Of a stretch of DNA of 64,000 nt, positions 1 through 64,000 are shown piece by piece. Position 1 is the first letter of the stretch. Each line of letters opens with the position of its first letter. The stretch lies in the NCBI RefSeq assembly GCF_009905725.1, contig NZ_JAAAKV010000004.1, positions 310,001 through 374,000 of the forward strand. The letters run 5' to 3'. Origin of the DNA: Emticicia sp. CRIBPO. GTDB lineage: Bacteria > Bacteroidota > Bacteroidia > Cytophagales > Spirosomataceae. The notes under the pieces are model-generated. The model searched no databases, was not told the DNA's origin, and was given only the letters and a program-made list of their open reading frames with translations. Position numbers and translations under genes: made by a program.

Positions 1-68
1 ACAGTACCAAACGGATTGGAAAGGCAGTCACGCTTATTTGAAACAAGGTAGTCCCCCAGAACATCAGA

Positions 69-101
69 AAAACAGGAACCGATCGTTACGATTCCTGTTT
101 T
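69..101 (-). terminator. Terminator of the dehydratase gene
   Basis: A 10-bp perfect inverted repeat (AAAACAGGAA / TTCCTGTTTT) with a 13-nt loop lies about 57 nt past the stop of the minus-strand dehydratase. Both arms end in A/T runs, so it can act in either direction and could also serve a plus-strand gene ending left of the window. Confidence 0.75.
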
Positions 102-157
102 CAATCCTATTTTATGAGGAGAATGTCCGGATTCTATCTCGGTTCTGAATTTCATTC

Positions 158-1885
158 TTAATGTGATTCTCTCTTAACTTCACTGCCAGAGTGCCCGATA
201 AGGAAATCCAGGTCGGCTCCTTCGCTGGCCTGGTTGACAGTTTCTATATACATTTTGGTATAGCCCCGGTTGTAGCCCAGATCAAGAGGCACCCAGGCTT
301 TTCTCCTTTCTGCCAGCTCTTCGTCAGAAACATGCAGGTGTATTTTTTTGGCTCTTACGTCGGTTTCAATGATGTCACCATTTTGTATCAGGGCAAAAGG
401 GCCGCCTACAGCAGATTCAGGGGAAACGTGCAGGAAGCAGGTCCCGTAGGCCGTTCCGCTCATTCTGCCGTCCGAAATCCGCACCATATCGGTCACGCCT
501 TTGTCTATGACTTTTTTCGGCATTGCCATGTTGCCTACTTCAGGCATACCCGGGTAGCCTTTCGGTCCGCAGTTTTTCAGGACCATCACAGAGTTTTCAT
601 CAATATCCAGGTCAGGATCATCCACTCTTGCATGGTAGTCTTCGATCGTTTCGAAAACCACGGCTTTGCCTTTATGTTTTAATAAATGTTCAGACGCCGC
701 CGATACTTTGATTACCGCTCCGTCCGGGCAAAGGTTGCCTTTCACAACGGTTATGCCCCCTTCCTCTATCAAAGGTTTTGAAGCAGGTGTAATCACCTCT
801 TCATTCCAGTTACGGGCATTTTTAGAGTTTTCTACGATGGTTTTGGTATTGACAGAAATCGCATCGTTTCTTAATTTATCAGCTATTTCCCTGATCACTA
901 CAGGCAATCCTCCGGCATAGTAAAAATCTTCCATCAGGTATTTTCCTGAAGGCATCAGGTTGACTAACAGCGGTATACTGCTGCCAAATTTATCAAAATC
1001 ATCAAGGCTCAGATCAACACCGACACGCTTGGCAATGGCCAGCAGGTGAAGGATCAGGTTCGTGGAGCCCCCTACAGCGGCATTTATTTTGATAGCATTT
1101 TCAAATGCTCCGGGCGTTAATACTTTAGAAATGGTGAGGTTTTCTTTGACCATTTCCACAGCCCTGATGCCTGACATGTGTGCCAGCATCTTTTTCCTCG
1201 AGTCTACAGCCGGAATCGCCGAAATGCCCGGCAAGGTTAAGCCGAGGGCCTCTGTCATGACAGCCATGGTCGAGGCCGTGCCCATTGTGGAGCAATGTCC
1301 TGCACTCCGGCTCATACACGATTCTGCTTCGTCAAATTCTTCTGCTGTCATTTTTCCGGTCCTGAGGTCATCTGCAAAACGCCAGACATGCGTTCCTGAA
1401 CCAATGATGCCCCCCTGGAAACGGCCGTTAAGCATCGGTCCGCCGGGTACTACAATCGTCGGGAGGTCCACACTTGCTGCTCCCATAACCAGCGAAGGTG
1501 TCGTCTTATCACATCCTGTCAGTAAAACCACCGCATCAAAAGGATTGCCCCTTATACTTTCTTCTACGGTCATCGCAGCCAGGTTACGGTAAAGCATGGC
1601 TGTCGGGCGGATGATCGTTTCTCCGAGCGACATGACCGGAAACTCCAGAGGAAATCCTCCGGCCTCATAAACCCCGTTTTTTACAAATTGGGCAATCTCC
1701 CTGAAGTGCCCGTTGCAGGGTGTAGTTTCAGACCAGGTATTACAGATCCCGATCACAGGTTTTCCTTTAAACTGATGGGAAGGGTATCCTTGATTCTTCA
1801 TCCAAGAGCGGTAGATCATACCGTCTTTGCCACCTTTTCCGAACCAATCCTGACTTCTTAAACTCGTTTTTTGATCATCTGACAT
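158..1885 (-). CDS. IlvD/Edd-family sugar-acid dehydratase, L-arabinonate dehydratase type
   Basis: A 575-aa dehydratase of the IlvD/Edd family that removes water from an aldonic acid to give a 2-keto-3-deoxy acid. The N-terminus (LRSQDWFGKGGKDGMIYRSW) and the ending closely match the L-arabinonate dehydratase subgroup as I recall it, better than true dihydroxy-acid dehydratase IlvD. The three expected [2Fe-2S] cysteines are present: C57 in TPCNGH, C125 in TGCDKTTPS and C198 in GHCSTMG. The catalytic-serine loop SDGRMSG has S476. The ATG at 1885 follows a purine-rich AGGAAGGAA. It is monocistronic here, with a terminator past its end. The substrate could be another sugar acid such as D-xylonate or L-fuconate. 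A NUDIX-type sugar-like regulator lies two genes away. Confidence 0.85.
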   Translation of the reverse strand: MSDDQKTSLRSQDWFGKGGKDGMIYRSWMKNQGYPSHQFKGKPVIGICNTWSETTPCNGHFREIAQFVKNGVYEAGGFPLEFPVMSLGETIIRPTAMLYRNLAAMTVEESIRGNPFDAVVLLTGCDKTTPSLVMGAASVDLPTIVVPGGPMLNGRFQGGIIGSGTHVWRFADDLRTGKMTAEEFDEAESCMSRSAGHCSTMGTASTMAVMTEALGLTLPGISAIPAVDSRKKMLAHMSGIRAVEMVKENLTISKVLTPGAFENAIKINAAVGGSTNLILHLLAIAKRVGVDLSLDDFDKFGSSIPLLVNLMPSGKYLMEDFYYAGGLPVVIREIADKLRNDAISVNTKTIVENSKNARNWNEEVITPASKPLIEEGGITVVKGNLCPDGAVIKVSAASEHLLKHKGKAVVFETIEDYHARVDDPDLDIDENSVMVLKNCGPKGYPGMPEVGNMAMPKKVIDKGVTDMVRISDGRMSGTAYGTCFLHVSPESAVGGPFALIQNGDIIETDVRAKKIHLHVSDEELAERRKAWVPLDLGYNRGYTKMYIETVNQASEGADLDFLIGHSGSEVKRESH

Positions 1886-1997
1886 TTCCTTCCTGCGTTT
1901 GGTTGAATAATATTAATGCCCTAAAGATAGGGAAATCGGTCTTTTTTTCGTTTTTTTGCAAAAAAATTTATGCAAAATATTAATTATAAATCGTGCT

Positions 1998-3245
1998 ATG
2001 AACCTATTTGAAAGTTTTGATGAAATTGTTTCAGGCGATTTCTACAAGCAAATAGAACTTAATACAGAAGATCAACTGGGAGATTTCCCGGCCGCACTTA
2101 ACGGAATCTTTTACACCCTGGTAGCTGGTTTGATCAGAAGGTCAAACAGTGACATGAGCTCCAGCATGCTCTTCAATCAGATACAGGAAAAGTACCAGAA
2201 AGTATCACAGATCGGTGAGCTGTCCGAACAAATAGAAAAGAAGGAAGGTTTTCAGAAAATCGCTGCTGAGGGTGGTAGAATCATCAGCCAGATATTCCCT
2301 GCCTTCAAAAGTCCGCTGGTGAGCATGATCAGTTCTTATGCCAACACCAGCAAGAATTCCACTGTTTTGTTTTCCGGTCTTACGGCTTCTATACTGATCA
2401 GTTTATTAGGTAAGAAAATCAAGAGTGATAAATTCGATAAAGACGATCTTGTTAATTTCCTCAAGCAGCATCACGAGCCTTTGTTTGCCAAAGCTCCTGC
2501 CAGCCTGATGGAAAAAATGATCCCGGCCCTGGGTCTTCAGGAATTGAGTCTGATGAAATATGCTCCGAGCAAGAAAACAGAGAGCAGTTCTAAAAATACA
2601 GAGAATAAGGCAGTAGAGGAAACGAAATATACAGACCATAGCCATGATTCTGACGGAGAATCAGCCGTCAGTAAAAAAGTGGTGATCATCGGTCTTATTG
2701 TGGTGTTCCTTGGTGTGGTAGGCTATCTTCTGTACAGCAAAGGCATCGTTAATTTCGACACTTTGTTCAGTAAGTCGGAAACCCCGGCTGAAACCGTGGA
2801 TGAAGATGCTGTTGGGGAAGACTCCCTGGCGTTTCAGAGCTCTGTAGATACGTCTTTACTGGCTACCGACACCACCGCCAAGGCCGCTGTAGTTGCGACG
2901 CCTCCTGCGGCAGGTGCGGGCTTAAAAGAATACCTTCAGGATCCTGCTGCACCAGCTGGCAAAGAGTTTGAATTGAAATCGGTGAAATTTGCTCCGAATT
3001 CTTCAACACTTAATGAATCGACCAACCCTGAAGTATCGGAACTTTCAGGACTTATGCAAGCAAATTCGGGCATTGATATCAAAATCATCGGCTATGAGGA
3101 AAACGGCGATGCCAAGATTGCTTTAAGACGTGCTTTTGCCATCAAAAGAATCCTTCTGGCAAACGGCATTAAAAACATCAGAATGGATGCAGTTTCCGGC
3201 GGAGCCGGTAAATTCTCTCCGAAAGTGGTGGTTTTAAGAAAGTAA
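1998..3245 (+). CDS. DUF937-like membrane protein with OmpA-like C-terminus
   Basis: A 415-aa protein from the ATG at 1998; an upstream in-frame ATG at 1956 would add 14 residues but lies in an A/T run. The helical N-terminal half (about residues 10-185) resembles DUF937 (YidB-like). A charged linker follows, then one membrane helix (about 227-246), an acidic Ala/Thr-rich linker, and a C-terminal domain (about 320-415) with the layout of an OmpA-like peptidoglycan-binding module (KFAPNSSTLNES, RRAFAIKRILLANGIKNIRM). The expected topology is a cytoplasmic DUF937 part with the OmpA-like part in the periplasm. It is divergent from the dehydratase and ends 2 nt before the end of the convergent NUDIX gene. 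Its function is unknown; both domain calls are by eye. Confidence 0.7.
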   Translation: MNLFESFDEIVSGDFYKQIELNTEDQLGDFPAALNGIFYTLVAGLIRRSNSDMSSSMLFNQIQEKYQKVSQIGELSEQIEKKEGFQKIAAEGGRIISQIFPAFKSPLVSMISSYANTSKNSTVLFSGLTASILISLLGKKIKSDKFDKDDLVNFLKQHHEPLFAKAPASLMEKMIPALGLQELSLMKYAPSKKTESSSKNTENKAVEETKYTDHSHDSDGESAVSKKVVIIGLIVVFLGVVGYLLYSKGIVNFDTLFSKSETPAETVDEDAVGEDSLAFQSSVDTSLLATDTTAKAAVVATPPAAGAGLKEYLQDPAAPAGKEFELKSVKFAPNSSTLNESTNPEVSELSGLMQANSGIDIKIIGYEENGDAKIALRRAFAIKRILLANGIKNIRMDAVSGGAGKFSPKVVVLRK

Positions 3246-3247
3246 TA

Positions 3248-3955
3248 TCAGATCAGACTTTCGACATTCGGTACAAAATATAAGTTGTAAGAGGTGTTTT
3301 TCTCATATTTGGATTTGTCCAGGGTATAGAGGAAAGCACCTTTTTTCGAAAAGCCCCTCTGCTTCTCTTCCAGTTTAACCAAAAGCCCCGAAGCCAGTAT
3401 CTTCCTGCTGAAATTTCTCTTATCAAATTTTGAATCAAAAATAGCCTCATAAAGGGTCTGTATCTGCGGAATGGTGAATTTCTCGGGAAGCAGTTCAAAG
3501 CCGACCGGATGAAACGCCGCCTTGCTCCGCAGCCTGTCTATGGCATGCCTGACAATTTGTTCGTGGTCAAAAAGCAGTTCAGGAAGTTTCTTCAGAGAAA
3601 ACCATCTGGCCTGGTATTTTTCTGAAATATTGAGGTCGTAGTCAGATACATTGATCAGTGCTTTGTAAGTGACGGAAACGGTCCGTTCAACAGGGTCACG
3701 CTTCGGGTCTCCGAAAGTAGATAATTGTTCAAGGTAGATATTGTTAAGGCCGGTCAGTTCAAAAAGTATCCTTTCTGCTGCTTCATTCAGGCTTTCGTCG
3801 GGTTTCAGCCACCCACCCATGAGCGACCAGACATCTTTTTCCTGTTCAATACCTCTTTTTACGAGTAAAAGTTTAAGTTCTTCGCCGTCAAATCCGAAGA
3901 TAATGGAATCCAAAGCTACCAGGCATTTGGTCTGTTTTAAATAAAGGTCGAGCAT
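3248..3955 (-). CDS. NrtR/AraR-type NUDIX transcriptional regulator
   Basis: A 235-aa protein: N-terminal NUDIX fold (about 8-145) followed by a winged-helix C-terminus (about 150-235; LPEKFTIPQIQTLYEAIF, NFSRKILASGLL), the architecture of NrtR/AraR regulators. The NUDIX box (residues 48-70) keeps G48, E54, R62, E66 and G69 but has I63 and L67 where catalytic NUDIX enzymes have Glu. It is therefore probably a ligand sensor without hydrolase activity, as reported for Bacteroidota sugar regulators of this family. I chose the ATG at 3955; a longer form would need a TTG at 3985. The nearby sugar-acid dehydratase makes a pentose-type effector plausible, but this is inference. Confidence 0.8.
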   Translation of the reverse strand: MLDLYLKQTKCLVALDSIIFGFDGEELKLLLVKRGIEQEKDVWSLMGGWLKPDESLNEAAERILFELTGLNNIYLEQLSTFGDPKRDPVERTVSVTYKALINVSDYDLNISEKYQARWFSLKKLPELLFDHEQIVRHAIDRLRSKAAFHPVGFELLPEKFTIPQIQTLYEAIFDSKFDKRNFSRKILASGLLVKLEEKQRGFSKKGAFLYTLDKSKYEKNTSYNLYFVPNVESLI

Positions 3956-4168
3956 CTTTGTCAATTTGAGGGGCAATTTATTCAAAAATAAACAAATTCT
4001 CTGAAATAAGAATATTTTGAGAAAGTGTTTGACTTAAATTTCAATATTTAGATTTTTTCTCGATGATTATACGAGCTTTCAGGCATGACAGAAACAGAAA
4101 CGAATCAGATGCTTGGGGTTCCTGAGGGCATTCCGGGATAAAATTGAGGTACTCTCAGTATGACCATG

Positions 4169-4176
4169 TATCTTTG
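4169..4176 (+). promoter_or_regulatory. Bacteroidota-type -7 element upstream of the ABC ATPase gene
   Basis: TATCTTTG fits the Bacteroidota -7 consensus TAnnTTTG and lies 23 nt before the ATG. A TTG sits 22 nt further upstream, slightly beyond the usual spacing for the -33 TTG. Confidence 0.45.
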
Positions 4177-4199
4177 TTTTTATTTAAGCAGAATTTTTG

Positions 4200-5162
4200 A
4201 TGATAGAACTCCGGAATCTTTCTTATGAAATTGGCCCATTGTCAATTTTGAAGAATGTTTCTTTGACCGTCGGCAAAGGAAGTATTTTAGGACTGATCGG
4301 TGAAAGCGGATCCGGGAAATCGAGCCTGTTAAAGCTGGCGGCAGGTTTAAATGAACCTTCTTCCGGGGAAGTACTGCTTGACGGGCAGAAAATCGACCCG
4401 CCTTCAGAAAAACTTATTCCCGGACATCCTGAGATCAAGATCGTTACCCAGCATAATTCCCTGTTTCCCAATGTCACCATCCGGGAGAACGTGGCTTATG
4501 AACTGCGTTTTTTTAAAAAGGAATACACAGAAAAACGGGTAAAAAAGCTTTTGCAAATGACGGGCATCGCCCACCTGGCCGACAGGTATCCGCGTGAAGT
4601 TTCAGGCGGAGAGCTGCAAAGGGCCCTGATTGCCAAATCTGTCGCTGATGAGCCGAAGGTTTTATTGCTCGATGAACCCTTCAGTAACCTCGACAGGAAT
4701 ATCAAGCGTAAAATCAATATCGCCCTGCAAAAAATTATCAGGGAGGAAAACATAGCCTGTATTTTCGTCACCCACGAAATCGCCGATGCTTTCGGTATGG
4801 TAGATGAACTGGTCGTGCTCAGAAAAGGAAAGATCATCCAGAAAGGGAAGGTGGAGGAATTATATCATCATCCTAAAAACTTCTATGTGGCCAACCTCAC
4901 CGGGGCAGGAAATTTTATCAAAAATAGCAGACTCAATAAAGATGAAGAATCCGGAAACCTGCTCATCAGGCCTGAGGATATTTCTTTATCAGATTCCGGC
5001 GAATTCGAAGGGGTGATCAAAAGAAATATATTTTTAGGCCCGTTTTATGAAGTCCACCTCGAGTGGGACGGAACTGAATTGTTTTTTTTCTCAAAAGAAA
5101 AACTGGAAGAAGGTGCTATCCTGAAGTTTGACATTCTGAAATCCGTCGGCCTGGGAGCCTGA
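4200..5162 (+). CDS. ABC transporter ATP-binding protein, PotA/FbpC-like
   Basis: A 320-aa ATPase of the importer type that couples ATP hydrolysis to substrate uptake. Walker A is GESGSGKS (34-41), the signature VSGGELQ (134-140), Walker B LLLDEP (155-160) and the switch His in FVTHE (H192). The C-terminal 70 residues resemble a TOBE-type regulatory domain (LLIRPEDISL). This layout is typical of polyamine, iron or molybdate importers. There is no permease or binding-protein gene nearby, so the partner must be elsewhere or the substrate is unknown. The ATG at 4200 is preferred to the TTG one codon earlier. The gene ends 1 nt before the convergent hpt gene. Confidence 0.85.
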   Translation: MIELRNLSYEIGPLSILKNVSLTVGKGSILGLIGESGSGKSSLLKLAAGLNEPSSGEVLLDGQKIDPPSEKLIPGHPEIKIVTQHNSLFPNVTIRENVAYELRFFKKEYTEKRVKKLLQMTGIAHLADRYPREVSGGELQRALIAKSVADEPKVLLLDEPFSNLDRNIKRKINIALQKIIREENIACIFVTHEIADAFGMVDELVVLRKGKIIQKGKVEELYHHPKNFYVANLTGAGNFIKNSRLNKDEESGNLLIRPEDISLSDSGEFEGVIKRNIFLGPFYEVHLEWDGTELFFFSKEKLEEGAILKFDILKSVGLGA

Positions 5163-5163
5163 T

Positions 5164-5694
5164 TCAGTCGGCTTTGACCAGTATCTCTTCGCTGTTGCGG
5201 CCATAGCCATTATAATCGAGACCAAAGCCTACTACAAATTTATTTTCAATTTCAAACCCGAGATAATCGATTTTATGATCGAATTTCATGGCTGAAGGCT
5301 TATGCAGCAAAGTGATGGTCCTGATAGACGCAGGGTTGCCTTTTTGAAGGGTATTGATCAGAAAATCAAGGGTAAAGCCCGTGTCCACAATGTCTTCGAC
5401 GATCACCACATGCCTTCCTTCAATGGGCGTACTTAAGCCGATCAGCTCCCTGATTTTGCCTGAAGAAGCCATGTTATGGTAAGAATTAACCTTAAGAAAA
5501 CTCACTTCACAAGAAACATTGATTTGCTTGAACAGCTCGGAAAGAAACATGAATGAGCCGTTCAGTATGCCCAGGAACAAGGGATTCTGACCTGCCATGT
5601 CGTGATTGATCTGTGTGGCGAGCTCAGTTATACGCTCCCGGATTTGTTCCTTGTTCAAAAAGGTTTTAAACTTTAAATCCTGAATGGTGATCAT
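5164..5694 (-). CDS. hpt: Hypoxanthine phosphoribosyltransferase
   Basis: A 176-aa type I phosphoribosyltransferase for purine salvage: hypoxanthine (and probably guanine) plus PRPP gives IMP/GMP. The PRPP-binding motif VVIVEDIVDTG is at 96-106, and the hood/N-terminal part GILNGSFMFLSEL is typical of bacterial Hpt. The length is normal for the family and it is cytoplasmic. Its end abuts the ABC ATPase gene, transcribed toward it. The upstream region (5695-5965) is shared with the divergent TPR gene. Confidence 0.92.
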   Translation of the reverse strand: MITIQDLKFKTFLNKEQIRERITELATQINHDMAGQNPLFLGILNGSFMFLSELFKQINVSCEVSFLKVNSYHNMASSGKIRELIGLSTPIEGRHVVIVEDIVDTGFTLDFLINTLQKGNPASIRTITLLHKPSAMKFDHKIDYLGFEIENKFVVGFGLDYNGYGRNSEEILVKAD

Positions 5695-5965
5695 CGATTG
5701 TTTTCTGAAGGTTTATTTTGGAGTGCAAATAAAGATAATATTTGTTAAAAGTTAATCTTTTGATGGAAAACTATCCCTTATCAGTTAATTTTGAGCCTGT
5801 TTCTTTGACTTAAGAATATTTTAACCGGGAAACGGAAACCAGGTGAATTACATTCCCCCTTTTTCTTTACTCCTCCGGAAGAAGTTTCTCTTAAGTAAAA
5901 ATGACATTGAATTTTAAATCACAATTTCGGATAATCAAAAGCGTTTTTCATTAAAAAGTATAATA

Positions 5966-7186
5966 ATGCCCAAAAGAATCATTTGGTTGGTGTTTTTTCT
6001 CTTATGTGTGAGTGTTCAGGGATATTCTCAGTTGTTTTCATGGCTCGGATCGGATAAAAACAAAGCAAAACCTAATTTTTTATTGATGGACAGGGGGATT
6101 CAGATTGAAACCACAGTGGCCATTAATAACATGTATAATTTCAACTTTTATGAAGCAGAAAAAGACTTCAAATGGTTGAAGCTCAAATATCCCGATCACC
6201 CCATCGGTAGTTTCCTGTTGGGCCTGAATGACTGGTGGAAGATCGTTCCGGATACAAAAAATACCTCTTTTGACGAATCGTGCCATACCCATATGGATGA
6301 TGCCATTGATAAGGCTGAAGAGTTGTATGACGACAATTCGAAAAACAAGGAAGCGGCCTTTTTCCTGGCCGCTGCTTATTCTATCAAAGGCAGGCTGTAT
6401 TCAGAGCGTGAAAGATGGGTAAAAGCCGCCTGGGCCGGGAAGCAGGCCCTGAAATACCTGGATTACAGCAGGGGAGAGGAAAATATCAATCCTGAGCTGC
6501 TGTTTGGTGACGGGGTCTATAATTATTACTCCAAATGGATCAACGAGAATTATAAGTCGTTAAAACCCCTGCTGACCTTTTTCAGAAAAGGAAACAAAGC
6601 TCTCGGGATCAAACAACTGGAGTACGTTTCCAACAATGCTTTTTATTCAAGAATGGAAGCCCGCTACTTCCTGGTACAGATATATTCGATGGAGGGACAG
6701 CCGGCTAAGGGCCTGACCATGGCCCGGCAGATGCATGCTTTGTATCCTAATAATGCTTTTTTTCATCGCTATGTGGCCCGTAATTCCTTTGCTATCGGTC
6801 GCCTGGATGAAGCCGAGACTTATGCCAGGGAACTGCTCGACCGCCTGGACACCAAAAGCTATGGTTATGGTGACGTAGACGGCAGGTATGCTGCCTACAT
6901 CATTGCTTATATCAACGAGCATATGAGACGTGATTACGCTCAGGCCAAAGTATACTACATGAGGTGCATCAATTACGCAAAAAACAATAATTCAGAAGAT
7001 TCGGGTTATTACCTGGGTTCTAACATGGCCCTGGGGAGAATTGCCGAGTCGGAGTCTGCCTGGGCAGATGCGGCGTCTTATTATAAGGAAGTAATGGACA
7101 AGGCAGATAAGAAGTCGGATAGCTACAAAGAGGCAAAAAAAGCGGCAGGTGAATTAAAAGCCAAGCAGAAGAAAAAGAAAAAGTAG
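5966..7186 (+). CDS. Secreted tetratricopeptide-repeat protein
   Basis: A 406-aa protein with a clear signal peptide (residues 1-21, cleavage after VQGYS) and helical TPR-like repeats through most of the mature part, for example AEKDFKWLKLKYPDHPIG and LDEAETYARELLDRL. The C-terminus is Lys-rich and ends in six lysines. It is probably periplasmic or envelope associated. No catalytic motif is seen and no specific function can be assigned. A terminator hairpin overlaps its stop codon, so it is likely monocistronic. Confidence 0.8.
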   Translation: MPKRIIWLVFFLLCVSVQGYSQLFSWLGSDKNKAKPNFLLMDRGIQIETTVAINNMYNFNFYEAEKDFKWLKLKYPDHPIGSFLLGLNDWWKIVPDTKNTSFDESCHTHMDDAIDKAEELYDDNSKNKEAAFFLAAAYSIKGRLYSERERWVKAAWAGKQALKYLDYSRGEENINPELLFGDGVYNYYSKWINENYKSLKPLLTFFRKGNKALGIKQLEYVSNNAFYSRMEARYFLVQIYSMEGQPAKGLTMARQMHALYPNNAFFHRYVARNSFAIGRLDEAETYARELLDRLDTKSYGYGDVDGRYAAYIIAYINEHMRRDYAQAKVYYMRCINYAKNNNSEDSGYYLGSNMALGRIAESESAWADAASYYKEVMDKADKKSDSYKEAKKAAGELKAKQKKKKK

Positions 7187-7208
7187 GAGCGTTGCTGCCC
7201 CTACTTTT
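7181..7208 (+). terminator. Terminator overlapping the TPR gene stop codon
   Basis: AAGTAGG and CCTACTT form a 7-bp stem around a 12-nt loop, followed by TT. The TAG stop is inside the left arm. Confidence 0.6.
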
Positions 7209-7230
7209 ACATTCTTCCGTTCCGGATTTC

Positions 7231-7701
7231 TCAGGGAATAGGAAGTACCTTCGTGTTTTTGAAGGTCGATAAGATCACCATGGTCTGAGTGCTGGCCACT
7301 ACCTCAATTTCATTGATAGTTTCCATGATCAGCCTTTGATAAGAGGCTATGTCTTTTGCTATAACTTTCAACAGGAAGTCGCAAGACCCTGTCACGTGAT
7401 GACATTCTATAATTTCGGGTACACGCTCAATCGTATCTACGAAGGCCTCTGTGATCGACTTACGGTGACCTGACAAGGTTACCTGTACGAAGGTCATGAC
7501 ACCCAGTCCTACTTTCTCACGGTCTATCTGTGCATGGTAGCTTTCGATGATGCCGGAGTTTTCCAGTTTCTTTACCCTTTCGAGCGTAGGTGCAGGAGAA
7601 AGCCCGATTTCTTTAGACAATTGAGCATTCGTAATTTTTCCGTTGCTTTGGAGGATCTCGAGAAGTTTGTGATCTATCTGGTCTAGTTTATTAACAGCCA
7701 T
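7231..7701 (-). CDS. Lrp/AsnC family transcriptional regulator
   Basis: A 156-aa regulator with the family layout: N-terminal helix-turn-helix (about 5-50; LDQIDHKLLEILQSNGKI, then LSKEIGLSPAPTLERVKKLE) and a C-terminal RAM/ActD ligand-binding domain (about 70-145; VTGSCDFLLKVIAKD). Such proteins form octamers and respond to amino acids. The target is not apparent from the neighbours; autoregulation is common in the family. It is convergent with the TPR gene. Confidence 0.9.
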   Translation of the reverse strand: MAVNKLDQIDHKLLEILQSNGKITNAQLSKEIGLSPAPTLERVKKLENSGIIESYHAQIDREKVGLGVMTFVQVTLSGHRKSITEAFVDTIERVPEIIECHHVTGSCDFLLKVIAKDIASYQRLIMETINEIEVVASTQTMVILSTFKNTKVLPIP

Positions 7702-8065
7702 CTTTTTGAGTTATTTGTTGATATCAAAATATAATTTGGTGCAAATTTATAAATTTAAATTTTAATTCTACAATATGAGCCAATTATAAATTAAAATAAC
7801 TGAAAAATTCTTTCTGTTTTTTTCTTAAAGAATGTTAAAATCCGGTGCTTCAGAAGCAATCTTTCCTGATTCTGAATACGTCTCCTTCTCTTTGTGTGCA
7901 ATGCCTTCCCATACGTCATAATTTTTTGTCTTTTTTATTTCGTTTTTTATTATAAGATGTTTATTTTCGTATGTGATAAAAAGAAACAATAACTATGGCT
8001 GATCTTCAGCGTTATTGAAATTTTGATCTGTTACTTTTAAGTCTCAAACAAATCCATTTATTAAC
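7702..8065. other. AT-rich divergent promoter region
   Basis: A 364-bp gene-free stretch between the Lrp gene (minus) and the T9SS cargo gene (plus). On the minus strand TAAATTTG, near 7747-7754, fits a -7 element for the Lrp gene. I see no coding sequence or structured RNA. Confidence 0.4.
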
Positions 8066-9040
8066 ATGAAAAAATATTTTATTCTCCAACTGCTCTTCAT
8101 TTTCTGTCTGTCTGCAAAGGCACAAATTTCTTATAATTATGATGCTTCCGGCAACAGAATAAAAAGGACTTCCGGAGTTGTCACCTGTCCCACACTCAGT
8201 TGGGTCAATGCGTCCGTATGTAATTCCGGTGGAACTACAAAGTACCATGCAGAGGTCAGTGGTTTGACTGCCGGACAAACTGCCGAGTTTTCGATGGATG
8301 GCGGAGCCTGGACTCCCGCAAATATCGGTAGCAATGGTATTGATTATTATAAACCCGGAACAAGCTCTACACCTGTTTCTTTTCAGGCCAGACCTCAGGG
8401 GACGTCTTGCACACCTATTTCCGGAGCTTTGTCCGGACCGGGAAGTACTTGCGGCACTCCGATTTGTGGTACACTCAACTGGATTAATGCGGCAGTCTGC
8501 ACGACTGCCGGAGTTACCAAATTCCATGCAGAGGTAAGTGGGTTGGTTACAGGGCAAGTTGCAGAGTTTTCAATGGACGGCGGAGCATGGACCACAGCCA
8601 ATTACGGAACCAACGGTATCGATTATTATAAATCCGGAGCGGGCTCAACCCCGGTTTCATTTGAAGCCCGTATCAAATCGACGAGTTGCAGTTCAATTTA
8701 CGGTTCACTGGCCGGACCGGGTGGCAGCTGTTCAGGAGCACGTATGGCAGTAACAGAGATGGGAGTTGCAGAGAGCAAAGAAAACTTTAAATTGAAAGCA
8801 TATCCAAATCCGGTCGAGCATATTATGTCTTTTGAGTTCGCCGCATTAAATGATCAGCAGGTCGAATTGAATCTTTTAAATGTCAGTGGTAAAAAATTGC
8901 TGACAAAAAATATAAAAGCCAATAAAGGATTTAATAAGATTCAACTGGACCTGGGCACTTACCCATCAGGTGTTTATTTTGTGACCTTTTATCTTAATCA
9001 GAAAAGAGAAAATATAAGAGTTGTAAAGTCAGGCGAATAA
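8066..9040 (+). CDS. T9SS cargo protein with an RHS-like YD motif and two Cys-bounded repeats
   Basis: A 324-aa secreted protein. The signal peptide is 1-20 (SAKAQ). It is followed by ISYNYDASGNRIKRTSG, which reads like one YD repeat of an RHS protein. Two 89-residue repeats follow (41-129 and 134-222), each starting with C-x-TL-x-W-x-NA-x-VC, containing AEFSMDGGAWT and GIDYY, and ending in a Cys; paired cysteines suggest disulfides. The C-terminus (about 243-324; LKAYPNPVEHIMSFEF, YPSGVYFV) is a type A T9SS sorting domain, implying outer-membrane export and surface attachment or release. The repeat function is unknown to me. It borders the RHS locus but is on the opposite strand. Confidence 0.8.
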   Translation: MKKYFILQLLFIFCLSAKAQISYNYDASGNRIKRTSGVVTCPTLSWVNASVCNSGGTTKYHAEVSGLTAGQTAEFSMDGGAWTPANIGSNGIDYYKPGTSSTPVSFQARPQGTSCTPISGALSGPGSTCGTPICGTLNWINAAVCTTAGVTKFHAEVSGLVTGQVAEFSMDGGAWTTANYGTNGIDYYKSGAGSTPVSFEARIKSTSCSSIYGSLAGPGGSCSGARMAVTEMGVAESKENFKLKAYPNPVEHIMSFEFAALNDQQVELNLLNVSGKKLLTKNIKANKGFNKIQLDLGTYPSGVYFVTFYLNQKRENIRVVKSGE

Positions 9041-9071
9041 ATCATTAATTACTGCATTGATGTTTTGTACT

Positions 9072-9111
9072 GGTCTTTCAAAGGAATCATTAAGATACCT
9101 TTTGAAAGATC
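9072..9111 (+). terminator. Possible terminator after the T9SS cargo gene
   Basis: Imperfect inverted repeat GGTCTTTCAAAGG / CCTTTTGAAAGATC with one bulge, about 30 nt past the stop. There is no T-run, so assignment is weak. Confidence 0.35.
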
Positions 9112-9279
9112 AGTAGCAGTTTATGTAGTTGGACTGGAAAGAGGTTTGTCTTGAGATAGTAACTCCCTGTAAAAGAGTATATTATTATACTGATATCATT
9201 TGGGGTGTAAAACCACAATGTATTATTCAGCTGCTGGTCTTCCGTTAATAACAAGTCTGATTTTTCCGGGAAATGAGAC

Positions 9280-9576
9280 TTAATCTTCCACATTCTCATT
9301 ATTATATTTTTTTCTTAAGTATCTGAAGGCTAATAACCAACAGAATAAAAAGATGATGAACTGCACAAACAGCACAATATTGTAAGCATCCGCTTCTGCG
9401 TGCATAATGCCAAAACTTAATATGCTGACAGGGAAAGTAACTAATAAACCTATCAGAACCCAGTCACCGTAGTAGGGAGGATAAACACAAAGTACGGAAA
9501 CGGTTCCCAGGCCCACATACCCAAGCGAAATAAGAAAGGCGTTTTTAAGGGCTCTTTTTTCTGAGTCTGACTTCAT
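9280..9576 (-). CDS. Small integral membrane protein, unknown function
   Basis: A 98-aa protein with three predicted membrane helices (about 12-32, 37-60 and 67-88) and a charged C-terminus (RYLRKKYNNENVED). I do not recognise a family. It is the last gene of the minus-strand RHS locus, about 100 nt after the second lipoprotein gene. It could be an accessory or immunity-type protein, but nothing in its sequence proves this. Confidence 0.55.
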   Translation of the reverse strand: MKSDSEKRALKNAFLISLGYVGLGTVSVLCVYPPYYGDWVLIGLLVTFPVSILSFGIMHAEADAYNIVLFVQFIIFLFCWLLAFRYLRKKYNNENVED

Positions 9577-9677
9577 TTGATTTTTCTCATTGTTGGATTT
9601 CAGCAGTTGACATAACGGGGGTAGCTAAAAGCAAAGTTTTTTAAGAATTCCTGTGCCTATGTCAAATGCCTGATCTT

Positions 9678-10208
9678 TTAGTCATTATTTACGAAGAACT
9701 CATACCAGTAAGTTTCTTTTTTACTTTTAACCCCAATCTGCTTTTCAAGTTTGATTATGATTTCATTATAAAACCGGTCTTCAATTCTCTTTATTTCCTT
9801 ATCGTTATGTTTAATATTTTCTGAAGTATTCCATCTTCCTTCCGGTGTCAGGTTATGAACAGCCCTTATAGCGATAGAAGTGGTTTTTGAATCTTTTTCA
9901 TCTTCAAAACCTTCTACATAGGTGAAATACGAAACATAGTACATTTCTTCCGGATGATCTTTGAAATAAAAGATCTTACCATCAAGGAATCCATATCCTC
10001 TGTCTTCCCAGTCATCCAAGTCTTTCAACTCATCCGGAATCAGGTATTCCGGATGGTTTTTGAATAGAATATTAACTGCATGGTCCATTTTTATTTTCTG
10101 AACAGGGAATGTCCACTGCCTGAATGCCCCTAAAGTACCGGCAAGCATACCGCAGGAAACAAAGATTAAAGCTAAAATTAATATGGATATTTTTTTCAAA
10201 TTAAACAT
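9678..10208 (-). CDS. Lipoprotein, paralogue of the next gene; candidate immunity protein 2
   Basis: A 176-aa protein from the ATG at 10208 (MFNLKKISIL); an upstream TTG-type start would overlap the neighbouring gene. It has a lipoprotein signal with lipobox VSCG. The mature part is clearly paralogous to the product of 10237-10740: shared FPxx-K, HPEYLIPDE, GKIFYF-x2-HPEE-x-YYVSY, VEGFEDEK and a Lys-rich C-terminal helix. It lies directly downstream of an RHS tip resembling a phospholipase A2. Duplicated lipoprotein genes beside lipase effectors are typically periplasmic immunity proteins, so that role is inferred from position. Confidence 0.65.
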   Translation of the reverse strand: MFNLKKISILILALIFVSCGMLAGTLGAFRQWTFPVQKIKMDHAVNILFKNHPEYLIPDELKDLDDWEDRGYGFLDGKIFYFKDHPEEMYYVSYFTYVEGFEDEKDSKTTSIAIRAVHNLTPEGRWNTSENIKHNDKEIKRIEDRFYNEIIIKLEKQIGVKSKKETYWYEFFVNND

Positions 10209-10236
10209 ATAAAGCCTTTTGTTGTTGTGTAGGCTA

Positions 10237-10740
10237 TTATTCATACCAATGACTATACTTCTCACTTTTTACATTTGCCTGTTTCTCGAGTTTAGTAATA
10301 ATCTGTTTATAAAAACGGTCATTAATTCTATGTATCTCTTTTTCGTTTTTTTCTAAATCTTCTACTGTGGCCCAGGCTCCTTCTTCTCCCAAGTTAATTG
10401 CTCTTACAGAAACTGTCGTTGATTTGGATTTTTTTTCGTCTTCAAATCCTTCCACATCTGCAGAATATGAAACATAATAAATTTCTTCGGGATGGCTGCT
10501 AAAATAAAAAATTTTACCATTTAAAGAACCATAACCGTTTTGCTTCCAGGAATCTAAATGTTCCCATTTTTCTGGAATAAGATACTGAGGATTATTTTTA
10601 AAAAAAGCATTGACTTCTGAATCAAATTGTTTTTGAGGAATCGGAAATCTCCATTTTTGAAAAGAACCTAGGGTGCCGGGGCTGAATGTATTGCAGCTCG
10701 TTAAAAGTAATACAAAAAGAGATATCAGGTTTTTTTTCAT
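10237..10740 (-). CDS. Lipoprotein, candidate immunity protein 1 for the phospholipase-like RHS tip
   Basis: A 167-aa lipoprotein (signal 1-15, lipobox LLTSC). It starts 5 nt after the stop of the RHS tip at 10746, so it is almost certainly co-transcribed with it. It is paralogous to the following gene (GKIFYF, HPEEIYYVSY, VEGFEDEK). No known family was recognised. The tight toxin-lipoprotein-lipoprotein order suggests an envelope-located immunity protein for a membrane-lipid-attacking toxin. This is inference from context only. Confidence 0.7.
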   Translation of the reverse strand: MKKNLISLFVLLLTSCNTFSPGTLGSFQKWRFPIPQKQFDSEVNAFFKNNPQYLIPEKWEHLDSWKQNGYGSLNGKIFYFSSHPEEIYYVSYSADVEGFEDEKKSKSTTVSVRAINLGEEGAWATVEDLEKNEKEIHRINDRFYKQIITKLEKQANVKSEKYSHWYE

Positions 10741-10745
10741 AATAG

Positions 10746-11732
10746 TTAATTTTTAATAGCTGAAGCCCCTTTTCCTATAGTTCTTGACATAGTTTTCAAC
10801 CCTAGGAACATATAGTAAAAGCCAGTTTTTGGAGTTGCGGCTAATCCGAGACCTATTCCTAAAACTTTTGCTTCAAAACGTGAAATGGGATCTAGTCTTG
10901 GATCATAAGATAGAGAAATTTCTTGTGCAACAAAGGCCCAATCATCTTTAATAACTTTTGTATTAATCAAAAGAGAAGCCGCTCCTCTGGCTTCTTTACG
11001 ATCGTAGGCTAAGTCATGAATCATTCCAGGATACTCAATCGGATTAGTTGGTAAATAAGAATAATCATCTTTACCATTATATTTTTTAGGATTTGATGGG
11101 CCTGGATAAGTTTTCCAAAAGATGTTATGTCCAATTGTTCTTGGATCAAGTGCTTCTGGAGTTAAATCACCTTGAACTTCATGCCATGCATTATCAACAG
11201 ATTCTTTATCAAGATACCACTCAACTCCTCTTCGACTTGGATACCCGGTCTCTTTAATCTCCGAAATTAGCCTTCCTCCGTTACTAAGGGTTCCCAGGCC
11301 GGCTCCGGACATTTCTCCCTTTACAAAATCAGCCATTTGATTTGTTGAAGGATTATTGTTTAAAGCTTCATTTTCAAAGCTCATATAACTCATATAGCGT
11401 TTTATATCTTCTTTATCAGTCGTTGAATAACCGGTTGATGTAACTTCCCACAGTCCAAATGGGTCAATGTAACGAATAGGGTTATTTAGAACATATTGAT
11501 AAGGTGACTGAGGATAATTACCAGCAGTTGCCGGATCCACTTCCCACCAACTCCCCATACCTGCATCATACCATCTGGCACCGTAGTCATAGAAGTTCAG
11601 GCCGAATTCTTCGTTGAGCTCTTTACCATTATAAAGATAACGGAATTTCGGTAAAACCGGGTCTTTGTACCAGGCCCCGTTCATCACTTTTCCGAAAGGA
11701 TAGTAATGAGTTTCACTGATGACAGTAGTCAT
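10746..11732 (-). CDS. Displaced RHS tip with a phospholipase A2-like toxin domain
   Basis: A 328-aa protein. Residues 5-67 are nearly identical to the RHS-associated core of the full-length RHS protein (SETHYYPFGKVMNGAWYKDP to GSWWEVDP). The core end NNPIRYIDPFG follows (83-93). The C-terminal domain (about 100-328) carries YPGPSNP (209-215), PTNPIEYPGMIHDLAYD (228-244) and a hydrophobic tail. The order 'Y-x-GP-x-NP ... NP ... HD-x2-Y-D' resembles the calcium loop and His-Asp pair (H239, D240) of phospholipase A2-like domains. It has its own ATG but no signal peptide, so it would be exported only after recombining onto the full-length RHS gene, or it acts as a stored cassette. The enzymatic call is motif-based. 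Confidence 0.65.
   Translation of the reverse strand: MTTVISETHYYPFGKVMNGAWYKDPVLPKFRYLYNGKELNEEFGLNFYDYGARWYDAGMGSWWEVDPATAGNYPQSPYQYVLNNPIRYIDPFGLWEVTSTGYSTTDKEDIKRYMSYMSFENEALNNNPSTNQMADFVKGEMSGAGLGTLSNGGRLISEIKETGYPSRRGVEWYLDKESVDNAWHEVQGDLTPEALDPRTIGHNIFWKTYPGPSNPKKYNGKDDYSYLPTNPIEYPGMIHDLAYDRKEARGAASLLINTKVIKDDWAFVAQEISLSYDPRLDPISRFEAKVLGIGLGLAATPKTGFYYMFLGLKTMSRTIGKGASAIKN
11532..11722 (-). repeat. RHS-core DNA repeat, copy 3
   Basis: About 191 bp nearly identical to 19867-20057 in the full RHS gene and to part of 13489-13700. It codes for the ETHYYPFGK...WWEVDP core segment. A few point differences and abrupt loss of similarity at both ends suggest displaced recombination homology. 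Confidence 0.85.
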
Positions 11733-11835
11733 TTTTTAATAAAATATTTAACTAAAGCTTTAAACCTGTTGATTTAAAATCGTCAATACAGTGAAAATTA
11801 TCTTAGTAGTTTCATTTCCTGGATTTGTACATCCA

Positions 11836-12033
11836 TTATCGATTTTCAACCCGCTTTCCCACTATATACAAAAGGATTAAAATTAGAACTAAAACTACAG
11901 CGACTTTAATAACAGAAGAATTCGTATCTTTGGGTACATTGTGTCCGCTGGCATGAAGGGCAAACCAGAAGAGAACGTCCAAAATTAGCAAAATAGATGT
12001 CAACCATTTTAAAACTATTATATTTATTTTCAT
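11836..12033 (-). CDS. Small two-helix membrane protein next to a decayed RHS tip
   Basis: A 65-aa protein with two hydrophobic helices (about 5-28 and 41-59) and a basic end (GKRVENR). Its ATG at 12033 follows the tail of a decayed RHS tip reading in another frame. Position and size fit an immunity protein that outlived its toxin. No family is recognised. Confidence 0.45.
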   Translation of the reverse strand: MKINIIVLKWLTSILLILDVLFWFALHASGHNVPKDTNSSVIKVAVVLVLILILLYIVGKRVENR

Positions 12034-12351
12034 CGTCTTGATTCGTTTTGATATGTCCTTGAAAACACTGCTTTACTAACAAATTCAGAACTTGTTCAAG
12101 TTGCCCTCCTGACATACCAGTAACATTTAACTTATCTCCATCTTTTAAGTTAACTGGGTTTCTTTGTAGCAAATCTGGCACAATAAGAGCAGACTTAGGA
12201 AGATTTGATGCGTCCTGAATAGAACTGTACATATCAGTAAGCAAAGTTTGTTTTACGCATGTCTATCGTCTCGATCTATCATATTAACTGGATTGTCATT
12301 ACTAAAGACCTATGGGCTGAAACTCAGAGTCTTCATCGCCAAAGGGTCAAT
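12034..12351 (-). pseudogene. Decayed RHS tip remnant
   Basis: From 12351 to 12253 the minus strand reads IDPLAMKTLSFSP, then a TAG stop, then VFSNDNPVNMIDRDDRHA and TAA. This is the RHS core end (compare DPLADQPQQLRFSPYVFSNNNPI in the neighbouring tip) with a nonsense change where Tyr is expected. A different frame then continues from 12244 (PDLLQRNPVNLKDGDKLNV...), consistent with a frameshifted toxin tail. It has no start codon or promoter of its own and lies just behind a terminator. Confidence 0.7.
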
Positions 12352-12362
12352 TTGTCAATAAG

Positions 12363-12384
12363 AAAGCCCCATCCTTGGGGCTTT
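12363..12384 (-). terminator. Terminator of the hydrophobic RHS tip/immunity pair
   Basis: Nine-bp stem AAAGCCCCA / TGGGGCTTT with a 4-nt loop, 7 nt past the stop of the membrane immunity gene. It separates this pair from the decayed remnant downstream. Confidence 0.85.
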
Positions 12385-12390
12385 TTGTTA

Positions 12391-12762
12391 CTATCTATTA
12401 AAAATTAGAATATATACAACTGCTGGAATTATAATCGTAGCCCAAAATACCCAGATCATTTTGTTCAAAATTTCGTCATTTTCATTATCATTTATAAATT
12501 CTTCTACTTGGTTTATTGTCCAGGTATATTTATTTAAAAAATAGAAAATCATAATAACCAAAAGAATGTAGAGCCACGTAAGAGAAGTTTCTAAGCCAAT
12601 ATTAAGGGCTATTCTTAAAAAATACAGTAATACATAAAACCATAAAAGTATTATTAAACTTACGGATATTTTTGAAAAATAGAAGTTGGATAGACTGGGT
12701 CTTATGTTACCGAATGCAAAATTGGCGTACAATTTACAAATCAAATAATTTATAGTTCTCAT
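12391..12762 (-). CDS. Integral membrane protein, candidate immunity to the overlapping RHS tip
   Basis: A 123-aa protein with three strong membrane helices (about 31-53, 61-78 and 101-121). Its start overlaps the stop of the RHS tip by 4 nt (ATGA type), which implies translational coupling. Integral-membrane immunity proteins are typical partners of pore-forming toxins such as channel colicins, so the pairing suggests the tip acts on membranes. No family is recognised. A strong terminator follows. Confidence 0.65.
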   Translation of the reverse strand: MRTINYLICKLYANFAFGNIRPSLSNFYFSKISVSLIILLWFYVLLYFLRIALNIGLETSLTWLYILLVIMIFYFLNKYTWTINQVEEFINDNENDEILNKMIWVFWATIIIPAVVYILIFNR

Positions 12763-13646
12763 CGGATTCTGATTTTAGAGGTATCAACTTGTTGTGATTC
12801 AATTACTTTATTAGATTGATATTGTTCAACCTTATTATCCACTGCTTTAAAAATAGCATCTTTTGCACCTGTTACGCTCAATAATCCGTCAGCAATACCA
12901 ATCGCTGCACCAGTTAAAGGATTTACTTTTAAGGCAGCTAAACCAATATCGACACCGGCTTTTAGCATATTTCCTGCCGTTGGGTTTTCAATGGCTTGTG
13001 CAGTAGAGATGATTGCTCCCGTTATTCCTAAGCCTTTTCCTATATCATCTAATACATTTATTACTGGGGCAGCAGCATCAAGTGCATTGCCAAGTTTTGA
13101 AGCCCCTCCAACAACACCTGTATTTAAGTTGTTGCTTAAATCAACAGCATTAATAAGATTATCTAGTGTACCTGATAAACTACTTCCTGATTTTCCCGTA
13201 ACAGTTACCTCACTCAACATGGTTGAACTTGTAGCAGTACCATTGGCATTTAAATTTACCTGTTCCCCTTGCCCATTCATGTATGTGCCAGACTTTCCTA
13301 TGTCAGTTGCACCATTTCCGTATTTGGCTGTTGCTTCGGCTTGGTTGTTTACAGAGAAGTCAAAGGTTACACTTCCGTTTTGCTGTTTTATCCAATCAAA
13401 TGGTAATCTACCGTCGGGGTCTGTAAATCGAATCGGATTGTTATTTGAAAATACATAAGGCGAGAACCTTAATTGCTGTGGTTGATCCGCCAACGGATCC
13501 ACTTCCCACCAACTCCCCATTCCTGCATCATACCATCTGGCACCGTAGTCATAAAAGTTCAGACCGAATTCTTCGTTGAGCTCTTTGCCATTATAAAGAT
13601 AACGGAATTTCGGCAAAACCGGGTCTTTGTACCAGGCCCCGTTCAT
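12759..13646 (-). CDS. Displaced RHS tip, Gly/Ala-rich and hydrophobic, candidate membrane-active toxin
   Basis: A 295-aa protein from the first in-frame ATG; in-frame RHS-core codons continue back to about 13700 without another start. Residues 1-51 are the shared core (MNGAWYKDPVLPKFRYLYNG to WWEVDP), followed by PLADQPQQLRFSPYVFSNN and FTDPDG. The unique part (about 80-295) is rich in Ser, Gly, Asn and Ala with long hydrophobic stretches (VGGASKLGNALDAAAPVINV, GADIGLAALKV-like) and no catalytic motif. It could be pore-forming or could be a pre-toxin segment. It is coupled to a membrane-protein gene by a 4-nt overlap. Confidence 0.6.
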   Translation of the reverse strand: MNGAWYKDPVLPKFRYLYNGKELNEEFGLNFYDYGARWYDAGMGSWWEVDPLADQPQQLRFSPYVFSNNNPIRFTDPDGRLPFDWIKQQNGSVTFDFSVNNQAEATAKYGNGATDIGKSGTYMNGQGEQVNLNANGTATSSTMLSEVTVTGKSGSSLSGTLDNLINAVDLSNNLNTGVVGGASKLGNALDAAAPVINVLDDIGKGLGITGAIISTAQAIENPTAGNMLKAGVDIGLAALKVNPLTGAAIGIADGLLSVTGAKDAIFKAVDNKVEQYQSNKVIESQQVDTSKIRIR

Positions 13647-13700
13647 GACTTTTCCGAACGGATAGTAGTGGGTTTCGCTGATGATCTCCGAGTTGTCAAT
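13489..13700 (-). repeat. RHS-core DNA repeat, copy 2
   Basis: A 212-bp segment nearly identical to 19862-20073 in the full-length RHS gene, coding for DNSEIISETHYYPFGK to WWEVDPLA. Similarity stops sharply after GTTGTCAAT at 13700, inside what would be the upstream RHS core, marking an old recombination or insertion junction. Confidence 0.9.
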
Positions 13701-13805
13701 ACAATCGCAGTTTCATTGGATATGTGTATTTTTTAATAATATAATATTAAAATGCTTATTGTATTCTCACAATTCATTGCATTTTTCAACAGGGTTGTCA
13801 TAAGA

Positions 13806-14252
13806 TTAAATAAGTCCAAAACTTCTCTCTAAAATCGTAGATTTTAAATCATCATCCAAAGTATAAACACACTCAAATCCAACAGATCTAATGAGTACAG
13901 AGATTTGGACCAGATTATCTTCTTTGTGCTTTATACTACATTCTATGTAGAACTTAGGTGATTTCCAATTTGATTTAAAACTATTTAAGTTACTAGAGTC
14001 AATCTTTGAATACATTACCTTTTGATCACGGTAGTGTAGTTCTGTTATTTCTTTTTTGTTCAAAAACTCATTTTCTACAACATAGGGGCGTTGATCTCTA
14101 ACTACGGTAGACAAATTTTCATAAAATAATTTATCATTTAGTACCCTGTTAATTGCCTCTACTTTGTTGAAATTATGGCTATTACACCTCCAGAACAAAA
14201 TGGAAATACAGAGTAAAAACAATATTGGTCTCATGTCTTGAAATAATTTCAT
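13806..14252 (-). CDS. Putative lipoprotein in the RHS locus
   Basis: 148 aa from the ATG at 14252 (MKLFQDMRPILF); another ATG follows at 14234, and the longer ORF start at 14318 has no signal peptide at its beginning. There is a hydrophobic signal with a Cys at FWRCNS, so it is probably a lipoprotein. The mature part is mixed alpha/beta with no recognised motif. The base composition is more AT-rich than the flanking core genes. It lies among immunity-like genes with no intact toxin directly upstream. Confidence 0.5.
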   Translation of the reverse strand: MKLFQDMRPILFLLCISILFWRCNSHNFNKVEAINRVLNDKLFYENLSTVVRDQRPYVVENEFLNKKEITELHYRDQKVMYSKIDSSNLNSFKSNWKSPKFYIECSIKHKEDNLVQISVLIRSVGFECVYTLDDDLKSTILERSFGLI

Positions 14253-14480
14253 TGCACTTTCTTTTTTGGTTTCAACATTATGCACAGGCATCTGTGTTGT
14301 TATTTTGTCAAAACACAATCTTAACTTAATATATACTGAGTAATCGTTAGCTTTTTTTCATCATCACCATCATTTAACCGGAGAATTTCTGCTACTTCAA
14401 TTAGTCTTGATATAGAATGTTTATTAACGGATTCATGATATTATTTAACTGAAAAGTTGTTGTATTTAAGAATCGGTCAT

Positions 14481-15326
14481 TTATAAGTGCCTAATAATTA
14501 GATTGTCCTCAATGTTTGTGATAATCTTCATTCTATTTCCTACTTCCTCTTTTAAGAGACCGTCTTCTACATCGAATTTAACATCTTTCTGATTAATTAT
14601 TATCTTCCTTTTTATTGTATTCCTTTTTGCTGCACTTTGATCTATTACAATCAGGTGAATATCAATACTTAATTCGTCTCTTTTATCATTATACTGAAAA
14701 TTATTATCACCAAACGATTGAAACGATCCATCTGCTATATAAGCATACTTTAAAATGCCTATAGATCCTATCTTATTCATTGATTTATCAAAAACGAAAA
14801 ATAGATCCCTATCATAATATGTGTCATATAATTCTCTTACTTGCAATAAGTACAAATCTTTAAAATGAAATGACTTAATCAATGATTGATTCTTTAAATG
14901 AGAACCAAATTTAATTCCATCAACTTTGAATCCTGATTTATTAACTTTATTTAATAAGAGCAAAGAATAAGGATTTCCAAAAAGGAGGATGTTGTTGTTT
15001 TCCGAAATAATTGCATTGTCCTTGTCAAGAAATAATTGTTCCAAAGATTTTCCTTTGAAATAGCCTGTTTTATGTTTTTCTTTTTTTTGTACTGATTTAA
15101 ATTCTAAATGATATTTTCTTAACACTTCAAAAATATTGTAATGAAGCTTGAAATTTAAAGAGCTATCTATTAAATCTAAATTTATAGACTTTGAATTGCC
15201 TGGGCTGCGGGCTTTCTTTTTCAAATCCGAACTCTCTTTTGCAATTTGCTTCGAATCGCTCGATTGGCTGCAAGAGTTTGAATTATAGAATAAGAAAAGA
15301 CCAATAAGCAAAGTGATACTTTTCAT
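14481..15326 (-). CDS. Putative lipoprotein of unknown function in the RHS locus
   Basis: 281 aa from the ATG at 15326 (MKSITLLIGLFLF), chosen because it begins the signal peptide; a longer start at 15350 adds eight residues. The lipobox region is SNSCSQ. A Lys/Ser-rich linker follows, then a beta-rich domain with many aromatic and Asp residues (LFGNPYSLLLLN, DRDLFFVFDKSM). No family is recognised. Codon use is AT-rich. It may be an immunity or accessory lipoprotein. Confidence 0.55.
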   Translation of the reverse strand: MKSITLLIGLFLFYNSNSCSQSSDSKQIAKESSDLKKKARSPGNSKSINLDLIDSSLNFKLHYNIFEVLRKYHLEFKSVQKKEKHKTGYFKGKSLEQLFLDKDNAIISENNNILLFGNPYSLLLLNKVNKSGFKVDGIKFGSHLKNQSLIKSFHFKDLYLLQVRELYDTYYDRDLFFVFDKSMNKIGSIGILKYAYIADGSFQSFGDNNFQYNDKRDELSIDIHLIVIDQSAAKRNTIKRKIIINQKDVKFDVEDGLLKEEVGNRMKIITNIEDNLIIRHL

Positions 15327-15460
15327 ATGATTAATCTTGTAATAGCTCAATACAGAAATACATTTATATTTTTCTGTATGGTTTTTTTGTAATAAATTGT
15401 ACTCGAATCTCTATTATTATATTCATATATTTTCAATAACTAAAAATCAATGTTTTGCAT

Positions 15461-15853
15461 TTAAAGGCTTCCTGCTATCTCATTTTGACGACCTTTTGAT
15501 TCATATCCCAAGCTTGTTTCATTAAACTCAAGCTCGTTTTCAAAGATTTTCACAAAAGAGGCTGCTATATAATATTTTTCTCCTTCGCTTTCTATTTCAA
15601 ATAAATTATTTTCTTCATAGCTCAGATATTTTTTTACAGCAGTATAGGTCGTAATACTGTTACTATTTACCAAGCGTATGGTAATGCCAGACAGCGTTGT
15701 AAATAATTGCATAAATGAGGTGTCAAAAAAAATTATATCGATATTTTCTTTACTTCCTTTTCTTTTGTCTGATCTTATTAAGAGTTGTCCATGACTAACT
15801 AAATAGTCAAAAACTGTAAAATAGCGGTCTGATTTGAAAATCTCTTTGCTCAT
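15461..15853 (-). CDS. Small cytoplasmic protein, immunity-like by position
   Basis: A 130-aa soluble alpha/beta protein without a signal peptide (MSKEIFKSDRYFTVFDYLV...). No family recognised. It is encoded on the same strand as the surrounding RHS modules, 220 nt past the gene at 16074, and has the size and low-GC character of immunity genes. The region 15854-16073 between them holds nothing I can identify. Confidence 0.5.
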   Translation of the reverse strand: MSKEIFKSDRYFTVFDYLVSHGQLLIRSDKRKGSKENIDIIFFDTSFMQLFTTLSGITIRLVNSNSITTYTAVKKYLSYEENNLFEIESEGEKYYIAASFVKIFENELEFNETSLGYESKGRQNEIAGSL

Positions 15854-16073
15854 TGTTTTTGTTTTAAAATGGACCGGGCACTACTTTCTGTTTTTAATAA
15901 AATGTTGTTCTTTTTAATGCTTCAGGATTAGAATACAACTATCCCCTTGCTGAAACCTTTTTGCACCCTGAGTAAATGCACTCTATGGACCACCCGGATA
16001 ATCATGCAATAATCAGCTTACTTGAACAAAAGAAGGGATAATCATCAGAATATATTAGAAAATAGAATGTTCT

Positions 16074-16424
16074 TTAGCCCAAGTCAATAAGAGTTAAGAT
16101 TGTATCCTCATTTATTTTATAAGGATAAGCTAAATTGGTAATAGTCTTGGATTTGACGTTTTTATCTAATTTTTCCCAACTGGTTATGTTTTTAATATGC
16201 CACCTTATCTTTTCTAAACTTTTAGGATATTTTTCAATATTACCCCACTCTGACTTTTGACCATTTCCAAATTCTTTTTCGAGCTCATCTGTGATTTGGT
16301 CTAATATCTCTCCAATATATGGGCTACTAGCAACTTCGGTGAAGAGATCTTCGTCCCCACCCCATTTAATAAGGATTAGAGCTTTTCTAAGAATAACAAG
16401 GTCTCTTATGTTTATTATATTCAT
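16074..16424 (-). CDS. Candidate immunity protein of the broken ADP-ribosyltransferase-like tip
   Basis: A 116-aa, mainly helical soluble protein (MNIINIRDLVILRKALILI...). Its ATG overlaps the toxin stop by 4 nt (ATGA), so the two were translated together. No family recognised. The reading frame is intact although the upstream toxin gene is broken, as expected if immunity is still selected against kin carrying the active toxin. Confidence 0.6.
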   Translation of the reverse strand: MNIINIRDLVILRKALILIKWGGDEDLFTEVASSPYIGEILDQITDELEKEFGNGQKSEWGNIEKYPKSLEKIRWHIKNITSWEKLDKNVKSKTITNLAYPYKINEDTILTLIDLG

Positions 16425-17150
16425 TTTTTTTGCTTTGTTAAATTTGGGCCTCCGTAAATTACTTTTTCTAACTTAAGTGTGCCTTTTGGGTATACAAATT
16501 CAAGATATTCTCTTCCGTTGGTTTCTAGGTGGGCGACTTGATATGAATTAAGTCTAAATACTACCACATCATCACCACGATTTGCATGAGTAGCTTGTCC
16601 ATTAAACAAATTTTGAAAAGCTTCAGAAGGAGCCATTGCTATGTTTGTTAAATAAACTTTGCCTTTATTGTTAGGTAATATTTTATGTGTAGCCATGATT
16701 CCTGCTAATCCAACTTGATCGGTGTAATGGTAAAAAGTATAACCATCGTCATTCGACTCTTTCCTTGGTGTATCTCCTTCAACTAAAGTGATTAAGGATA
16801 GTATTGACCCAGCTCTTAATGCAACACGACCTAAGCTTTCCAATATACTTTGCCATGACAGTCCTGTCGTTCATCCTATTGTTCCTGCAGTGCCTAGTAG
16901 CGGTACAGCTGAGGCAGATTTCTCTTTCGAGTTAGAAGCTTTTGACGATTGAGATTTTTGCTTTTCCTTTTCATCTTTTTTCTCTTTATCGCGATCTCTA
17001 TTAGCAAACTCTATCTGAGCAGTCTCATGTCGACCGATCATATCATCAAAGGAAGTCATTCCACCGAAAGCCAGACTCTCTAAACTATCGGGGTCAAGAA
17101 AGTGGGCTATTGTTTTCGTATGTAATACTGCTCGCTTGTCTGGGTAACTC
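16421..17150 (-). pseudogene. Broken RHS tip with ART-HYD1-like toxin domain
   Basis: The minus strand first shows the RHS core end in two frames (ITYENNSPLS, then FLDPDSLESLAFGGMTSFDD), implying a 1-nt frameshift near 17087. The second frame runs to GTAGTIG and meets a TGA at 16871-16873. The same frame continues without break as TTGLSWQSILESLGRVALRA to the end at 16421. The last part has YHYTDQVGLAGIMATHKI, KVYLTN and GDDVVVFRL, which resembles the His-Tyr-Asp pattern of ART-HYD1 ADP-ribosyltransferase toxins. A TTG at 16843 could still start a 140-aa domain. The family call is from memory of motifs. Confidence 0.65.
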
Positions 17151-17271
17151 TGGTAAGAGATCGAACAAAATCAAACTTAGAAAACTCCTTATTCGTTTTT
17201 TATTTTATTTTTAATCATATATTCAAATAGCATCTGAATTGTAAGTTCCTCATTAATTTTCCGTTGTTTTT

Positions 17272-17505
17272 TTAAGTTAAATAATGTTTCCAGGTCATAG
17301 TATTGAGTTCTGCTTCCTCCAGAAAGTACTTTTGAAAATCAAAATTTTTAAAAGTTACGCCAAATTTTTTTGATAAATGCTCCAACAAATCAACGGCACC
17401 TATACCATCATCTATTTCCCTAATGACATATTGTGGGGAAAAGTTAAAATCATAAGGATATTCTTTTTCTAGAAATGAAATGAGGTTTTCAAGTGTTAAT
17501 TCCAT
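17272..17505 (-). CDS. Small acidic protein, DUF1493-like, possible immunity protein
   Basis: A 77-aa acidic protein (MELTLENLISFLEKEYPYDF...). The pattern IDDGIGAVDLLEHLSKKFGV...FDFQKYFLEE resembles DUF1493, a small acyl-carrier-like fold. No toxin is immediately upstream; the nearest intact tip is 18002-18691, already followed by its own immunity-like gene. It is probably a second or orphan immunity gene. Confidence 0.5.
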   Translation of the reverse strand: MELTLENLISFLEKEYPYDFNFSPQYVIREIDDGIGAVDLLEHLSKKFGVTFKNFDFQKYFLEEAELNTMTWKHYLT

Positions 17506-17658
17506 AACTATTCTTTTGTTTTATCATAAATGGCTTGTCCTTCACAAGGATTTACTAAAATGTAAGGAAGCATCGAGAAGTAGGACAGAATACCAAAAAG
17601 CACTCATTCTTTCTTATTAAGAAAGTTGCTCAAAACTGTAAGAAAAAAGAGTTTTTGC

Positions 17659-17991
17659 TTATAATAAGTTCAATGCGTTTGTAGCATACTCTCGCACTAA
17701 ATTCCACGCATCATCACTTTCAAAACTTTCATCAGTTTGCATTTCTTCAATGGAAAGATTAAGTTCTATAAGGTTATTGCATTTCAAAATATCAATAACC
17801 GCTTCATAAGAAACAATTCTTGCTTCCATCAGACTAGGCAGTAATCTGAATGCATTATCAAAGTCAGAGATAACTTCATCAAATACATCAACATAATCAG
17901 GAAAAGTAGCTACTTGTTCCTCGTATGATTTCGACAAACAGACTAAGCTATTTTTCAAGAGAGATAATTTATTATTTATATCTAATGTCAT
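17659..17991 (-). CDS. Candidate immunity protein of the RHS tip at 18002
   Basis: 110 aa from the ATG at 17991 (MTLDINNKLSLL), 10 nt after the toxin stop; the longer ORF would overlap the toxin and is not preferred. It is an acidic, helical, soluble protein with no recognised motif. Spacing and orientation make it the cognate partner of the upstream tip. Confidence 0.6.
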   Translation of the reverse strand: MTLDINNKLSLLKNSLVCLSKSYEEQVATFPDYVDVFDEVISDFDNAFRLLPSLMEARIVSYEAVIDILKCNNLIELNLSIEEMQTDESFESDDAWNLVREYATNALNLL

Positions 17992-18001
17992 AATTAAAAT
18001 T

Positions 18002-18691
18002 TTAGTTTGCTGCTGGAAATCTGAATGTATTGGCACCATCAGATACTTTCCAATATGGAGCTCCTCCAAAATGCCTACGTGAACCTGGATGATATTGAAT
18101 TAATCTACCTGTTTCTTCTCCTCGATTATTAACCTGACGTAACACCCACCCTTTGTCCGAACCTCTGGTTTTAGTCATAACGCTATTTACCCAGCCTTCT
18201 GACTTGCCCAACATATTGCGAACATATCCATAGGATTGACCTTGCAATAAGCTAGGATTAGTAAGAATATCATCGACACTTTCTAAAACGGATCCAACTT
18301 TGCGTATTGCTGTTGTCCCAGTCCTAGCGGCTGCTTTACTCGCTCTGTAGGCGAGGATTTTTCCAGATAAATATAAGTTAAGTTTTGTTACACCGGAGCC
18401 TATTGCTTTAATTCCAGAAATTAATCCGAAGGTTTCAAAGAGATTGGCTACCAGAAATTGTTTATCTACAGGGTCTATCCCATTTTCAAATGGACACGGT
18501 GGTTGACCAGGTCCGCCACATTCTACCGTCGCGTCAAAGGATTTGGCAGATTCATTTGATGTTGCATTTTGTTCTGTATCTTGTTGAGCCCGTATTTGGT
18601 CACCCTGAGTAACGAAACCAGAAGATTGGTTGCCAAAGTCTTTAATTTCTTTTTGACGAACCATACTCATTAACTCGTCCACGGACATCAT
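18002..18691 (-). CDS. Displaced RHS tip with unrecognised toxin domain
   Basis: 229 aa from the ATG at 18691. In-frame codons upstream (back to an in-frame TAA near 18804) read SGLADSGRRWGPYTYGNNNP and VRFVDPDG, the end of an RHS core of a different allele from the repeat copies, so no start belongs to the original full gene. The N-terminal part is polar, the middle (about 75-120) is Gly/Ala-rich, and the C-terminus (about 160-229; KGWVLRQVNNRGEETG, QYHPGSRRHFGGAPYWKVSD) is basic with His/Arg/Trp clusters, as in small nuclease toxins. I do not recognise the family. It is followed by an immunity-like gene. Confidence 0.6.
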   Translation of the reverse strand: MMSVDELMSMVRQKEIKDFGNQSSGFVTQGDQIRAQQDTEQNATSNESAKSFDATVECGGPGQPPCPFENGIDPVDKQFLVANLFETFGLISGIKAIGSGVTKLNLYLSGKILAYRASKAAARTGTTAIRKVGSVLESVDDILTNPSLLQGQSYGYVRNMLGKSEGWVNSVMTKTRGSDKGWVLRQVNNRGEETGRLIQYHPGSRRHFGGAPYWKVSDGANTFRFPAAN

Positions 18692-18810
18692 ACCATCCGG
18701 ATCAACAAAGCGAACCGGGTTATTGTTCCCATATGTATAAGGCCCCCACCTTCTACCTGAGTCTGCTAACCCAGATAACCAGGCTATCAGAATGTACTTA
18801 ATTTAAGGCG

Positions 18811-19077
18811 TCAAATTACTAATATTAATTTTAGTTTGTCTATAACTTTTTCAGCGTCGTAAATTTTTTCATCAGGTATATTGTCAAATCCAAGATTATT
18901 ATCAGTTATTTCAGAGAAACCAATAAAAGTATTTTCAAATTGTAATACATAGAAACTATCATTATGCCATATATCTAACATAATGACCCCAGAAGGAAAA
19001 TTATGTGTTTCATGTTTTACTCCTAGTTTGTTAAGAAGCTCAAGTGTTTGATTATATATATTTATTGTTTTTATCAT
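18811..19077 (-). CDS. Candidate immunity protein of the full-length RHS toxin
   Basis: An 88-aa soluble alpha/beta protein (MIKTINIYNQTLELLNKLG...) starting 6 nt after the stop of the 2120-aa RHS gene, so co-translation is likely. No family recognised. The immediate downstream position defines it as the expected immunity partner. Confidence 0.65.
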   Translation of the reverse strand: MIKTINIYNQTLELLNKLGVKHETHNFPSGVIMLDIWHNDSFYVLQFENTFIGFSEITDNNLGFDNIPDEKIYDAEKVIDKLKLILVI

Positions 19078-19083
19078 TTTGCC

Positions 19084-22000
19084 TTATTTTGAGAAAAATA
19101 AATTACCAGTTTTTCTTTCAAAAATACTGAAAGCCCCATTGGACTGAATTTCAATTCGATGTCCTTTTGTTAAAGCAGTCACATTACCGTTGGGGTGATA
19201 AGTTACGTATTTGTCATCTAAAATTCCAAACATTCTATCATTTGCTCGAGCATGTACTCTCTCAATAGCATCGAGACTTTTATTGATTAATTTCAAAGCT
19301 TCTTTTGGATTTTTAGGGCTAGGAGCATTTTCTAAAGCATTTTTAAACAGAGACAATCTTTCTACACGAGAAAGTAAACTCTTAGCCGTAATTTTTAAGA
19401 ATTTTGCATATTCAATACCTCGAAAAAAGGAACCCCAAGGGAAAGTTTGCCATGGGTCATTCCATGAAGATTCCAGGCTTGCTGTGAGATAATCTGAGAA
19501 AGTTGAATTTGAGAAACCGTTTACCACAGTTCTTATTAAGGCCTGTAAAGAACGTTCGTCTCTTTGTAAATTGACTACATTTTCATGAATTAACAAAGAA
19601 CCTCTTGATCTCCAAACATTATTCCATAATTGGCTGTCGGTTCCTTCACCAGAATTGTTAGCACTCAGCTGAAAAGTTGGAACATCTTTCCATTCTATTT
19701 GATAAACATCATTTCTTCCGTCATTAGTATTGAGTAAAGTATGGCCAGAGGGGTCTACAAAACGTGTAGAAATGGATTCGCTTTGTTGACCATTTGGGTC
19801 GATATTTGAAACTGGATTATTTTCTCCATAATTGAAAGGGCTTGATTTATAGTACTCGTCGGCCAACGGATCCACTTCCCACCAGCTCCCCATTCCTGCA
19901 TCATACCATCTGGCACCGTAGTCATAGAAGTTCAGACCGAATTCTTCGTTGAGCTCTTTGCCATTATAAAGATAACGGAATTTCGGCAAAACCGGGTCTT
20001 TGTACCAGGCCCCGTTCATGACTTTTCCGAACGGATAGTAGTGGGTCTCGCTGATGATCTCCGAGTTGTCAATGCTGCCGCTGCCGTTTTTGTCTGAAAA
20101 TACCAGCCGGGTATTGCCCAGGTGGTCTTTCAGCGTGTATTCATACCTGAATGTCCCGGCATTGTTTACCGCCCGGCCTTCTTCATTATAAACGGCTTCC
20201 ACCACATTATTATTGAGTTCTATTTCACCCAGGTAGTCCTGGGTCAGCGTTACGGTTCCGGCTGTTTTTACGGTTTTACGTAGCTTATTGCCTGTGGCGT
20301 CATAAAGTAATTCAATCGTGTTATTGCCTCCGAAATCGAATTTAGAGGGCAGATTCAGAAAATTATGAGGGGCGTCCATGTTCACCCTGGCCGGGTCAAT
20401 ACTCGTTGTGCCTGAGCTCCCCGTGGTTTTATTGGTACCCGAGGATATGGTCAGCGTCTGATTGTCTATCGTGGTGTTGGTAAAGGCCCCGCCGCTGCTT
20501 ACCATGCCTTTGCGGTTAATGCTCTGGATGTTGCCCCTGGCATCAAAACTCCGGGTTTCGGTAAAATAGTCATTGTTGCTGATCGTGCCACCGGACGTGT
20601 AATCAGAATACCGGGAATTGGTGAGCCTGTCAAGGTGGTCATAGGTGAAACCATAAGCCTGTGTGCTGCGTCCTTTGACCTGCCAGAGCATCTGCCCGAT
20701 GTTGCCGCTTTGCTGCACTGTGCCGTTGAGCCCGGCCGTGAGACTGTTGTATTGCAGCACTTCTCTGAAAAGATCATCAGTAGTGGCCCCGAAGCTTGGC
20801 ACAGCTGTACTGCTCAGCATATTGCTCACAGCGTAGGTGCTGCTGCTCAGGTCGGAAGTACCGTTGATGTCAGACAGCAGACCGTTAGACAGGTAATTGT
20901 AATCTACCTGCTGAAGACCGTTCGTTCCAGGACCCAATTTTTTCCAGGCCAGCTGGTCTTTGGCAGTATAAGCCAGCCTGCTGACAGTGTTGGCTGAGCC
21001 TCCGTTAACAGACTGGGTGGTTTGGGTGAGTCTGCCCCAGGCATCAAACTGGCGTGCATTGACAATCGTCGTGGTGCCTGCACTGTGCGTACTGCTCCGG
21101 GTCTCGCTCAGGATATTGTCACCGAAATCATAGGTGTAACTTACGGATTCTGCCGTGGTGCTACCCAGTGCGGTATGGTTATTTCCTGTCTGGTTGCTTA
21201 CCCTGCCGTAGCTGTCGTAATTGAAAGTACTTTGTAAAACACCGTTGGCAGCCCCGGGAGTCACTACAGGATCAGCGACATTCAAAACCATCGTTTTGCT
21301 CGTTTTGAGTTTATCGGTCTCTATGCCTGAGGTAGCGGTGCTGTAAATGTTTTCAATGATCTTGTTGCTGAGTGTAATGGCATCCCCACTTCCGCCGGCA
21401 TATACTCCTTTTTCAGTTAATCTGCCGTAATCATCATATTTACTGGCCATCCACCTGCCGTTGGTTTGCAGAAAAGCATCCTGAAAACGTACGGGAAGGT
21501 CTCGGCTGTTGTATTCATACAGTTCGGCTGCCTTGCCCGGTATTTTTTTCTGAGAAATGAGGTCATTGTTCAGGTAAGTGTAGCCGAAGGTAAGGTCAGC
21601 ATCACTCCATGAAGCTCCAGGCGGAATGACCTTCACGAGCCTGTCTTTATCGTCATAAACATAGTAGGTATCAGACCTGCTACCGGTTGATTCGGCCGCA
21701 TCAGTTCTTCTGCTCAGCAGCATTCTTCCTTTTTTATCTGTAAACTGGAAGGTCTTGTTGCCATTGCCGTCTGTAACGGTGCTTTTGCTGAGTTCACCTG
21801 CTGCAAACGACGAAGTGCTTCCAGTGCTGAAATTGTAATTCAGTACACCATCTCCTGTTAGGTTGGAGCTGAACCCGTTGATGGTCGCAAACCACGAAGG
21901 CGGCGTAACTTTCCAGGTCCTGTTAAGGGAGTTGGCTTCGTATTCTGTCAGGGTATATGGGGTGGCTCCCGGGTTTTGATAGCTCCCGTCGGAAACTCCG

Positions 22001-25000
22001 CTGGCAAATGGTTCAAAAGTCTTGCTTACGCGTCCCTGAACATCATAACTAACCGCCATGACCTGGTCGAGTGCGTTGGCCTTGCCTTTGGCAACGGTTT
22101 CGATCACCCTGCCTAGCCCGTCAAAATATTGGAAGGATTCCTGCGTGCCCAACCCGCTGCCAGCCACTGTTGTGTAGGTAGTAGTTGATTTTATTTTGCC
22201 ATAGCTGGTAATGATTCCTGAAACATTGACCGTAGGGTAGGTATAGGCATAATTGATTTTTACATTGGAGCTTCTGGCCTTAGACTCCTGGAGTCTCATA
22301 AGCGGGTCATAAAGAAAATCAGAGAATTGCCCGTCAGGCCCTGTGATTTTACTGACCAGGGGAGTGTTGGTGAAATACTCGTATTTCCAGAGAAAGTCTT
22401 TGAACTTCCGTTGTTTGATCAGGCCTGTACTGTACCATTCGTAGGTTTCCGGCAACCAGCCTGTTTTGGTGAACTGACGTGGAAGACCCGCCCTTCCTGT
22501 GACGGAGGAGGTGCCGTGATAACTGTCAATGCTGCCTTTGATTACCCAGCCGGCTTCGTAGTTTTTAAACTGGTAGGGTCTTAAAAACTGACCTGCAGAT
22601 GGTCCGGAAGTGCTTACGAAATTGCCTGAAGCATTATCAAAAGAAGCAAATTCTATTTTGGAGCCTTTTTGCTGTATACCGGCTACTTTGATCCTGGTCT
22701 CAAGAGGAATGATGATATTCAGGCGGTTGAATTCTGCCAGTTGGCCGGAAGGGAGACCTGATACCTCCGCCGGATACACATATTCAGTTTCAGTGACTTT
22801 CCCATCTGAATTGGTCAGGCTTTCCTTGGTCACCATCAGGTGGTTGGTGCCGTTGTATTCTTTGGAAAGTGTTGTGATCTGACCATCTCTATAGGATTCA
22901 ATGGTGGAATATCTGAAAGGAGTTGTTTTGATGGTATATAATTTCCAGAAAGTAATAGGTGTGCCATAGCCACCTGTTTTGTAAGTATTAAATTTAATGA
23001 ATTTTCCCTGGACATTCTGGTAAACCTCTCCTCTGAGAGAATAGTTGTCATAAGAATATATATCTTGTCCGGTTACATCCCTGTGGGATTTTGACATCAG
23101 CTCTCCGGACTGAATTCTGGGTTGTGGTGGTACAAGAGGAATACCTTTAAATGGTTCGGGAGATTCATTATAATATCTGTAATAATTGTAATATCCGGTT
23201 GCCGATGCGTTGAAATATTCCCTGACGGCTGAATATCCGATATGATATCCTTCAAAGGAAGAGAGCGGAACCAGTGAGTTTTCAAAGAAAAAATGGTTGA
23301 TATAAAGAAAACCTCCAGCATTACAATCCTCTGCAATCAGGTTGCACATTCCTATGCAACCTTTATGGACATAACCATAGATAGGCATATTATAAAGTAT
23401 TGCACTTGATCTGGAAGGAGTCCAGTTGTCTTGATAAGTATAACTTCTTACCTGGTCGTTGGCTGAACTTATGCCGTCAAAATTGGTAATTTTCTTGATA
23501 CGTAGTCCACCGGCTAAGAAATTACCAGTAAGTGTGGTAGAAGTGAGTTTGTTGAGTACAAACTTTGAGGCAATGTTGCCGCCTTTCATTTCAAACCTGA
23601 GAGCCACACCTACAGGCAGACTGGGGAACAGGGTCACCAGTTTTCCTTCTGCAGTGGTAATATTGTCATCTGTACAACCAGTGTTGGTGCTGGCCGAGCC
23701 TACCTGCGAGCCATCTGACACTTTGAAGACCCTGATTTCAATAAACGGTGTAGGGCTGCAGCAGGATGGACTGTACTGCGGACCCCGCTTTTTACTCCAG
23801 GTATAATAGAGGTTATTAAGATCCGTAGAAGAGCTGATAGTCAGGTTAAAAGTGGCGGTTGGGGTGCCATCTATCATACATTGCCCTCCCGGCCAGTATC
23901 TGCTGAGACTGTCTACCGGACCATAATTCAAAGAATCCCTTGTTCCCCAATAAGTGTTGGCTTCATATTCAAAGGATGTTGAACCTCCGGTAGGATAAGC
24001 AATTTTTTTGAGCGTACCGAGTTTCATGGAAGCTTCATTCGGATGGCGGTTAGAATTTCCCTCCACCTCATTTACCGGGGTTGAGAAAAACATGTAACTT
24101 ACCCTTGTAGTGGGAATATTGAGGGCAGTGTTAGTCGGATTGGTGGTAACTCCGTTGTAAAAACCCCAGTGGTCGATACCCGAAGAAAAACGGTTGGGCA
24201 AAAAGCCTGTGTTGCCAGACAATTCGTAATACTCAAAGGTATATGGATTGGCGGAAACGGTATTGTCACAGGATTTTTCCTGAACGCTTAATAGTTTCAG
24301 GGTTTTGTCTGAATACATCCCCGATTTCTGAGCTGAAGCATCATCATAATAAGTTTGGGCCAGGTCAAAGACTTTACAAAATGAACCTGACTGCACCTGG
24401 ATTTTGTCGAGCTCTTTAGACTCATAACCTGAAACATCATTTAATATATCACTCCTGTTTGCACCGGCAGTGAATGATACTGTAGCGGTTGAGCTTACAA
24501 TAGAAGAAATCCTCCAGCCCATAATATCCACTACATGTTGGAGGTATCCTCCCGAGGTGGTGGAAGATGGGTAACCTGTTGTGGTAAGTCCCGCTGCAGC
24601 ATAATTGGAACGATAGTTATAACGATATCTTTCTTCTGCATAATTCAGAGTAATGTTGAAAAGGTCATCAGGCGAAGAGATTTTCCTTAGATACCAGCCA
24701 TTGGCATACCAGAACCCCACATCGTCTGTTTCCATTACTTCTATTCCATGATTATTGGCACTGTTATCAATGTTACCGAAGAGGTATTTGGTCCCGTCTG
24801 GTGTAATGATAGTAAACTTACTTAATCTGTAGGCATTGGAACAGTTAGAAGGGGCAGAAGCTTCATAGGTAATCCTGACATCCTGCTGCGGAATCAGAAT
24901 AACCTTGCCATTGACAACACCATCATTTGTCATATCAGCTTCAATAAAGAATTTTCCGTTATATCCTCCTACAGAAAACGAGAAAATATCAGGCTCAGGG

Positions 25001-25446
25001 TCTTTGGTCCCATTTACAAAATCCTGATTGGTGTGCGGGCCAGTGATGCAGGAATCAGTAGTGGCCGCAATTTCACTGCCAATAGAAAAATATCCGTTAC
25101 AACTTTCATCTGCTTTTCCCTGCACCGTCCTGCTGATCATTCCTCCTGCCTGCAAACTCCAGCCTGCTCCGACCCAGCTGGCGGTTTCAGCTACTTTTTT
25201 GCCACTGGAATGGTAAGAAAGTGCAACCGGAAGACTTACAGAGCCTTCTTTTACAGTGTAAATAGGGATACCTATGTTAGGTACGCCGGTGTAATAACTC
25301 ACCGGGATATCTCCGAACTTGCCCAGACTGGCAGCATTGGGAGAGGGCATGACCACATCTTTGATCTGGCTGTTGACCGGTTGGGCCTGAACTAATCCTG
25401 CACAACATGTGAGGACTAACATGAGGATGGTAAATCTTTTATGCAT
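19084..25446 (-). CDS. Full-length secreted RHS/YD-repeat polymorphic toxin
   Basis: A 2120-aa protein with a Sec signal (1-21, LVQAQ). The N-terminal half (about 25-900; ASLGKFGDIPVSYYTGVPNI, SYHSSGKKVAETASWVGAGW) is the Bacteroidota RHS front part. DUF6443-like and YD repeats follow (NYDSYGRVSNQT, YDDYGRLTEKG, YDHLDRLTNS), then the RHS core (DHLGNTRLVFSD, YYPFGKVMNG, FYDYGARWYDAGMGSWWEVDP) near 1790-1860. The variable tip starts after about 1885 and ends with RMFGILDDKYVTYHPNGNV and IEIQSNGAFSIFERKTG; I do not know this toxin. The shell would encapsulate the tip. There is no PAAR domain, T6SS gene or T9SS sorting domain, so the export route past the outer membrane is unknown. It is preceded 18 nt upstream by the M43-like gene. 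Confidence 0.9.
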   Translation of the reverse strand: MHKRFTILMLVLTCCAGLVQAQPVNSQIKDVVMPSPNAASLGKFGDIPVSYYTGVPNIGIPIYTVKEGSVSLPVALSYHSSGKKVAETASWVGAGWSLQAGGMISRTVQGKADESCNGYFSIGSEIAATTDSCITGPHTNQDFVNGTKDPEPDIFSFSVGGYNGKFFIEADMTNDGVVNGKVILIPQQDVRITYEASAPSNCSNAYRLSKFTIITPDGTKYLFGNIDNSANNHGIEVMETDDVGFWYANGWYLRKISSPDDLFNITLNYAEERYRYNYRSNYAAAGLTTTGYPSSTTSGGYLQHVVDIMGWRISSIVSSTATVSFTAGANRSDILNDVSGYESKELDKIQVQSGSFCKVFDLAQTYYDDASAQKSGMYSDKTLKLLSVQEKSCDNTVSANPYTFEYYELSGNTGFLPNRFSSGIDHWGFYNGVTTNPTNTALNIPTTRVSYMFFSTPVNEVEGNSNRHPNEASMKLGTLKKIAYPTGGSTSFEYEANTYWGTRDSLNYGPVDSLSRYWPGGQCMIDGTPTATFNLTISSSTDLNNLYYTWSKKRGPQYSPSCCSPTPFIEIRVFKVSDGSQVGSASTNTGCTDDNITTAEGKLVTLFPSLPVGVALRFEMKGGNIASKFVLNKLTSTTLTGNFLAGGLRIKKITNFDGISSANDQVRSYTYQDNWTPSRSSAILYNMPIYGYVHKGCIGMCNLIAEDCNAGGFLYINHFFFENSLVPLSSFEGYHIGYSAVREYFNASATGYYNYYRYYNESPEPFKGIPLVPPQPRIQSGELMSKSHRDVTGQDIYSYDNYSLRGEVYQNVQGKFIKFNTYKTGGYGTPITFWKLYTIKTTPFRYSTIESYRDGQITTLSKEYNGTNHLMVTKESLTNSDGKVTETEYVYPAEVSGLPSGQLAEFNRLNIIIPLETRIKVAGIQQKGSKIEFASFDNASGNFVSTSGPSAGQFLRPYQFKNYEAGWVIKGSIDSYHGTSSVTGRAGLPRQFTKTGWLPETYEWYSTGLIKQRKFKDFLWKYEYFTNTPLVSKITGPDGQFSDFLYDPLMRLQESKARSSNVKINYAYTYPTVNVSGIITSYGKIKSTTTYTTVAGSGLGTQESFQYFDGLGRVIETVAKGKANALDQVMAVSYDVQGRVSKTFEPFASGVSDGSYQNPGATPYTLTEYEANSLNRTWKVTPPSWFATINGFSSNLTGDGVLNYNFSTGSTSSFAAGELSKSTVTDGNGNKTFQFTDKKGRMLLSRRTDAAESTGSRSDTYYVYDDKDRLVKVIPPGASWSDADLTFGYTYLNNDLISQKKIPGKAAELYEYNSRDLPVRFQDAFLQTNGRWMASKYDDYGRLTEKGVYAGGSGDAITLSNKIIENIYSTATSGIETDKLKTSKTMVLNVADPVVTPGAANGVLQSTFNYDSYGRVSNQTGNNHTALGSTTAESVSYTYDFGDNILSETRSSTHSAGTTTIVNARQFDAWGRLTQTTQSVNGGSANTVSRLAYTAKDQLAWKKLGPGTNGLQQVDYNYLSNGLLSDINGTSDLSSSTYAVSNMLSSTAVPSFGATTDDLFREVLQYNSLTAGLNGTVQQSGNIGQMLWQVKGRSTQAYGFTYDHLDRLTNSRYSDYTSGGTISNNDYFTETRSFDARGNIQSINRKGMVSSGGAFTNTTIDNQTLTISSGTNKTTGSSGTTSIDPARVNMDAPHNFLNLPSKFDFGGNNTIELLYDATGNKLRKTVKTAGTVTLTQDYLGEIELNNNVVEAVYNEEGRAVNNAGTFRYEYTLKDHLGNTRLVFSDKNGSGSIDNSEIISETHYYPFGKVMNGAWYKDPVLPKFRYLYNGKELNEEFGLNFYDYGARWYDAGMGSWWEVDPLADEYYKSSPFNYGENNPVSNIDPNGQQSESISTRFVDPSGHTLLNTNDGRNDVYQIEWKDVPTFQLSANNSGEGTDSQLWNNVWRSRGSLLIHENVVNLQRDERSLQALIRTVVNGFSNSTFSDYLTASLESSWNDPWQTFPWGSFFRGIEYAKFLKITAKSLLSRVERLSLFKNALENAPSPKNPKEALKLINKSLDAIERVHARANDRMFGILDDKYVTYHPNGNVTALTKGHRIEIQSNGAFSIFERKTGNLFFSK
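19862..20073 (-). repeat. RHS-core DNA repeat, copy 1 (in the full-length gene)
   Basis: Reference copy of the 212-bp core segment repeated at 13489-13700 and, as about 191 bp, at 11532-11722. It lies directly before the variable tip, the position at which tip exchange by homologous recombination would occur. Confidence 0.9.
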
Positions 25447-25464
25447 GGTTTGGTTGTATTTATA

Positions 25465-26469
25465 TTATTTCCGGATTTGATTTTTGATGTCATTGTTGAG
25501 TTTACCCCTCGGACCTTCCTGAGAGAGAACAGCTCGCATACGGGTAATCTGACCTTTGGTAAACAGCGAAAGCTGATGGTCCCTGGTGTTGTCCATAAAG
25601 TTCATATACATGGCTACCGGCGATCCCAGACAAAAACAGATCTGCCTGTGATTCTTTTCAGTTAAAACCACATCGCTCGGATAATCATGTAACGGGGTAT
25701 CAAATACTTTGTCATCTTCACAGGGTGTGGTTTCATTCCATAATTCATAAAGGCCGAGATAAGTACCCATGAGATGAACCAGGGTTTTTCCCTGGCTGTA
25801 AGGAGATTTATCCTCCCGGGTTTCCGCCCACAGGTAATCAGGGTCTATAATGATGCCGTCAAGATGCTTCGGAGAACCTGGCATATAAGCAAAACCGGCA
25901 TTGGAATCTCCCAGTTCGGCTATCCATATGTTGATGAACTTTTCCGGTGTTTCAGGAGCAGAACCACCTGCTTTGCTGTCCTGGATTTCATTTTTGATTC
26001 CCCATACATCCCTATCCGTGTTGACGATTTTGATACCTGAACTGACAAGTTCAGAACTCCCTAAATAGAATTGTATTCCCGGATTTCCTCCGGATTCAAG
26101 ATAGCGTTTTACTTCTTCATTCGGCACGTCTTTATCTTCCGGAGTAAACACTCCAAAAGCCTGATTAAGAATCTCTATCTGCTTGGCTATTTGTTCTTTC
26201 CCGGGAACAGAGCCGTCTTTTTTTGCAAGAACGTGAAAGACCAGCGGGATATTAATGACGTTATTTTCTACAGCATTTTTATAAGAATATTCCGTGATGG
26301 TACTTTCTATATTCTCTTGTTCTTTGACGAAATCAGGAAATTCTTTTTTTAAGTTTTCCAGAACTACCTGGGTGATGTATTTCCTGCTTTGCCCAAAAAT
26401 ATCAGAAAGACCGGAGGCCATCAGGAAAAGTAGAAGTACTGTTTTAATGAAAAAAGTGCGTCTGTTCAT
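25465..26469 (-). CDS. M43-type metalloprotease homologue with destroyed zinc site
   Basis: A 334-aa secreted protein (signal 1-26, IFGQ) with the pappalysin-type M43 layout: NIPLVFHVLAKKDG, IQFYLGS, INIWIAELGDSNAGFAYMPG, GIIIDPDYL, CEDDKVFDTP, and a Met-turn-like MNFMD (M292) followed by FTKGQITRMRAVL. Active members have HExxHxxGxxH; here the segment is HLMGTYLGLYE (232-242), keeping H232 and G239 but replacing the catalytic Glu by Leu, the second His by Thr and the third by Glu. It is therefore almost certainly a pseudo-protease. It ends 18 nt before the RHS start on the same strand, so it is likely an operon partner and possibly a binding or chaperone-like protein for the RHS shell. Confidence 0.8.
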   Translation of the reverse strand: MNRRTFFIKTVLLLFLMASGLSDIFGQSRKYITQVVLENLKKEFPDFVKEQENIESTITEYSYKNAVENNVINIPLVFHVLAKKDGSVPGKEQIAKQIEILNQAFGVFTPEDKDVPNEEVKRYLESGGNPGIQFYLGSSELVSSGIKIVNTDRDVWGIKNEIQDSKAGGSAPETPEKFINIWIAELGDSNAGFAYMPGSPKHLDGIIIDPDYLWAETREDKSPYSQGKTLVHLMGTYLGLYELWNETTPCEDDKVFDTPLHDYPSDVVLTEKNHRQICFCLGSPVAMYMNFMDNTRDHQLSLFTKGQITRMRAVLSQEGPRGKLNNDIKNQIRK

Positions 26470-26831
26470 TGTTGAGTTTGTTTGTGTTTGATATTGCGAA
26501 TTTAAATGTCCGGTAAAAACTAAATAGCTGTTATGTCAAACCTGAAAGTTTGATAGCAGGAGTAAACTAGGCTTACGATAAGAAACAACCTCTTTCGAAG
26601 GGAATATTGTAAGGATAAAGCTTCTTTTCATATTGAAACTGGATTTAATAAGGTTCTGAAAAAGTGTGACGAATAAATACAGTCGAAATCTATAAAAAAG
26701 TTTTTTTATTCAAAACATTTTAATGAAATCTTTATTAAAGGGTGACGTTTATTAATGCCTGACACCTCAGGATAATCAGAAGTATGACCTTTTACCAGGT
26801 CTTTTGACGTCAATTTTGGAATATGATCGTA
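26470..26831. other. Gene-free region upstream of the M43/RHS operon
   Basis: A 362-bp AT-rich stretch between the alkyltransferase-like gene end and the M43-like gene start, both minus strand. It should hold the promoter of the RHS operon; TAAATTCG (minus strand, near 26505) is a loose -7 match. No repeat or ORF stands out. Confidence 0.4.
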
Positions 26832-27152
26832 TCAACCCAACTCCACCGAAGGATCCCAAAACACCTTATCGAAGTCCCGGATCTGGTCTTTTTCTATGGT
26901 GATGCCCTCTGATTCGAGGAGTTGCTGCATTTTGTCCGGGGTTTCGAAGAAGTTTTTGCCGGTCAGGACGCCGTTGCGGTTAACTACCCGGTGTGCAGGT
27001 ACGTCGTCTTTGGTGTGGGCTGCATTCATGGCCCAGCCTACCAGCCTGGCTCCGCCTTTGCTGCCCAGGTAATTGGCTATGGCTCCGTAAGAGGTGGCTC
27101 TGCCGTGTGGAATTAATCTGACTACCTGGTAGACTTCATCAAAGTTTTGCAT
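26832..27152 (-). CDS. Alkyltransferase-like protein (MGMT homologue without active-site Cys)
   Basis: 106 aa from the ATG at 27152, overlapping the upstream gene by 14 nt. It is the DNA-binding domain of O6-alkylguanine methyltransferases ([30 protein letters not shown]). The active-site motif PCHR is PAHR (52-55), with Ala at the alkyl-acceptor position. Such ATL proteins bind O6-alkylguanine lesions and recruit nucleotide excision repair rather than repair directly. The length is typical for ATLs. It follows the DUF3109 gene as a second operon gene. Confidence 0.88.
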
Positions 27153-27708
27153 CTTCGATCTCTTTTTCCAATTGCTGATACCAGTTTTCACCATAAGCCC
27201 TGATGAGCGGTGCTTTCAGGAATTTATATACCGGTACCCCCAATGACTCACCCAACTCACAAGCCGGACTGCAGATGCTCCATCGGTCGTAATTGATGGC
27301 GTGGTAATGTTCATATTTGGTGATCCTGATAGGGTAGAGGTGGCATGAAATCGGCTTCTTGAAACCAATTTTCCCATCGTTATAAGCTTGTTCAATCCCG
27401 CATTTCAGGATGCCTTTTTCGTCATAAATGGCATAGGCACATTCTTTTTCATCAATGGTGGTGGTAGAGTAATCCCCTTCCCAGTCTTTGATATATTTGC
27501 CTTGCTTTTCTATGGCAGCAATACCCTCTCTCGAAAGGTAGGGTTTTACGGTTTCGTAGATTTCTTCCAGTACCGGCAGTTCGGAAAACTCCAGCGGAGC
27601 ACCCAGGTCGCCTTCCACACAGCAGGCTCCTTTACATTTATCGAGATTGCAGACGAAAAATTTTTCGGCTATATCGTCACTTACACAGGTATCTTCTATA
27701 AGAATCAT
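27139..27708 (-). CDS. DUF3109 family cysteine-rich protein
   Basis: A 189-aa soluble protein with conserved Cys clusters: [11 protein letters not shown] (20-30), then [25 protein letters not shown] and [10 protein letters not shown]. This matches DUF3109, probably binding a metal or iron-sulfur cluster as in YkgJ-like proteins; the biochemical role is not known to me. It is common and conserved in Bacteroidota. The following ATL gene overlaps its end. Confidence 0.85.
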
Positions 27709-27735
27709 GATCGTAATTTTTTACAAAAATACAAA

Positions 27736-27766
27736 AAGGCAGGTCAATATTAAATTAACCTGCCTT
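27736..27766 (-). terminator. Terminator after the lytic transglycosylase gene
   Basis: Nine-bp stem AAGGCAGGT / ACCTGCCTT with a 13-nt loop; on the minus strand it is followed by a TTTTTG tail, 18 nt past the stop at 27784. Confidence 0.8.
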
Positions 27767-27783
27767 CAATACTTCCGAATATT

Positions 27784-29985
27784 TTATTTTCTGATGATCA
27801 GCACATTGCCCAGCTGTACATTGCCGCTCTGCAAATCATTCAATTCTTTGATTTCATTCATCGTAACGCCGTATTTCTTTGAGATGCTGTATAAGGTGTC
27901 ACCTCGCTCCACTTTGTGCTTTACAGGCCTGTTTGAGGCTTTGGTCGAGCCTTCATCAGAAGAAGAGTCGCTTCCGCCGGCATTGATTTTTAATTTCTGG
28001 CCCGCATCCACCGATTTCTCCGTCATGTTGTTCCATTCCATGATCTCTTTCATGGTTACGCCGTATTTCCTGGAAATACCGAATAATGTTTCTCCTCTGC
28101 CTACTACGTGGGTTTTGGTGGCATTGTTCCTGACTTCAGATGCCTTAGGCTCAATCACCCTCGGTTCAGCTACCCTTGGCTCTGGTTCTGCGACTTCCTC
28201 TCTGGCGGTTTCTTTAGGATATGGCTGTACACCACTCACCACCAGCGTCTGACCGTATTTCAAAACATCAGACGGGGTCAGGTTATTGAGTTTCCTGATT
28301 TCTGAAAGGGTCAGGTCATATTTTTTAGCGATGGAGAACAAAGTTTCACCTTGTTTTACCTTGTGTTTTTTTGCCGCAGAAGGTATCCTGGTTTCAGGGA
28401 AATTGTCGTTCCTTTTAGGATATAAAACTGGCTCTTCCACAGGTTTTTTCTCTACAATAACCGGTTTATTTGCCGGTTCGGAAGGATAGGTTCTTGCCGG
28501 TTTTTTATCTTCAATAACGGGTCTGCTCACAGGTTCTGCAGGTTTTTCATAGACAATCTCTGCAGGTTTTTGAGATACTACCGGTCTTTCAGGCTCAGGT
28601 TCCCTTCTTTCCTGTACGGGCTGAGGGGCTCTTGTCACAGGATCATAATTGTCTCTTACCGGAATTGGTGTTCTTTCCTGGATGGCATCCTGGATGATTT
28701 CAACCGGGGTGCTCTTAGGTCTTCTTTTTTGCATCCAGACGATCCTGCCCGTTTGAAGCGGCTCGTCTTTTTTCATCCGGTTGTATTTAAGAAGATTTTT
28801 GAGTCTTACGCCATAAATCTGTGAGATTTCCCACATGGTCTGCTGATTTCTGACCGTGTGAAAAGGTATTTCGGCTTTGGTGTTTTTCTTCTGAAGATAA
28901 TAGATCTGCCCTTCACGGGTAATGTCCTTATCCGTCATATCATTGTTTTTCAGGAAACTCCTGATCTTAACTCCTGCTTTCTCCGACATCTGGGCTACTT
29001 CATCACCCGGCTGAGCCAGGATTCCTTTCTTCCCGTTGATCTCATATAAGATCGGGTCGTCAGGTGAGGTAGAAACCACCGTCAGTCTTTTCAGGACAGG
29101 GTAGCCCACGTCCACGCTTTTCAGGTCTGATCTTTTCTTGATTTTGGTGATGACATCTTCCACATCTTCCACCCTTACCGGAACCAGCACGAGGTATTCT
29201 TTTTCATCAGGGATGCTCGGTGCGTACAGCCAGCTGTTGTATTTCCTTAATTCGTTGATATCAACTGTAAGTTCCACGGCGATTTCGGCGAGCGATTTCC
29301 CTTTGGTGTAATACTCCACAAACTTTCTCGGAGAATCTTTCATCCTGTTCAGTCTGTGTTCGTACGCTATTCTGTGGGCTATGGCTTTGATCAGGTATCT
29401 CTGGGTATTGCCGCTGAAGCTGATTTCGTTGGCAAAAGACCATTCTACAGGCACCACATCTCCGGCACCGCCAGGTCCCATGCCGTGAGCCAGCATGCTG
29501 GAAACCCAGTTTTTGAAAAGGAGATTGTTCTTCTTCAGATATAAGGCCGCAGCTTTGGTAGAAAGGGAGACGTGTTTTCTTTCATCCACACGATTATCTA
29601 CTCTCAATCCCAGGTCTTTTCCCGTAGCTTCTTTAAACTGCCAGAATCCAATGGCATTGGAGCTGGAGATAGATTCGGGAAGTAGTGAGCTTTCCAATAC
29701 GGCAATGTACTTGAAGTCTTCCGGTACATCTTCTTCTTTCAGGATCTTTTCAATGAGGGGGAAATACAATTGCATCCGCTCAAGTTTCAGATCAAGGTAA
29801 TTGTTCTGAGGGAGCAGCAAGGCAGAAATTTCCTTGTTGACCAAGGCCTGTGCTTCAGGGCTGAGTTCAACGATGATGTTGGCAAATTCTACCTTTTTAG
29901 GAGCTTCGGGAATACTGGGTTGTATCTGGGCCAGGGCTGTGAAGCTGGCCATAGTAAGCCAAAGGCAAATAATAATGTTTCTCAT
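27784..29985 (-). CDS. MltD-like lytic transglycosylase with LysM domains
   Basis: A 733-aa secreted enzyme (signal 1-20, ALAQ) that cleaves peptidoglycan glycan strands. The SLT-type catalytic domain is at about 75-220: E98 in IAVLESSL is the expected catalytic Glu, followed by SNAIGFWQF and the AALYLKK helix. LysM-type glycan-binding repeats follow; three are clear in the last 170 residues (VKQGETLFSIAKKYDLTLSE, VGRGETLFGISRKYGVTMKE, VERGDTLYSISKKYGVTMNE) and two weaker ones lie near 225 and 375. A long Pro/Glu-rich linker is between them. Its start overlaps the preceding O-methyltransferase stop by 4 nt. Confidence 0.92.
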   Translation of the reverse strand: MRNIIICLWLTMASFTALAQIQPSIPEAPKKVEFANIIVELSPEAQALVNKEISALLLPQNNYLDLKLERMQLYFPLIEKILKEEDVPEDFKYIAVLESSLLPESISSSNAIGFWQFKEATGKDLGLRVDNRVDERKHVSLSTKAAALYLKKNNLLFKNWVSSMLAHGMGPGGAGDVVPVEWSFANEISFSGNTQRYLIKAIAHRIAYEHRLNRMKDSPRKFVEYYTKGKSLAEIAVELTVDINELRKYNSWLYAPSIPDEKEYLVLVPVRVEDVEDVITKIKKRSDLKSVDVGYPVLKRLTVVSTSPDDPILYEINGKKGILAQPGDEVAQMSEKAGVKIRSFLKNNDMTDKDITREGQIYYLQKKNTKAEIPFHTVRNQQTMWEISQIYGVRLKNLLKYNRMKKDEPLQTGRIVWMQKRRPKSTPVEIIQDAIQERTPIPVRDNYDPVTRAPQPVQERREPEPERPVVSQKPAEIVYEKPAEPVSRPVIEDKKPARTYPSEPANKPVIVEKKPVEEPVLYPKRNDNFPETRIPSAAKKHKVKQGETLFSIAKKYDLTLSEIRKLNNLTPSDVLKYGQTLVVSGVQPYPKETAREEVAEPEPRVAEPRVIEPKASEVRNNATKTHVVGRGETLFGISRKYGVTMKEIMEWNNMTEKSVDAGQKLKINAGGSDSSSDEGSTKASNRPVKHKVERGDTLYSISKKYGVTMNEIKELNDLQSGNVQLGNVLIIRK

Positions 29986-30629
29986 AAATCTTTAATTTTT
30001 CTGGAAATGAACAAACCATCCCGGACGGGTAACAATATTTTTTGTGTACGCCGGTCGTTTTTGAGGAATTCGTTAAATGATCTTATATACTTAGTGGTGG
30101 CGTCGTTAAGGTTTTCATTGTAAACTTTCCCATCCCACAGCACATTATCGCTCAGAATAACGCCGCCGATGTTCACTTTACTGAATACTTTTTGGTAATA
30201 ATTCAGATAATTCATCTTATCTGCATCAATAAATACAAGATCAAATTGAATGTCCAGGTCATCAATGACTTCCAGTGCATTTCCGATTTTCAGATCAATT
30301 CTGTCAGATACTCCTGCGAGTTCAAAATTTTTCAGTATCCTGGTTTTGAATTCTTCATTGGCCTCAATAGTCGTCAGTTTGCCACCTTCTGCCAGTCCTT
30401 CTGTCATACATACGGCAGAATAGCCGGTATAGGTGCCTATTTCTAAAATATTTTTTGGCTGCAGGAGTGTAGAGATCATAGACAACAGTCTTCCCTGCAA
30501 ATGCCCGGAGAGCATTCTTGGATGGAGTACATTGGCAAAGGTATCCCTGCTGATGGCCTGTAAAAAAACAGATTCCTCATCAGAGTGATCTTCGCAGTAT
30601 TTTTCTGTAATTCTATTGGTTAGACTCAT
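29982..30629 (-). CDS. Class I SAM-dependent O-methyltransferase
   Basis: A 215-aa protein of the catechol/caffeoyl-CoA O-methyltransferase family. The SAM motif I is ILEIGTYTGYSAVCMTEGL (about 61-79), and DLVFIDADKMNYLNYY holds the metal-binding Asp residues. The substrate is unknown. It is translationally coupled to the lytic transglycosylase gene (4-nt overlap), an arrangement that may simply be operon economy. It is cytoplasmic. Confidence 0.88.
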   Translation of the reverse strand: MSLTNRITEKYCEDHSDEESVFLQAISRDTFANVLHPRMLSGHLQGRLLSMISTLLQPKNILEIGTYTGYSAVCMTEGLAEGGKLTTIEANEEFKTRILKNFELAGVSDRIDLKIGNALEVIDDLDIQFDLVFIDADKMNYLNYYQKVFSKVNIGGVILSDNVLWDGKVYNENLNDATTKYIRSFNEFLKNDRRTQKILLPVRDGLFISRKIKDL

Positions 30630-30730
30630 TGTGTTTTATTGTACACCCAAATTAAAAATAATATTCTATAAATTCCAAATATATTATCTAAATTATATTT
30701 TCAGAAAATAATGAAAATTAATTAACTTAA

Positions 30731-30758
30731 ATAAGCCTGCTCGCTAAAGCAGGCTTAT
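30731..30758 (-). terminator. Terminator of the rimP-nusA-infB operon
   Basis: Ten-bp stem ATAAGCCTGC / GCAGGCTTAT with an 8-nt loop, 12 nt past the infB stop; the minus-strand tail is TTTAAG. Confidence 0.8.
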
Positions 30759-30769
30759 CCAGGTATATT

Positions 30770-33700
30770 TTATGCTAATTTACGCTTAACTTCTTTGATT
30801 TCGAAGCTTTCAACAACGTCGCCGATCTGTATATCGTTGAAGTTCTTGATGCTCAAACCACACTCATATCCGGTTTTAACTTCAGATACATCGTCTTTGA
30901 AACGTTTCAGCTGAGCAATCTCACCTTCATGAACCACGATACCTTCTCTTACGATCCTCACTTTGTTGTTACGTTTCACAACACCGTCAAGGACATAACA
31001 TCCGGCTACAGTTCCGAGTTTACTGATCTTGAACACCTCTCTGATCTCAATGTTACCCATGATGATCTCTTCCTCTTTCGGAGCAAGCATACCTTCCATG
31101 GCGGCTTTGATTTCATTGATAGCGTCGTAGATGATCGAGTAAAGTCTGATTTCAATTTGTTCAGCATCGGCAATCTTACGGGCATTGTTTGATGGTCTTA
31201 CCTGGAACCCGATCACGATGGCATCGGCTGCAGAGGCAAGCGTTACATCAGATTCGGAAATCTGACCAACGGCCTTGTGTATGATTCTTACCTGAACTTC
31301 GTCAGTTGATAGTTTCAGTAATGAGTCAGAAAGGGCTTCTACCGAACCGTCCACGTCACCTTTAACAATTACGTTAAGCTCTTTGAATGTTCCGATCGCT
31401 TTTCTACGTCCGATTTCATCCAGTGTGATGTGTTTCTTGGCTCTGATGGACTGCTCTCTGATGATCTGCTCTCTCTTGTTGGCAATCTCCCTGGCTTCAC
31501 GGTCGGTTTCCATGACATTGAACTTGTCACCCGCCTGAGGAGCTCCCGGGATACCGAGAATCTGAACAGGAGATCCCGGACCGGCTTCTTTGATTCTTTC
31601 GCCGATGTCGTTCACCATGGCTCTCACCCTTCCGAAGTATTGTCCTGCAAGGATGATATCACCTACTTTCAGCGTTCCGTTCTGAACCAGTACAGTAGAG
31701 ACATACCCTCTGCCTTTATCCAGCTCGGCCTCAATAACACTACCTACGGCAGATCTGTTAGGATTGGCTTTCAGTTCAAGAAGTTCTGCTTCAAGCAACA
31801 CCTTGTCAAGCAGGTCATCAATACCTATACCCGACTTGGCTGAAACTTCCTGCTCCTGGAATTTACCACCCCAGCTTTCAACCAGGATGTTTTCTTTCGA
31901 AAGATCCTGACGTATTTTCTCAGGGTTTGCACCCACTTTATCAATTTTGTTTATCGCAAACACGATAGGAACACCTGCGTTCTGAGCGTGGTTGATAGCC
32001 TCCCTGGTTTGTGGCATCACACTGTCGTCAGCAGAGATCACGATAATAACAACGTCCGTTATTTTAGCACCACGGGCACGCATCGCAGTAAAGGCTTCGT
32101 GACCCGGTGTATCCAGGAATGTGATCGATTTACCTTTGTTGCTACCTTCTTTGATCTTCACAGAGTAAGCTCCGATGTGCTGGGTAATACCCCCGGCTTC
32201 GCCTGAGGCCACCTTGGTTCTTCTGATGTAATCGAGCAATGAAGTTTTACCGTGGTCAACGTGACCCATGATCGTTACGATAGGGGCCCTGTCTTTCAGG
32301 TCGGCTTCTTCATCAACAATTTCAAGGGCTTCAACATTGGCGTCTTCTTCTGCCGAAATGAACTCAACGTCATAATTGAATTCCAAAGCAATCATCTGAA
32401 TGGTTTCAGCATCAAGACGCTGATTGATGGATACAAAAATACCCATTTTCATACAGGTAGAGATCACCTCGTTAACAGACACATCCATCAGTGATGAAAG
32501 TTCGGATGCCGAGATAAACTCGGTTACTTTCAGGATGCCGCTGTCGTCCAGGTCCTGCTGATCCTGCTGATCCTGCTGTTCGGCTCTGGTCTTTCTTTTC
32601 TCACGTCTGTATTTTGCACCAAAGTCAGGGCCCTTGCTTTGCATTTTGGCCATGGTTTGTTTGATGCTGTCTTTTACGTCAGTCTGAGAAACGGCTTCTT
32701 TTCTGTCTTTGCCTCCGCGTCTGTTGTTATTGCTGTTATTGTTCGAGTTGTTGTTATTATTGCCGGTGTTGTTACCTGTATTGTTACTGGTATTACCGGT
32801 TTGTGGTGTACCAGGCTTTCTGGTGTTGTCACCAGGTTTGTTAGGCTCAGGCTTCCTGTCTTTATTTCTGTCGGCAGGAGCAGCATCCTTAGCGTTTGGA
32901 TTTACTTTCTCAGCTACAACAACCCTCTTTCTCTTTCTTTTTTTCTTCAGTTCTTCTTTGCTGAGCGGTTTTTTCTCAACCGGCAGCTCAATTTTGCCAA
33001 GTACTTTCAAGCCCTGGAGCTTTTCGCCCTGAGCTTTGATCAGTTTCGGAGGAAGTATCTCGATTAACTTATCGTCATCAATTTTAACCTTTTTCTCTTC
33101 GATGATTTCAACAGGTTTGACCTCATCTTTAACAACCTCAGGATGATTCACAACTTCGTTTTTAACGGGTAATATCTCTTCTTGTTTCGGCTCTTCTTTT
33201 TTCGGAACCTCAACAACAGGTTGTTCGGCTACAGGAGCAGGTGCTTCGGCCTGTGGTTCAGGCTTAACTTCTGCTTTCGGAGCCTGAACAGGTTCAGGAA
33301 TTACTACCACAGGCTCAGCAGCCACAGGTTTTTCTTCGACCTTTTCTATTTTTGGTTCTTCAGCTACTTTCTCTTTTTCCGGTTCAATAACCACCGGAGC
33401 TTTTGGTTTAGGATTAAGATCAATCTTTCCTAAAACTTTCGGGCCTTGTAAATTGTGTTCGATTCTGATAATTTCAGGCTCCTCCGCTTTTGGTTCCGGT
33501 TTTGGTGCTGCAGAATGATCCTCTTTCACGGGCTGAGTTTCTCTGAAATAAAGAATATCATCATCCGAGGAAGAGAAACGCGTAGGCTCGTTCTCCGTGA
33601 AACCAGTACCTGTGGTTTCGCCGAGAAGGTCGCTGTTATTATATTCTTTAGCAAGTATACCTAACTGCTCAAGGGTTAATTTGGCGTTTGGATTACTATC

Positions 33701-33802
33701 GATACGATGACCTTTAGAGCCAAGAATCTCTGTAACTGTAACGATACTTACGTTAAGTTTTCTTGCCGCCAGGCTAAGTCGCATCATTTTTTCTTCTGCC
33801 AT
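30770..33802 (-). CDS. infB: Translation initiation factor IF-2
   Basis: A 1010-aa GTPase that positions fMet-tRNA on the 30S subunit and promotes subunit joining. The N-terminal IF2N-like segment is followed by a long Pro/Glu/Lys-rich linker with Asn-rich and Gln-Asp repeats ([22 protein letters not shown]). The G-domain has [14 protein letters not shown] (G1), [10 protein letters not shown] (G2), DTPGHEAF (G3) and NKIDK (G4). Domains II-IV follow in the usual order. The extended linker is normal for Bacteroidota. It is the third gene of the conserved operon, 44 nt after nusA. Confidence 0.97.
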
Positions 33803-33846
33803 AAAATCGGTTTCTCCTTATTGTTTAAATTTTTGCGATCAGGTTC

Positions 33847-35091
33847 TTATTCAAATTCTTTGGTAAGAATCTCAAGTACCTCATCTATTGTTTCTTCTTC
33901 TAATTCTGTTCTTCTGACTAAGTCTGCTTTAGAAACTCCCAATACGGTTTTGGCAGTATCAAGACCTATTTTTCTGAATTCGAGCAATATCCACTCTTCG
34001 ATCTCGTCAGAGAATTCCATTAAGTCTACATCTTCTTCTTCCACTACTCCGTCAATATCCCTGAAGACGTCTATTTCCATTCCGATCAGCTTGCTGGCCA
34101 GTTTGATGTTAAGCCCGCCTTTACCGATGGCAAGTGAAACCTGGTCAGGCTTCAAAAATACTGATGCTCTTTCGTTGGCCTCATCAATCCTGATGTTGCT
34201 GATTTTGGCAGGGCTCAAAGCCCTTGAAATAAACAGGTTGACGTTGTCTGTCCACTGAATAACGTCGATGTTTTCGTTTTCAAGTTCACGAACGATTGAG
34301 TGGATTCTTGAACCTTTCATACCCACACAGGCTCCTACCGGGTCAATCCTGTCATCAAACGACTCCACCGCTACCTTGGCTCTTTCACCCGGTTCTCTGA
34401 CGATCTTTCTGACCGAAATCAGACCGTCAAGAATCTCAGGGATTTCCTGCTCGAACAAACGCTCGAGAAAGACCGGCGAAGTACGCGATAAGGTCAGTTT
34501 AGGATTACCGTTGTTGATTTCAACTTTGTGAATCACGGCCCTGGTGGTCGTTCCTTTTCTGAACTTATCTTTCGGGATCTGCTCAGTTTTAGGAAGTGAC
34601 AATTCATTGCCTTCTCCATCCACACAAATGATCTCACGGCTCAGAATCTGATAAACCTCAACGGTCACCAGTTCACCCACCTGATCTTTGTACTGATTGA
34701 AAAGCATTTCTTTTTCAAGATCCTTAACTTTCTGGATAAGGGTCTGGCGTGCGGTTTGAACGATTCTGCGACCAAAGTCTTCAATTTTCACTTCTTCAGC
34801 CACCTCTTCACCGATCTCGAAATCGGGTTCGATTTTTCTGGCTTCAGTCAGAGGAATTTTATCGGTATCCCAAATGTCTTCTGAATTGTCATCTACAATC
34901 TCACGTGTACGCCACATTTCCAAATCACCGCTTTCGGCGTTCAGAATGATGTCAAAATTATGGTCATCACCGTAGGCTTTTCTGATCATCGTTCTCAGAA
35001 CATCTTCCAGAATGGCGATCATGGTTGGCCTGTCGATGTTTTTTTCTCGGGCAAATTCTGCAAAGGATGCAACTAAATCTCCACTATGCAT
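33847..35091 (-). CDS. nusA: Transcription termination/antitermination factor NusA
   Basis: A 414-aa RNA polymerase-binding factor: N-terminal domain (FAREKNIDRPTMIAILEDVL), S1 domain (about 135-200), KH1 (GACVGMKGSRIHSIVRELEN) and KH2 (SLAIGKGGLNIKLASKLIG). The short acidic C-terminus lacks the acidic repeats of the E. coli protein, as is usual outside proteobacteria. It sits between rimP and infB. A terminator-like hairpin upstream of rimP suggests NusA could control its own operon. Confidence 0.97.
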   Translation of the reverse strand: MHSGDLVASFAEFAREKNIDRPTMIAILEDVLRTMIRKAYGDDHNFDIILNAESGDLEMWRTREIVDDNSEDIWDTDKIPLTEARKIEPDFEIGEEVAEEVKIEDFGRRIVQTARQTLIQKVKDLEKEMLFNQYKDQVGELVTVEVYQILSREIICVDGEGNELSLPKTEQIPKDKFRKGTTTRAVIHKVEINNGNPKLTLSRTSPVFLERLFEQEIPEILDGLISVRKIVREPGERAKVAVESFDDRIDPVGACVGMKGSRIHSIVRELENENIDVIQWTDNVNLFISRALSPAKISNIRIDEANERASVFLKPDQVSLAIGKGGLNIKLASKLIGMEIDVFRDIDGVVEEEDVDLMEFSDEIEEWILLEFRKIGLDTAKTVLGVSKADLVRRTELEEETIDEVLEILTKEFE

Positions 35092-35126
35092 ACGTACTTA
35101 AATTATCTTTTAATTCTAAATTCTTT

Positions 35127-35582
35127 TTATTTAAACGTGATCACCACTTTAGCCTCTTTGATGTCTGATTGCTCAATTTTAACCGGCTCCGGTGTGATCT
35201 TTTTTATTTTTTCGGGCTGAAGGACAATGGCTCCGTCTGCTACAGATACCAGGTCTCCTTTGATTTCTTTTCCATCGTTAAAAAGAACTTTCAGCTTTCT
35301 GCCAATATTTTTCACATATTGCCTTTCAAGCTTAAGAGGTGTATCTACGCCCGGAGAAGAAACCTCCAGTGTAAATGCCTCATCAACGATCTCTTCCAGC
35401 TCATCACCGAGATTTCTGCTGATCGTGCTGCACTCGTCAATTTTGATTCCCTCGTCAGAATCCACAAGGACAGTAATCTTTTTTCTTATTTTTGATTGGC
35501 TCGTCAATACGTCGACAATATAGAATGGAGACCCACTTAATTGATTTTTAAGAATATTTTCGACCGTATTTTTTAATTGCAT
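35127..35582 (-). CDS. rimP: Ribosome maturation factor RimP
   Basis: 151 aa from the ATG at 35582 (MQLKNTVENILKN), the family start; the longer ORF adds only a hydrophobic stretch. RimP is needed for 30S subunit maturation. Typical features are IKIDECSTISRNLGDELEE and TLEVSSPGVDTPLKLERQY. It is the first gene of the rimP-nusA-infB operon, 35 nt before nusA. Confidence 0.95.
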   Translation of the reverse strand: MQLKNTVENILKNQLSGSPFYIVDVLTSQSKIRKKITVLVDSDEGIKIDECSTISRNLGDELEEIVDEAFTLEVSSPGVDTPLKLERQYVKNIGRKLKVLFNDGKEIKGDLVSVADGAIVLQPEKIKKITPEPVKIEQSDIKEAKVVITFK

Positions 35583-35622
35583 TTCAAGAACAAGAATATT
35601 AGTTAAGACGAGTAATAACAAA

Positions 35623-35646
35623 AAAGGAGGATTCTGCCCCTCCTTT
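35623..35646 (-). promoter_or_regulatory. Terminator-like hairpin in the rimP-nusA-infB leader
   Basis: Eight-bp stem AAAGGAGG / CCTCCTTT with an 8-nt loop; read on the minus strand the hairpin is followed by a T-run (TTTTTTG). No gene ends here on either strand: it lies in the 196-bp gap between divergent rimP and the EEP gene, 41 nt before the rimP start. It therefore looks like a leader attenuator. Terminator-like function is by structure only. Confidence 0.55.
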
Positions 35647-35778
35647 GTTTTTCAAAATCTTACGCAAAATTAAATTTTTTATTTTAAATAATGCAATTTT
35701 TGTTTATAAAAATGCTTGTAATATGTCAGAAATATTTTTTTTTGATTTATTATTGTAGTTACGATTAAATATTTCTCT

Positions 35779-36873
35779 GTGGCAAAAGTCATTCGTTTTA
35801 TAAGGAAATTCTTTTTTCTCATCAATCTGATTTTTGTTTTATATTCACTATTAGTTTACCAGTTAATCCTTTCAGTAGATATAAAGCATTGGTTAGGTGG
35901 TTTTTTGATGCTTTCCTTCCCGGTAGTTCTCTTTTTTAATATTTTTTTTGTCTTTTGCTGGATTTTTGCAAGATCGTGGAAGTTTCTTGTTTCTGCCATT
36001 TTCCTCGCAATTACCTATCCGATCATTAACCGGACCATCAAAATTCTTCCTGAAAATATTGACCGTTCTCCAAGATTTTCTTTTTCGCTGACCAGCTATA
36101 ATCTCATGTACAGTGATTATGCGGCCTTCGCCACGAAAAAAGATGACTGGAGTGCCGTAGGTATTCTGAAAACGCTGGATACACTCTCTTCGGATATCAA
36201 GTGCTTCCAGGAGCTGTATAATGATGAAAGAGAAGAGTCGTTTGATGTCCTGAAACATCTCTCCAAACGGTCGCCATATTATATTTATATGCACTCAAGT
36301 CCCGGCAACCTCAGAGGGAAGGGGGAAATCGGGCTGGCTATTTTTTCCAGGTTTCCAATCATCTCGAAAAAGGAAGTGTACTGGAAAATGAACAACAACG
36401 GCCTGCTTGCCGCCGATATCGTCATTGACCGTGATACCATCAGGGTGATCAATGTCCAGTTGCAATCCATGGGGATCAGGGTGCAGAAAGTGTTTAACTC
36501 GCACAAGGAATATAACCCGCAGGAAGCCCGGAACGTCCTGAGCCAGCTCAAACATGGTTTTGAAAACAGGGCCATCCAGGTCAATGAACTCGAAACCTGG
36601 ATCAGTGAAAGCCCTTATCCTGTCATTGTAGCCGGTGATTTTAACGAGTTGCCCTATGGCTATGCCTACGGAAGAATCAGGAGACAGCTGAATAATGCTT
36701 TCGAAGAAAATGGCTTTGGCTTCGGTTTTACCTATCATAAAATCCTTGGTTTTCTCCGGATAGACAACCAGTTTTATGATCCGAAAAGCATCACCAATGT
36801 CACGTTCAATACCTACAGAAATGTTCCGTATTCAGATCATTATCCGATCAAAGCCTGGTATTTACTTCATTAA
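35779..36873 (+). CDS. Membrane-anchored endonuclease/exonuclease/phosphatase family protein
   Basis: A 364-aa protein starting at a GTG. Three hydrophobic helices fill the first 90 residues (about 10-30, 38-62 and 65-82), then an EEP domain faces the periplasm: CFQELYND has the metal-binding Glu, RGKGEIGLAIFSRFPI, VAGDFNELP has the Asp/Asn pair, and YSDHYPIKAWY is the terminal His-containing motif. The substrate (nucleic acid, phospholipid or phosphoinositide-like) cannot be told. It is divergent from rimP and ends 3 nt before the nadE end. Confidence 0.85.
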   Translation: MAKVIRFIRKFFFLINLIFVLYSLLVYQLILSVDIKHWLGGFLMLSFPVVLFFNIFFVFCWIFARSWKFLVSAIFLAITYPIINRTIKILPENIDRSPRFSFSLTSYNLMYSDYAAFATKKDDWSAVGILKTLDTLSSDIKCFQELYNDEREESFDVLKHLSKRSPYYIYMHSSPGNLRGKGEIGLAIFSRFPIISKKEVYWKMNNNGLLAADIVIDRDTIRVINVQLQSMGIRVQKVFNSHKEYNPQEARNVLSQLKHGFENRAIQVNELETWISESPYPVIVAGDFNELPYGYAYGRIRRQLNNAFEENGFGFGFTYHKILGFLRIDNQFYDPKSITNVTFNTYRNVPYSDHYPIKAWYLLH

Positions 36874-36876
36874 GTT

Positions 36877-38901
36877 TTAAAAACCTATCCTCTTTTTGGG
36901 TTTGCCTTCATGGCCTTCAAAGTAATCTTTGAGTTGCTGAAGTTCAAGGTCATAACCACCGCTCAGGATCGGGAACCTGCACCAGCTCCTCGGGTCAAGG
37001 TTGTGATCGTCCAGGTGAAAACCGGGTGCATAACGCTCTCTTTTCCACTGATTCCTGCTCCAGAGTCTGAAAAACCGCGTTACCCAGAGGTATAGTTGTT
37101 CCCTTTCGAAACGTTCTCCGTAAAGCACTTCAATATGGATAAAGGAGTCTTTGGGCGATTTTTTATCTTTCACAGCCAGTTTTTCAATGTCATTCAGCAC
37201 TTCATAAGGCATAAGATCGGCTTCGTCGGTTTGTTTTTTGTCTAAGGGACGCAGTTCCGCAGTAGGAGCGAGCTGGTTTACCTTATTGAGGCCTTCTATC
37301 CTGATGTGCTTGCCTTTTACTTCACAGCCTGTTTTTTCCAGCCAGATCAGCCAGGTCCTCAGCCAGGATTTGTTGATACCGGCTATCGGGCTGATGCTTC
37401 CGGCGGTGTCACCATCCATCGTACAATAGCCTACAGCGACTTCTGAGCGGTTGGAGGTAGCCAGGAGCAGGTGATTGCTCAGGTTGGCCAGCAACCAGAC
37501 GCCCGGGGCCCTTACCCTTGCCTGTATATTTTGCAGGGCAATGTCGTTTTTCTGCCAGGTCAGTTCTGTTCCCAAAGCTCCTTCGATCAGCTGGGTGTAA
37601 GATTCGACCAGCGGGTTGATATTTATCGAATAAAAACGGGCTCCGATAGAGTCAGCCAGTGATTTTGCCGAGTTCAGCGTGTCGGATGAGCTGTTTTCGG
37701 TGCCCTGATAGATCGTGGTGATCAGGTTGGCCGCCAATTCAGACTCATTTTTTGAAGCCGCAACAGCGGGAATATAGTCCAGTTTCTTTTTGAAATTTTC
37801 TAAGCCGATGCTTTCGTCACCCAGTCTGATCATCAGACCACACAAGGCCGTGCAGGCACAGGAATCTGCCCCTCCCGAGAGTGAAATGGTAAACCCTGCA
37901 GAACGTGATTTCCGCAGATAATCAAATAAACCAAGGCAAACTGCCCGTGCAAATTCTTCTTCTTTCAGAAAACCGCCTTTCTCAAAAGGTTCTAATGCAG
38001 CTTTCTGAAACGTAGGTTTTACCTGATCGTCAAACTCAAAATGGCCGTAAATATATTTTTTGTTGGAGGGTATCGGAGACTTGATTTTTGATTGTTCAAT
38101 ACGTGTATTCTCAATGTCGATCACGGCGGTCGTCAGAGTGAAGCTGGCATAACTGAACCTCGAGCTCGAGGCTAAAAGTTCTCCGTTCGAAGCAATCATG
38201 GCGTCACCGTCAAAGATCAGCCTGCCTGATTCATTTCCTAAGAGGTTTGTGTAAATGTATGAGCACCCGTAGGTCCTTGAAGCATCAATAACCAGTCTTT
38301 CGCGGGTTTCGAATTTCCTGAATGAAAAAGGGCTGGCACTCGGATTGAGGATCACATCTACACCACGGTCATAGAGTCTCACTGCCGGGCGGCTGGCTAC
38401 CCAGCCATCTTCACATATCTCAAGGCCGATTTTTATGCCTCCCAGGTCAAAGATGAGGTCACCGACCGGGTACTTAAATCCTTTTATCTCTATTTCTTCC
38501 GCCACACCCGCAGGCCATCTCTGGAACCAGCGGTCTTCATAAAAAATGCCGTAGTTGGGCAGGCTTTGTTTACAGACAAAACCCAGGATTCTTTTGTCGG
38601 CGATCAGGCAGGAAGAATTGTATATTTTATTGTTAAACCAGATGGGCAAGCCCACTGTGGTAATGATGGAAGAGCATTCTTCCGCAATATCAGATAATAA
38701 ATCAAGACAGGTCTTATAAAGATCAGGAGCATAAAACGCATCATCACAGCCATAACCTGATATGCATAATTCAGGCAGGCAGAGTATACTTACTTTTTCT
38801 TTCTGGGCCTGATGGATGGCATCGATAATATTTTGTTTGTTATTATTCCAATCCAGTGGTGTTTGGTTTAATGCGGCGGCTCCTGTTTTTATTAACTTCA
38901 T
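36877..38901 (-). CDS. nadE: Glutamine-dependent NAD+ synthetase
   Basis: A 674-aa two-domain enzyme that turns nicotinic acid adenine dinucleotide into NAD+ using glutamine nitrogen. The N-terminal nitrilase-type glutaminase (about 1-285) has LCLPELCISGYG and the nucleophile Cys in GLEICEDGWV. The C-terminal synthetase (about 320-674) has the ATP-pyrophosphatase loop SLSGGADSCACTAL and STSNR-like LLATSNRSEVAVGYCTMDGD. The length is normal for the long, glutamine-dependent form. It is transcribed alone. Confidence 0.96.
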   Translation of the reverse strand: MKLIKTGAAALNQTPLDWNNNKQNIIDAIHQAQKEKVSILCLPELCISGYGCDDAFYAPDLYKTCLDLLSDIAEECSSIITTVGLPIWFNNKIYNSSCLIADKRILGFVCKQSLPNYGIFYEDRWFQRWPAGVAEEIEIKGFKYPVGDLIFDLGGIKIGLEICEDGWVASRPAVRLYDRGVDVILNPSASPFSFRKFETRERLVIDASRTYGCSYIYTNLLGNESGRLIFDGDAMIASNGELLASSSRFSYASFTLTTAVIDIENTRIEQSKIKSPIPSNKKYIYGHFEFDDQVKPTFQKAALEPFEKGGFLKEEEFARAVCLGLFDYLRKSRSAGFTISLSGGADSCACTALCGLMIRLGDESIGLENFKKKLDYIPAVAASKNESELAANLITTIYQGTENSSSDTLNSAKSLADSIGARFYSININPLVESYTQLIEGALGTELTWQKNDIALQNIQARVRAPGVWLLANLSNHLLLATSNRSEVAVGYCTMDGDTAGSISPIAGINKSWLRTWLIWLEKTGCEVKGKHIRIEGLNKVNQLAPTAELRPLDKKQTDEADLMPYEVLNDIEKLAVKDKKSPKDSFIHIEVLYGERFEREQLYLWVTRFFRLWSRNQWKRERYAPGFHLDDHNLDPRSWCRFPILSGGYDLELQQLKDYFEGHEGKPKKRIGF

Positions 38902-39433
38902 TTTATCATTAATTTGAGGTCAAAATAAGGTAAAAGATTTAAAATTTGAAAGAGAAAGTACGCTTAAGGATTCTCAGCGTCATTTTACGGGAAACAGAGG
39001 ATGGCAGTCTGGTAGTTATATTTATTTTAGTCAATTTAATCTTTTTATAATCCTTTTTTATGAAATGAAGAAGAATACCCTCTGATTGAGGCGGGCAATA
39101 ATTTAAAATATGCGTCACAGAGCCATTCAAGGCCGGTTTTTTGTTATTTTTTCTTCGTTTTTTGTTTTTTACGGCCCCTTTGTGAAATGTCGGAATGTAT
39201 CCATTTAATAAGTTTTTAGCTTGTTGATAAAAAATTATTTAATGGTATCATATTGTTGTTAATGTATTTATAACAAGTAATTTATATTTTTTTATTTGAA
39301 TTGATTTATGTCAATTTTTAAAGATTCAGGATATTTTCATTTGGAGATAAATTATTAGATTTGCACTTGATTTAAATCAAGCGACTATCTATTCTAAATA
39401 CAAAAAGTAAACAATCTAAACCTAAAAATTTCA
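38902..39433. other. Upstream non-coding region of the 55-codon ORF
   Basis: A 532-bp AT-rich stretch. It holds possible nadE promoter DNA at its left end and, at 39356-39381, a -7-like TAGATTTG directly followed by an FNR-like palindrome. A 63-codon minus-strand ORF (38939-39130) inside it looks spurious. Confidence 0.5.
39366..39381. promoter_or_regulatory. FNR/CRP-like palindromic operator
   Basis: CTTGATTTAAATCAAG is a perfect 16-bp palindrome whose core TTGAT-N4-ATCAA equals the FNR-family consensus. It begins 3 nt after a -7-like TAGATTTG and 53 nt before the ATG of the small ORF, a position overlapping the expected transcription start, so repression would be likely if bound. Confidence 0.6.
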
Positions 39434-39601
39434 ATGCAAGTTTCTTCAAGTTTTTTAACCGGAACTAAAAAATTATCAGAAGTTCCTAAAGACAAGACCA
39501 ACGTTTCTAACACTTCCACTACATTCGCCGGTTGTTACTCAGTTCACAAAATCCAGGAAAAACAGATCTGTCTTGTTTTCGACAGAGGATTTGTTTATTG
39601 A
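39434..39601 (+). CDS. Small 55-aa protein, unknown function
   Basis: ATG to TGA with 55 codons: it starts MQVSSSFLTGTKKLSEV and ends CLVFDRGFVY. The N-terminal half is Ser/Thr/Lys-rich without hydrophobic signal, and the C-terminal half has two cysteines (C34, C46) and hydrophobic-aromatic residues. Its base composition is more GC-rich than the flanking DNA, which supports real coding. An FNR-like palindrome lies just upstream. It could be a small regulatory or stress protein, or a peptide precursor; nothing confirms a function. Confidence 0.5.
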   Translation: MQVSSSFLTGTKKLSEVPKDKTNVSNTSTTFAGCYSVHKIQEKQICLVFDRGFVY

Positions 39602-40513
39602 TTTTCCTGAAATTTTAAGAGATAATTAACAGAAAGTAGTACCATCACCCTGCGGTATTCAGCAAGCCTTCCTAATTTTATTTAACATTTCTAATTGATT
39701 CAGATAACTTGTTTCAGGGTTTTATCTGTTTCCGGACTTACAGTATTCAGAAGGTCATTCCGGGTTACTGTAAACTGAGCTGACGTCATGTTGTTTTGCA
39801 TGGAGATTGAGTCCGTTTGCAATGCAGACCTGGTATGCAGGGTCTGAAGCATTTTTTTGATTTGACCTCCCGCACTGTTTACTATTTGCCGTATTTTCTA
39901 TTGAGCGAAAGAATCGAAAGAAAATTGTGCCGTTCCTGATAAATTTGAAACCAGTATAAAAAGAAATAAGGATAGAAAATCTACCCTTATTTACCGATTG
40001 CTATTGAGTGAAAAATTTACTAAAATCTTTGTGTTGATGTGAATTTCCGAGCTGTTTTAATATTTAGACGGGGCTATTGATCATTGGTCACTTTTATTAA
40101 AGAGAATTTCATGCCATTTAAATTCTCCTGATCTGTTTTGTCATCTGAAAATGGCTTTTTGTATAAGTATAATCGAATTTTTTGCCGGTAAAATGCTATT
40201 AAATGTCAAATTTGATACCTTTTAATCATTTTGATACCCTTTAATAAGTTTTCGGCGGGTAGACTTATTTTTTTGTGACTGCACTGAAAAAAGATTTTAA
40301 TCCAAATTTTTTGTACCCTCTTAATAACTTATTTTTACTGATGTTATTTCTGGCATCATTGTTGTTGAAGTGTCTCCCGTTTTACGATGAAATCATTCAC
40401 CTGCTCATAACGCTTTTTAGGTTACGAAGGATTTTTAATCGGTTTTCCTGACAAATCTTTTATACTTTTGTAGCATAACGATTTTGTCAAACCTTTATTT
40501 TTAAATTCCGATT
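39602..40513. other. Long non-coding region with direct repeats
   Basis: A 912-bp stretch between the small ORF and the gamma-carbonic-anhydrase gene. No convincing ORF. It contains the TTTGATACCYTTTAAT direct repeats (40211-40247, with a diverged third copy near 40310). The proximal part must hold the promoter of the downstream gene. Confidence 0.5.
40211..40247 (+). repeat. Tandem direct repeat TTTGATACC(T/C)TTTAAT
   Basis: Two copies with a 19-bp period (starting 40211 and 40230); a degenerate copy TTTGTACCCTCTTAATAA starts at 40310. The two-turn spacing would place two bound proteins on the same DNA face. Confidence 0.6.
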
Positions 40514-41041
40514 ATGTCTCTTATACTGCCCGTTAATGGCGTTCGTCCTTCTTATGGTAACAACTGCTGGTTTGCCCCAAACGCCACGCTCGTGGGCGAT
40601 ATTACCATGGGTGATGACTGTACCGTTTGGTTTAATGCCGTCGTCAGAGGCGATGTCAACGCCATTGTTATGGGAAACCGGGTAAATATCCAGGATGGGG
40701 CAGTGATCCATTGTACCTATCAGAAAACCAAAACGATCATCGGAAATAATGTGAGTATAGCCCACAATGCCATTGTTCACGGATGCGTGATAGAAGACGA
40801 GGTGCTGGTTGGGATGGGTGCTATCATCATGGACGGAGCCAGGATCGGGAAAAACGCCATCATCGCCGCAGGAGCTATTATTACGCAAAACATGGTTGTT
40901 CCTCCCGGAACTATTTATGCGGGTAATCCCGGTAAATATTTAAAAGATGTCAGTGAAGGGCAGGCCGAAGTATTTATGAGAACAGCCAATAACTATGTAT
41001 TCTATTCGGGCTGGTTTAAAGATGAAGCAAAAGGTAGCTGA
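40514..41041 (+). CDS. Gamma-carbonic anhydrase-like hexapeptide-repeat protein
   Basis: A 175-aa left-handed beta-helix protein with hexapeptide repeats (NATLVGDITMGDDCTVWFNA, VLVGMGAIIMDGARIG). The three metal-site histidines of gamma-carbonic anhydrases are present: H66 in AVIHC, H84 and H89 in SIAHNAIVHG. The N-terminal NCWFAPNA is typical of the YrdA/PaaY group. It probably forms a trimer in the cytoplasm. Carbonic anhydrase activity in this group is often weak or absent. Confidence 0.88.
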   Translation: MSLILPVNGVRPSYGNNCWFAPNATLVGDITMGDDCTVWFNAVVRGDVNAIVMGNRVNIQDGAVIHCTYQKTKTIIGNNVSIAHNAIVHGCVIEDEVLVGMGAIIMDGARIGKNAIIAAGAIITQNMVVPPGTIYAGNPGKYLKDVSEGQAEVFMRTANNYVFYSGWFKDEAKGS

Positions 41042-41052
41042 CCTTAAGGCCG

Positions 41053-41775
41053 CTAATTGTTGCCGCCATTCCGGAATATATTGTCCCTGCTGCCACCTTT
41101 TTCGGTAGGTACGTAATCAGCTCCTTTCCATGATTTATCCTTGAGGGAGCCGTTCTTGACCGACTTGATAAAGTTAGCCCAGGCAAAAGGGTTGAGCAAA
41201 GGGTTCATGGTAGTCGTTCCCCTGGCCTGTAGCTGCATGAGTTGCTGGTCCATGGCATACCGGTAATTGGCCCCTGATCCCATGGCCTGCATGGACATTG
41301 ATCTCTTGACACTTTCGCTGCTGAAATTCTTCTCCAGGTTTTCACGTTCCTTGGCATCCGGAAGCTCCATTTCAACGAGGGCAAGTTTAAATTCTTCTTC
41401 CGTTCTGAAAGGATAAACTTTAACTTCTTTTAACATTTTAGCATCCTCACTCAGCTCTACAACAGCAGAATAATTGAGGTCGACGTTTCTAGGTATGATA
41501 TGGAATTGTTTCTTGAATCCGAGGTAGGAAAACAGGATGGAGTCGCCCGGAAAAACCTCTATGACGAAATAACCCTTGGAGTTGGTCAAAGTACCTCTTC
41601 CGGCCCTGTGATTGATGATGTAAGCCCCCGGAAGTGCCTCATCGGTCTTTCCGTCAATGACAAAACCTGAGAAAGTTACGAATTTTTCTTCGCCCTGGGC
41701 AAAGGCATCAGAGCTCAGCAGAAAGGATAATCCGATCAGTACAAGGCAGGTATATTTTATATTTTTAATAGTCAT
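41053..41775 (-). CDS. Secreted carboxypeptidase-regulatory-like domain protein
   Basis: 240 aa from the ATG at 41775, which shares one base with the cdsA stop (TGATG). It has a signal peptide (1-27, DAFAQG), then a carboxypeptidase-regulatory-like beta domain (about 33-115; FSGFVIDGKTDEALPGAYII, GTLTNSKGYFVIEVFPGDSI, FSYLGFKKQ) as found at the front of TonB receptors, here standing alone. The C-terminal half is helical with Met/Gln-rich stretches. It is probably periplasmic or membrane associated; its function is unknown. Confidence 0.75.
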   Translation of the reverse strand: MTIKNIKYTCLVLIGLSFLLSSDAFAQGEEKFVTFSGFVIDGKTDEALPGAYIINHRAGRGTLTNSKGYFVIEVFPGDSILFSYLGFKKQFHIIPRNVDLNYSAVVELSEDAKMLKEVKVYPFRTEEEFKLALVEMELPDAKERENLEKNFSSESVKRSMSMQAMGSGANYRYAMDQQLMQLQARGTTTMNPLLNPFAWANFIKSVKNGSLKDKSWKGADYVPTEKGGSRDNIFRNGGNN

Positions 41776-42608
41776 CACGAGAAAAATTTCAGAAAAGTAA
41801 CAATAAATGGCATAGAAAGCAATAGGCCGTCGAATCTGTCTAAAAAACCTCCGTGCCCCGGTATCAGGCTGCCTGAATCTTTGATGGCAATACTTCTTTT
41901 GAAAAGAGATTCAACGAGGTCGCCCAATGTACCTGTTACAACAATAATTACGGCAATTGAGATCCATAAATAGAGATCATAAAAATCATGGTACCTTGAA
42001 AAAATAAACGCTGCAGCAAGTGCAAATATTGCCCCGCCGAAGAATCCCTCCCAGGTTTTCTTAGGCGAAATCCGCTCGAATAATTTCCTTCTGCCCAGAA
42101 ACCTGCCCGCAAAATAGGCCCCTGAATCATTGACCCAGAGGATCACCAGGATGCCGATCACCAGGTAGGGCCTGTAAATGCCTTTCTCGATGACGATTTC
42201 GTTCAGCAGGGCAAACGGGATGGCTACATAGATAACCCCCAGGAACGTGTACCCGAGGTTTTCAAAGGGTTTATTGTCCTTTTTCTTGTACAACTTAATA
42301 AAGAAAGTGGCCGTAAGAAGCGGAATAATAAGATAATAGAATACAAACGGAACTTTATCGGTTTCAATCAGGAAAGTGAGGGCGTTGATGAAAATGCCAC
42401 AGAAAGTGCCATACGATGAAAGCGGCAGGTTGCCGTTTAAACCCAGGAGTTTGTAAAATTCATATTGCGTCAATGCGGAAATCAGCAAAAAAAGGGCCCA
42501 GAAAGTATATGCATCGAAAAGTATACAAAAAATGATGAGCGGCACAGCCACCAGAGCGGCTATAATTCTTTGCGTAAGGTTTGAATACTGATCAATTTTT
42601 TTCTTCAT
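41775..42608 (-). CDS. cdsA: Phosphatidate cytidylyltransferase
   Basis: A 277-aa inner-membrane enzyme making CDP-diacylglycerol from phosphatidic acid and CTP, the branch point of phospholipid synthesis. About eight membrane helices. The family signature is present near the C-terminus: SLFKRSIAIKDSGSLIPGHG followed by GFLDRFDGLL. It overlaps the end of the DUF2007 gene by 17 nt and shares one base with the next gene, so it is part of an operon running gldD to cdsA. Confidence 0.95.
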   Translation of the reverse strand: MKKKIDQYSNLTQRIIAALVAVPLIIFCILFDAYTFWALFLLISALTQYEFYKLLGLNGNLPLSSYGTFCGIFINALTFLIETDKVPFVFYYLIIPLLTATFFIKLYKKKDNKPFENLGYTFLGVIYVAIPFALLNEIVIEKGIYRPYLVIGILVILWVNDSGAYFAGRFLGRRKLFERISPKKTWEGFFGGAIFALAAAFIFSRYHDFYDLYLWISIAVIIVVTGTLGDLVESLFKRSIAIKDSGSLIPGHGGFLDRFDGLLLSMPFIVTFLKFFS

Positions 42609-42810
42609 TTTTTATAAAATCATTAATTATAGTTAGGGCAATATCTTTTTCGGTGACCGATACCATCAGTTCACTTAATCCGAAAACCGGATAGTTGTGA
42701 TCTACTTTGTTGAGAATAACGGCCTGGATGTCGTGGTTAAGCAGCTCGTTTTTAATCAGTTCTACTTTGTACTCGTTGTTGTCGTGATAAATTTTAATCC
42801 AGTTATCCAT
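42592..42810 (-). CDS. DUF2007 family small protein
   Basis: A 72-aa soluble protein with the DUF2007 pattern: YHDNNEYKVELIKNELLNHD followed by IQAVILNK and a terminal helix. DUF2007 proteins are annotated as putative signal-transducing proteins related to PII folds, without proven function. It sits between gldD (11-nt gap) and cdsA (overlap). Confidence 0.85.
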   Translation of the reverse strand: MDNWIKIYHDNNEYKVELIKNELLNHDIQAVILNKVDHNYPVFGLSELMVSVTEKDIALTIINDFIKNEEKN

Positions 42811-42821
42811 AAGGTGGGCGT

Positions 42822-43418
42822 TTATTTGTTTTTCCAGTTAAGGGTTTCCATCAGGTGTATACAGTCTTTTTTCAGGTAATTGATAACAGGCAGCAGCGAA
42901 TCATTCATTGTCGCTTGCTCAAGATAGACAGCTCCGCGTAAAAAATGCCTGGTGGTATCGGTCAGGTAAAACTGAAAGTGGCTCGGCACTTCGCCTTCCA
43001 GCTCAATCACGATGGCACTTTTACCGTTTTTCAGATTTATTTTCTTCTCTTCTTTATAGTTGGCCTTGACCAGGTGTCTGTAAGCCAGTTTGTAGGCATC
43101 TGCTATGTGGTGATCCAGTTTATCCGTATCGCCGTTGAGCGGTTTGTAGGTAAATTGTATCCTGGCGTCGAGTTCAGGATAATAGACAATGATCCAGTGA
43201 GGTTCTGCCTGCCCGACCGTATCAGGCTGGATAATGGCATGTTTTGAGTATTGGAAAGTATAGGGATGATCCTCAGTAAGTTGCTGATATTCATGTTTTG
43301 GCAACTCAATCCTGTTAAATCCCTTGGGCTTCGGGGTATAATCCGAAGAGCCGGTTGCACAAGAAATAATCAGGGCAGAAAATAAAATAAAATGTATAAC
43401 CCTAGGCAAAATCCGCAT
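42822..43418 (-). CDS. gldD: Gliding motility lipoprotein GldD
   Basis: 198 aa from the ATG at 43418 (MRILPRVIHF), chosen because it starts the lipoprotein signal with lipobox LIISC (C20); the longer ORF has no signal at its start. The mature part matches GldD: YTPKPKGFNRIELP, FQFYLTDTTRHFLRGAVYLE, and the C-terminal end TLNWKNK. GldD is required for gliding in Flavobacterium and is linked to the T9SS. Its presence supports a gliding or T9SS-bearing organism. Confidence 0.9.
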   Translation of the reverse strand: MRILPRVIHFILFSALIISCATGSSDYTPKPKGFNRIELPKHEYQQLTEDHPYTFQYSKHAIIQPDTVGQAEPHWIIVYYPELDARIQFTYKPLNGDTDKLDHHIADAYKLAYRHLVKANYKEEKKINLKNGKSAIVIELEGEVPSHFQFYLTDTTRHFLRGAVYLEQATMNDSLLPVINYLKKDCIHLMETLNWKNK

Positions 43419-43573
43419 CCTGAAAAGTATTTTAGATGGTAGCAAATATAATTTATTTTGACTTAATACACTAAAAATTTGCACTCCCCCGGAACATTAA
43501 CACTTAAAATAGCTTAACGGCTTTTTGGATAAGCCCTGTTGACAAAAGCTAATGATCTTAATATTAAAGTAAT

Positions 43574-43605
43574 AAAGCCTGGCAATCATCAGATTGCCAG
43601 GCTTT
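43574..43605 (-). terminator. Terminator after the outer-membrane protein gene
   Basis: Thirteen-bp perfect stem AAAGCCTGGCAAT / ATTGCCAGGCTTT with a 6-nt loop, 21 nt past the stop at 43627. Confidence 0.85.
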
Positions 43606-43626
43606 AAAATAGTGTTTTTATACTGC

Positions 43627-45141
43627 TCAGAAGAAAGTACCGACGGTTACCGATACCACACCCTGGGTTCTTGAAAGTGCTGCTGAAGCATAGTTTTCAG
43701 GATTGCTGATGGTGTATGGGGTAAAGGCTGACTTCGAGGTCATTCTTGAGTATCCCAGGTCGGCAAAGAAGTTCTGGGCCCTGTAGCCGGCTCCCAGCGA
43801 CAACTGTACCGTTGATTTGCTGTTGGCTGATGATTCGTTTCTGTAAGGGGTGTTTAGCAGGTTTACTCCTCCTCTCAGACGAATGTTACTCACCCTGATT
43901 TCAGCCCCTGCTTTCAGGTTCAATACATCTTTGTAAGTATCCTGGATGCCGCTTTTCTGATCACTTGACCATCTTGCATCTTCAGAGTCTTTGATGCCCA
44001 TTTGTCCGTATCCTATATATTCAGCTTCCACGTTGATCACACCCAGTTTGGAGGGAAGAAAAACCGCCGCTCCGAGGTTTCCTCTTAACGGAGAAGTCAG
44101 TCTGTATCTGAAGTCGTTTTCTACGGTGTACAGGGTTTTGCGGTCAACGGTAATTGTGCCAGGCAGCGGATCGATCGTAACTTCAGAACCGATAGATTCC
44201 CTGATTCTCATGGCAGTAGGAGTGGTAACGTTCAAACCGATACTGAGTACTTTAGAGGCTCTGATGATTCCGCCTAAGGTCAGGTTAATCCCTGTTCCGT
44301 TTACGTAGAGGTCGTCACCATATAAAAAGCTTCTGAAAAGCTCTCCTTTCGGGAAACTTTCAGCGTGATCGGTCAGCTGGTTGAAATTCAGGTTCTGAAT
44401 CCCTACAGAAGCTCCCAGGTAGGTCTTATCGTCGAAATTGATACCGTAGCTGATGTTGAATTGTCCTAATGAACCGGTTTCCCGTACTTTTCCGGACTGG
44501 ACCACCGGAACGCTCAGTTCGCTGGCTACATAGTTATTGTTTCCCGTATGATCGATCAGGTAGGCCTGATAATACATGGAGGTAGGGGTCTGGGCAATGC
44601 CGGTGCTTCCGTCATACTCATCTTCCAGCACCTGGGTGGAAACATTTTCAGAAGTGGCTTTTTCTGCAAAGTAATCAGAAATAGAGCTTTTGTTATTGCT
44701 TCCGTTGTAGACAAATTCGTTGTTGAAGTTGGCCAGGGTATTGTAAGACAAGCCGAAAGCACTTCTTTTTTTACGGGTACCTACACCGTTGTTACTGAAT
44801 ACAACTGCGGCCTGGCCGATATTCAGCCTGGAGCTCGAAAGTGGGCTGCTTTGTCCTATGTATTCTGATTTGACGTTCTGAGTGTTGTAAAGCGGTGTAA
44901 TACTGAACTCAGATTTGTTATAAAACCCTAAGCCTGCTGGATTGAGAAAGATGTTGCTCGCATCTCCGCCCAGGGCAGAAAAAGAGCCTCCCATACCACG
45001 CGTTCTTGCCGTTCCGAAAGAATTATAGTTAGAGAATTTAAACGCATCTTCGCCGTAGAAATGACCATTGATTGATAACTGGGCATGGCTGTTAAAACTA
45101 AAGCCGAAGGCTAAAATTGAAAGAACGGTTATCCTTTTCAT
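43627..45141 (-). CDS. FadL/OMPP1-like outer-membrane beta-barrel protein
   Basis: 504 aa from the ATG at 45141 (MKRITVLSILAFG), chosen because it starts the signal peptide. The mature start has RTRGMGGSFSALGGDASNIF, then LNPAGLGFYNKSEFSITPLY, the hallmark of OMPP1/FadL-type transporters in Bacteroidota. A barrel of amphipathic strands follows, ending in an aromatic residue (VGTFF). Possible roles are uptake of hydrophobic compounds; the substrate is unknown. Confidence 0.8.
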   Translation of the reverse strand: MKRITVLSILAFGFSFNSHAQLSINGHFYGEDAFKFSNYNSFGTARTRGMGGSFSALGGDASNIFLNPAGLGFYNKSEFSITPLYNTQNVKSEYIGQSSPLSSSRLNIGQAAVVFSNNGVGTRKKRSAFGLSYNTLANFNNEFVYNGSNNKSSISDYFAEKATSENVSTQVLEDEYDGSTGIAQTPTSMYYQAYLIDHTGNNNYVASELSVPVVQSGKVRETGSLGQFNISYGINFDDKTYLGASVGIQNLNFNQLTDHAESFPKGELFRSFLYGDDLYVNGTGINLTLGGIIRASKVLSIGLNVTTPTAMRIRESIGSEVTIDPLPGTITVDRKTLYTVENDFRYRLTSPLRGNLGAAVFLPSKLGVINVEAEYIGYGQMGIKDSEDARWSSDQKSGIQDTYKDVLNLKAGAEIRVSNIRLRGGVNLLNTPYRNESSANSKSTVQLSLGAGYRAQNFFADLGYSRMTSKSAFTPYTISNPENYASAALSRTQGVVSVTVGTFF

Positions 45142-45178
45142 AATTGTAAACTGAAAATATGGTAGATTTTGAAAAAAG

Positions 45179-45215
45179 AATCCCCGCCAATACAATTTGG
45201 TAATCAGCGGGGAAT
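45179..45215 (-). terminator. Terminator after the Ser/Gly-rich lipoprotein gene
   Basis: Stem TCCCCGC / GCGGGGA with an 19-nt loop and a minus-strand TTCTTTTTT tail, about 30 nt past the stop at 45244. Confidence 0.75.
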
Positions 45216-45243
45216 AAAATTTTATTTCAAGCCGTTTAACGGA

Positions 45244-46599
45244 TTATCTCGGACCTCTTGAAGAGCCACCTGATGATGATCCGCCGCCGGAGCTGCCTCT
45301 GCTACCTCCTGAACTTCCTGATGAGCTCGGAGAAGGAGATGAGCTTCTGCTGCTGTTCCAGCTGTTGCTGTTTGATGAGCTCGAGCCACGGCTGTTGCTG
45401 TTATCGTATGATGACGACGGACGGCTGTAGCCTGTTGAAGAACTTCTCGACGAGCTCGACGATCCTCTTGAGTAGGACGACTCAGAAGCAGATCTTGACA
45501 TTCTTGACGGGTTCGAATAAGAACCGGCGTTTGAAGATGATGATCTGTTGTTGTCAAAGCTTCTTGAAAGTGAACTGCTGCCTGGGTTAGATGATGAACC
45601 TCGGGCATAAGAGTCGTAGCTGGCCGGTCTTCTTGACGAAGGATCGTAGCTGCTGCGGGTGTTGGCTGTACCTCTTGAAGATTCAGAAGTGCCGCCTGTC
45701 CACGAACCGTTTTTACGATCTGCAGGTCTTGAATTAGTGCCTGTGTAGCTATCTCTGCTTACACCGTCTGAATTTCTTCTGCCGCCGTTGCTGGCTACTG
45801 AAGGTCTCACAGTGTTGGTAAATCTGTCGTTATAAGCAGCGGTGTTTCTGCCGCCTTCTCTTGTTCCGTAAGTTCTTTTACCGGTGGTGTAACGGTTGTC
45901 ACCCCAACTGTTGCCGTAATAAACCGGCTGGTATCCGTAATAAGGAGAACCATACCCGTATCTTGAGCCCCAACCGCCATAATAGGCCATTGAGTTGTAT
46001 CCCCAAGGTGAATAGCCCCACGAATTGTAACCCCACGGAGAATATCCCCATGAATTACCGAAGAATGGATCCATCATACCCCATGACATGTAAATGCCGC
46101 TGCTCCACGGAGAGTATCCCCATGAATTGTAACCCATTCCACCCCAGCTGTTATATCCGCCCCAGCTGTTAAATGAATTCCAGCCGAAAGGAGAGTAAGC
46201 AAAACGGTTGAAAGGAGAATTCCAGCCCATCGGTTGGGTCCATGAATTGTCGTTCCATCCCTGACTGTAACCATCTGCATATCCGTCTGAGTATCCCGGA
46301 GTCGGCGTATTCGCTCTTTTCAGACTGCGGGAGGTAAGGTATTCTTCATCGAAGTATTCTTCAGAGCTTTCTGCCGGTTGTCCTCCGTAAACCCTGTCAT
46401 AAGAATCATCATATGGAGTGGATTCAACAGAAGGAGATGCCTGTTTCGAATACGCCTGGGCGTAAAGAACCGGAGCATCTGCTGATGAAGCGTACATATC
46501 GTCATATTCACCTTTGGTGGTGATAGACTTGTTTGTACATGCAGAAAATCCCATTAACGCAACAATGGTTAAAACATTTATTGAATTCAGGCTTTTCAT
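45244..46599 (-). CDS. Low-complexity Ser/Gly/Tyr-rich lipoprotein
   Basis: A 451-aa protein with lipoprotein signal (lipobox GFSAC, C21). Residues about 110-240 are rich in Gly, Trp, Tyr, Asn and Ser with repeated NSWGY/SPWGYNSWGY blocks; residues about 290-451 are Ser/Arg/Gly-rich (SSSSRSSSTGYSRPSSSYDN). No folded domain recognised. Proteins of this type occur on the surface of Bacteroidota, but the function is unknown. It is divergent from proS. A long overlapping ORF in another frame is an artefact of the biased composition. Confidence 0.75.
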   Translation of the reverse strand: MKSLNSINVLTIVALMGFSACTNKSITTKGEYDDMYASSADAPVLYAQAYSKQASPSVESTPYDDSYDRVYGGQPAESSEEYFDEEYLTSRSLKRANTPTPGYSDGYADGYSQGWNDNSWTQPMGWNSPFNRFAYSPFGWNSFNSWGGYNSWGGMGYNSWGYSPWSSGIYMSWGMMDPFFGNSWGYSPWGYNSWGYSPWGYNSMAYYGGWGSRYGYGSPYYGYQPVYYGNSWGDNRYTTGKRTYGTREGGRNTAAYNDRFTNTVRPSVASNGGRRNSDGVSRDSYTGTNSRPADRKNGSWTGGTSESSRGTANTRSSYDPSSRRPASYDSYARGSSSNPGSSSLSRSFDNNRSSSSNAGSYSNPSRMSRSASESSYSRGSSSSSRSSSTGYSRPSSSYDNSNSRGSSSSNSNSWNSSRSSSPSPSSSGSSGGSRGSSGGGSSSGGSSRGPR

Positions 46600-46743
46600 T
46601 ATAATAGTATTTTAAAGTGTAATAAATTCCGATTAATACTTAGATACATTTTATAGGGCTAAGGTTGCATTGTGCACCCAAGTATTTTTTCATTTTAATA
46701 ACGAACTTAAACGTTATTTAGTTACAAAACTAATGGAAAAACT

Positions 46744-46751
46744 TATATTTG
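46744..46751 (+). promoter_or_regulatory. -7 element of the proS promoter
   Basis: TATATTTG matches the Bacteroidota TAnnTTTG consensus, about 80 nt before the proS ATG. No clear -33 TTTG at the usual spacing. Confidence 0.45.
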
Positions 46752-46831
46752 CAAGATAATTCGGAAGTGTTAACATTTAAATTAACACATGAAATATTTC
46801 AAACTAATTCTTAAAAGGTATTCGATAAAAG

Positions 46832-48304
46832 ATGGCAAAAGGACTTCCAACACGTAGTGAAAATTATTCAGAATGGTACAATGAATTAGTTAAAAAGGCA
46901 GATTTGGCTGAAAATTCGGCGGTAAGAGGCTGTATGATCATCAAACCGTACGGTTATTCAATCTGGGAAAAAATGCAGAGGGCTTTAGATGACATGTTCA
47001 AGGAAACAGGTCATTCGAATGCTTATTTTCCTTTGTTTATACCCAAATCATTTCTTTCCAAAGAGGCTTCCCATGTGGAAGGGTTTGCCAAAGAATGTGC
47101 AGTGGTAACGCATTACCGTTTAAAAAATGATCCGGATGGCAAAGGTGTGATTGTAGACCCGGAAGCCAAACTGGAAGAGGAGCTGATCGTGAGACCAACC
47201 TCTGAAACCGTGATATGGAGTACTTATAAAAACTGGGTCCAGTCTTACAGGGATTTACCGATATTAATCAACCAGTGGGCGAACGTGGTGCGTTGGGAAA
47301 TGCGTACGAGGATTTTCCTGAGAACTGCCGAGTTCCTGTGGCAGGAAGGGCACACCGCACATGCTACCCAGAAAGAAGCGGAGGATGAAACCCGCCAGAT
47401 GCTGGAAATATATGCCCAGTTTGCTGAAGAGTGGATGGCTTTGCCGGTGATCAAGGGGGCCAAAACTGCCAATGAACGTTTTGCCGGAGCAGAAGAAACC
47501 TTGTGTATTGAGGCGATGATGCAGGACGGAAAAGCACTTCAGGCAGGTACTTCTCACTTTTTGGGACAGAACTTTGCCAAAGCTTTTGATGTGAAGTTTC
47601 AGGATAAAGCCGGGAACCTTGAACACGTGTGGGGTACTTCATGGGGTGTGAGCACCAGGTTAATGGGTGCTTTGATCATGGCTCACTCGGATGATAACGG
47701 ATTGGTACTGCCTCCGAAACTGGCTCCTATCCAAGTGGTGATCGTGCCGATTTTCAAAGGTGATGAGCAACTGGATGCCATCAGCGAAAAAATTGACCCG
47801 TTGGTGAAAGTACTGAAATCTAAGAAAATCAGTGTGAAATTTGATAAGGATGACCAGGCTCGTCCGGGCTGGAAATTTGCCGAATATGAATTGAAAGGTG
47901 TGCCTGTAAGGGTGGCTGTAGGGATGAGAGACCTCGAAAGCGGTACTGTTGAAGTAGCCAGAAGGGATACCCTCGAGAAAAGCGTCGTGCCGATCGAAGG
48001 TCTTGATGCTTATATTGAGCAATTGCTGGAAGATATTCAAACCAATATATATAAGAAGGCCCTGGATTTCAGGACGGAGAATATTTTTAAGATAGATACC
48101 TGGGATGATTTCCTTGTTCAGATTGAAAAAGGTGGCTTCCTGAGTGCTCACTGGGATGGTACTTCTGAGACGGAGGAAAAGATCAAGGAACTCACCAAAG
48201 CGACAATCCGTTGTATACCTTTGGATACTGAGGAAGAGGCCGGATCTTGTGTGTTTTCGGGAAAACCTTCTGCTCAAAGGGTGGTTTTTGCGAGGGCATA
48301 TTAA
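46832..48304 (+). CDS. proS: Prolyl-tRNA synthetase
   Basis: A 490-aa class II synthetase of the archaeal/eukaryotic-like short type, without the bacterial INS editing domain, as usual in Bacteroidota. Motif 1 lies in the N-terminal part ([14 protein letters not shown]), motif 2 is [20 protein letters not shown] (about 149-168), and [20 protein letters not shown] is the motif 3 region. The anticodon-binding domain follows ([20 protein letters not shown]) and the end is FARAY. It is cytoplasmic and charges tRNA-Pro. Confidence 0.96.
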
Positions 48305-48380
48305 CAGGAGAAAGGAGAACGGAAAACAGGAGAAGGGAAAAAGGAGGACGGAGATCGGAACACGGAAAAACAGCAGGGGG
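48305..48380 (+). repeat. Purine-rich tract after proS
   Basis: About 75 nt nearly all A and G, with loosely repeated AGGAGAACGGAAAAC-like units, before the FKBP gene. It could form unusual DNA structure or just be a degenerate tandem repeat. Confidence 0.5.
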
Positions 48381-48431
48381 AAGACCTGTCCGGCAAGTAA
48401 ATTTTTTAGAGTAACAAATTAATAAATACAT

Positions 48432-48851
48432 ATGGTTAAGAGTGGCAACACGGTGTCGGTCCATTACAAAGGCACACTGAATGACGGAACTGTTTTTGAT
48501 AGTTCAGAAGGAAGAGAGCCGCTTCAGTTTGAAGCAGGTAGTGGTATGGTAATCAAGGGATTCGACGAAGGGATTCTTGGCATGCAGGTAGGAGAGAAGA
48601 AAAATATTCATATTGCGGTGGAGGATGCCTATGGTCCGGTAAATGAGCAGATGCTGTTCAAGTTTGACCGCTCAGAAATTCCGGGTGATATTCCCCTGGA
48701 AGTAGGTGGTACCCTTAACATGCATAACGGAGAACAGGCTATTCCTGTCATTATCAGGGAAGTAACTGAAAGTGCGGTGTTGATGGATGCCAATCATCCG
48801 CTGGCAGGGCAGGAGCTCAATTTTGAGCTGGAGCTGGTAGCCATTTCATAA
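48432..48851 (+). CDS. FKBP-type peptidyl-prolyl isomerase, SlyD-like
   Basis: A 139-aa cytoplasmic isomerase/chaperone. The FKBP core (VSVHYKGTLNDGTVFDSSEG, MVIKGFDEGILGMQVGEKKN) holds an inserted IF-type flap (about 70-120) as in SlyD, and the C-terminal strand is LAGQELNFELELVAI. There is no His-rich tail. It helps fold proteins limited by proline isomerisation. A bidirectional terminator follows. Confidence 0.9.
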   Translation: MVKSGNTVSVHYKGTLNDGTVFDSSEGREPLQFEAGSGMVIKGFDEGILGMQVGEKKNIHIAVEDAYGPVNEQMLFKFDRSEIPGDIPLEVGGTLNMHNGEQAIPVIIREVTESAVLMDANHPLAGQELNFELELVAIS

Positions 48852-48856
48852 AAATC

Positions 48857-48890
48857 AAAAGAGGCTGTCTTTCCCAGGGCAGCCTCTTTT
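48857..48890. terminator. Bidirectional terminator between FKBP and metF
   Basis: Eleven-bp stem AAAAGAGGCTG / CAGCCTCTTTT with a 12-nt loop between two convergent genes. Confidence 0.88.
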
Positions 48891-48906
48891 CTTCATAAAA
48901 AAGTCT

Positions 48907-49866
48907 TTAAAAAACTTTCCTCGCCACAGCCATGGTGGTGGTCGATTTGCTCATCGTGTAAAAGTGAAGAGCAGGCACTCCGAAAGAAATGAGTTCCTTA
49001 CACTGCTGCACACACCATTCCACACCGATCTGACGGGCAGTTTTATCATCTTTTGCTTTATCAATTTCACTTCTGAATTCCTCCGGCATATCCAGGTAAA
49101 ATAGCTTGGGCAGCACGTCCAGTTGTTTTTTAGTGGCCAGTACTTTCAGGCCTGGGATGATCGGAATATTAATGCCGTTTGAGCGGCATTTTTTAACAAA
49201 TTCAAAGTAACGGTTGTTGTCAAAAAACATCTGAGTCACCAGGTAATCCAGTCCTGCATCTACTTTTTCTTTCAGGAATTTAAAGTCAATGTTCTGATCA
49301 TCAGCTTCATAATGCTTTTCCGGATAAGCCGCTCCGCCTATACAGAAATCACTCTTGCTGAGATACTCAGACTCTTCGTGAAGGTATTTGCCTTGATTCA
49401 TTTCCCTGATCTGCAACACCAGTTCGGAGGCATATTTATGCCCTTCTTTCATCGGTTTGAAATAGGTGTAAGGCTTGGCAATATCGCCTCTGAGGGCCAT
49501 CACGTTTTCTATGCCCAGGTAATTAAGGTCTATCAGGAGGTCTTCTGTTTCGTCTTTGGTAAATCCGCCGCAAAGTATATGAGGAACAGGGTCAATATGG
49601 AATTTGTGCATGATAGCAGAGCACAAACCTACTGTTCCGGGTCTTTTTCGTGTTTTGATCTCTTTAACAGAGCCGTCAGCCTGTTCTTTGAGCAGGTATT
49701 CTTCACGATGATAGGTGACGTCAATAAACGGTGGTTTCAGCTCCATCATGGGTTCAATGGCATCCAGCAATTCGTCGATCTTTCCTCCCTTGGCGGGTGG
49801 GATAATTTCTATTGAGAAAATGGGTTTGCCTTTTGAAGCAGCCAGGTGTTCTGTTACTTTAGCCAT
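48907..49866 (-). CDS. metF: Methylenetetrahydrofolate reductase
   Basis: A 319-aa flavin-dependent TIM-barrel enzyme reducing 5,10-methylene-THF to 5-methyl-THF for methionine synthesis. Typical motifs: FSIEIIPPAKGGKI with the catalytic Glu region, PFIDVTYH, HILCGGFTKDE, NVMALRGDIAKP and VTQMFFDNNRYFEFV. The length fits the bacterial short form. The ATG at 49866 begins MAKVTEHL. Monocistronic. Confidence 0.95.
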   Translation of the reverse strand: MAKVTEHLAASKGKPIFSIEIIPPAKGGKIDELLDAIEPMMELKPPFIDVTYHREEYLLKEQADGSVKEIKTRKRPGTVGLCSAIMHKFHIDPVPHILCGGFTKDETEDLLIDLNYLGIENVMALRGDIAKPYTYFKPMKEGHKYASELVLQIREMNQGKYLHEESEYLSKSDFCIGGAAYPEKHYEADDQNIDFKFLKEKVDAGLDYLVTQMFFDNNRYFEFVKKCRSNGINIPIIPGLKVLATKKQLDVLPKLFYLDMPEEFRSEIDKAKDDKTARQIGVEWCVQQCKELISFGVPALHFYTMSKSTTTMAVARKVF

Positions 49867-50020
49867 AAAATTCGATTTACATAATACCGGTGGATTACCG
49901 ATGTCTCCGCAAAAATAAAAAATTCAATAAGCTTAACAGAAATTATGCAGAAAGATTAAATCTAATTTTCTAATTTTAGAAAAATTATCTAAAATCAAAC
50001 AAAAAAAACCTCCTTAAAAG

Positions 50021-50866
50021 ATGAAAAAACTATTATTTGCACTGGCCATTCTGGCTGTGCCCATGTTAACTAAAGCCCAGGACCTTAAAAATTACGCCGG
50101 AACTTATACATTTGAGAATGCGTCTTTTTCCAAAGTTGAAGTGAGTGTTGAAAACGGAAAGCTTTTCGGATATGAAGAAAGTGCCGGAAAACACGAACTG
50201 AAGCCGGCGGGAACTGCCGATGTTTATAATATTGACGGCATGGACGGACAGTTCATTTTTGGCAGAAATCCTGCTAAAGTGGTTGTCAGGGCTACGATTA
50301 AGGTAGAGGGTAATCCTTTTGAAGGGAAAAGGGTATTTCCTGCCAAAACAGATTATACAGGCGTTTATACCATTTCGGGAGCTCCTTTTGAGAAATTAAC
50401 GATTACGGTTGAAAACGGGGCTTTGCAGGCAGATGCTCCGGGTGTAGGTAAAGGTGAGCTGCTGGAAACTTCCAATATTGACGAATTCCTTGAGCCGAAC
50501 AATGACGCCATTATTTCATTTTCAAGAGAGAATAAGGAAGTAACTGCCTTGGTTATAGCGGTTCAGGGGTCTTCGATTCCGGGGACAAAACAAAAAGCCG
50601 GTAGTAACACTGGTAATGAATATGCAGGTAAGTATGTCTTCGAGGAAGGCTCTCCGATTGACGCTGTAATGGTGGAATTGAAGGATGGTAAATTGTACGG
50701 AAGCACCTCTCAAGGGTCTGCCGAATTGAGACCAACCAGTACAAAAGACGAATATGATGTGATAGGATATGACGGCAAAGCCACCTTTAAAAGGGACAGT
50801 ACGCAGAAGATTTCGGGACTGACACTGGCTGTTCAGGGGGCAAGTCTTAATGCTACCAAGAAATAA
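50021..50866 (+). CDS. Secreted protein with three DUF3471-like repeats
   Basis: A 281-aa protein with a signal peptide (1-19, LTKAQ) and three successive 80-90-residue repeats starting at YAGTYTFENASFSKVEVSVE, YTGVYTISGAPFEKLTITVE and YAGKYVFEEGSPIDAVMVEL. Each resembles the small beta-barrel DUF3471 domain that usually caps serine beta-lactamase-like enzymes; here it stands alone without a catalytic domain. It is probably a periplasmic binding protein of unknown ligand. Confidence 0.75.
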   Translation: MKKLLFALAILAVPMLTKAQDLKNYAGTYTFENASFSKVEVSVENGKLFGYEESAGKHELKPAGTADVYNIDGMDGQFIFGRNPAKVVVRATIKVEGNPFEGKRVFPAKTDYTGVYTISGAPFEKLTITVENGALQADAPGVGKGELLETSNIDEFLEPNNDAIISFSRENKEVTALVIAVQGSSIPGTKQKAGSNTGNEYAGKYVFEEGSPIDAVMVELKDGKLYGSTSQGSAELRPTSTKDEYDVIGYDGKATFKRDSTQKISGLTLAVQGASLNATKK

Positions 50867-50888
50867 AGCCAATCCATAAGTAAAAAAT

Positions 50889-50922
50889 TAAGAGGCCTGA
50901 AATTGATTTTTCATGGCCTCTT
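50889..50922. terminator. Bidirectional terminator
   Basis: Stem AAGAGGCC / GGCCTCTT with a 17-nt loop, then TTTC TTTTT, between the convergent DUF3471-repeat and TonB receptor genes. Confidence 0.8.
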
Positions 50923-50932
50923 TTCTTTTTTA

Positions 50933-53236
50933 TCAGAACTCTATCCGGTAATTCAGCATCGGTACGAGTCCCATCTGGTATTTGGTGATGACTTTTTTCT
51001 GGTAAGTGTCATAATAAGAAAACGCCACGTTTTTGTATCCGGCAACATTCTGGAGGTCAACAGACAGCGTACGCGAAAACTTAGTTCTTGACCTTTTAAA
51101 ATAAACTCTCAGGTCGGGTCTGAAATAGTCGGGATTTTTGACGGTTAACGGACGAGTGTAATCAAAGCTTGTCGTCTGGTTCTGTTCAGACTTGGCCAGG
51201 TCTATGTTGTAATCCCTGAATCCTCCCAGCCATACGACGCGGCCGTTAATGCCCAATATTCTTGATTTAGTCCTGGCCCATTCTTTCCCCAAAGTGAGAT
51301 TTACGATGTGGTTGCCGCTGAAACGGGTTTCGTAATATTTATCGTCAAATGCCAGGAACTGGGCTTTATACAAAGTGGTATTGATCAAGGCAAAGAAGCC
51401 TTTTGATAAGTATTTCTGGTAGGTAAGCTCGATGCCGAAATTGCGGCCTTTGCCTTCATTAACAAAAATAAAAGGTCTGGCAAAAGAAACCACCTCAATG
51501 TCATTCAATGTAGAATAGTAGCTTAACTGCGGAGCACTCGAAATAGGGTTGACCGGGTCCGGTACATTTGATATCCCCTGGTAATATAGCTCTGTTTTCA
51601 GAAAAGAAGCATCCTTGAAATCAATTTTATACTGCAAGACATAGTGCTGAGACTTGATTGGCTTGATATCTTTTGCCAGATAAAGTACAGACGCAGCAGG
51701 TGTCTGGCTGTGCAGGCCATAAGCCAGGTTAATGTTCTGGCTGGAAGTTAGCTGGTAACCTACAGAAGCCCTTGGCTCAAGGGTGGAGGTATTGTTATAC
51801 GTGTAATTCAGGTTGTGAAGACCAACGTTGAGGCTCAGTTTGTCATTAAATGACTTGCTGAGGGATACAAACGGCTGAATGACGACAGATGAATAATCAA
51901 ATGAGGCATTCATTTTATCGTAACTTAACTGGTCATATTGCCTTGTCAGGAAAAGCCCGGCTTTGAGGCTGGTTGAGCGGTTCAGTTTTCCATTGATGAT
52001 TCCTGAATAAGATATCCGGGTTTTGATGGTCGAATCAAATTCTGCAGTTGGTTTTAATCCTGTGCTGAAACGGGAATTGTCCAGCCCTGACATGACCAGT
52101 ACATTTTTAAGGTTCCAGTTTTTGTTCAGGTTTTTGCTTTGGGAAATACCTGCTACACCCATTTTACTTTTAAATGTGATGTTCTGAAGGTCTTTTTCTG
52201 ATTCCCAGGTCGTGGCATCCGGGTCAGATTTGAAAATATTGCTGCTATTCCCGCCCATAGCAAAGACGGAGATTTCTCCCAGTCTTTTTGTAGGGAAGTT
52301 TAGTTTGAGAGAAAGATCTTGGAAAGTGATGCTCTCTCCGCCGAAATCAATGCCCATCAATCCCAGTAAACCTGTAAATGAATAACGGTAGTTAATGAGG
52401 TAGCTGCTGCCTTTCTGACGGTTTAAGGGGCCTTCAGAGGCGATATCCACACCCACAAGCCCTGCCTGGACGGTGTGCTCATATTTCTTATTGTTACCTT
52501 TTCTGAACCGCATGTCCATAATGCCGGAAAGGGCGTTGCCGTATTCGGCCGGGAAAGCACCGGTCAGAAAATTCATGCTGCCCAGCAACTGGGCCGATAA
52601 TATATTGGTTCCGCCACCGGTTTGGGTAGCTCTGTCTCCGAAAGTTCCGGCGTTGCTGAGGTGATTGGGATTGACGATCTCAACGCCTTCGAGTCTCCAC
52701 TGCATGCCGTTGGGCGAATTACCCCTGATAGCCATGCCGTTGGCCTGGTCGTTGGTGTTGGCTACACCTGCAAACGAAAATGCCAGCCTGGCAGGATCAA
52801 GGAAGGTTGCCGGAAAACGCTGCACCTGTTCCATCGTGATGGTGTTCAGACTCGTCAAAGCCCCGGAAAGGTTAGGGGAAGCCGCCTTCACGCTGATTTC
52901 GTTGAGATTGGTCAGCGAGGGGGTAAGGGCTATTTCTAAAACCAGTTCTTTCGATGACTCCAGCAATAATTCTTTGATGGTCTGCGGAGCATATCCGACA
53001 GAGGTAACCAGCAGTTCGAGTCTTCCAAGGGAGACTTCCGTAAAGGTAAAATTACCCTGGTTATCAGTTTGGACGGTTTTTCCCGTACCGGCAATACTGA
53101 CGGTAGCCGATTCCACAGGAGAATGTGACTGGGCATCGCTGATCCTGCCCCTGATGGTTTGTGTCTGCTGTGAAAAAGCACAGAAGGTAAAAGTCAGGTA
53201 AGCGAGCGTCAGAAGTATTTTTTTTATGAACATCAT
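50933..53236 (-). CDS. TonB-dependent outer-membrane receptor
   Basis: A 767-aa receptor with signal peptide (1-22, CAFSQ), an N-terminal carboxypeptidase-regulatory-like domain (about 25-110; GRISDAQSHSPVESATVSIA), a plug (LTSLNTITMEQVQRFPATFL, AIRGNSPNGMQWRLEGVEI) and a beta-barrel to the C-terminal Phe (LNYRIEF). It lacks the SusC-specific extension and has no SusD partner, so it is more like a siderophore or peptide receptor; the ligand is unknown. Two adjacent ATGs at 53236 and 53233 are possible starts. Confidence 0.88.
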   Translation of the reverse strand: MMFIKKILLTLAYLTFTFCAFSQQTQTIRGRISDAQSHSPVESATVSIAGTGKTVQTDNQGNFTFTEVSLGRLELLVTSVGYAPQTIKELLLESSKELVLEIALTPSLTNLNEISVKAASPNLSGALTSLNTITMEQVQRFPATFLDPARLAFSFAGVANTNDQANGMAIRGNSPNGMQWRLEGVEIVNPNHLSNAGTFGDRATQTGGGTNILSAQLLGSMNFLTGAFPAEYGNALSGIMDMRFRKGNNKKYEHTVQAGLVGVDIASEGPLNRQKGSSYLINYRYSFTGLLGLMGIDFGGESITFQDLSLKLNFPTKRLGEISVFAMGGNSSNIFKSDPDATTWESEKDLQNITFKSKMGVAGISQSKNLNKNWNLKNVLVMSGLDNSRFSTGLKPTAEFDSTIKTRISYSGIINGKLNRSTSLKAGLFLTRQYDQLSYDKMNASFDYSSVVIQPFVSLSKSFNDKLSLNVGLHNLNYTYNNTSTLEPRASVGYQLTSSQNINLAYGLHSQTPAASVLYLAKDIKPIKSQHYVLQYKIDFKDASFLKTELYYQGISNVPDPVNPISSAPQLSYYSTLNDIEVVSFARPFIFVNEGKGRNFGIELTYQKYLSKGFFALINTTLYKAQFLAFDDKYYETRFSGNHIVNLTLGKEWARTKSRILGINGRVVWLGGFRDYNIDLAKSEQNQTTSFDYTRPLTVKNPDYFRPDLRVYFKRSRTKFSRTLSVDLQNVAGYKNVAFSYYDTYQKKVITKYQMGLVPMLNYRIEF

Positions 53237-53357
53237 CAGGGATTATTAAGATTGGCGACTATGGAAGTCAAAAAAACAAAATTATCGAATTATTCGGTTG
53301 ATGCAGCCTTTTATGAGGATGATTGTCGTCATAAATCCGGTTTATGGCGAAAAAAGA

Positions 53358-53385
53358 AGGGTTTCTAAGTATGATTTAGAAACCC
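53358..53385 (-). terminator. Terminator of lysS
   Basis: Eleven-bp stem AGGGTTTCTAA / TTAGAAACCCT with a 6-nt loop and a minus-strand TTCTTTTTT tail, 26 nt past the stop at 53412. Confidence 0.88.
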
Positions 53386-53411
53386 TCCGGATTTATTTAG
53401 GAAGAAATATC

Positions 53412-55127
53412 TCAGGCCACCCAGGCTTCAACTTCTTCTTTAGATGGCATTTTTTCGTCGATTTTCAGTTTCTTACGCATGCCACCCAGGTCATTGAATA
53501 TCTTGTTGGGATTGGCTCCTTTCAGTCCTTCGATGGTCAGAAAGCCCATTTTCTGCAGGGCCGGAATCCAGACTTTAGGAACACCCACTGCTTCATAATC
53601 TGCTTCCGTGGCTTGTTCGGCTTTTTTCTCCGGTCTCATCTGAGGGAAGAACAATACTTCCTGGATGCTTGAATTGTTGGTCAGCAACATCACCAGGCGG
53701 TCGATACCGATGCCGATACCGGCTGTAGGCGGCATACCATACTCAAGTGAACGGATAAAGTCTTCGTCCATCGCCATGGCTTCTTCATCTCCTCTTTCGG
53801 CCAGTTTCAGTTGTTCCTCGAACCTTTCACGCTGATCAATCGGGTCATTAAGTTCCGAATAGGCGTTTGCCACTTCCTTACCATTAACAAACAATTCGAA
53901 ACGCTCTACCAGACCCGGTTTGCTTCTGTGTTTTTTGGTCAGGGGCGACATCTCAACCGGGTAATCAATGATGAACGTCGGCTGGATCAGGTGAGCTTCC
54001 ACTTTTTCGCCGAAAATTTCGTCGATCAGTTTGGCTTTGCCCATGGTGTCGTCGATTTCCATGCCCCACTCACGGCAATATTTTCTCGTTTCTTCTTCAG
54101 AAAGCGGGGTAATGTCCACGCCGGTATATTTTTCAATGGCTTCCAGGATGCTCAGGCGGGCAAACGGGCCTGCAAAATCAATTTCATTTTCACCTACTTT
54201 AAATTTGGTGTCTTCATGAACCGCCAGGGCTACTTTTTCAAAGATTTCTTCGGTGATCTGCATCATCCATTCGTAGTCTTTGTAAGCCACATAGAATTCA
54301 AGGGATGTGAATTCGGGGTTGTGGGTCCTGTCCATACCTTCATTTCTGAACATCTTTCCGAACTCATAAACACCTTCAAAACCACCGACAATCAGTCTTT
54401 TAAGGTACAATTCATTAGCAATACGCATATAAAGCGGCATGTCCAGTGAATTATGGTGTGTTTTGAAAGGCCTCGCAGCGGCTCCTCCGTGGATAGGCTG
54501 CAGTATTGGTGTTTCCACTTCCAGCCAGCCTTTGTCATCAAACATCCTTCTCATGGTGCTGATAACTTTGGCTCTTTTGATAAATGTATCTTTAACTTCC
54601 GGGTTAACGATCAGGTCAACATAACGCTGACGGTAACGGAGCTCCGGATCTGTGAATCCGTCAAAAACCTGTCCCGACTCGTCTCTTTTAACCACCGGAA
54701 GTGGTTTAAGCGACTTGTTAAGGATCGTGAATGAGGTAACATGCACAGAGATTTCGCCGGTTTGGGTAGTGAAAACATAACCCTTCACCCCGATGATGTC
54801 CCCGATATCCAATAGCTTTTTGAATACGGTATTGTACAAGGTCTTATCTTCTCCCGGGCAAAGATCATCTCTTCTGAAGTAAAGCTGAATGCGGCCTGTT
54901 GAATCCTGTAATTCGGCGAAAGAAGCCGAGCCCATGATCCTGAACCCCATCAGACGGCCTGCCATGCTGATGTCTTTATATTCTATCTTCTGCTTTTCGT
55001 AGTAATTGTGAATTTCACTGGTGGTAACATTTACCGGAAACAACTCTGCAGGGTAGGGATTGATACCCATCTGCATCAGTTCTTCTCTTTTTTGTCTTCT
55101 TAATAACTCCTGTTCGCTTAAAAGCAT
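53412..55127 (-). CDS. lysS: Lysyl-tRNA synthetase, class II
   Basis: 571 aa from the ATG at 55127 ([12 protein letters not shown]), preferred over an upstream TTG. The N-terminal OB-fold anticodon domain (about 50-160; [20 protein letters not shown]) is followed by the catalytic core with motif 2 ([20 protein letters not shown]) and motif 3 ([20 protein letters not shown]). A C-terminal extension of about 70 residues ([20 protein letters not shown]...) is a helical-hairpin-like tail seen in Bacteroidota LysRS. Charges tRNA-Lys in the cytoplasm. Confidence 0.96.
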
Positions 55128-55309
55128 GATTCTGTTTTTTATGAATGAGATCAACCCGGATAAGCCATCCGTGTTTAATAAAATGCAAAATTAGCTAAAA
55201 GAGTGTAAATCATAAGGATGAATAAAAAAATAAACGGCGACAAACCTAAATTTGCCGCCGCTATCGGATCAGATAAGGGTTTTATGTGATATTCTTGAAG
55301 TTAAATTTA

Positions 55310-56416
55310 TTAGTTTTTCATCATGGGGTCTGAGATTCTTACAAAAACACGGCCTAACAGGTTCGGAACAATACCCAGCAGGATCAGGATAAATCCTGAA
55401 GCTACAGTAACCGTCGGATTTACAAATAATTTACCGGCTGATAGAATGCCCAGAATTAATAAAGTCGAGAAAGGCAGCGAAAATGCCAGGATCAATACGG
55501 CCAGCTCCAGGTTGAAAGTCCTTTTTTCTTTCGGAAGTTCCAGGCTGTCTTCTTTGGCATTGAAGGCTGAAATGTGAGCAAACGGCCAGAAACTGGCAGA
55601 ACTTTGGGGAATGACCGTGGCAATCAGCACCATGGTCGGATCTGTGATATGCAGCAACTTGATGACAATGGCACTGAAAAGCAAGGTGATTCCGGCCCTG
55701 AAAGCCAGGATGGAGAACACCATTCTTTTGTTGCCTTTTTTCAGCTGAACGGCCAGTCCGATAAAAATCAGCACCAACGGTGTCATCATGGCACTGGTTT
55801 TGTCAAAAAGGTCAGCTACAATGGGAGGGACAGACTTGTAGTTATAGCCGAAGCCCAGCAAAACAAGGGCCGCGATCATGATCAGGTTAATGGGCTCTTT
55901 GAAAAGGCTTATGATCAGACTTTTGATTTTCTCACCCACACCGCTGCTTTCTGATTTGGTGTTGCGTAAAAACATGTTCATAGCTACCAGGTACAGGAAT
56001 ATAAGCACGAAAAACTTATTTCCCACATCGGCCAGTGCACCCATGGCCAGGCTTTCTTCTCCTAAAAATTCAGAAATAAAAGGAAAGCACGACAAGCCGG
56101 GAGCAAGGGAAGGAACCAGCATGGTGACGGTTCTTCCGACAGAACTGTTTTTATCCACCCCAAAGAAACTGAGCAATGGCGGAGTAATAAAAAACATGAA
56201 AAAGTTGAAAACAATGGTCAGAACTGGCACAAAGATCATCTTCGAGTCGATATTGATCTTCATTAAGGCAATAAAAATGGTAGATGGCAGGGCCACCGAT
56301 AAGACAATCTCCTTTATGCCGTTGGTTTGGTCTTTATTGCTGAATTTAGATTTTAACAGTAAACCTAAAACAATCAAAAGAATCAAAGTTATGGTTTTTT
56401 CTAGAGCACCATTCAT
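55310..56416 (-). CDS. AEC family transporter (auxin efflux carrier-like)
   Basis: 368 aa from the ATG at 56416 (MNGALEKTITL), preferred to an upstream Leu/Ile-rich start. About ten membrane helices in two halves, with KEIVLSVALPSTIFIALMKI and PLVLIFIGLAVQLKKGNKRM typical of AEC transporters, which export or import organic acids, amino acids or auxin-like anions. The substrate is unknown. It is downstream of the SusCD operon but separated by a terminator. Confidence 0.82.
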   Translation of the reverse strand: MNGALEKTITLILLIVLGLLLKSKFSNKDQTNGIKEIVLSVALPSTIFIALMKINIDSKMIFVPVLTIVFNFFMFFITPPLLSFFGVDKNSSVGRTVTMLVPSLAPGLSCFPFISEFLGEESLAMGALADVGNKFFVLIFLYLVAMNMFLRNTKSESSGVGEKIKSLIISLFKEPINLIMIAALVLLGFGYNYKSVPPIVADLFDKTSAMMTPLVLIFIGLAVQLKKGNKRMVFSILAFRAGITLLFSAIVIKLLHITDPTMVLIATVIPQSSASFWPFAHISAFNAKEDSLELPKEKRTFNLELAVLILAFSLPFSTLLILGILSAGKLFVNPTVTVASGFILILLGIVPNLLGRVFVRISDPMMKN

Positions 56417-56514
56417 TTTGTTATACTTTAATTTTCTTTGGAGGTTAATTGAAATTGGAAATAACCATAGCAAAGGTGGAACATGGATTCATACCTTCAG
56501 ATTATTAAACAGGA

Positions 56515-56553
56515 AACCCGGGCTGCGGTGTAAAATCTGCCACAGCCCGGGTT
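56515..56553 (-). terminator. Terminator of the SusCD-aminotransferase operon
   Basis: Eleven-bp GC-rich stem AACCCGGGCTG / CAGCCCGGGTT, 10 nt past the stop at 56564. Confidence 0.88.
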
Positions 56554-56563
56554 AAAAACCTTA

Positions 56564-57748
56564 TCAGCTGATTTCGCCGAGGCTTTTGATAAATAGTTTC
56601 ATCTCGTCCATTGTACCGATACTTACACGGCAGTAAGTCTGGTTCTGGATATCAAACGAACGCACGCCGACGCCCTTCGCAGTCATTTTGGAAAGCATGT
56701 CCTTGCCGTTCATTTTGATCGGGAACAACACGAAGTTGGTATAAGAAGGAATGTAGGTGTATCCTAATTTACCCAATTCGGCATAGATATAATCTTTGGC
56801 TTCAGAGTTTAACCTGATGGTCATTTCCTGGAATGCAAGATCGTCGATAGAGGCAGTGGCAGCCGCTATGGAAGTATAGGCAATGCCCATTCCGCCACGG
56901 GTGATCTTGTTGATGCTCTCAAGGAACGACGGCAAAGCAGCGATATAACCGATTCTTAATCCGGCCATACCCATTACTTTAGAGAAAGTACGGGCGATGA
57001 TCACATTTTTCTTTTTAGAAAGAAGAGAAACCATGCTTTCGGTACCTTTTCCGGCAGCCAGCTCAAGATAAGCTTCATCGATGAAAATAGGCACTTTTTC
57101 AGATACTCTTGAACAGAAGTCAGTCAGCTCCTGGGTAGAAGTGATGGCTCCGGTCGGGTTGTTCGGGTTACAGATATAAACCAGTTTGGTGTCTTTATCT
57201 ATAGCCGCTTCCATGGCTTTCAGGTCATGCGACCAGTCTTTTTTACATGGCACAGCTTTCCAGGTAGCTCCTACAGATTCAGCCACACGGATCAATGACA
57301 TATAAGTAGGATCAGCAGAAACGATATTGCCACCTTTCATGAAAAGTACCAATGCCACTTTTTCAAGCAAATCTGAAGAACCAGGTCCCATCATGATATG
57401 ATCAGGAGTAACGCCCTCTTTTTTGGAAATTTTTCCGATCAGGTCGAACATTTCTTTCCAGGCATAACGGTTACCGCCACCTACGGACTCAACCACTGCT
57501 TTTTTAGCACTTTCAGGCGGACCGTAAGGGTTTTCGTTAGAATTCAATTTTGCTTTCATTACCGGCGGAAAAGGCTCAGCCAGGAAATGCTCTCTCACAA
57601 ACGGACTGTAAATGATTCTGTTTTGTGCGTCAATCTGCACAGGTGCGTTTGAGAATGCACCCATACTAAGGTGAGGAGCAAGTGCGATACCGCCTAATGT
57701 CATCAGGCTTGATTTTAGAAGACTGCGTCTGTCCATTTTTTGGTTCAT
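56564..57748 (-). CDS. Tat-exported PLP-dependent aminotransferase, HisC-like
   Basis: A 394-aa class I/II aminotransferase resembling histidinol-phosphate aminotransferase. Motifs: LNSNENPYGPPESAK (about 68-82), CNPNNPTG (193-200), FIDEAYLEL (D224) and the PLP-binding K257 in ARTFSKVMGMAGLRIGY. The N-terminus (MNQKMDRRSLLKSSLMTLGG) is a twin-arginine signal ending near FSNAP, so the enzyme is probably folded with PLP and exported to the periplasm. It is the last gene of a SusC-SusD-lipoprotein operon (27-nt gaps), suggesting it handles an amino-group-bearing compound brought in by that system. A sugar-nucleotide or amino-acid substrate cannot be decided. Confidence 0.85.
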   Translation of the reverse strand: MNQKMDRRSLLKSSLMTLGGIALAPHLSMGAFSNAPVQIDAQNRIIYSPFVREHFLAEPFPPVMKAKLNSNENPYGPPESAKKAVVESVGGGNRYAWKEMFDLIGKISKKEGVTPDHIMMGPGSSDLLEKVALVLFMKGGNIVSADPTYMSLIRVAESVGATWKAVPCKKDWSHDLKAMEAAIDKDTKLVYICNPNNPTGAITSTQELTDFCSRVSEKVPIFIDEAYLELAAGKGTESMVSLLSKKKNVIIARTFSKVMGMAGLRIGYIAALPSFLESINKITRGGMGIAYTSIAAATASIDDLAFQEMTIRLNSEAKDYIYAELGKLGYTYIPSYTNFVLFPIKMNGKDMLSKMTAKGVGVRSFDIQNQTYCRVSIGTMDEMKLFIKSLGEIS

Positions 57749-57775
57749 GATAAAAGAAAGATTAAGATTGATTTG

Positions 57776-58255
57776 TTAATTTGACCCTGCTATTCTGAAA
57801 TATTTTGTAAAAGACACCCCTTTGTGGGTACCCGAAGCCATCATTAAAACGGAGGTGCTCGTTGTAGGTGTAGCTACTCCCAAAGCACTCCATGCCACTG
57901 TCAGGGGAGCCACGCCGTTAGCGTTGGTGCTCGACTGACCAACCGTCGCCCCTGTTGCTCTCAGTTTGTAGGTAATCTGCAATCCTGAAACAGGGATAGA
58001 ATCAATACCCACTTTATAATCAAGCAAGCCGGTTTTGTCAAGTTCAAAGATCACCAGACCCACATTGGTTGAAGCAGAAATGGGAGAAGTGACGGACGGT
58101 TCGGTAGTAAGTCCTGAACTCAGTACACCGTTGGCACCTTTGACCAATACCAGTACCGGTGAAACTGTTCTGTCAACAAACGGGTCGTCTACTTTGCAAG
58201 ACGCAGCAAGAGCAACCACTGCCAGTAAGAATAAGTATTTTATCGATTTTTTCAT
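57776..58255 (-). CDS. Lipoprotein of the SusCD operon
   Basis: A 159-aa lipoprotein (lipobox LAASC, C20) with a beta-sandwich-like mature part (VSPVLVLVKGANGVL, LDYKVGIDSIPVSG). It lies 27 nt after the SusD-like gene, the position of SusE/SusF-type surface binding proteins, but it is shorter than those and no binding motif is recognised. Confidence 0.7.
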   Translation of the reverse strand: MKKSIKYLFLLAVVALAASCKVDDPFVDRTVSPVLVLVKGANGVLSSGLTTEPSVTSPISASTNVGLVIFELDKTGLLDYKVGIDSIPVSGLQITYKLRATGATVGQSSTNANGVAPLTVAWSALGVATPTTSTSVLMMASGTHKGVSFTKYFRIAGSN

Positions 58256-58282
58256 TTTTCTGTCGTTTAAATTTTTCCTTGA

Positions 58283-59755
58283 TTACTCCACCCACCACAA
58301 TTTAACCTGCATATTGTCTGTTCCGACCAAACTTATCGCTGCATCGAGCTTCGCTTTGTTCAGAGAATATTCACTGGTCGGGTAAGGCAACCTGGTTGGG
58401 ATAACCCCGTTGTTTTCAAATACTGCACGCAGGTCTTTGGCCGGCATCACCGGAAGTCCGGTCCTGCGGTATTCTGTCCAGGCTTCTATGCCCTGGCCAA
58501 ACAAAGCGATCCATTTCTGATCCATGATCTTGGCCTTGGTGACTGCTCCCACTGTGGTGTAATAATCAGCAGGCATCGTGGCTTTGAACTGGGCAAATGA
58601 TGCTGCAATACCGTCTTTGAAGTAAGTTTCAGCACTTCCGGAAATGTCACCGTCTATTGCTGCTTCAGCCAGGATAAATTTAAGTTCAGCATAAGTCATG
58701 ATCACACTTGGTGCAGCATCAGCTACAAAGGCGTTTCCGATAGTAGAAGCCGAACTCAGGTACGTAGTGGCAATGGCATCAGGCAATCCGTTTGGAATTC
58801 CTGTGAAAGATCCTCCGACAGGGTTTCCGAAAACTGAAAGACGGGTGTCTTTTAGTGCTGACAGCTTATCTACAAGTGTCTTACTGAGGTTCCAGTCAGT
58901 ACGGCCGTCAACGATCATTACCTGGTTCCATACATTATTGCTCGGGCGTGTAGCCGTATTCTGAAGCAAAGCATTGTCGGCATTCGAAGTGAAAATAGGG
59001 TAGGTAGTAGGATTTCCCAGTATTTCCGCGAAGATGGCCTTTGATTCTGCACTTTTCTTGGCAGCCTGACGGTTAGCCAGACGAAGACGCAGCGAGTTCG
59101 CAAACTTTTTCCACTTCAGGATATCTCCGTTGAAAAGGATGTCTCCTGAAACTGTAGGGCCGCCCACTGTCAGTTTTTCGTTGGCACTTTTCAGATCTGC
59201 CAGCAAACCTGCATAAACCACTTCCTGAGAATCATATCCCGGAGTATAAACCGGCTCTGCTGAGGTACCTTTCAGGGCTTCTTTATAAGGAATAGGGCCA
59301 TAAAGATCGGTAAGCAACGAGAATACCCATGAACGCATTACCAGGGCAATTCCCTCATAGTTGGTATTCACCATCGTACCACCGGCTTTTGACTGGGAAA
59401 TGACCCTTTCAAGGTTGACCAGGGAATTGTTATAAAGGATTGTCCAGTTATTGGTATAAAACGCCGGGGTGATACCGTAGCTGTCGCCTTCGTTAGAATA
59501 GATGTTCCTGGCAAAATACTGTGTCCATAGCATCGCTCCGTCAATGTTGAGACGCTGAAAACGGGTAGTGCCACCCCAGTAGTTGTCAACACTTTGCTCA
59601 ATGGCATAAGGCAGCAGGTACTGAGGGCTGATATTTGTCGGGCTATTCGGGTCTATATTCATTTTGTCGAAGTCGCCTGTACACGATATCGAAGTGAGTA
59701 CGCCCAGAACAGTCACTAAAATCAATATTTTTATTTTTAATTTCTTCATGATCAT
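58283..59755 (-). CDS. SusD/RagB-like outer-membrane lipoprotein
   Basis: A 490-aa surface lipoprotein (lipobox ISCTG) that binds substrate and lids the SusC barrel. The N-terminal part has FDKMNIDPNSPTNISPQYLL; TPR-like helices follow (ALVMRSWVFSLLTDLYGPIP), and the C-terminal part has IMDQKWIALFGQGIEAWTEY. This is the SusD-like family 2 layout. The substrate is not predictable. It starts 28 nt after the SusC stop. Confidence 0.9.
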   Translation of the reverse strand: MIMKKLKIKILILVTVLGVLTSISCTGDFDKMNIDPNSPTNISPQYLLPYAIEQSVDNYWGGTTRFQRLNIDGAMLWTQYFARNIYSNEGDSYGITPAFYTNNWTILYNNSLVNLERVISQSKAGGTMVNTNYEGIALVMRSWVFSLLTDLYGPIPYKEALKGTSAEPVYTPGYDSQEVVYAGLLADLKSANEKLTVGGPTVSGDILFNGDILKWKKFANSLRLRLANRQAAKKSAESKAIFAEILGNPTTYPIFTSNADNALLQNTATRPSNNVWNQVMIVDGRTDWNLSKTLVDKLSALKDTRLSVFGNPVGGSFTGIPNGLPDAIATTYLSSASTIGNAFVADAAPSVIMTYAELKFILAEAAIDGDISGSAETYFKDGIAASFAQFKATMPADYYTTVGAVTKAKIMDQKWIALFGQGIEAWTEYRRTGLPVMPAKDLRAVFENNGVIPTRLPYPTSEYSLNKAKLDAAISLVGTDNMQVKLWWVE

Positions 59756-59783
59756 TCAAAATTTAGTTGTTCAAATACCTTAA

Positions 59784-62700
59784 TTAAAATCCAAGAGACA
59801 GGTTAAAGCCGATACTTCTTGAAGATGGCAGGTTACCATAGTCAAATCCCTGTGCGTTACCACCATAGGCATCCACTTCAGGATCAATATGAGGGTGGTT
59901 GCTGAACAGCATCGCCAGGTTACGTCCGACCACTGAGATCTTGGCATTCTGAATTTTCAGTTTATTCAATGCACTTTCAGGTATTCTATATCCGAATGAG
60001 ACTTCTCTCAGTTTCACATAGCTCGCGTCAAAAATGGCAGCTTCGTGGTATCTTCTCGGGTTGTTATAGGCAATCAACTGGTTTGTTGCTACGATCACAT
60101 CATTCGGTACGTAATTCGGGCTTTCAGCCGTTCCGATGTTCATCACACCCTTACCGATGATGCCTTCCTCGCGTCCAAGGGCTGTTTCCGCATACTGGCC
60201 TGTCCAGCGGGCTGTTCCGGTCCCTTCGTCAAACATATCACCGCCGATTTTGGCATCAATCAGTGCACTCAGTACAAATCTCTTATAGCTGAAGGTATTT
60301 GAGAAACCTCCGATCCAGTCAGGCTGAATATTTCCGAGTACCCTTGGGGTGCTGCTTACCATAGGAAGACCGTCTTTGTAAATGATCTGTCCATCAGGAG
60401 CATGTTCGAATCCGATACCGAAAAGAGAACCATATGCATCGCCTACACGGGCCAGAGACGATAGTCCCTGTCTTGTGACAAGGGTATAAGTCGTCAGGCC
60501 TTCTGCCAGTTCAACCACCTTGTTCTTGTTTTTGGCAAAGTTCAGACCGACTTCCCATTTGAATCCTGAAGAGATTTCAAGCGGCGTACCGGTTAATGAA
60601 ATTTCAATTCCTTTATTCGTGATCTTACCTGCATTCAGGGTTCTTTGGTTATAACCGCTGGCTTTAGAGATTTCTACACCAAGAATCTGGTTTTCAGTCG
60701 ATTTGGTATAGTATGTCACATCCAGGCCAAGCTTGTTTCTCAGGAATCTTAAGTCAACTCCGAACTCAACTCCGGTGGTGATTTCAGGTTTAAGAGTAGC
60801 GTTGGCAATGGTCAGGTTTTCATAATATTCAGGAGTAGATCCATTCCATGACGTTCCGGCGTTGAATGTCGGGGTCAGCTGATAAGGAGAGGCATCGCTA
60901 CCCACCTGGGCCCAGCTGGCTCTCAGTTTACCAAAAGACAAGATGCCTGTAGGTACTGAAAGCAGATCAGTGATTACAGCACTTCCCGAAACCGAAGGAT
61001 AGAAATATGACCTTGCGTTGGCAGGTAAGGTACTTGACCAGTCATTACGTGCTGTAACATCCAGGAACAAAGCATTTTTATAACCGAACTGAGCAGAGCC
61101 GTACACACTTTGTACTTCAGATTTCATAATTCTGCTGGCCACTGTGTTCTGAGAAGGGTTGGAGTTGGCCAGGTTGTAAACCCCGTCTACCACCAGTTGA
61201 CCTACGTTGGTATAGTTCCTTTTGTAATAATTCAGACGCTGAGCACCACCGGCCTGTACCACCACTGAAAATTCTTTACCGAAAGTTTTGTCATAAGTAA
61301 GCAGGAAATCATGGTTGGTTTCCTGGCTTCTCAGGATTTCTTCAGAATAAGCACCCGGAGTCCAGTTACCGTTTCTTACACGCTCAAAGTTTCCGATGTT
61401 GATACGGGTATCAGACCATACGTCAGTACCGGTTCTGAGCATGGCATTCAGGTTTTCGGCTAATTTTATGTTCAGGGAAATGTTTCCAAGCAAACGATCC
61501 TTGTCGTTGTCATTCGGTAACATCTCGTTGGTATAGAATGGGTTGGTAAAGAAAGTATGCTGCCAGTTAGGCGGATCTGTGTCCGGTAATTTACCGGCAA
61601 CTACCCTGTTGATGCTGATGCCAGTGTAATCTCTCCAGTTGGCCAGCTGATCCCACGAAACGTGTCTGTGCGACCAGATGAAAGTCTGGCTGGAAGCAAA
61701 GTTTCTGTTTCCACCCGACTTGATATATTCACCGGAGCCTGTCACCGTCAGGAATTTATTTACCTTATAATTGGTGTTCAGTCTGAAGTTATTTCTTTTA
61801 AACGTGTTGAACGCTGCAATACCTTTCTGATCCACATTGGAATACGCCAGTCTGAAGCTACCCTTGTCGTTGCCACCCGAAAGTGCCAGCGAGGTGCTCA
61901 AAGTCTTTCCTGTATCCCAGAACTCATCCCAGTTATTAGGCTGAGGTGTTAAAGGAGCTACATCTGTGCCGGTAAACCACTGTCTTACGAGTCTGCCGTC
62001 CATCGGGGCTCCCCAGCTTTCATCTGTACCGTCGGTACCTGTAGTCGAAGCAGACACTGAGCCGTAGGCAGCCTTGTATTGCTCATAAGCATCAGGCTTG
62101 ATCACGCCGCTCCATCCGTCCGAATACCAGGTTCTGTAGCCGTTACCGCCACCGTAAGTATTCTGGAAATTGGGTTTGATGAAAGGTCTTTCAAAAGTAT
62201 AGCTTGTGTTGAAGTCTATTCCGAGGCCTTTGGTTCCTGCACCATTCTTGGTAGTAACGAGGATTACACCGTTAGATGCCCTGGAACCGTACAGAGCTGC
62301 TGCGTTTGGTCCTTTAAGAACAGATATCTCTTTAATATCATCAGGGTTGATTTCAGACAGACCACCACCTTTGGTTTTATCGTATTGCTGCTGAAGAGGC
62401 ACACCATCCACTACGTAAAGTGGTTCGTTGTTGCCTGAAACGGAAGAGGAACCCCTGATCTGGACTGTTGATCCGCTACCCGGGCCACCGTTTGAGGTAA
62501 TTCTTACTCCGGCGATTTTTCCGGACAGGGCGTTCACAACGTTAGTCGAGCGTGACTCTGTCAAGCTTTCCCCTTTGACCTCTTGCTGTGAAAACCCCAA
62601 AGACTTTTTTTCGCGTGAAATACCTAAGGCTGTTACTACTACTTCACTCAATAGTTTGGTATCGGGGGCCATGATAACATCAAGCTTGGATTTGTTTTCA

Positions 62701-62957
62701 ACTTTAATTTCAATGCCGGCATAACCGATGGCACTGAAAACCAAAACCGCATCTGAAGAAGGTACTTTGATCGTAAAAGATCCTTCGGCGTTGGTTATGG
62801 TACCGATACTGGTACCTTTAACAAGGACGGAAACTCCGGGTAAAGACCCTTCGCTGGCAGAACTTACAACTCCTGAAACCACTTTTTCCTGGGCGAAAAC
62901 AAAAGAGGAAAAAGCAATCAGCATGTAAATCAACGGTACAACTCTCTTCATAATCAT
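59784..62957 (-). CDS. SusC/RagA-type TonB-linked outer-membrane protein
   Basis: A 1057-aa barrel with signal peptide (1-22, FVFAQ), carboxypeptidase-regulatory-like domain (about 25-100; GVVSSASEGSLPGVSVLVKG), the TonB-box region EVVVTALG, the SusC signature plug (ALSGKIAGVRITSNGGPGSG, VDGVPL, ILKGPNAAALYGSRASNGVI) and a barrel ending in GFNLSLGF. It is first in the operon with SusD, lipoprotein and Tat aminotransferase. The carried ligand is unknown; the aminotransferase suggests a nitrogen-bearing compound, but this is weak. Confidence 0.92.
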   Translation of the reverse strand: MIMKRVVPLIYMLIAFSSFVFAQEKVVSGVVSSASEGSLPGVSVLVKGTSIGTITNAEGSFTIKVPSSDAVLVFSAIGYAGIEIKVENKSKLDVIMAPDTKLLSEVVVTALGISREKKSLGFSQQEVKGESLTESRSTNVVNALSGKIAGVRITSNGGPGSGSTVQIRGSSSVSGNNEPLYVVDGVPLQQQYDKTKGGGLSEINPDDIKEISVLKGPNAAALYGSRASNGVILVTTKNGAGTKGLGIDFNTSYTFERPFIKPNFQNTYGGGNGYRTWYSDGWSGVIKPDAYEQYKAAYGSVSASTTGTDGTDESWGAPMDGRLVRQWFTGTDVAPLTPQPNNWDEFWDTGKTLSTSLALSGGNDKGSFRLAYSNVDQKGIAAFNTFKRNNFRLNTNYKVNKFLTVTGSGEYIKSGGNRNFASSQTFIWSHRHVSWDQLANWRDYTGISINRVVAGKLPDTDPPNWQHTFFTNPFYTNEMLPNDNDKDRLLGNISLNIKLAENLNAMLRTGTDVWSDTRINIGNFERVRNGNWTPGAYSEEILRSQETNHDFLLTYDKTFGKEFSVVVQAGGAQRLNYYKRNYTNVGQLVVDGVYNLANSNPSQNTVASRIMKSEVQSVYGSAQFGYKNALFLDVTARNDWSSTLPANARSYFYPSVSGSAVITDLLSVPTGILSFGKLRASWAQVGSDASPYQLTPTFNAGTSWNGSTPEYYENLTIANATLKPEITTGVEFGVDLRFLRNKLGLDVTYYTKSTENQILGVEISKASGYNQRTLNAGKITNKGIEISLTGTPLEISSGFKWEVGLNFAKNKNKVVELAEGLTTYTLVTRQGLSSLARVGDAYGSLFGIGFEHAPDGQIIYKDGLPMVSSTPRVLGNIQPDWIGGFSNTFSYKRFVLSALIDAKIGGDMFDEGTGTARWTGQYAETALGREEGIIGKGVMNIGTAESPNYVPNDVIVATNQLIAYNNPRRYHEAAIFDASYVKLREVSFGYRIPESALNKLKIQNAKISVVGRNLAMLFSNHPHIDPEVDAYGGNAQGFDYGNLPSSRSIGFNLSLGF

Positions 62958-63851
62958 CTTTAGTTTAGTTTAATTCACGTTATTTTAGATTTACCACCAA
63001 CCTAAACCATATTTATCTCCGACCGCTCAGATATAAGTCTATAGTTTAATGTCGGTGGCAATGAGAACGTCTCCCTGAACCTTTCTTCCGGAAACGCACA
63101 TTAATTGTGGTCAAACGAAACCATCGCCAAAAACTACGACAGTCTCATCACTTAGTGCTTTGTTGTACTACCTTTTTACATTTGATCTTAATAAACAGGA
63201 ATTTATCAAGTCCGCGTTGTGGCCGGAATCCAGCCATCTTATTTTGTATCAGCTGTTCACTTTTTGCGGTCGGAAGTAAACAGTAGAAGAATTCTTAATT
63301 GTATTATTTTAATAAATACAATTCAATGTTAAAAATAAAAATTAATTAATGGAAAATAATTTGGCAAAAAGATAAAAAAAATGAAAAAAAACATAATAAT
63401 GTTAAATGCAAGATAGAAATTATGCAATTTTTTTTGATTTTGAAGAATTTTATACTTTTTGCTTTAAGTTAATTTTAAGTTTAAAAATTGCTAGTTATGT
63501 GTTTAAAAATTAAAATTTTGTTGATTTTTGGTTTAATATTATACGTATTCTTATGGTATTTTTATTAAAATGATAAAAATAAGTTTGAAAATAATTTTAA
63601 AAACTTGTTTGATAATTGTATTTATTATAGTTTTGCTGATGTATTTCATCAATCGCCTAAGAATCATTATTTGTTCCCTAAACTATAAGCAAAAAGAAAG
63701 CCCCGGATTTCGGGGTTTTTTCTTTTATACCCCTTTCCGTTTGTTTTGATCTGGTAATAATCCGTGAAACGGACCTTTGTGACAGAATGCCCGCAGAGCC
63801 GGTTTTTGCGGCAGGCAGGTCTTGACATAGTATAATGCTACCTTTAAATAA
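62958..63851. other. Non-coding leader region of the SusCD operon
   Basis: About 890 bp without a credible gene. The operon-proximal third is GC-balanced and potentially structured (GTTTCCGGAAGAAAGGTTCAG region near 63080), the rest is very AT-rich. No riboswitch class recognised. A hairpin is annotated separately at 63694-63722. Confidence 0.45.
63694..63722. terminator. Terminator-like hairpin in the intergenic region
   Basis: AAAGCCCCG / CGGGGTTTT stem with a GATTT loop and flanking T/A runs; no gene ends close by on the plus strand, so it may serve minus-strand read-through from the gene at the right edge. Confidence 0.5.
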
Positions 63852-63880
63852 AAAAGCCGCTGATCTGTTCAGCGGCTTTT
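63852..63880 (-). terminator. Terminator of the right-edge gene
   Basis: Twelve-bp perfect stem AAAAGCCGCTGA / TCAGCGGCTTTT with a 5-nt loop, 25 nt past the stop of the minus-strand gene. Confidence 0.9.
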
Positions 63881-63905
63881 CAATGGTATTAAACAAAGGT
63901 GAGTC

Positions 63906-64000
63906 TCAATATCCTATACTCGTGTTGTCAGCCCGTGGGTCAGAGGCTCCTTCAAGGACGCCCCCGGGGTGTAGCATAATGCAATCCATACGGCCCAAAG
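63906..64000 (-). CDS. ggt: Gamma-glutamyltranspeptidase, C-terminal end (partial)
   Basis: The last about 31 codons of a minus-strand gene that continues beyond the right edge. They read MDCIMLHPGGVLEGASDPRA then DNTSIGY and stop (TGA), matching the C-terminus of gamma-glutamyltranspeptidases (G-x-SDPR-x-D-x-x-x-GY). These periplasmic enzymes cleave gamma-glutamyl bonds of glutathione and related peptides. Only this tail is visible, so activity cannot be judged. Confidence 0.75.
   Translation of the reverse strand, partial: LGRMDCIMLHPGGVLEGASDPRADNTSIGY

What the first reader, a model, noticed from the sequence alone, without database searches (positions are those of the whole stretch)
25465..26469. 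Pseudo-protease of the M43 family directly upstream of the RHS toxin gene
The zinc motif HExxHxxGxxH has become HLMGTYLGLYE: catalytic Glu and two zinc histidines are gone while the surrounding fold motifs and the Met-turn are kept. The reading frame is intact and the gene ends 18 nt before the RHS start. A maintained dead protease in this position suggests a new role, such as binding, folding, surface anchoring or export of the RHS shell.
Basis: partly seen in the sequence, partly recalled or inferred. Interest (0 to 1): 0.8.

Follow-up and report, generated by a model that had tools for sequence, protein, structure and literature searches.

The report
Dead protease partner of RHS toxins
Next to a large bacterial toxin gene sits a protease-like gene whose cutting site was lost once, long ago, yet is tightly preserved and usually paired with this same kind of toxin, so it has probably become a dedicated helper protein of the toxin.

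Summary
Observation confirmed; the gene lies on the minus strand. P0001 (334 aa) has the M43 fold: Pfam E 1.4e-11; pLDDT 90.6; proulilysin Z 34.8. Its site is HLMGTYLGLYE, 18 nt before RHS. It is not decaying. Of 13 dead copies found in Bacteroidota, 11 have RHS directly downstream, against 0 of 69 active M43 loci. Twelve dead sequences form one clade, motif columns left out (SH-aLRT 99.9). Two zinc histidines, the general base, cysteine switch and tyrosine switch are lost together. The rebuilt site is strongly conserved, also outside the scan's search pattern; dN/dS is 0.16 and 0.21 in two pairs. Partner RHS proteins share a shell but not toxin tips, so the pseudo-protease goes with the shell. 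Four copies carry a T9SS sorting domain; the window copy does not. Binding is inferred, not shown.

The parts
25465..26469 (-). Pseudo-M43 (pappalysin fold) protein P0001, 334 aa, N-terminus that looks like a signal peptide (by eye, no predictor run), pro-segment-like region before the metzincin-like domain (about residues 70-327)
25738..25788 (-). Former zinc-site segment KTLVHLMGTYLGLYELW (residues 228-244)
   Evidence: coordinates derived from residue numbers
25588..25602 (-). Met-turn region NFMDN (residues 290-294), with the Tyr-switch position changed to Asn
   Evidence: coordinates derived from residue numbers
26377..26379 (-). Residue Tyr31, aligned with the cysteine-switch Cys of active M43 proteins
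   Evidence: coordinates derived
19084..25446 (-). RHS polymorphic toxin gene, 2120 aa, signal-peptide-like N-terminus (by eye), DUF6443, RHS core at 1803-1887, unidentified variable tip after about 1890
25447..25464 (-). 18-nt gap between the pseudo-M43 stop and the RHS start (operon-like)

Best explanation
The gene belongs to a distinct, conserved pseudo-protease subfamily of M43. An ancestral secreted pappalysin-type zymogen lost its chemistry once (supported by the tree) and lost the matching latency parts with it: the zinc-capping Cys became a bulky hydrophobic residue and the Tyr switch was lost (shown by alignment). A pro-segment-like region remains, so the protein is probably a permanently sealed zymogen (inferred). 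It lies in an operon-like unit with one class of RHS toxin and, like it, starts with a signal-like stretch (by eye). Its rebuilt active-site face most likely binds the constant RHS shell outside the cytoplasm and acts as a dedicated cap, folding partner or adaptor that holds the toxin until it is displayed or released (inferred). In lineages where it carries a T9SS sorting domain it may bring the RHS protein, whose own C-terminus is taken up by the toxin tip, across the outer membrane or to the surface (inferred, weaker).
For: Linkage: RHS immediately downstream, same strand, in 11 of 13 dead copies; gaps -20 to 61 nt in the 10 measured; 0 of 69 active M43 loci hold RHS, 66 of which have at least 1.5 kb downstream. 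Single origin: 12 dead against 60 active, SH-aLRT 99.9, motif columns left out, quick method. Constraint on the dead site: L233 and M234 in 12 of 12, and, outside the scan's search pattern, Y237, L238, W244 and H261 in 12 of 12. Residues 235-244, outside the pattern, rank 4 of 207 windows in the 12 copies and 1 of 207 in the 4 copies found without any pattern. Coordinated loss: Cys-switch column C in 58 of 60 active, Y4 F6 I2 in dead; Tyr-switch column Y35 F20 of 60 active, N8 S2 A2 in dead; S1' Asp kept 12 of 12 (roles of these residues from passages of PMC6949598). Selection: dN/dS 0.16 and 0.21. Goes with the shell: the 9 RHS with a dead partner fall on one side of a branch against 26 others (SH-aLRT 94); distances correlate (Mantel r 0.61, 99 of 20,000 permutations as high); shell conserved, tip not; tips include Tae4 and Ntox8. 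T9SS tail above the Pfam cut-off in 4 of 13; SprA over cut-off in 11 of 11 genomes.
Against: No binding data. The window copy and 7 others have no T9SS tail, so T9SS carriage cannot be general as stated; of these 8, two (L046, L048) have a T9SS-tailed gene directly upstream, L048's only just over the Pfam cut-off and below the TIGR04183 one. Two dead copies lack an adjacent RHS: L056, whose genome gave no RHS match, and L047, where a full RHS lies about 48 kb away without an M43 in its 1.5-kb flank and only RHS remnants lie nearby. Most dead copies were found through the peptide pattern GKTL[VT]HLM, so the invariance of residues 227-234 is partly built in. The same region is also the best conserved in the active set. 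The RHS-clade support of 94 is below the starred level, and both trees carry long-branch warnings. Co-phylogeny also follows from shared descent. The kelch proteins upstream of other RHS classes carry no T9SS tail.
Confidence: 0.6

Rival explanations
1. T9SS carrier: the pseudo-protease is itself a T9SS cargo and drags the RHS toxin, which has no sorting domain, across the outer membrane and anchors it on the surface.
For: T9SS type A tail above the Pfam cut-off in L047, L051, L055 and L057, and a below-cut-off tail in the second copy of G918. T9SS-tailed genes directly upstream in L046 and L048. SprA in 11 of 11 genomes. A TANFOR toxin is encoded directly downstream of a T9SS substrate, and such substrates are enriched near TANFOR genes (PMC7073777, section 9 read).
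Against: No tail in 8 of 13 copies, the window's included.
Confidence: 0.3
2. Immunity protein: it neutralises the RHS toxin tip in the producer.
For: Adjacent and co-oriented in 11 of 13 copies.
Against: It is conserved while the tips are unrelated (9-20% identity in the last 120 residues of window against L045/L046; Tae4 and Ntox8 tips elsewhere). It lies upstream, while small ORFs that could be immunity genes lie downstream in L048, L051 and L215.
Confidence: 0.04
3. A decaying protease or a chance neighbour.
For: Two copies lack an adjacent RHS.
Against: dN/dS 0.16 and 0.21; strong conservation of the dead site, also outside the scan pattern; one clade; linkage p 5.6e-12.
Confidence: 0.02
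4. Retuned metal protein: invariant His232 and the dead-family-specific His261 form a new metal or ligand site with a chemistry of its own.
For: H232 and H261 in 12 of 12; H261 in only 1 of 60 active proteins.
Against: The position of the third former ligand varies (E, P, D, S) and the general base is always Leu.
Confidence: 0.1
5. Prey-binding adhesin: the pseudo-protease recognises the target cell and only brings the RHS near it.
For: Signal-like N-terminus; T9SS tail in some; a T9SS-tailed ricin-B lectin gene beside L046.
Against: The shared clade and the correlated distances point to contact with the RHS shell, though not decisively.
Confidence: 0.15

Closest known systems
Pappalysins (M43): ulilysin, mirolysin
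   Same: Fold including the pro-segment region (proulilysin Z 34.8 over 285 residues; promirolysin Z 32.0; sequence profile matches), Met-turn, first His, the C250 and C280 cysteines, S1' Asp
   Different: Two zinc ligands, general base, cysteine switch and tyrosine switch lost; linked to RHS
TANFOR polymorphic toxins of Bacteroidetes (PMC7073777; found passages and section 9 read)
   Same: Large signal-peptide-bearing polymorphic toxin, in the described case encoded directly downstream of a T9SS-tailed protein
   Different: There the upstream gene has SprB repeats and a CTD; here it is a pseudo-protease, and the toxin is an RHS protein
NCBIfam NF052323, T9SS-dependent M6-like inactivated metalloprotease
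   Same: An annotated inactive, T9SS-linked metalloprotease-like family
   Different: M6-like; only the sorting tail of two tailed members (L051, L055) matched it, far below its cut-off
Tc toxin TcB/TcC and T6SS Rhs effectors (seen only as listings; details recalled)
   Same: RHS cocoon with a variable C-terminal tip that needs a delivery partner
   Different: Partners there are, as recalled, TcA, a fused beta-propeller, or VgrG/PAAR/Eag proteins; none known to me is a pseudo-protease

Membership tests
M43 fold family (Pfam PF05572) | Profile match over the curated cut-off | tested here: met
   45 bits against 23; the 12 other dead copies scanned also exceed the cut-off
M43 fold family (Pfam PF05572) | Pappalysin three-dimensional fold | tested here: met
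   pLDDT 90.6, pTM 0.89; proulilysin Z 34.8, rmsd 2.1, 285 aligned
Active M43 metallopeptidase | HExxHxxGxxH zinc motif and Glu general base | tested here: not met
   HLMGTYLGLYE in the window; E to L and both later His lost in 12 of 12 aligned dead copies
Active M43 metallopeptidase | Cysteine switch in the pro-segment | tested here: not met
   Tyr31; 0 of 12 dead and 58 of 60 active have Cys
Active M43 metallopeptidase | Met-turn | tested here: met
   N290, M292 and D293 in 12 of 12
Active M43 metallopeptidase | Proteolytic activity | not testable with these tools
   Needs a bench assay
RHS polymorphic toxin (partner gene) | RHS-associated core followed by a variable tip | tested here: met
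   TIGR03696 at 1803-1887; tips differ
T9SS type A substrate (window protein) | PF18962/TIGR04183 C-terminal domain | tested here: not met
   No match at E 0.1; met in L047, L051, L055 and L057
TANFOR toxin class | TANFOR domain in the toxin | tested here: inconclusive
   No TANFOR-named match in Pfam or NCBIfam for P0002; whether the libraries hold that model was not checked

The most novel reading that the evidence does not exclude
A protease zymogen was turned into a sealed, trans-acting carrier or cap for an RHS toxin. Its former active-site cleft became the docking face for the RHS shell, and in T9SS-tailed lineages it supplies in trans the outer-membrane export signal that the toxin cannot carry because its own C-terminus is the warhead.
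Probability: 0.3. Interest if true: 0.88.

Novelty: new variant of a known kind. Interest (0 to 1): 0.72.

Why it matters
As far as I know (recalled, not searched exhaustively), how RHS toxins without T6SS parts leave Bacteroidota cells is not settled. A conserved, catalytically dead partner gives a defined second component to test. That four RHS genes of other classes in the same bacterial family have a kelch propeller directly upstream suggests a wider rule: RHS classes may each have their own secreted partner. It is also a clean case of a protease active site rebuilt under strong constraint.

Tried and rejected
Decay or accident was rejected. Immunity was rejected because tips vary while the partner stays the same. 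Membership among active peptidases was rejected.

Led nowhere: the AlphaFold model of the RHS N-terminus (first 560 aa, 9 sequences) had pLDDT 56.3, pTM 0.61 and was not used. A Bacteroidota-type promoter pattern (recalled) gave one hit in the window, not upstream of this gene, and fewer than chance (3.13 expected). Plasmids gave 8 weak records whose sites were not read. Viral contigs gave 4 relatives; 3 printed an HExxH-active motif and L225 printed none. Pfam gave nothing at E 0.01 for 9 ORFs between 10.2 and 16.8 kb nor for the C-terminal 230 aa of the RHS. In a 395-genome sample of the phylum (at most 4 candidates scored per genome, E up to 1e-55) no new dead copy was seen; 18 of the 19 new loci read have an active motif, L202 matched neither regex. 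The dead-motif DNA pattern was found in 6 of 348 genomes of the family of G922, all six already known.

Limits. The genome-contig scan worked through two peptide patterns and kept the best 80 of 460 relatives, so weaker or motif-less dead copies may be missed; 8 of the 12 aligned dead copies match only the GKTL[VT]HLM pattern, which makes residues 227-234 invariant partly by construction. Of 72 RHS N-terminal matches in 222 genomes, 4 have the dead partner; 26 of the other 68 were read and none has an M43 in its 1.5-kb flanks (one chance-level hit, L161 at E 0.94; in L168 the flank is one long frame and shows no upstream gene). The NG86 ratios rest on two pairs; three other pairs were saturated. 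Some RHS starts used for the gaps are my choice (L048 and L055 GTG, L064 a later ATG). L101 was skipped by the script because of a stop or an N test in its stretch, and 8 of the 79 proposed loci, all active, were left out of A3 by choice. L215, the 13th copy, is not in the tree. Papers: PMC7073777 found passages and section 9; PMC6949598 and PMC3482391 found passages only; all others search listings only. No pairing of an M43 pseudo-protease with RHS turned up in the listings of searches, which cover only open PMC text.

Full report
OBSERVATION. The gene at 25465-26469 is on the minus strand and encodes a 334-aa protein with a signal-like N-terminus, judged by eye. It matches Pfam M43 above cut-off. 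The zinc motif is HLMGTYLGLYE and the Met-turn is NFMD. It stops 18 nt before the 2120-aa RHS gene on the same strand. The RHS protein has the RHS-associated core at 1803-1887. In the window's own genome the only other M43 match is an active-type protein with HEVGHWLGLIHTWG.

RELATIVES. In 222 genomes of the bacterial family, searched with the whole protein, three relatives at 52, 44 and 37% identity carry the same dead motif and have RHS downstream; the other fetched hits are HExxH-active without RHS in their 1.5-kb flanks. Contig lengths show that the first two are Dyadobacter jejuensis and Dyadobacter sp. CY345 and the third a Spirosomataceae MAG, so the window's family is Spirosomataceae. 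A scan of 84,980 species genomes through two peptide patterns kept 80 loci: 11 dead and 69 active. A second copy in the genome of L051 was found by the dead-motif DNA pattern. Counting the window, there are 13 dead copies: Spirosomataceae 4 (window, L045, L046, L064); Saprospiraceae or genomes drawn as the same family as a Saprospiraceae MAG, 8 (L048, L050, L051, L055, L056, L057, L071, L215); and an unplaced Bacteroidota MAG (L047). The system is rare: 4 of 222 genomes in one family (the match list was cut, its top is complete) and 6 of 348 in the other.

LINKAGE. RHS follows directly on the same strand in 11 of 13: window, L045, L046, L048, L050, L051, L055, L057 (RHS start at the contig end), L064, L071 and L215. 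Measured gaps in ten are 18, 61, 45, -20, 4, 28, 21, 14, 7 and 34 nt. The two exceptions are L047 (RHS remnants 3-5 kb upstream; a full RHS, 39% identical, about 48 kb away on the same contig with no M43 in its 1.5-kb flank) and L056 (heparinase-like neighbour, no RHS match in its genome). Among the 69 active loci none holds RHS when searched with 35 RHS proteins; 66 of them have at least 1.5 kb downstream and 58 at least 3 kb. Fisher p is 5.6e-12, or 5.2e-11 with short flanks dropped.

WHAT CHANGED IN THE PROTEIN. Column by column, 12 dead against 60 active: general base E 60/60 becomes L 12/12; second His 60/60 becomes N, Q, T or S; third His 60/60 becomes E, P, D or S; first His kept 72/72. 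New dead-specific constants appear: K228 (R in 59 of 60 active), M234, Y237 (W in 50 of 60), H261 (Q in 57 of 60). The cysteine-switch position is C in 58 of 60 active and Y, F or I in the dead. The tyrosine-switch position is Y or F in 55 of 60 active and N, S or A in the dead. The S1' Asp (D297) and the C250 and C280 cysteines are kept in all. The roles of these residues in mirolysin come from passages of PMC6949598. The structural alignment to promirolysin begins at residue 29 against residue 21 of the chain, which places Tyr31 at Cys23 if contiguous and agrees with the sequence alignment. The picture is a zymogen whose zinc site and matching latch were both replaced while the pro-segment region stayed; that it is sealed is inference.

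CONSTRAINT AND HISTORY. Residues 228-244 are the best conserved 17-residue window of the dead family, tied with 227-243 (0.853 against 0.51 for the domain; 0.83 for the same window in the active set). Part of this is built in, because 8 of the 12 aligned copies match only the GKTL[VT]HLM search pattern. Outside that pattern, residues 235-244 still rank 4 of 207 windows in the 12 copies, and 1 of 207 in the four copies that were found without any pattern (window, L045, L046, L064), which also all carry GKTL[VT]HLM. Two close pairs give dN/dS of 0.16 and 0.21; three more distant pairs were saturated. With the motif columns left out, the dead sequences are one clade at SH-aLRT 99.9, with long-branch warnings for L064, L056 and L048: most simply one loss, then long maintenance.

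PARTNER. The nine RHS proteins with a dead partner that entered the tree separate from 26 other Spirosomataceae RHS (SH-aLRT 94, not starred; long branches L051 and others). In the family search they stand apart at 45-100% identity against at most 39% for the other matches that span 350 or more of the 500 query residues; some short matches have higher identity. Pairwise distances of the two proteins correlate (Mantel r 0.61, 99 of 20,000 permutations as high). Along the RHS, window against Dyadobacter identity is 39-75% per 200 residues up to residue 1800, and 9-20% in the last 120 residues. Tips recognised elsewhere are Tae4 (L051) and Ntox8 (L048). The pseudo-protease therefore belongs with the constant shell, which speaks against an immunity role.

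EXPORT. T9SS type A sorting domains end the pseudo-protease in L047, L051, L055 and L057, and a below-cut-off tail ends the second copy of G918 (read as L213). The window copy has none. In L046 and L048 a T9SS-tailed gene lies directly upstream (L048's tail is borderline). SprA is over cut-off in 11 of 11 host genomes and in 0 of 14 controls. For TANFOR toxins of Bacteroidetes an analogous order, T9SS substrate then toxin, and an enrichment of T9SS substrates nearby led its authors to propose T9SS export (PMC7073777 section 9).

CONCLUSION. Shown: fold (predicted with high confidence), dead site, linkage, constraint, link to one RHS shell class. Supported: single origin. Inferred: binding to the RHS shell, cap or adaptor function, and, in tailed lineages, carriage through T9SS. 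I file the protein as an M43-fold pseudoenzyme, not as an M43 peptidase, and rate it a new variant of a known kind (pseudo-protease partner; RHS accessory).

Noticed in passing
L159, L162, L166, L172, directly upstream of RHS genes of other classes: Kelch beta-propeller proteins (439-491 aa; L159's frame is open at the locus end) lie directly upstream of these RHS genes; perhaps the partner of another RHS class, recalling the propeller of TcB.
   Followed up: partly
window 10746-13706, minus strand: Two short ORFs repeat the RHS core at 80-82% identity to residues 1790-1888 of the main RHS with no Pfam domain; they look like orphan tip cassettes.
   Followed up: partly
window 19084-19776, minus strand: The C-terminal tip of the RHS protein has no Pfam match: an unidentified candidate toxin domain.
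   Followed up: partly
L046, RHS tip within 17000-17311: The RHS tip of Dyadobacter CY345 holds HEFGHMLGLDD, a zincin-like motif, so there an RHS with a dead M43 partner seems to carry a protease-like tip.
   Followed up: no
L056:771-1961: A dead M43 copy with no RHS match in its genome assembly, next to a heparinase II/III-like gene: either a lost partner or an independent role.
   Followed up: partly
G915 contig C335 (L047, L216, L218, L220): A full RHS lies about 48 kb from the dead M43 with no M43 in its flank, while RHS remnants lie near the M43, suggesting a rearrangement.
   Followed up: partly
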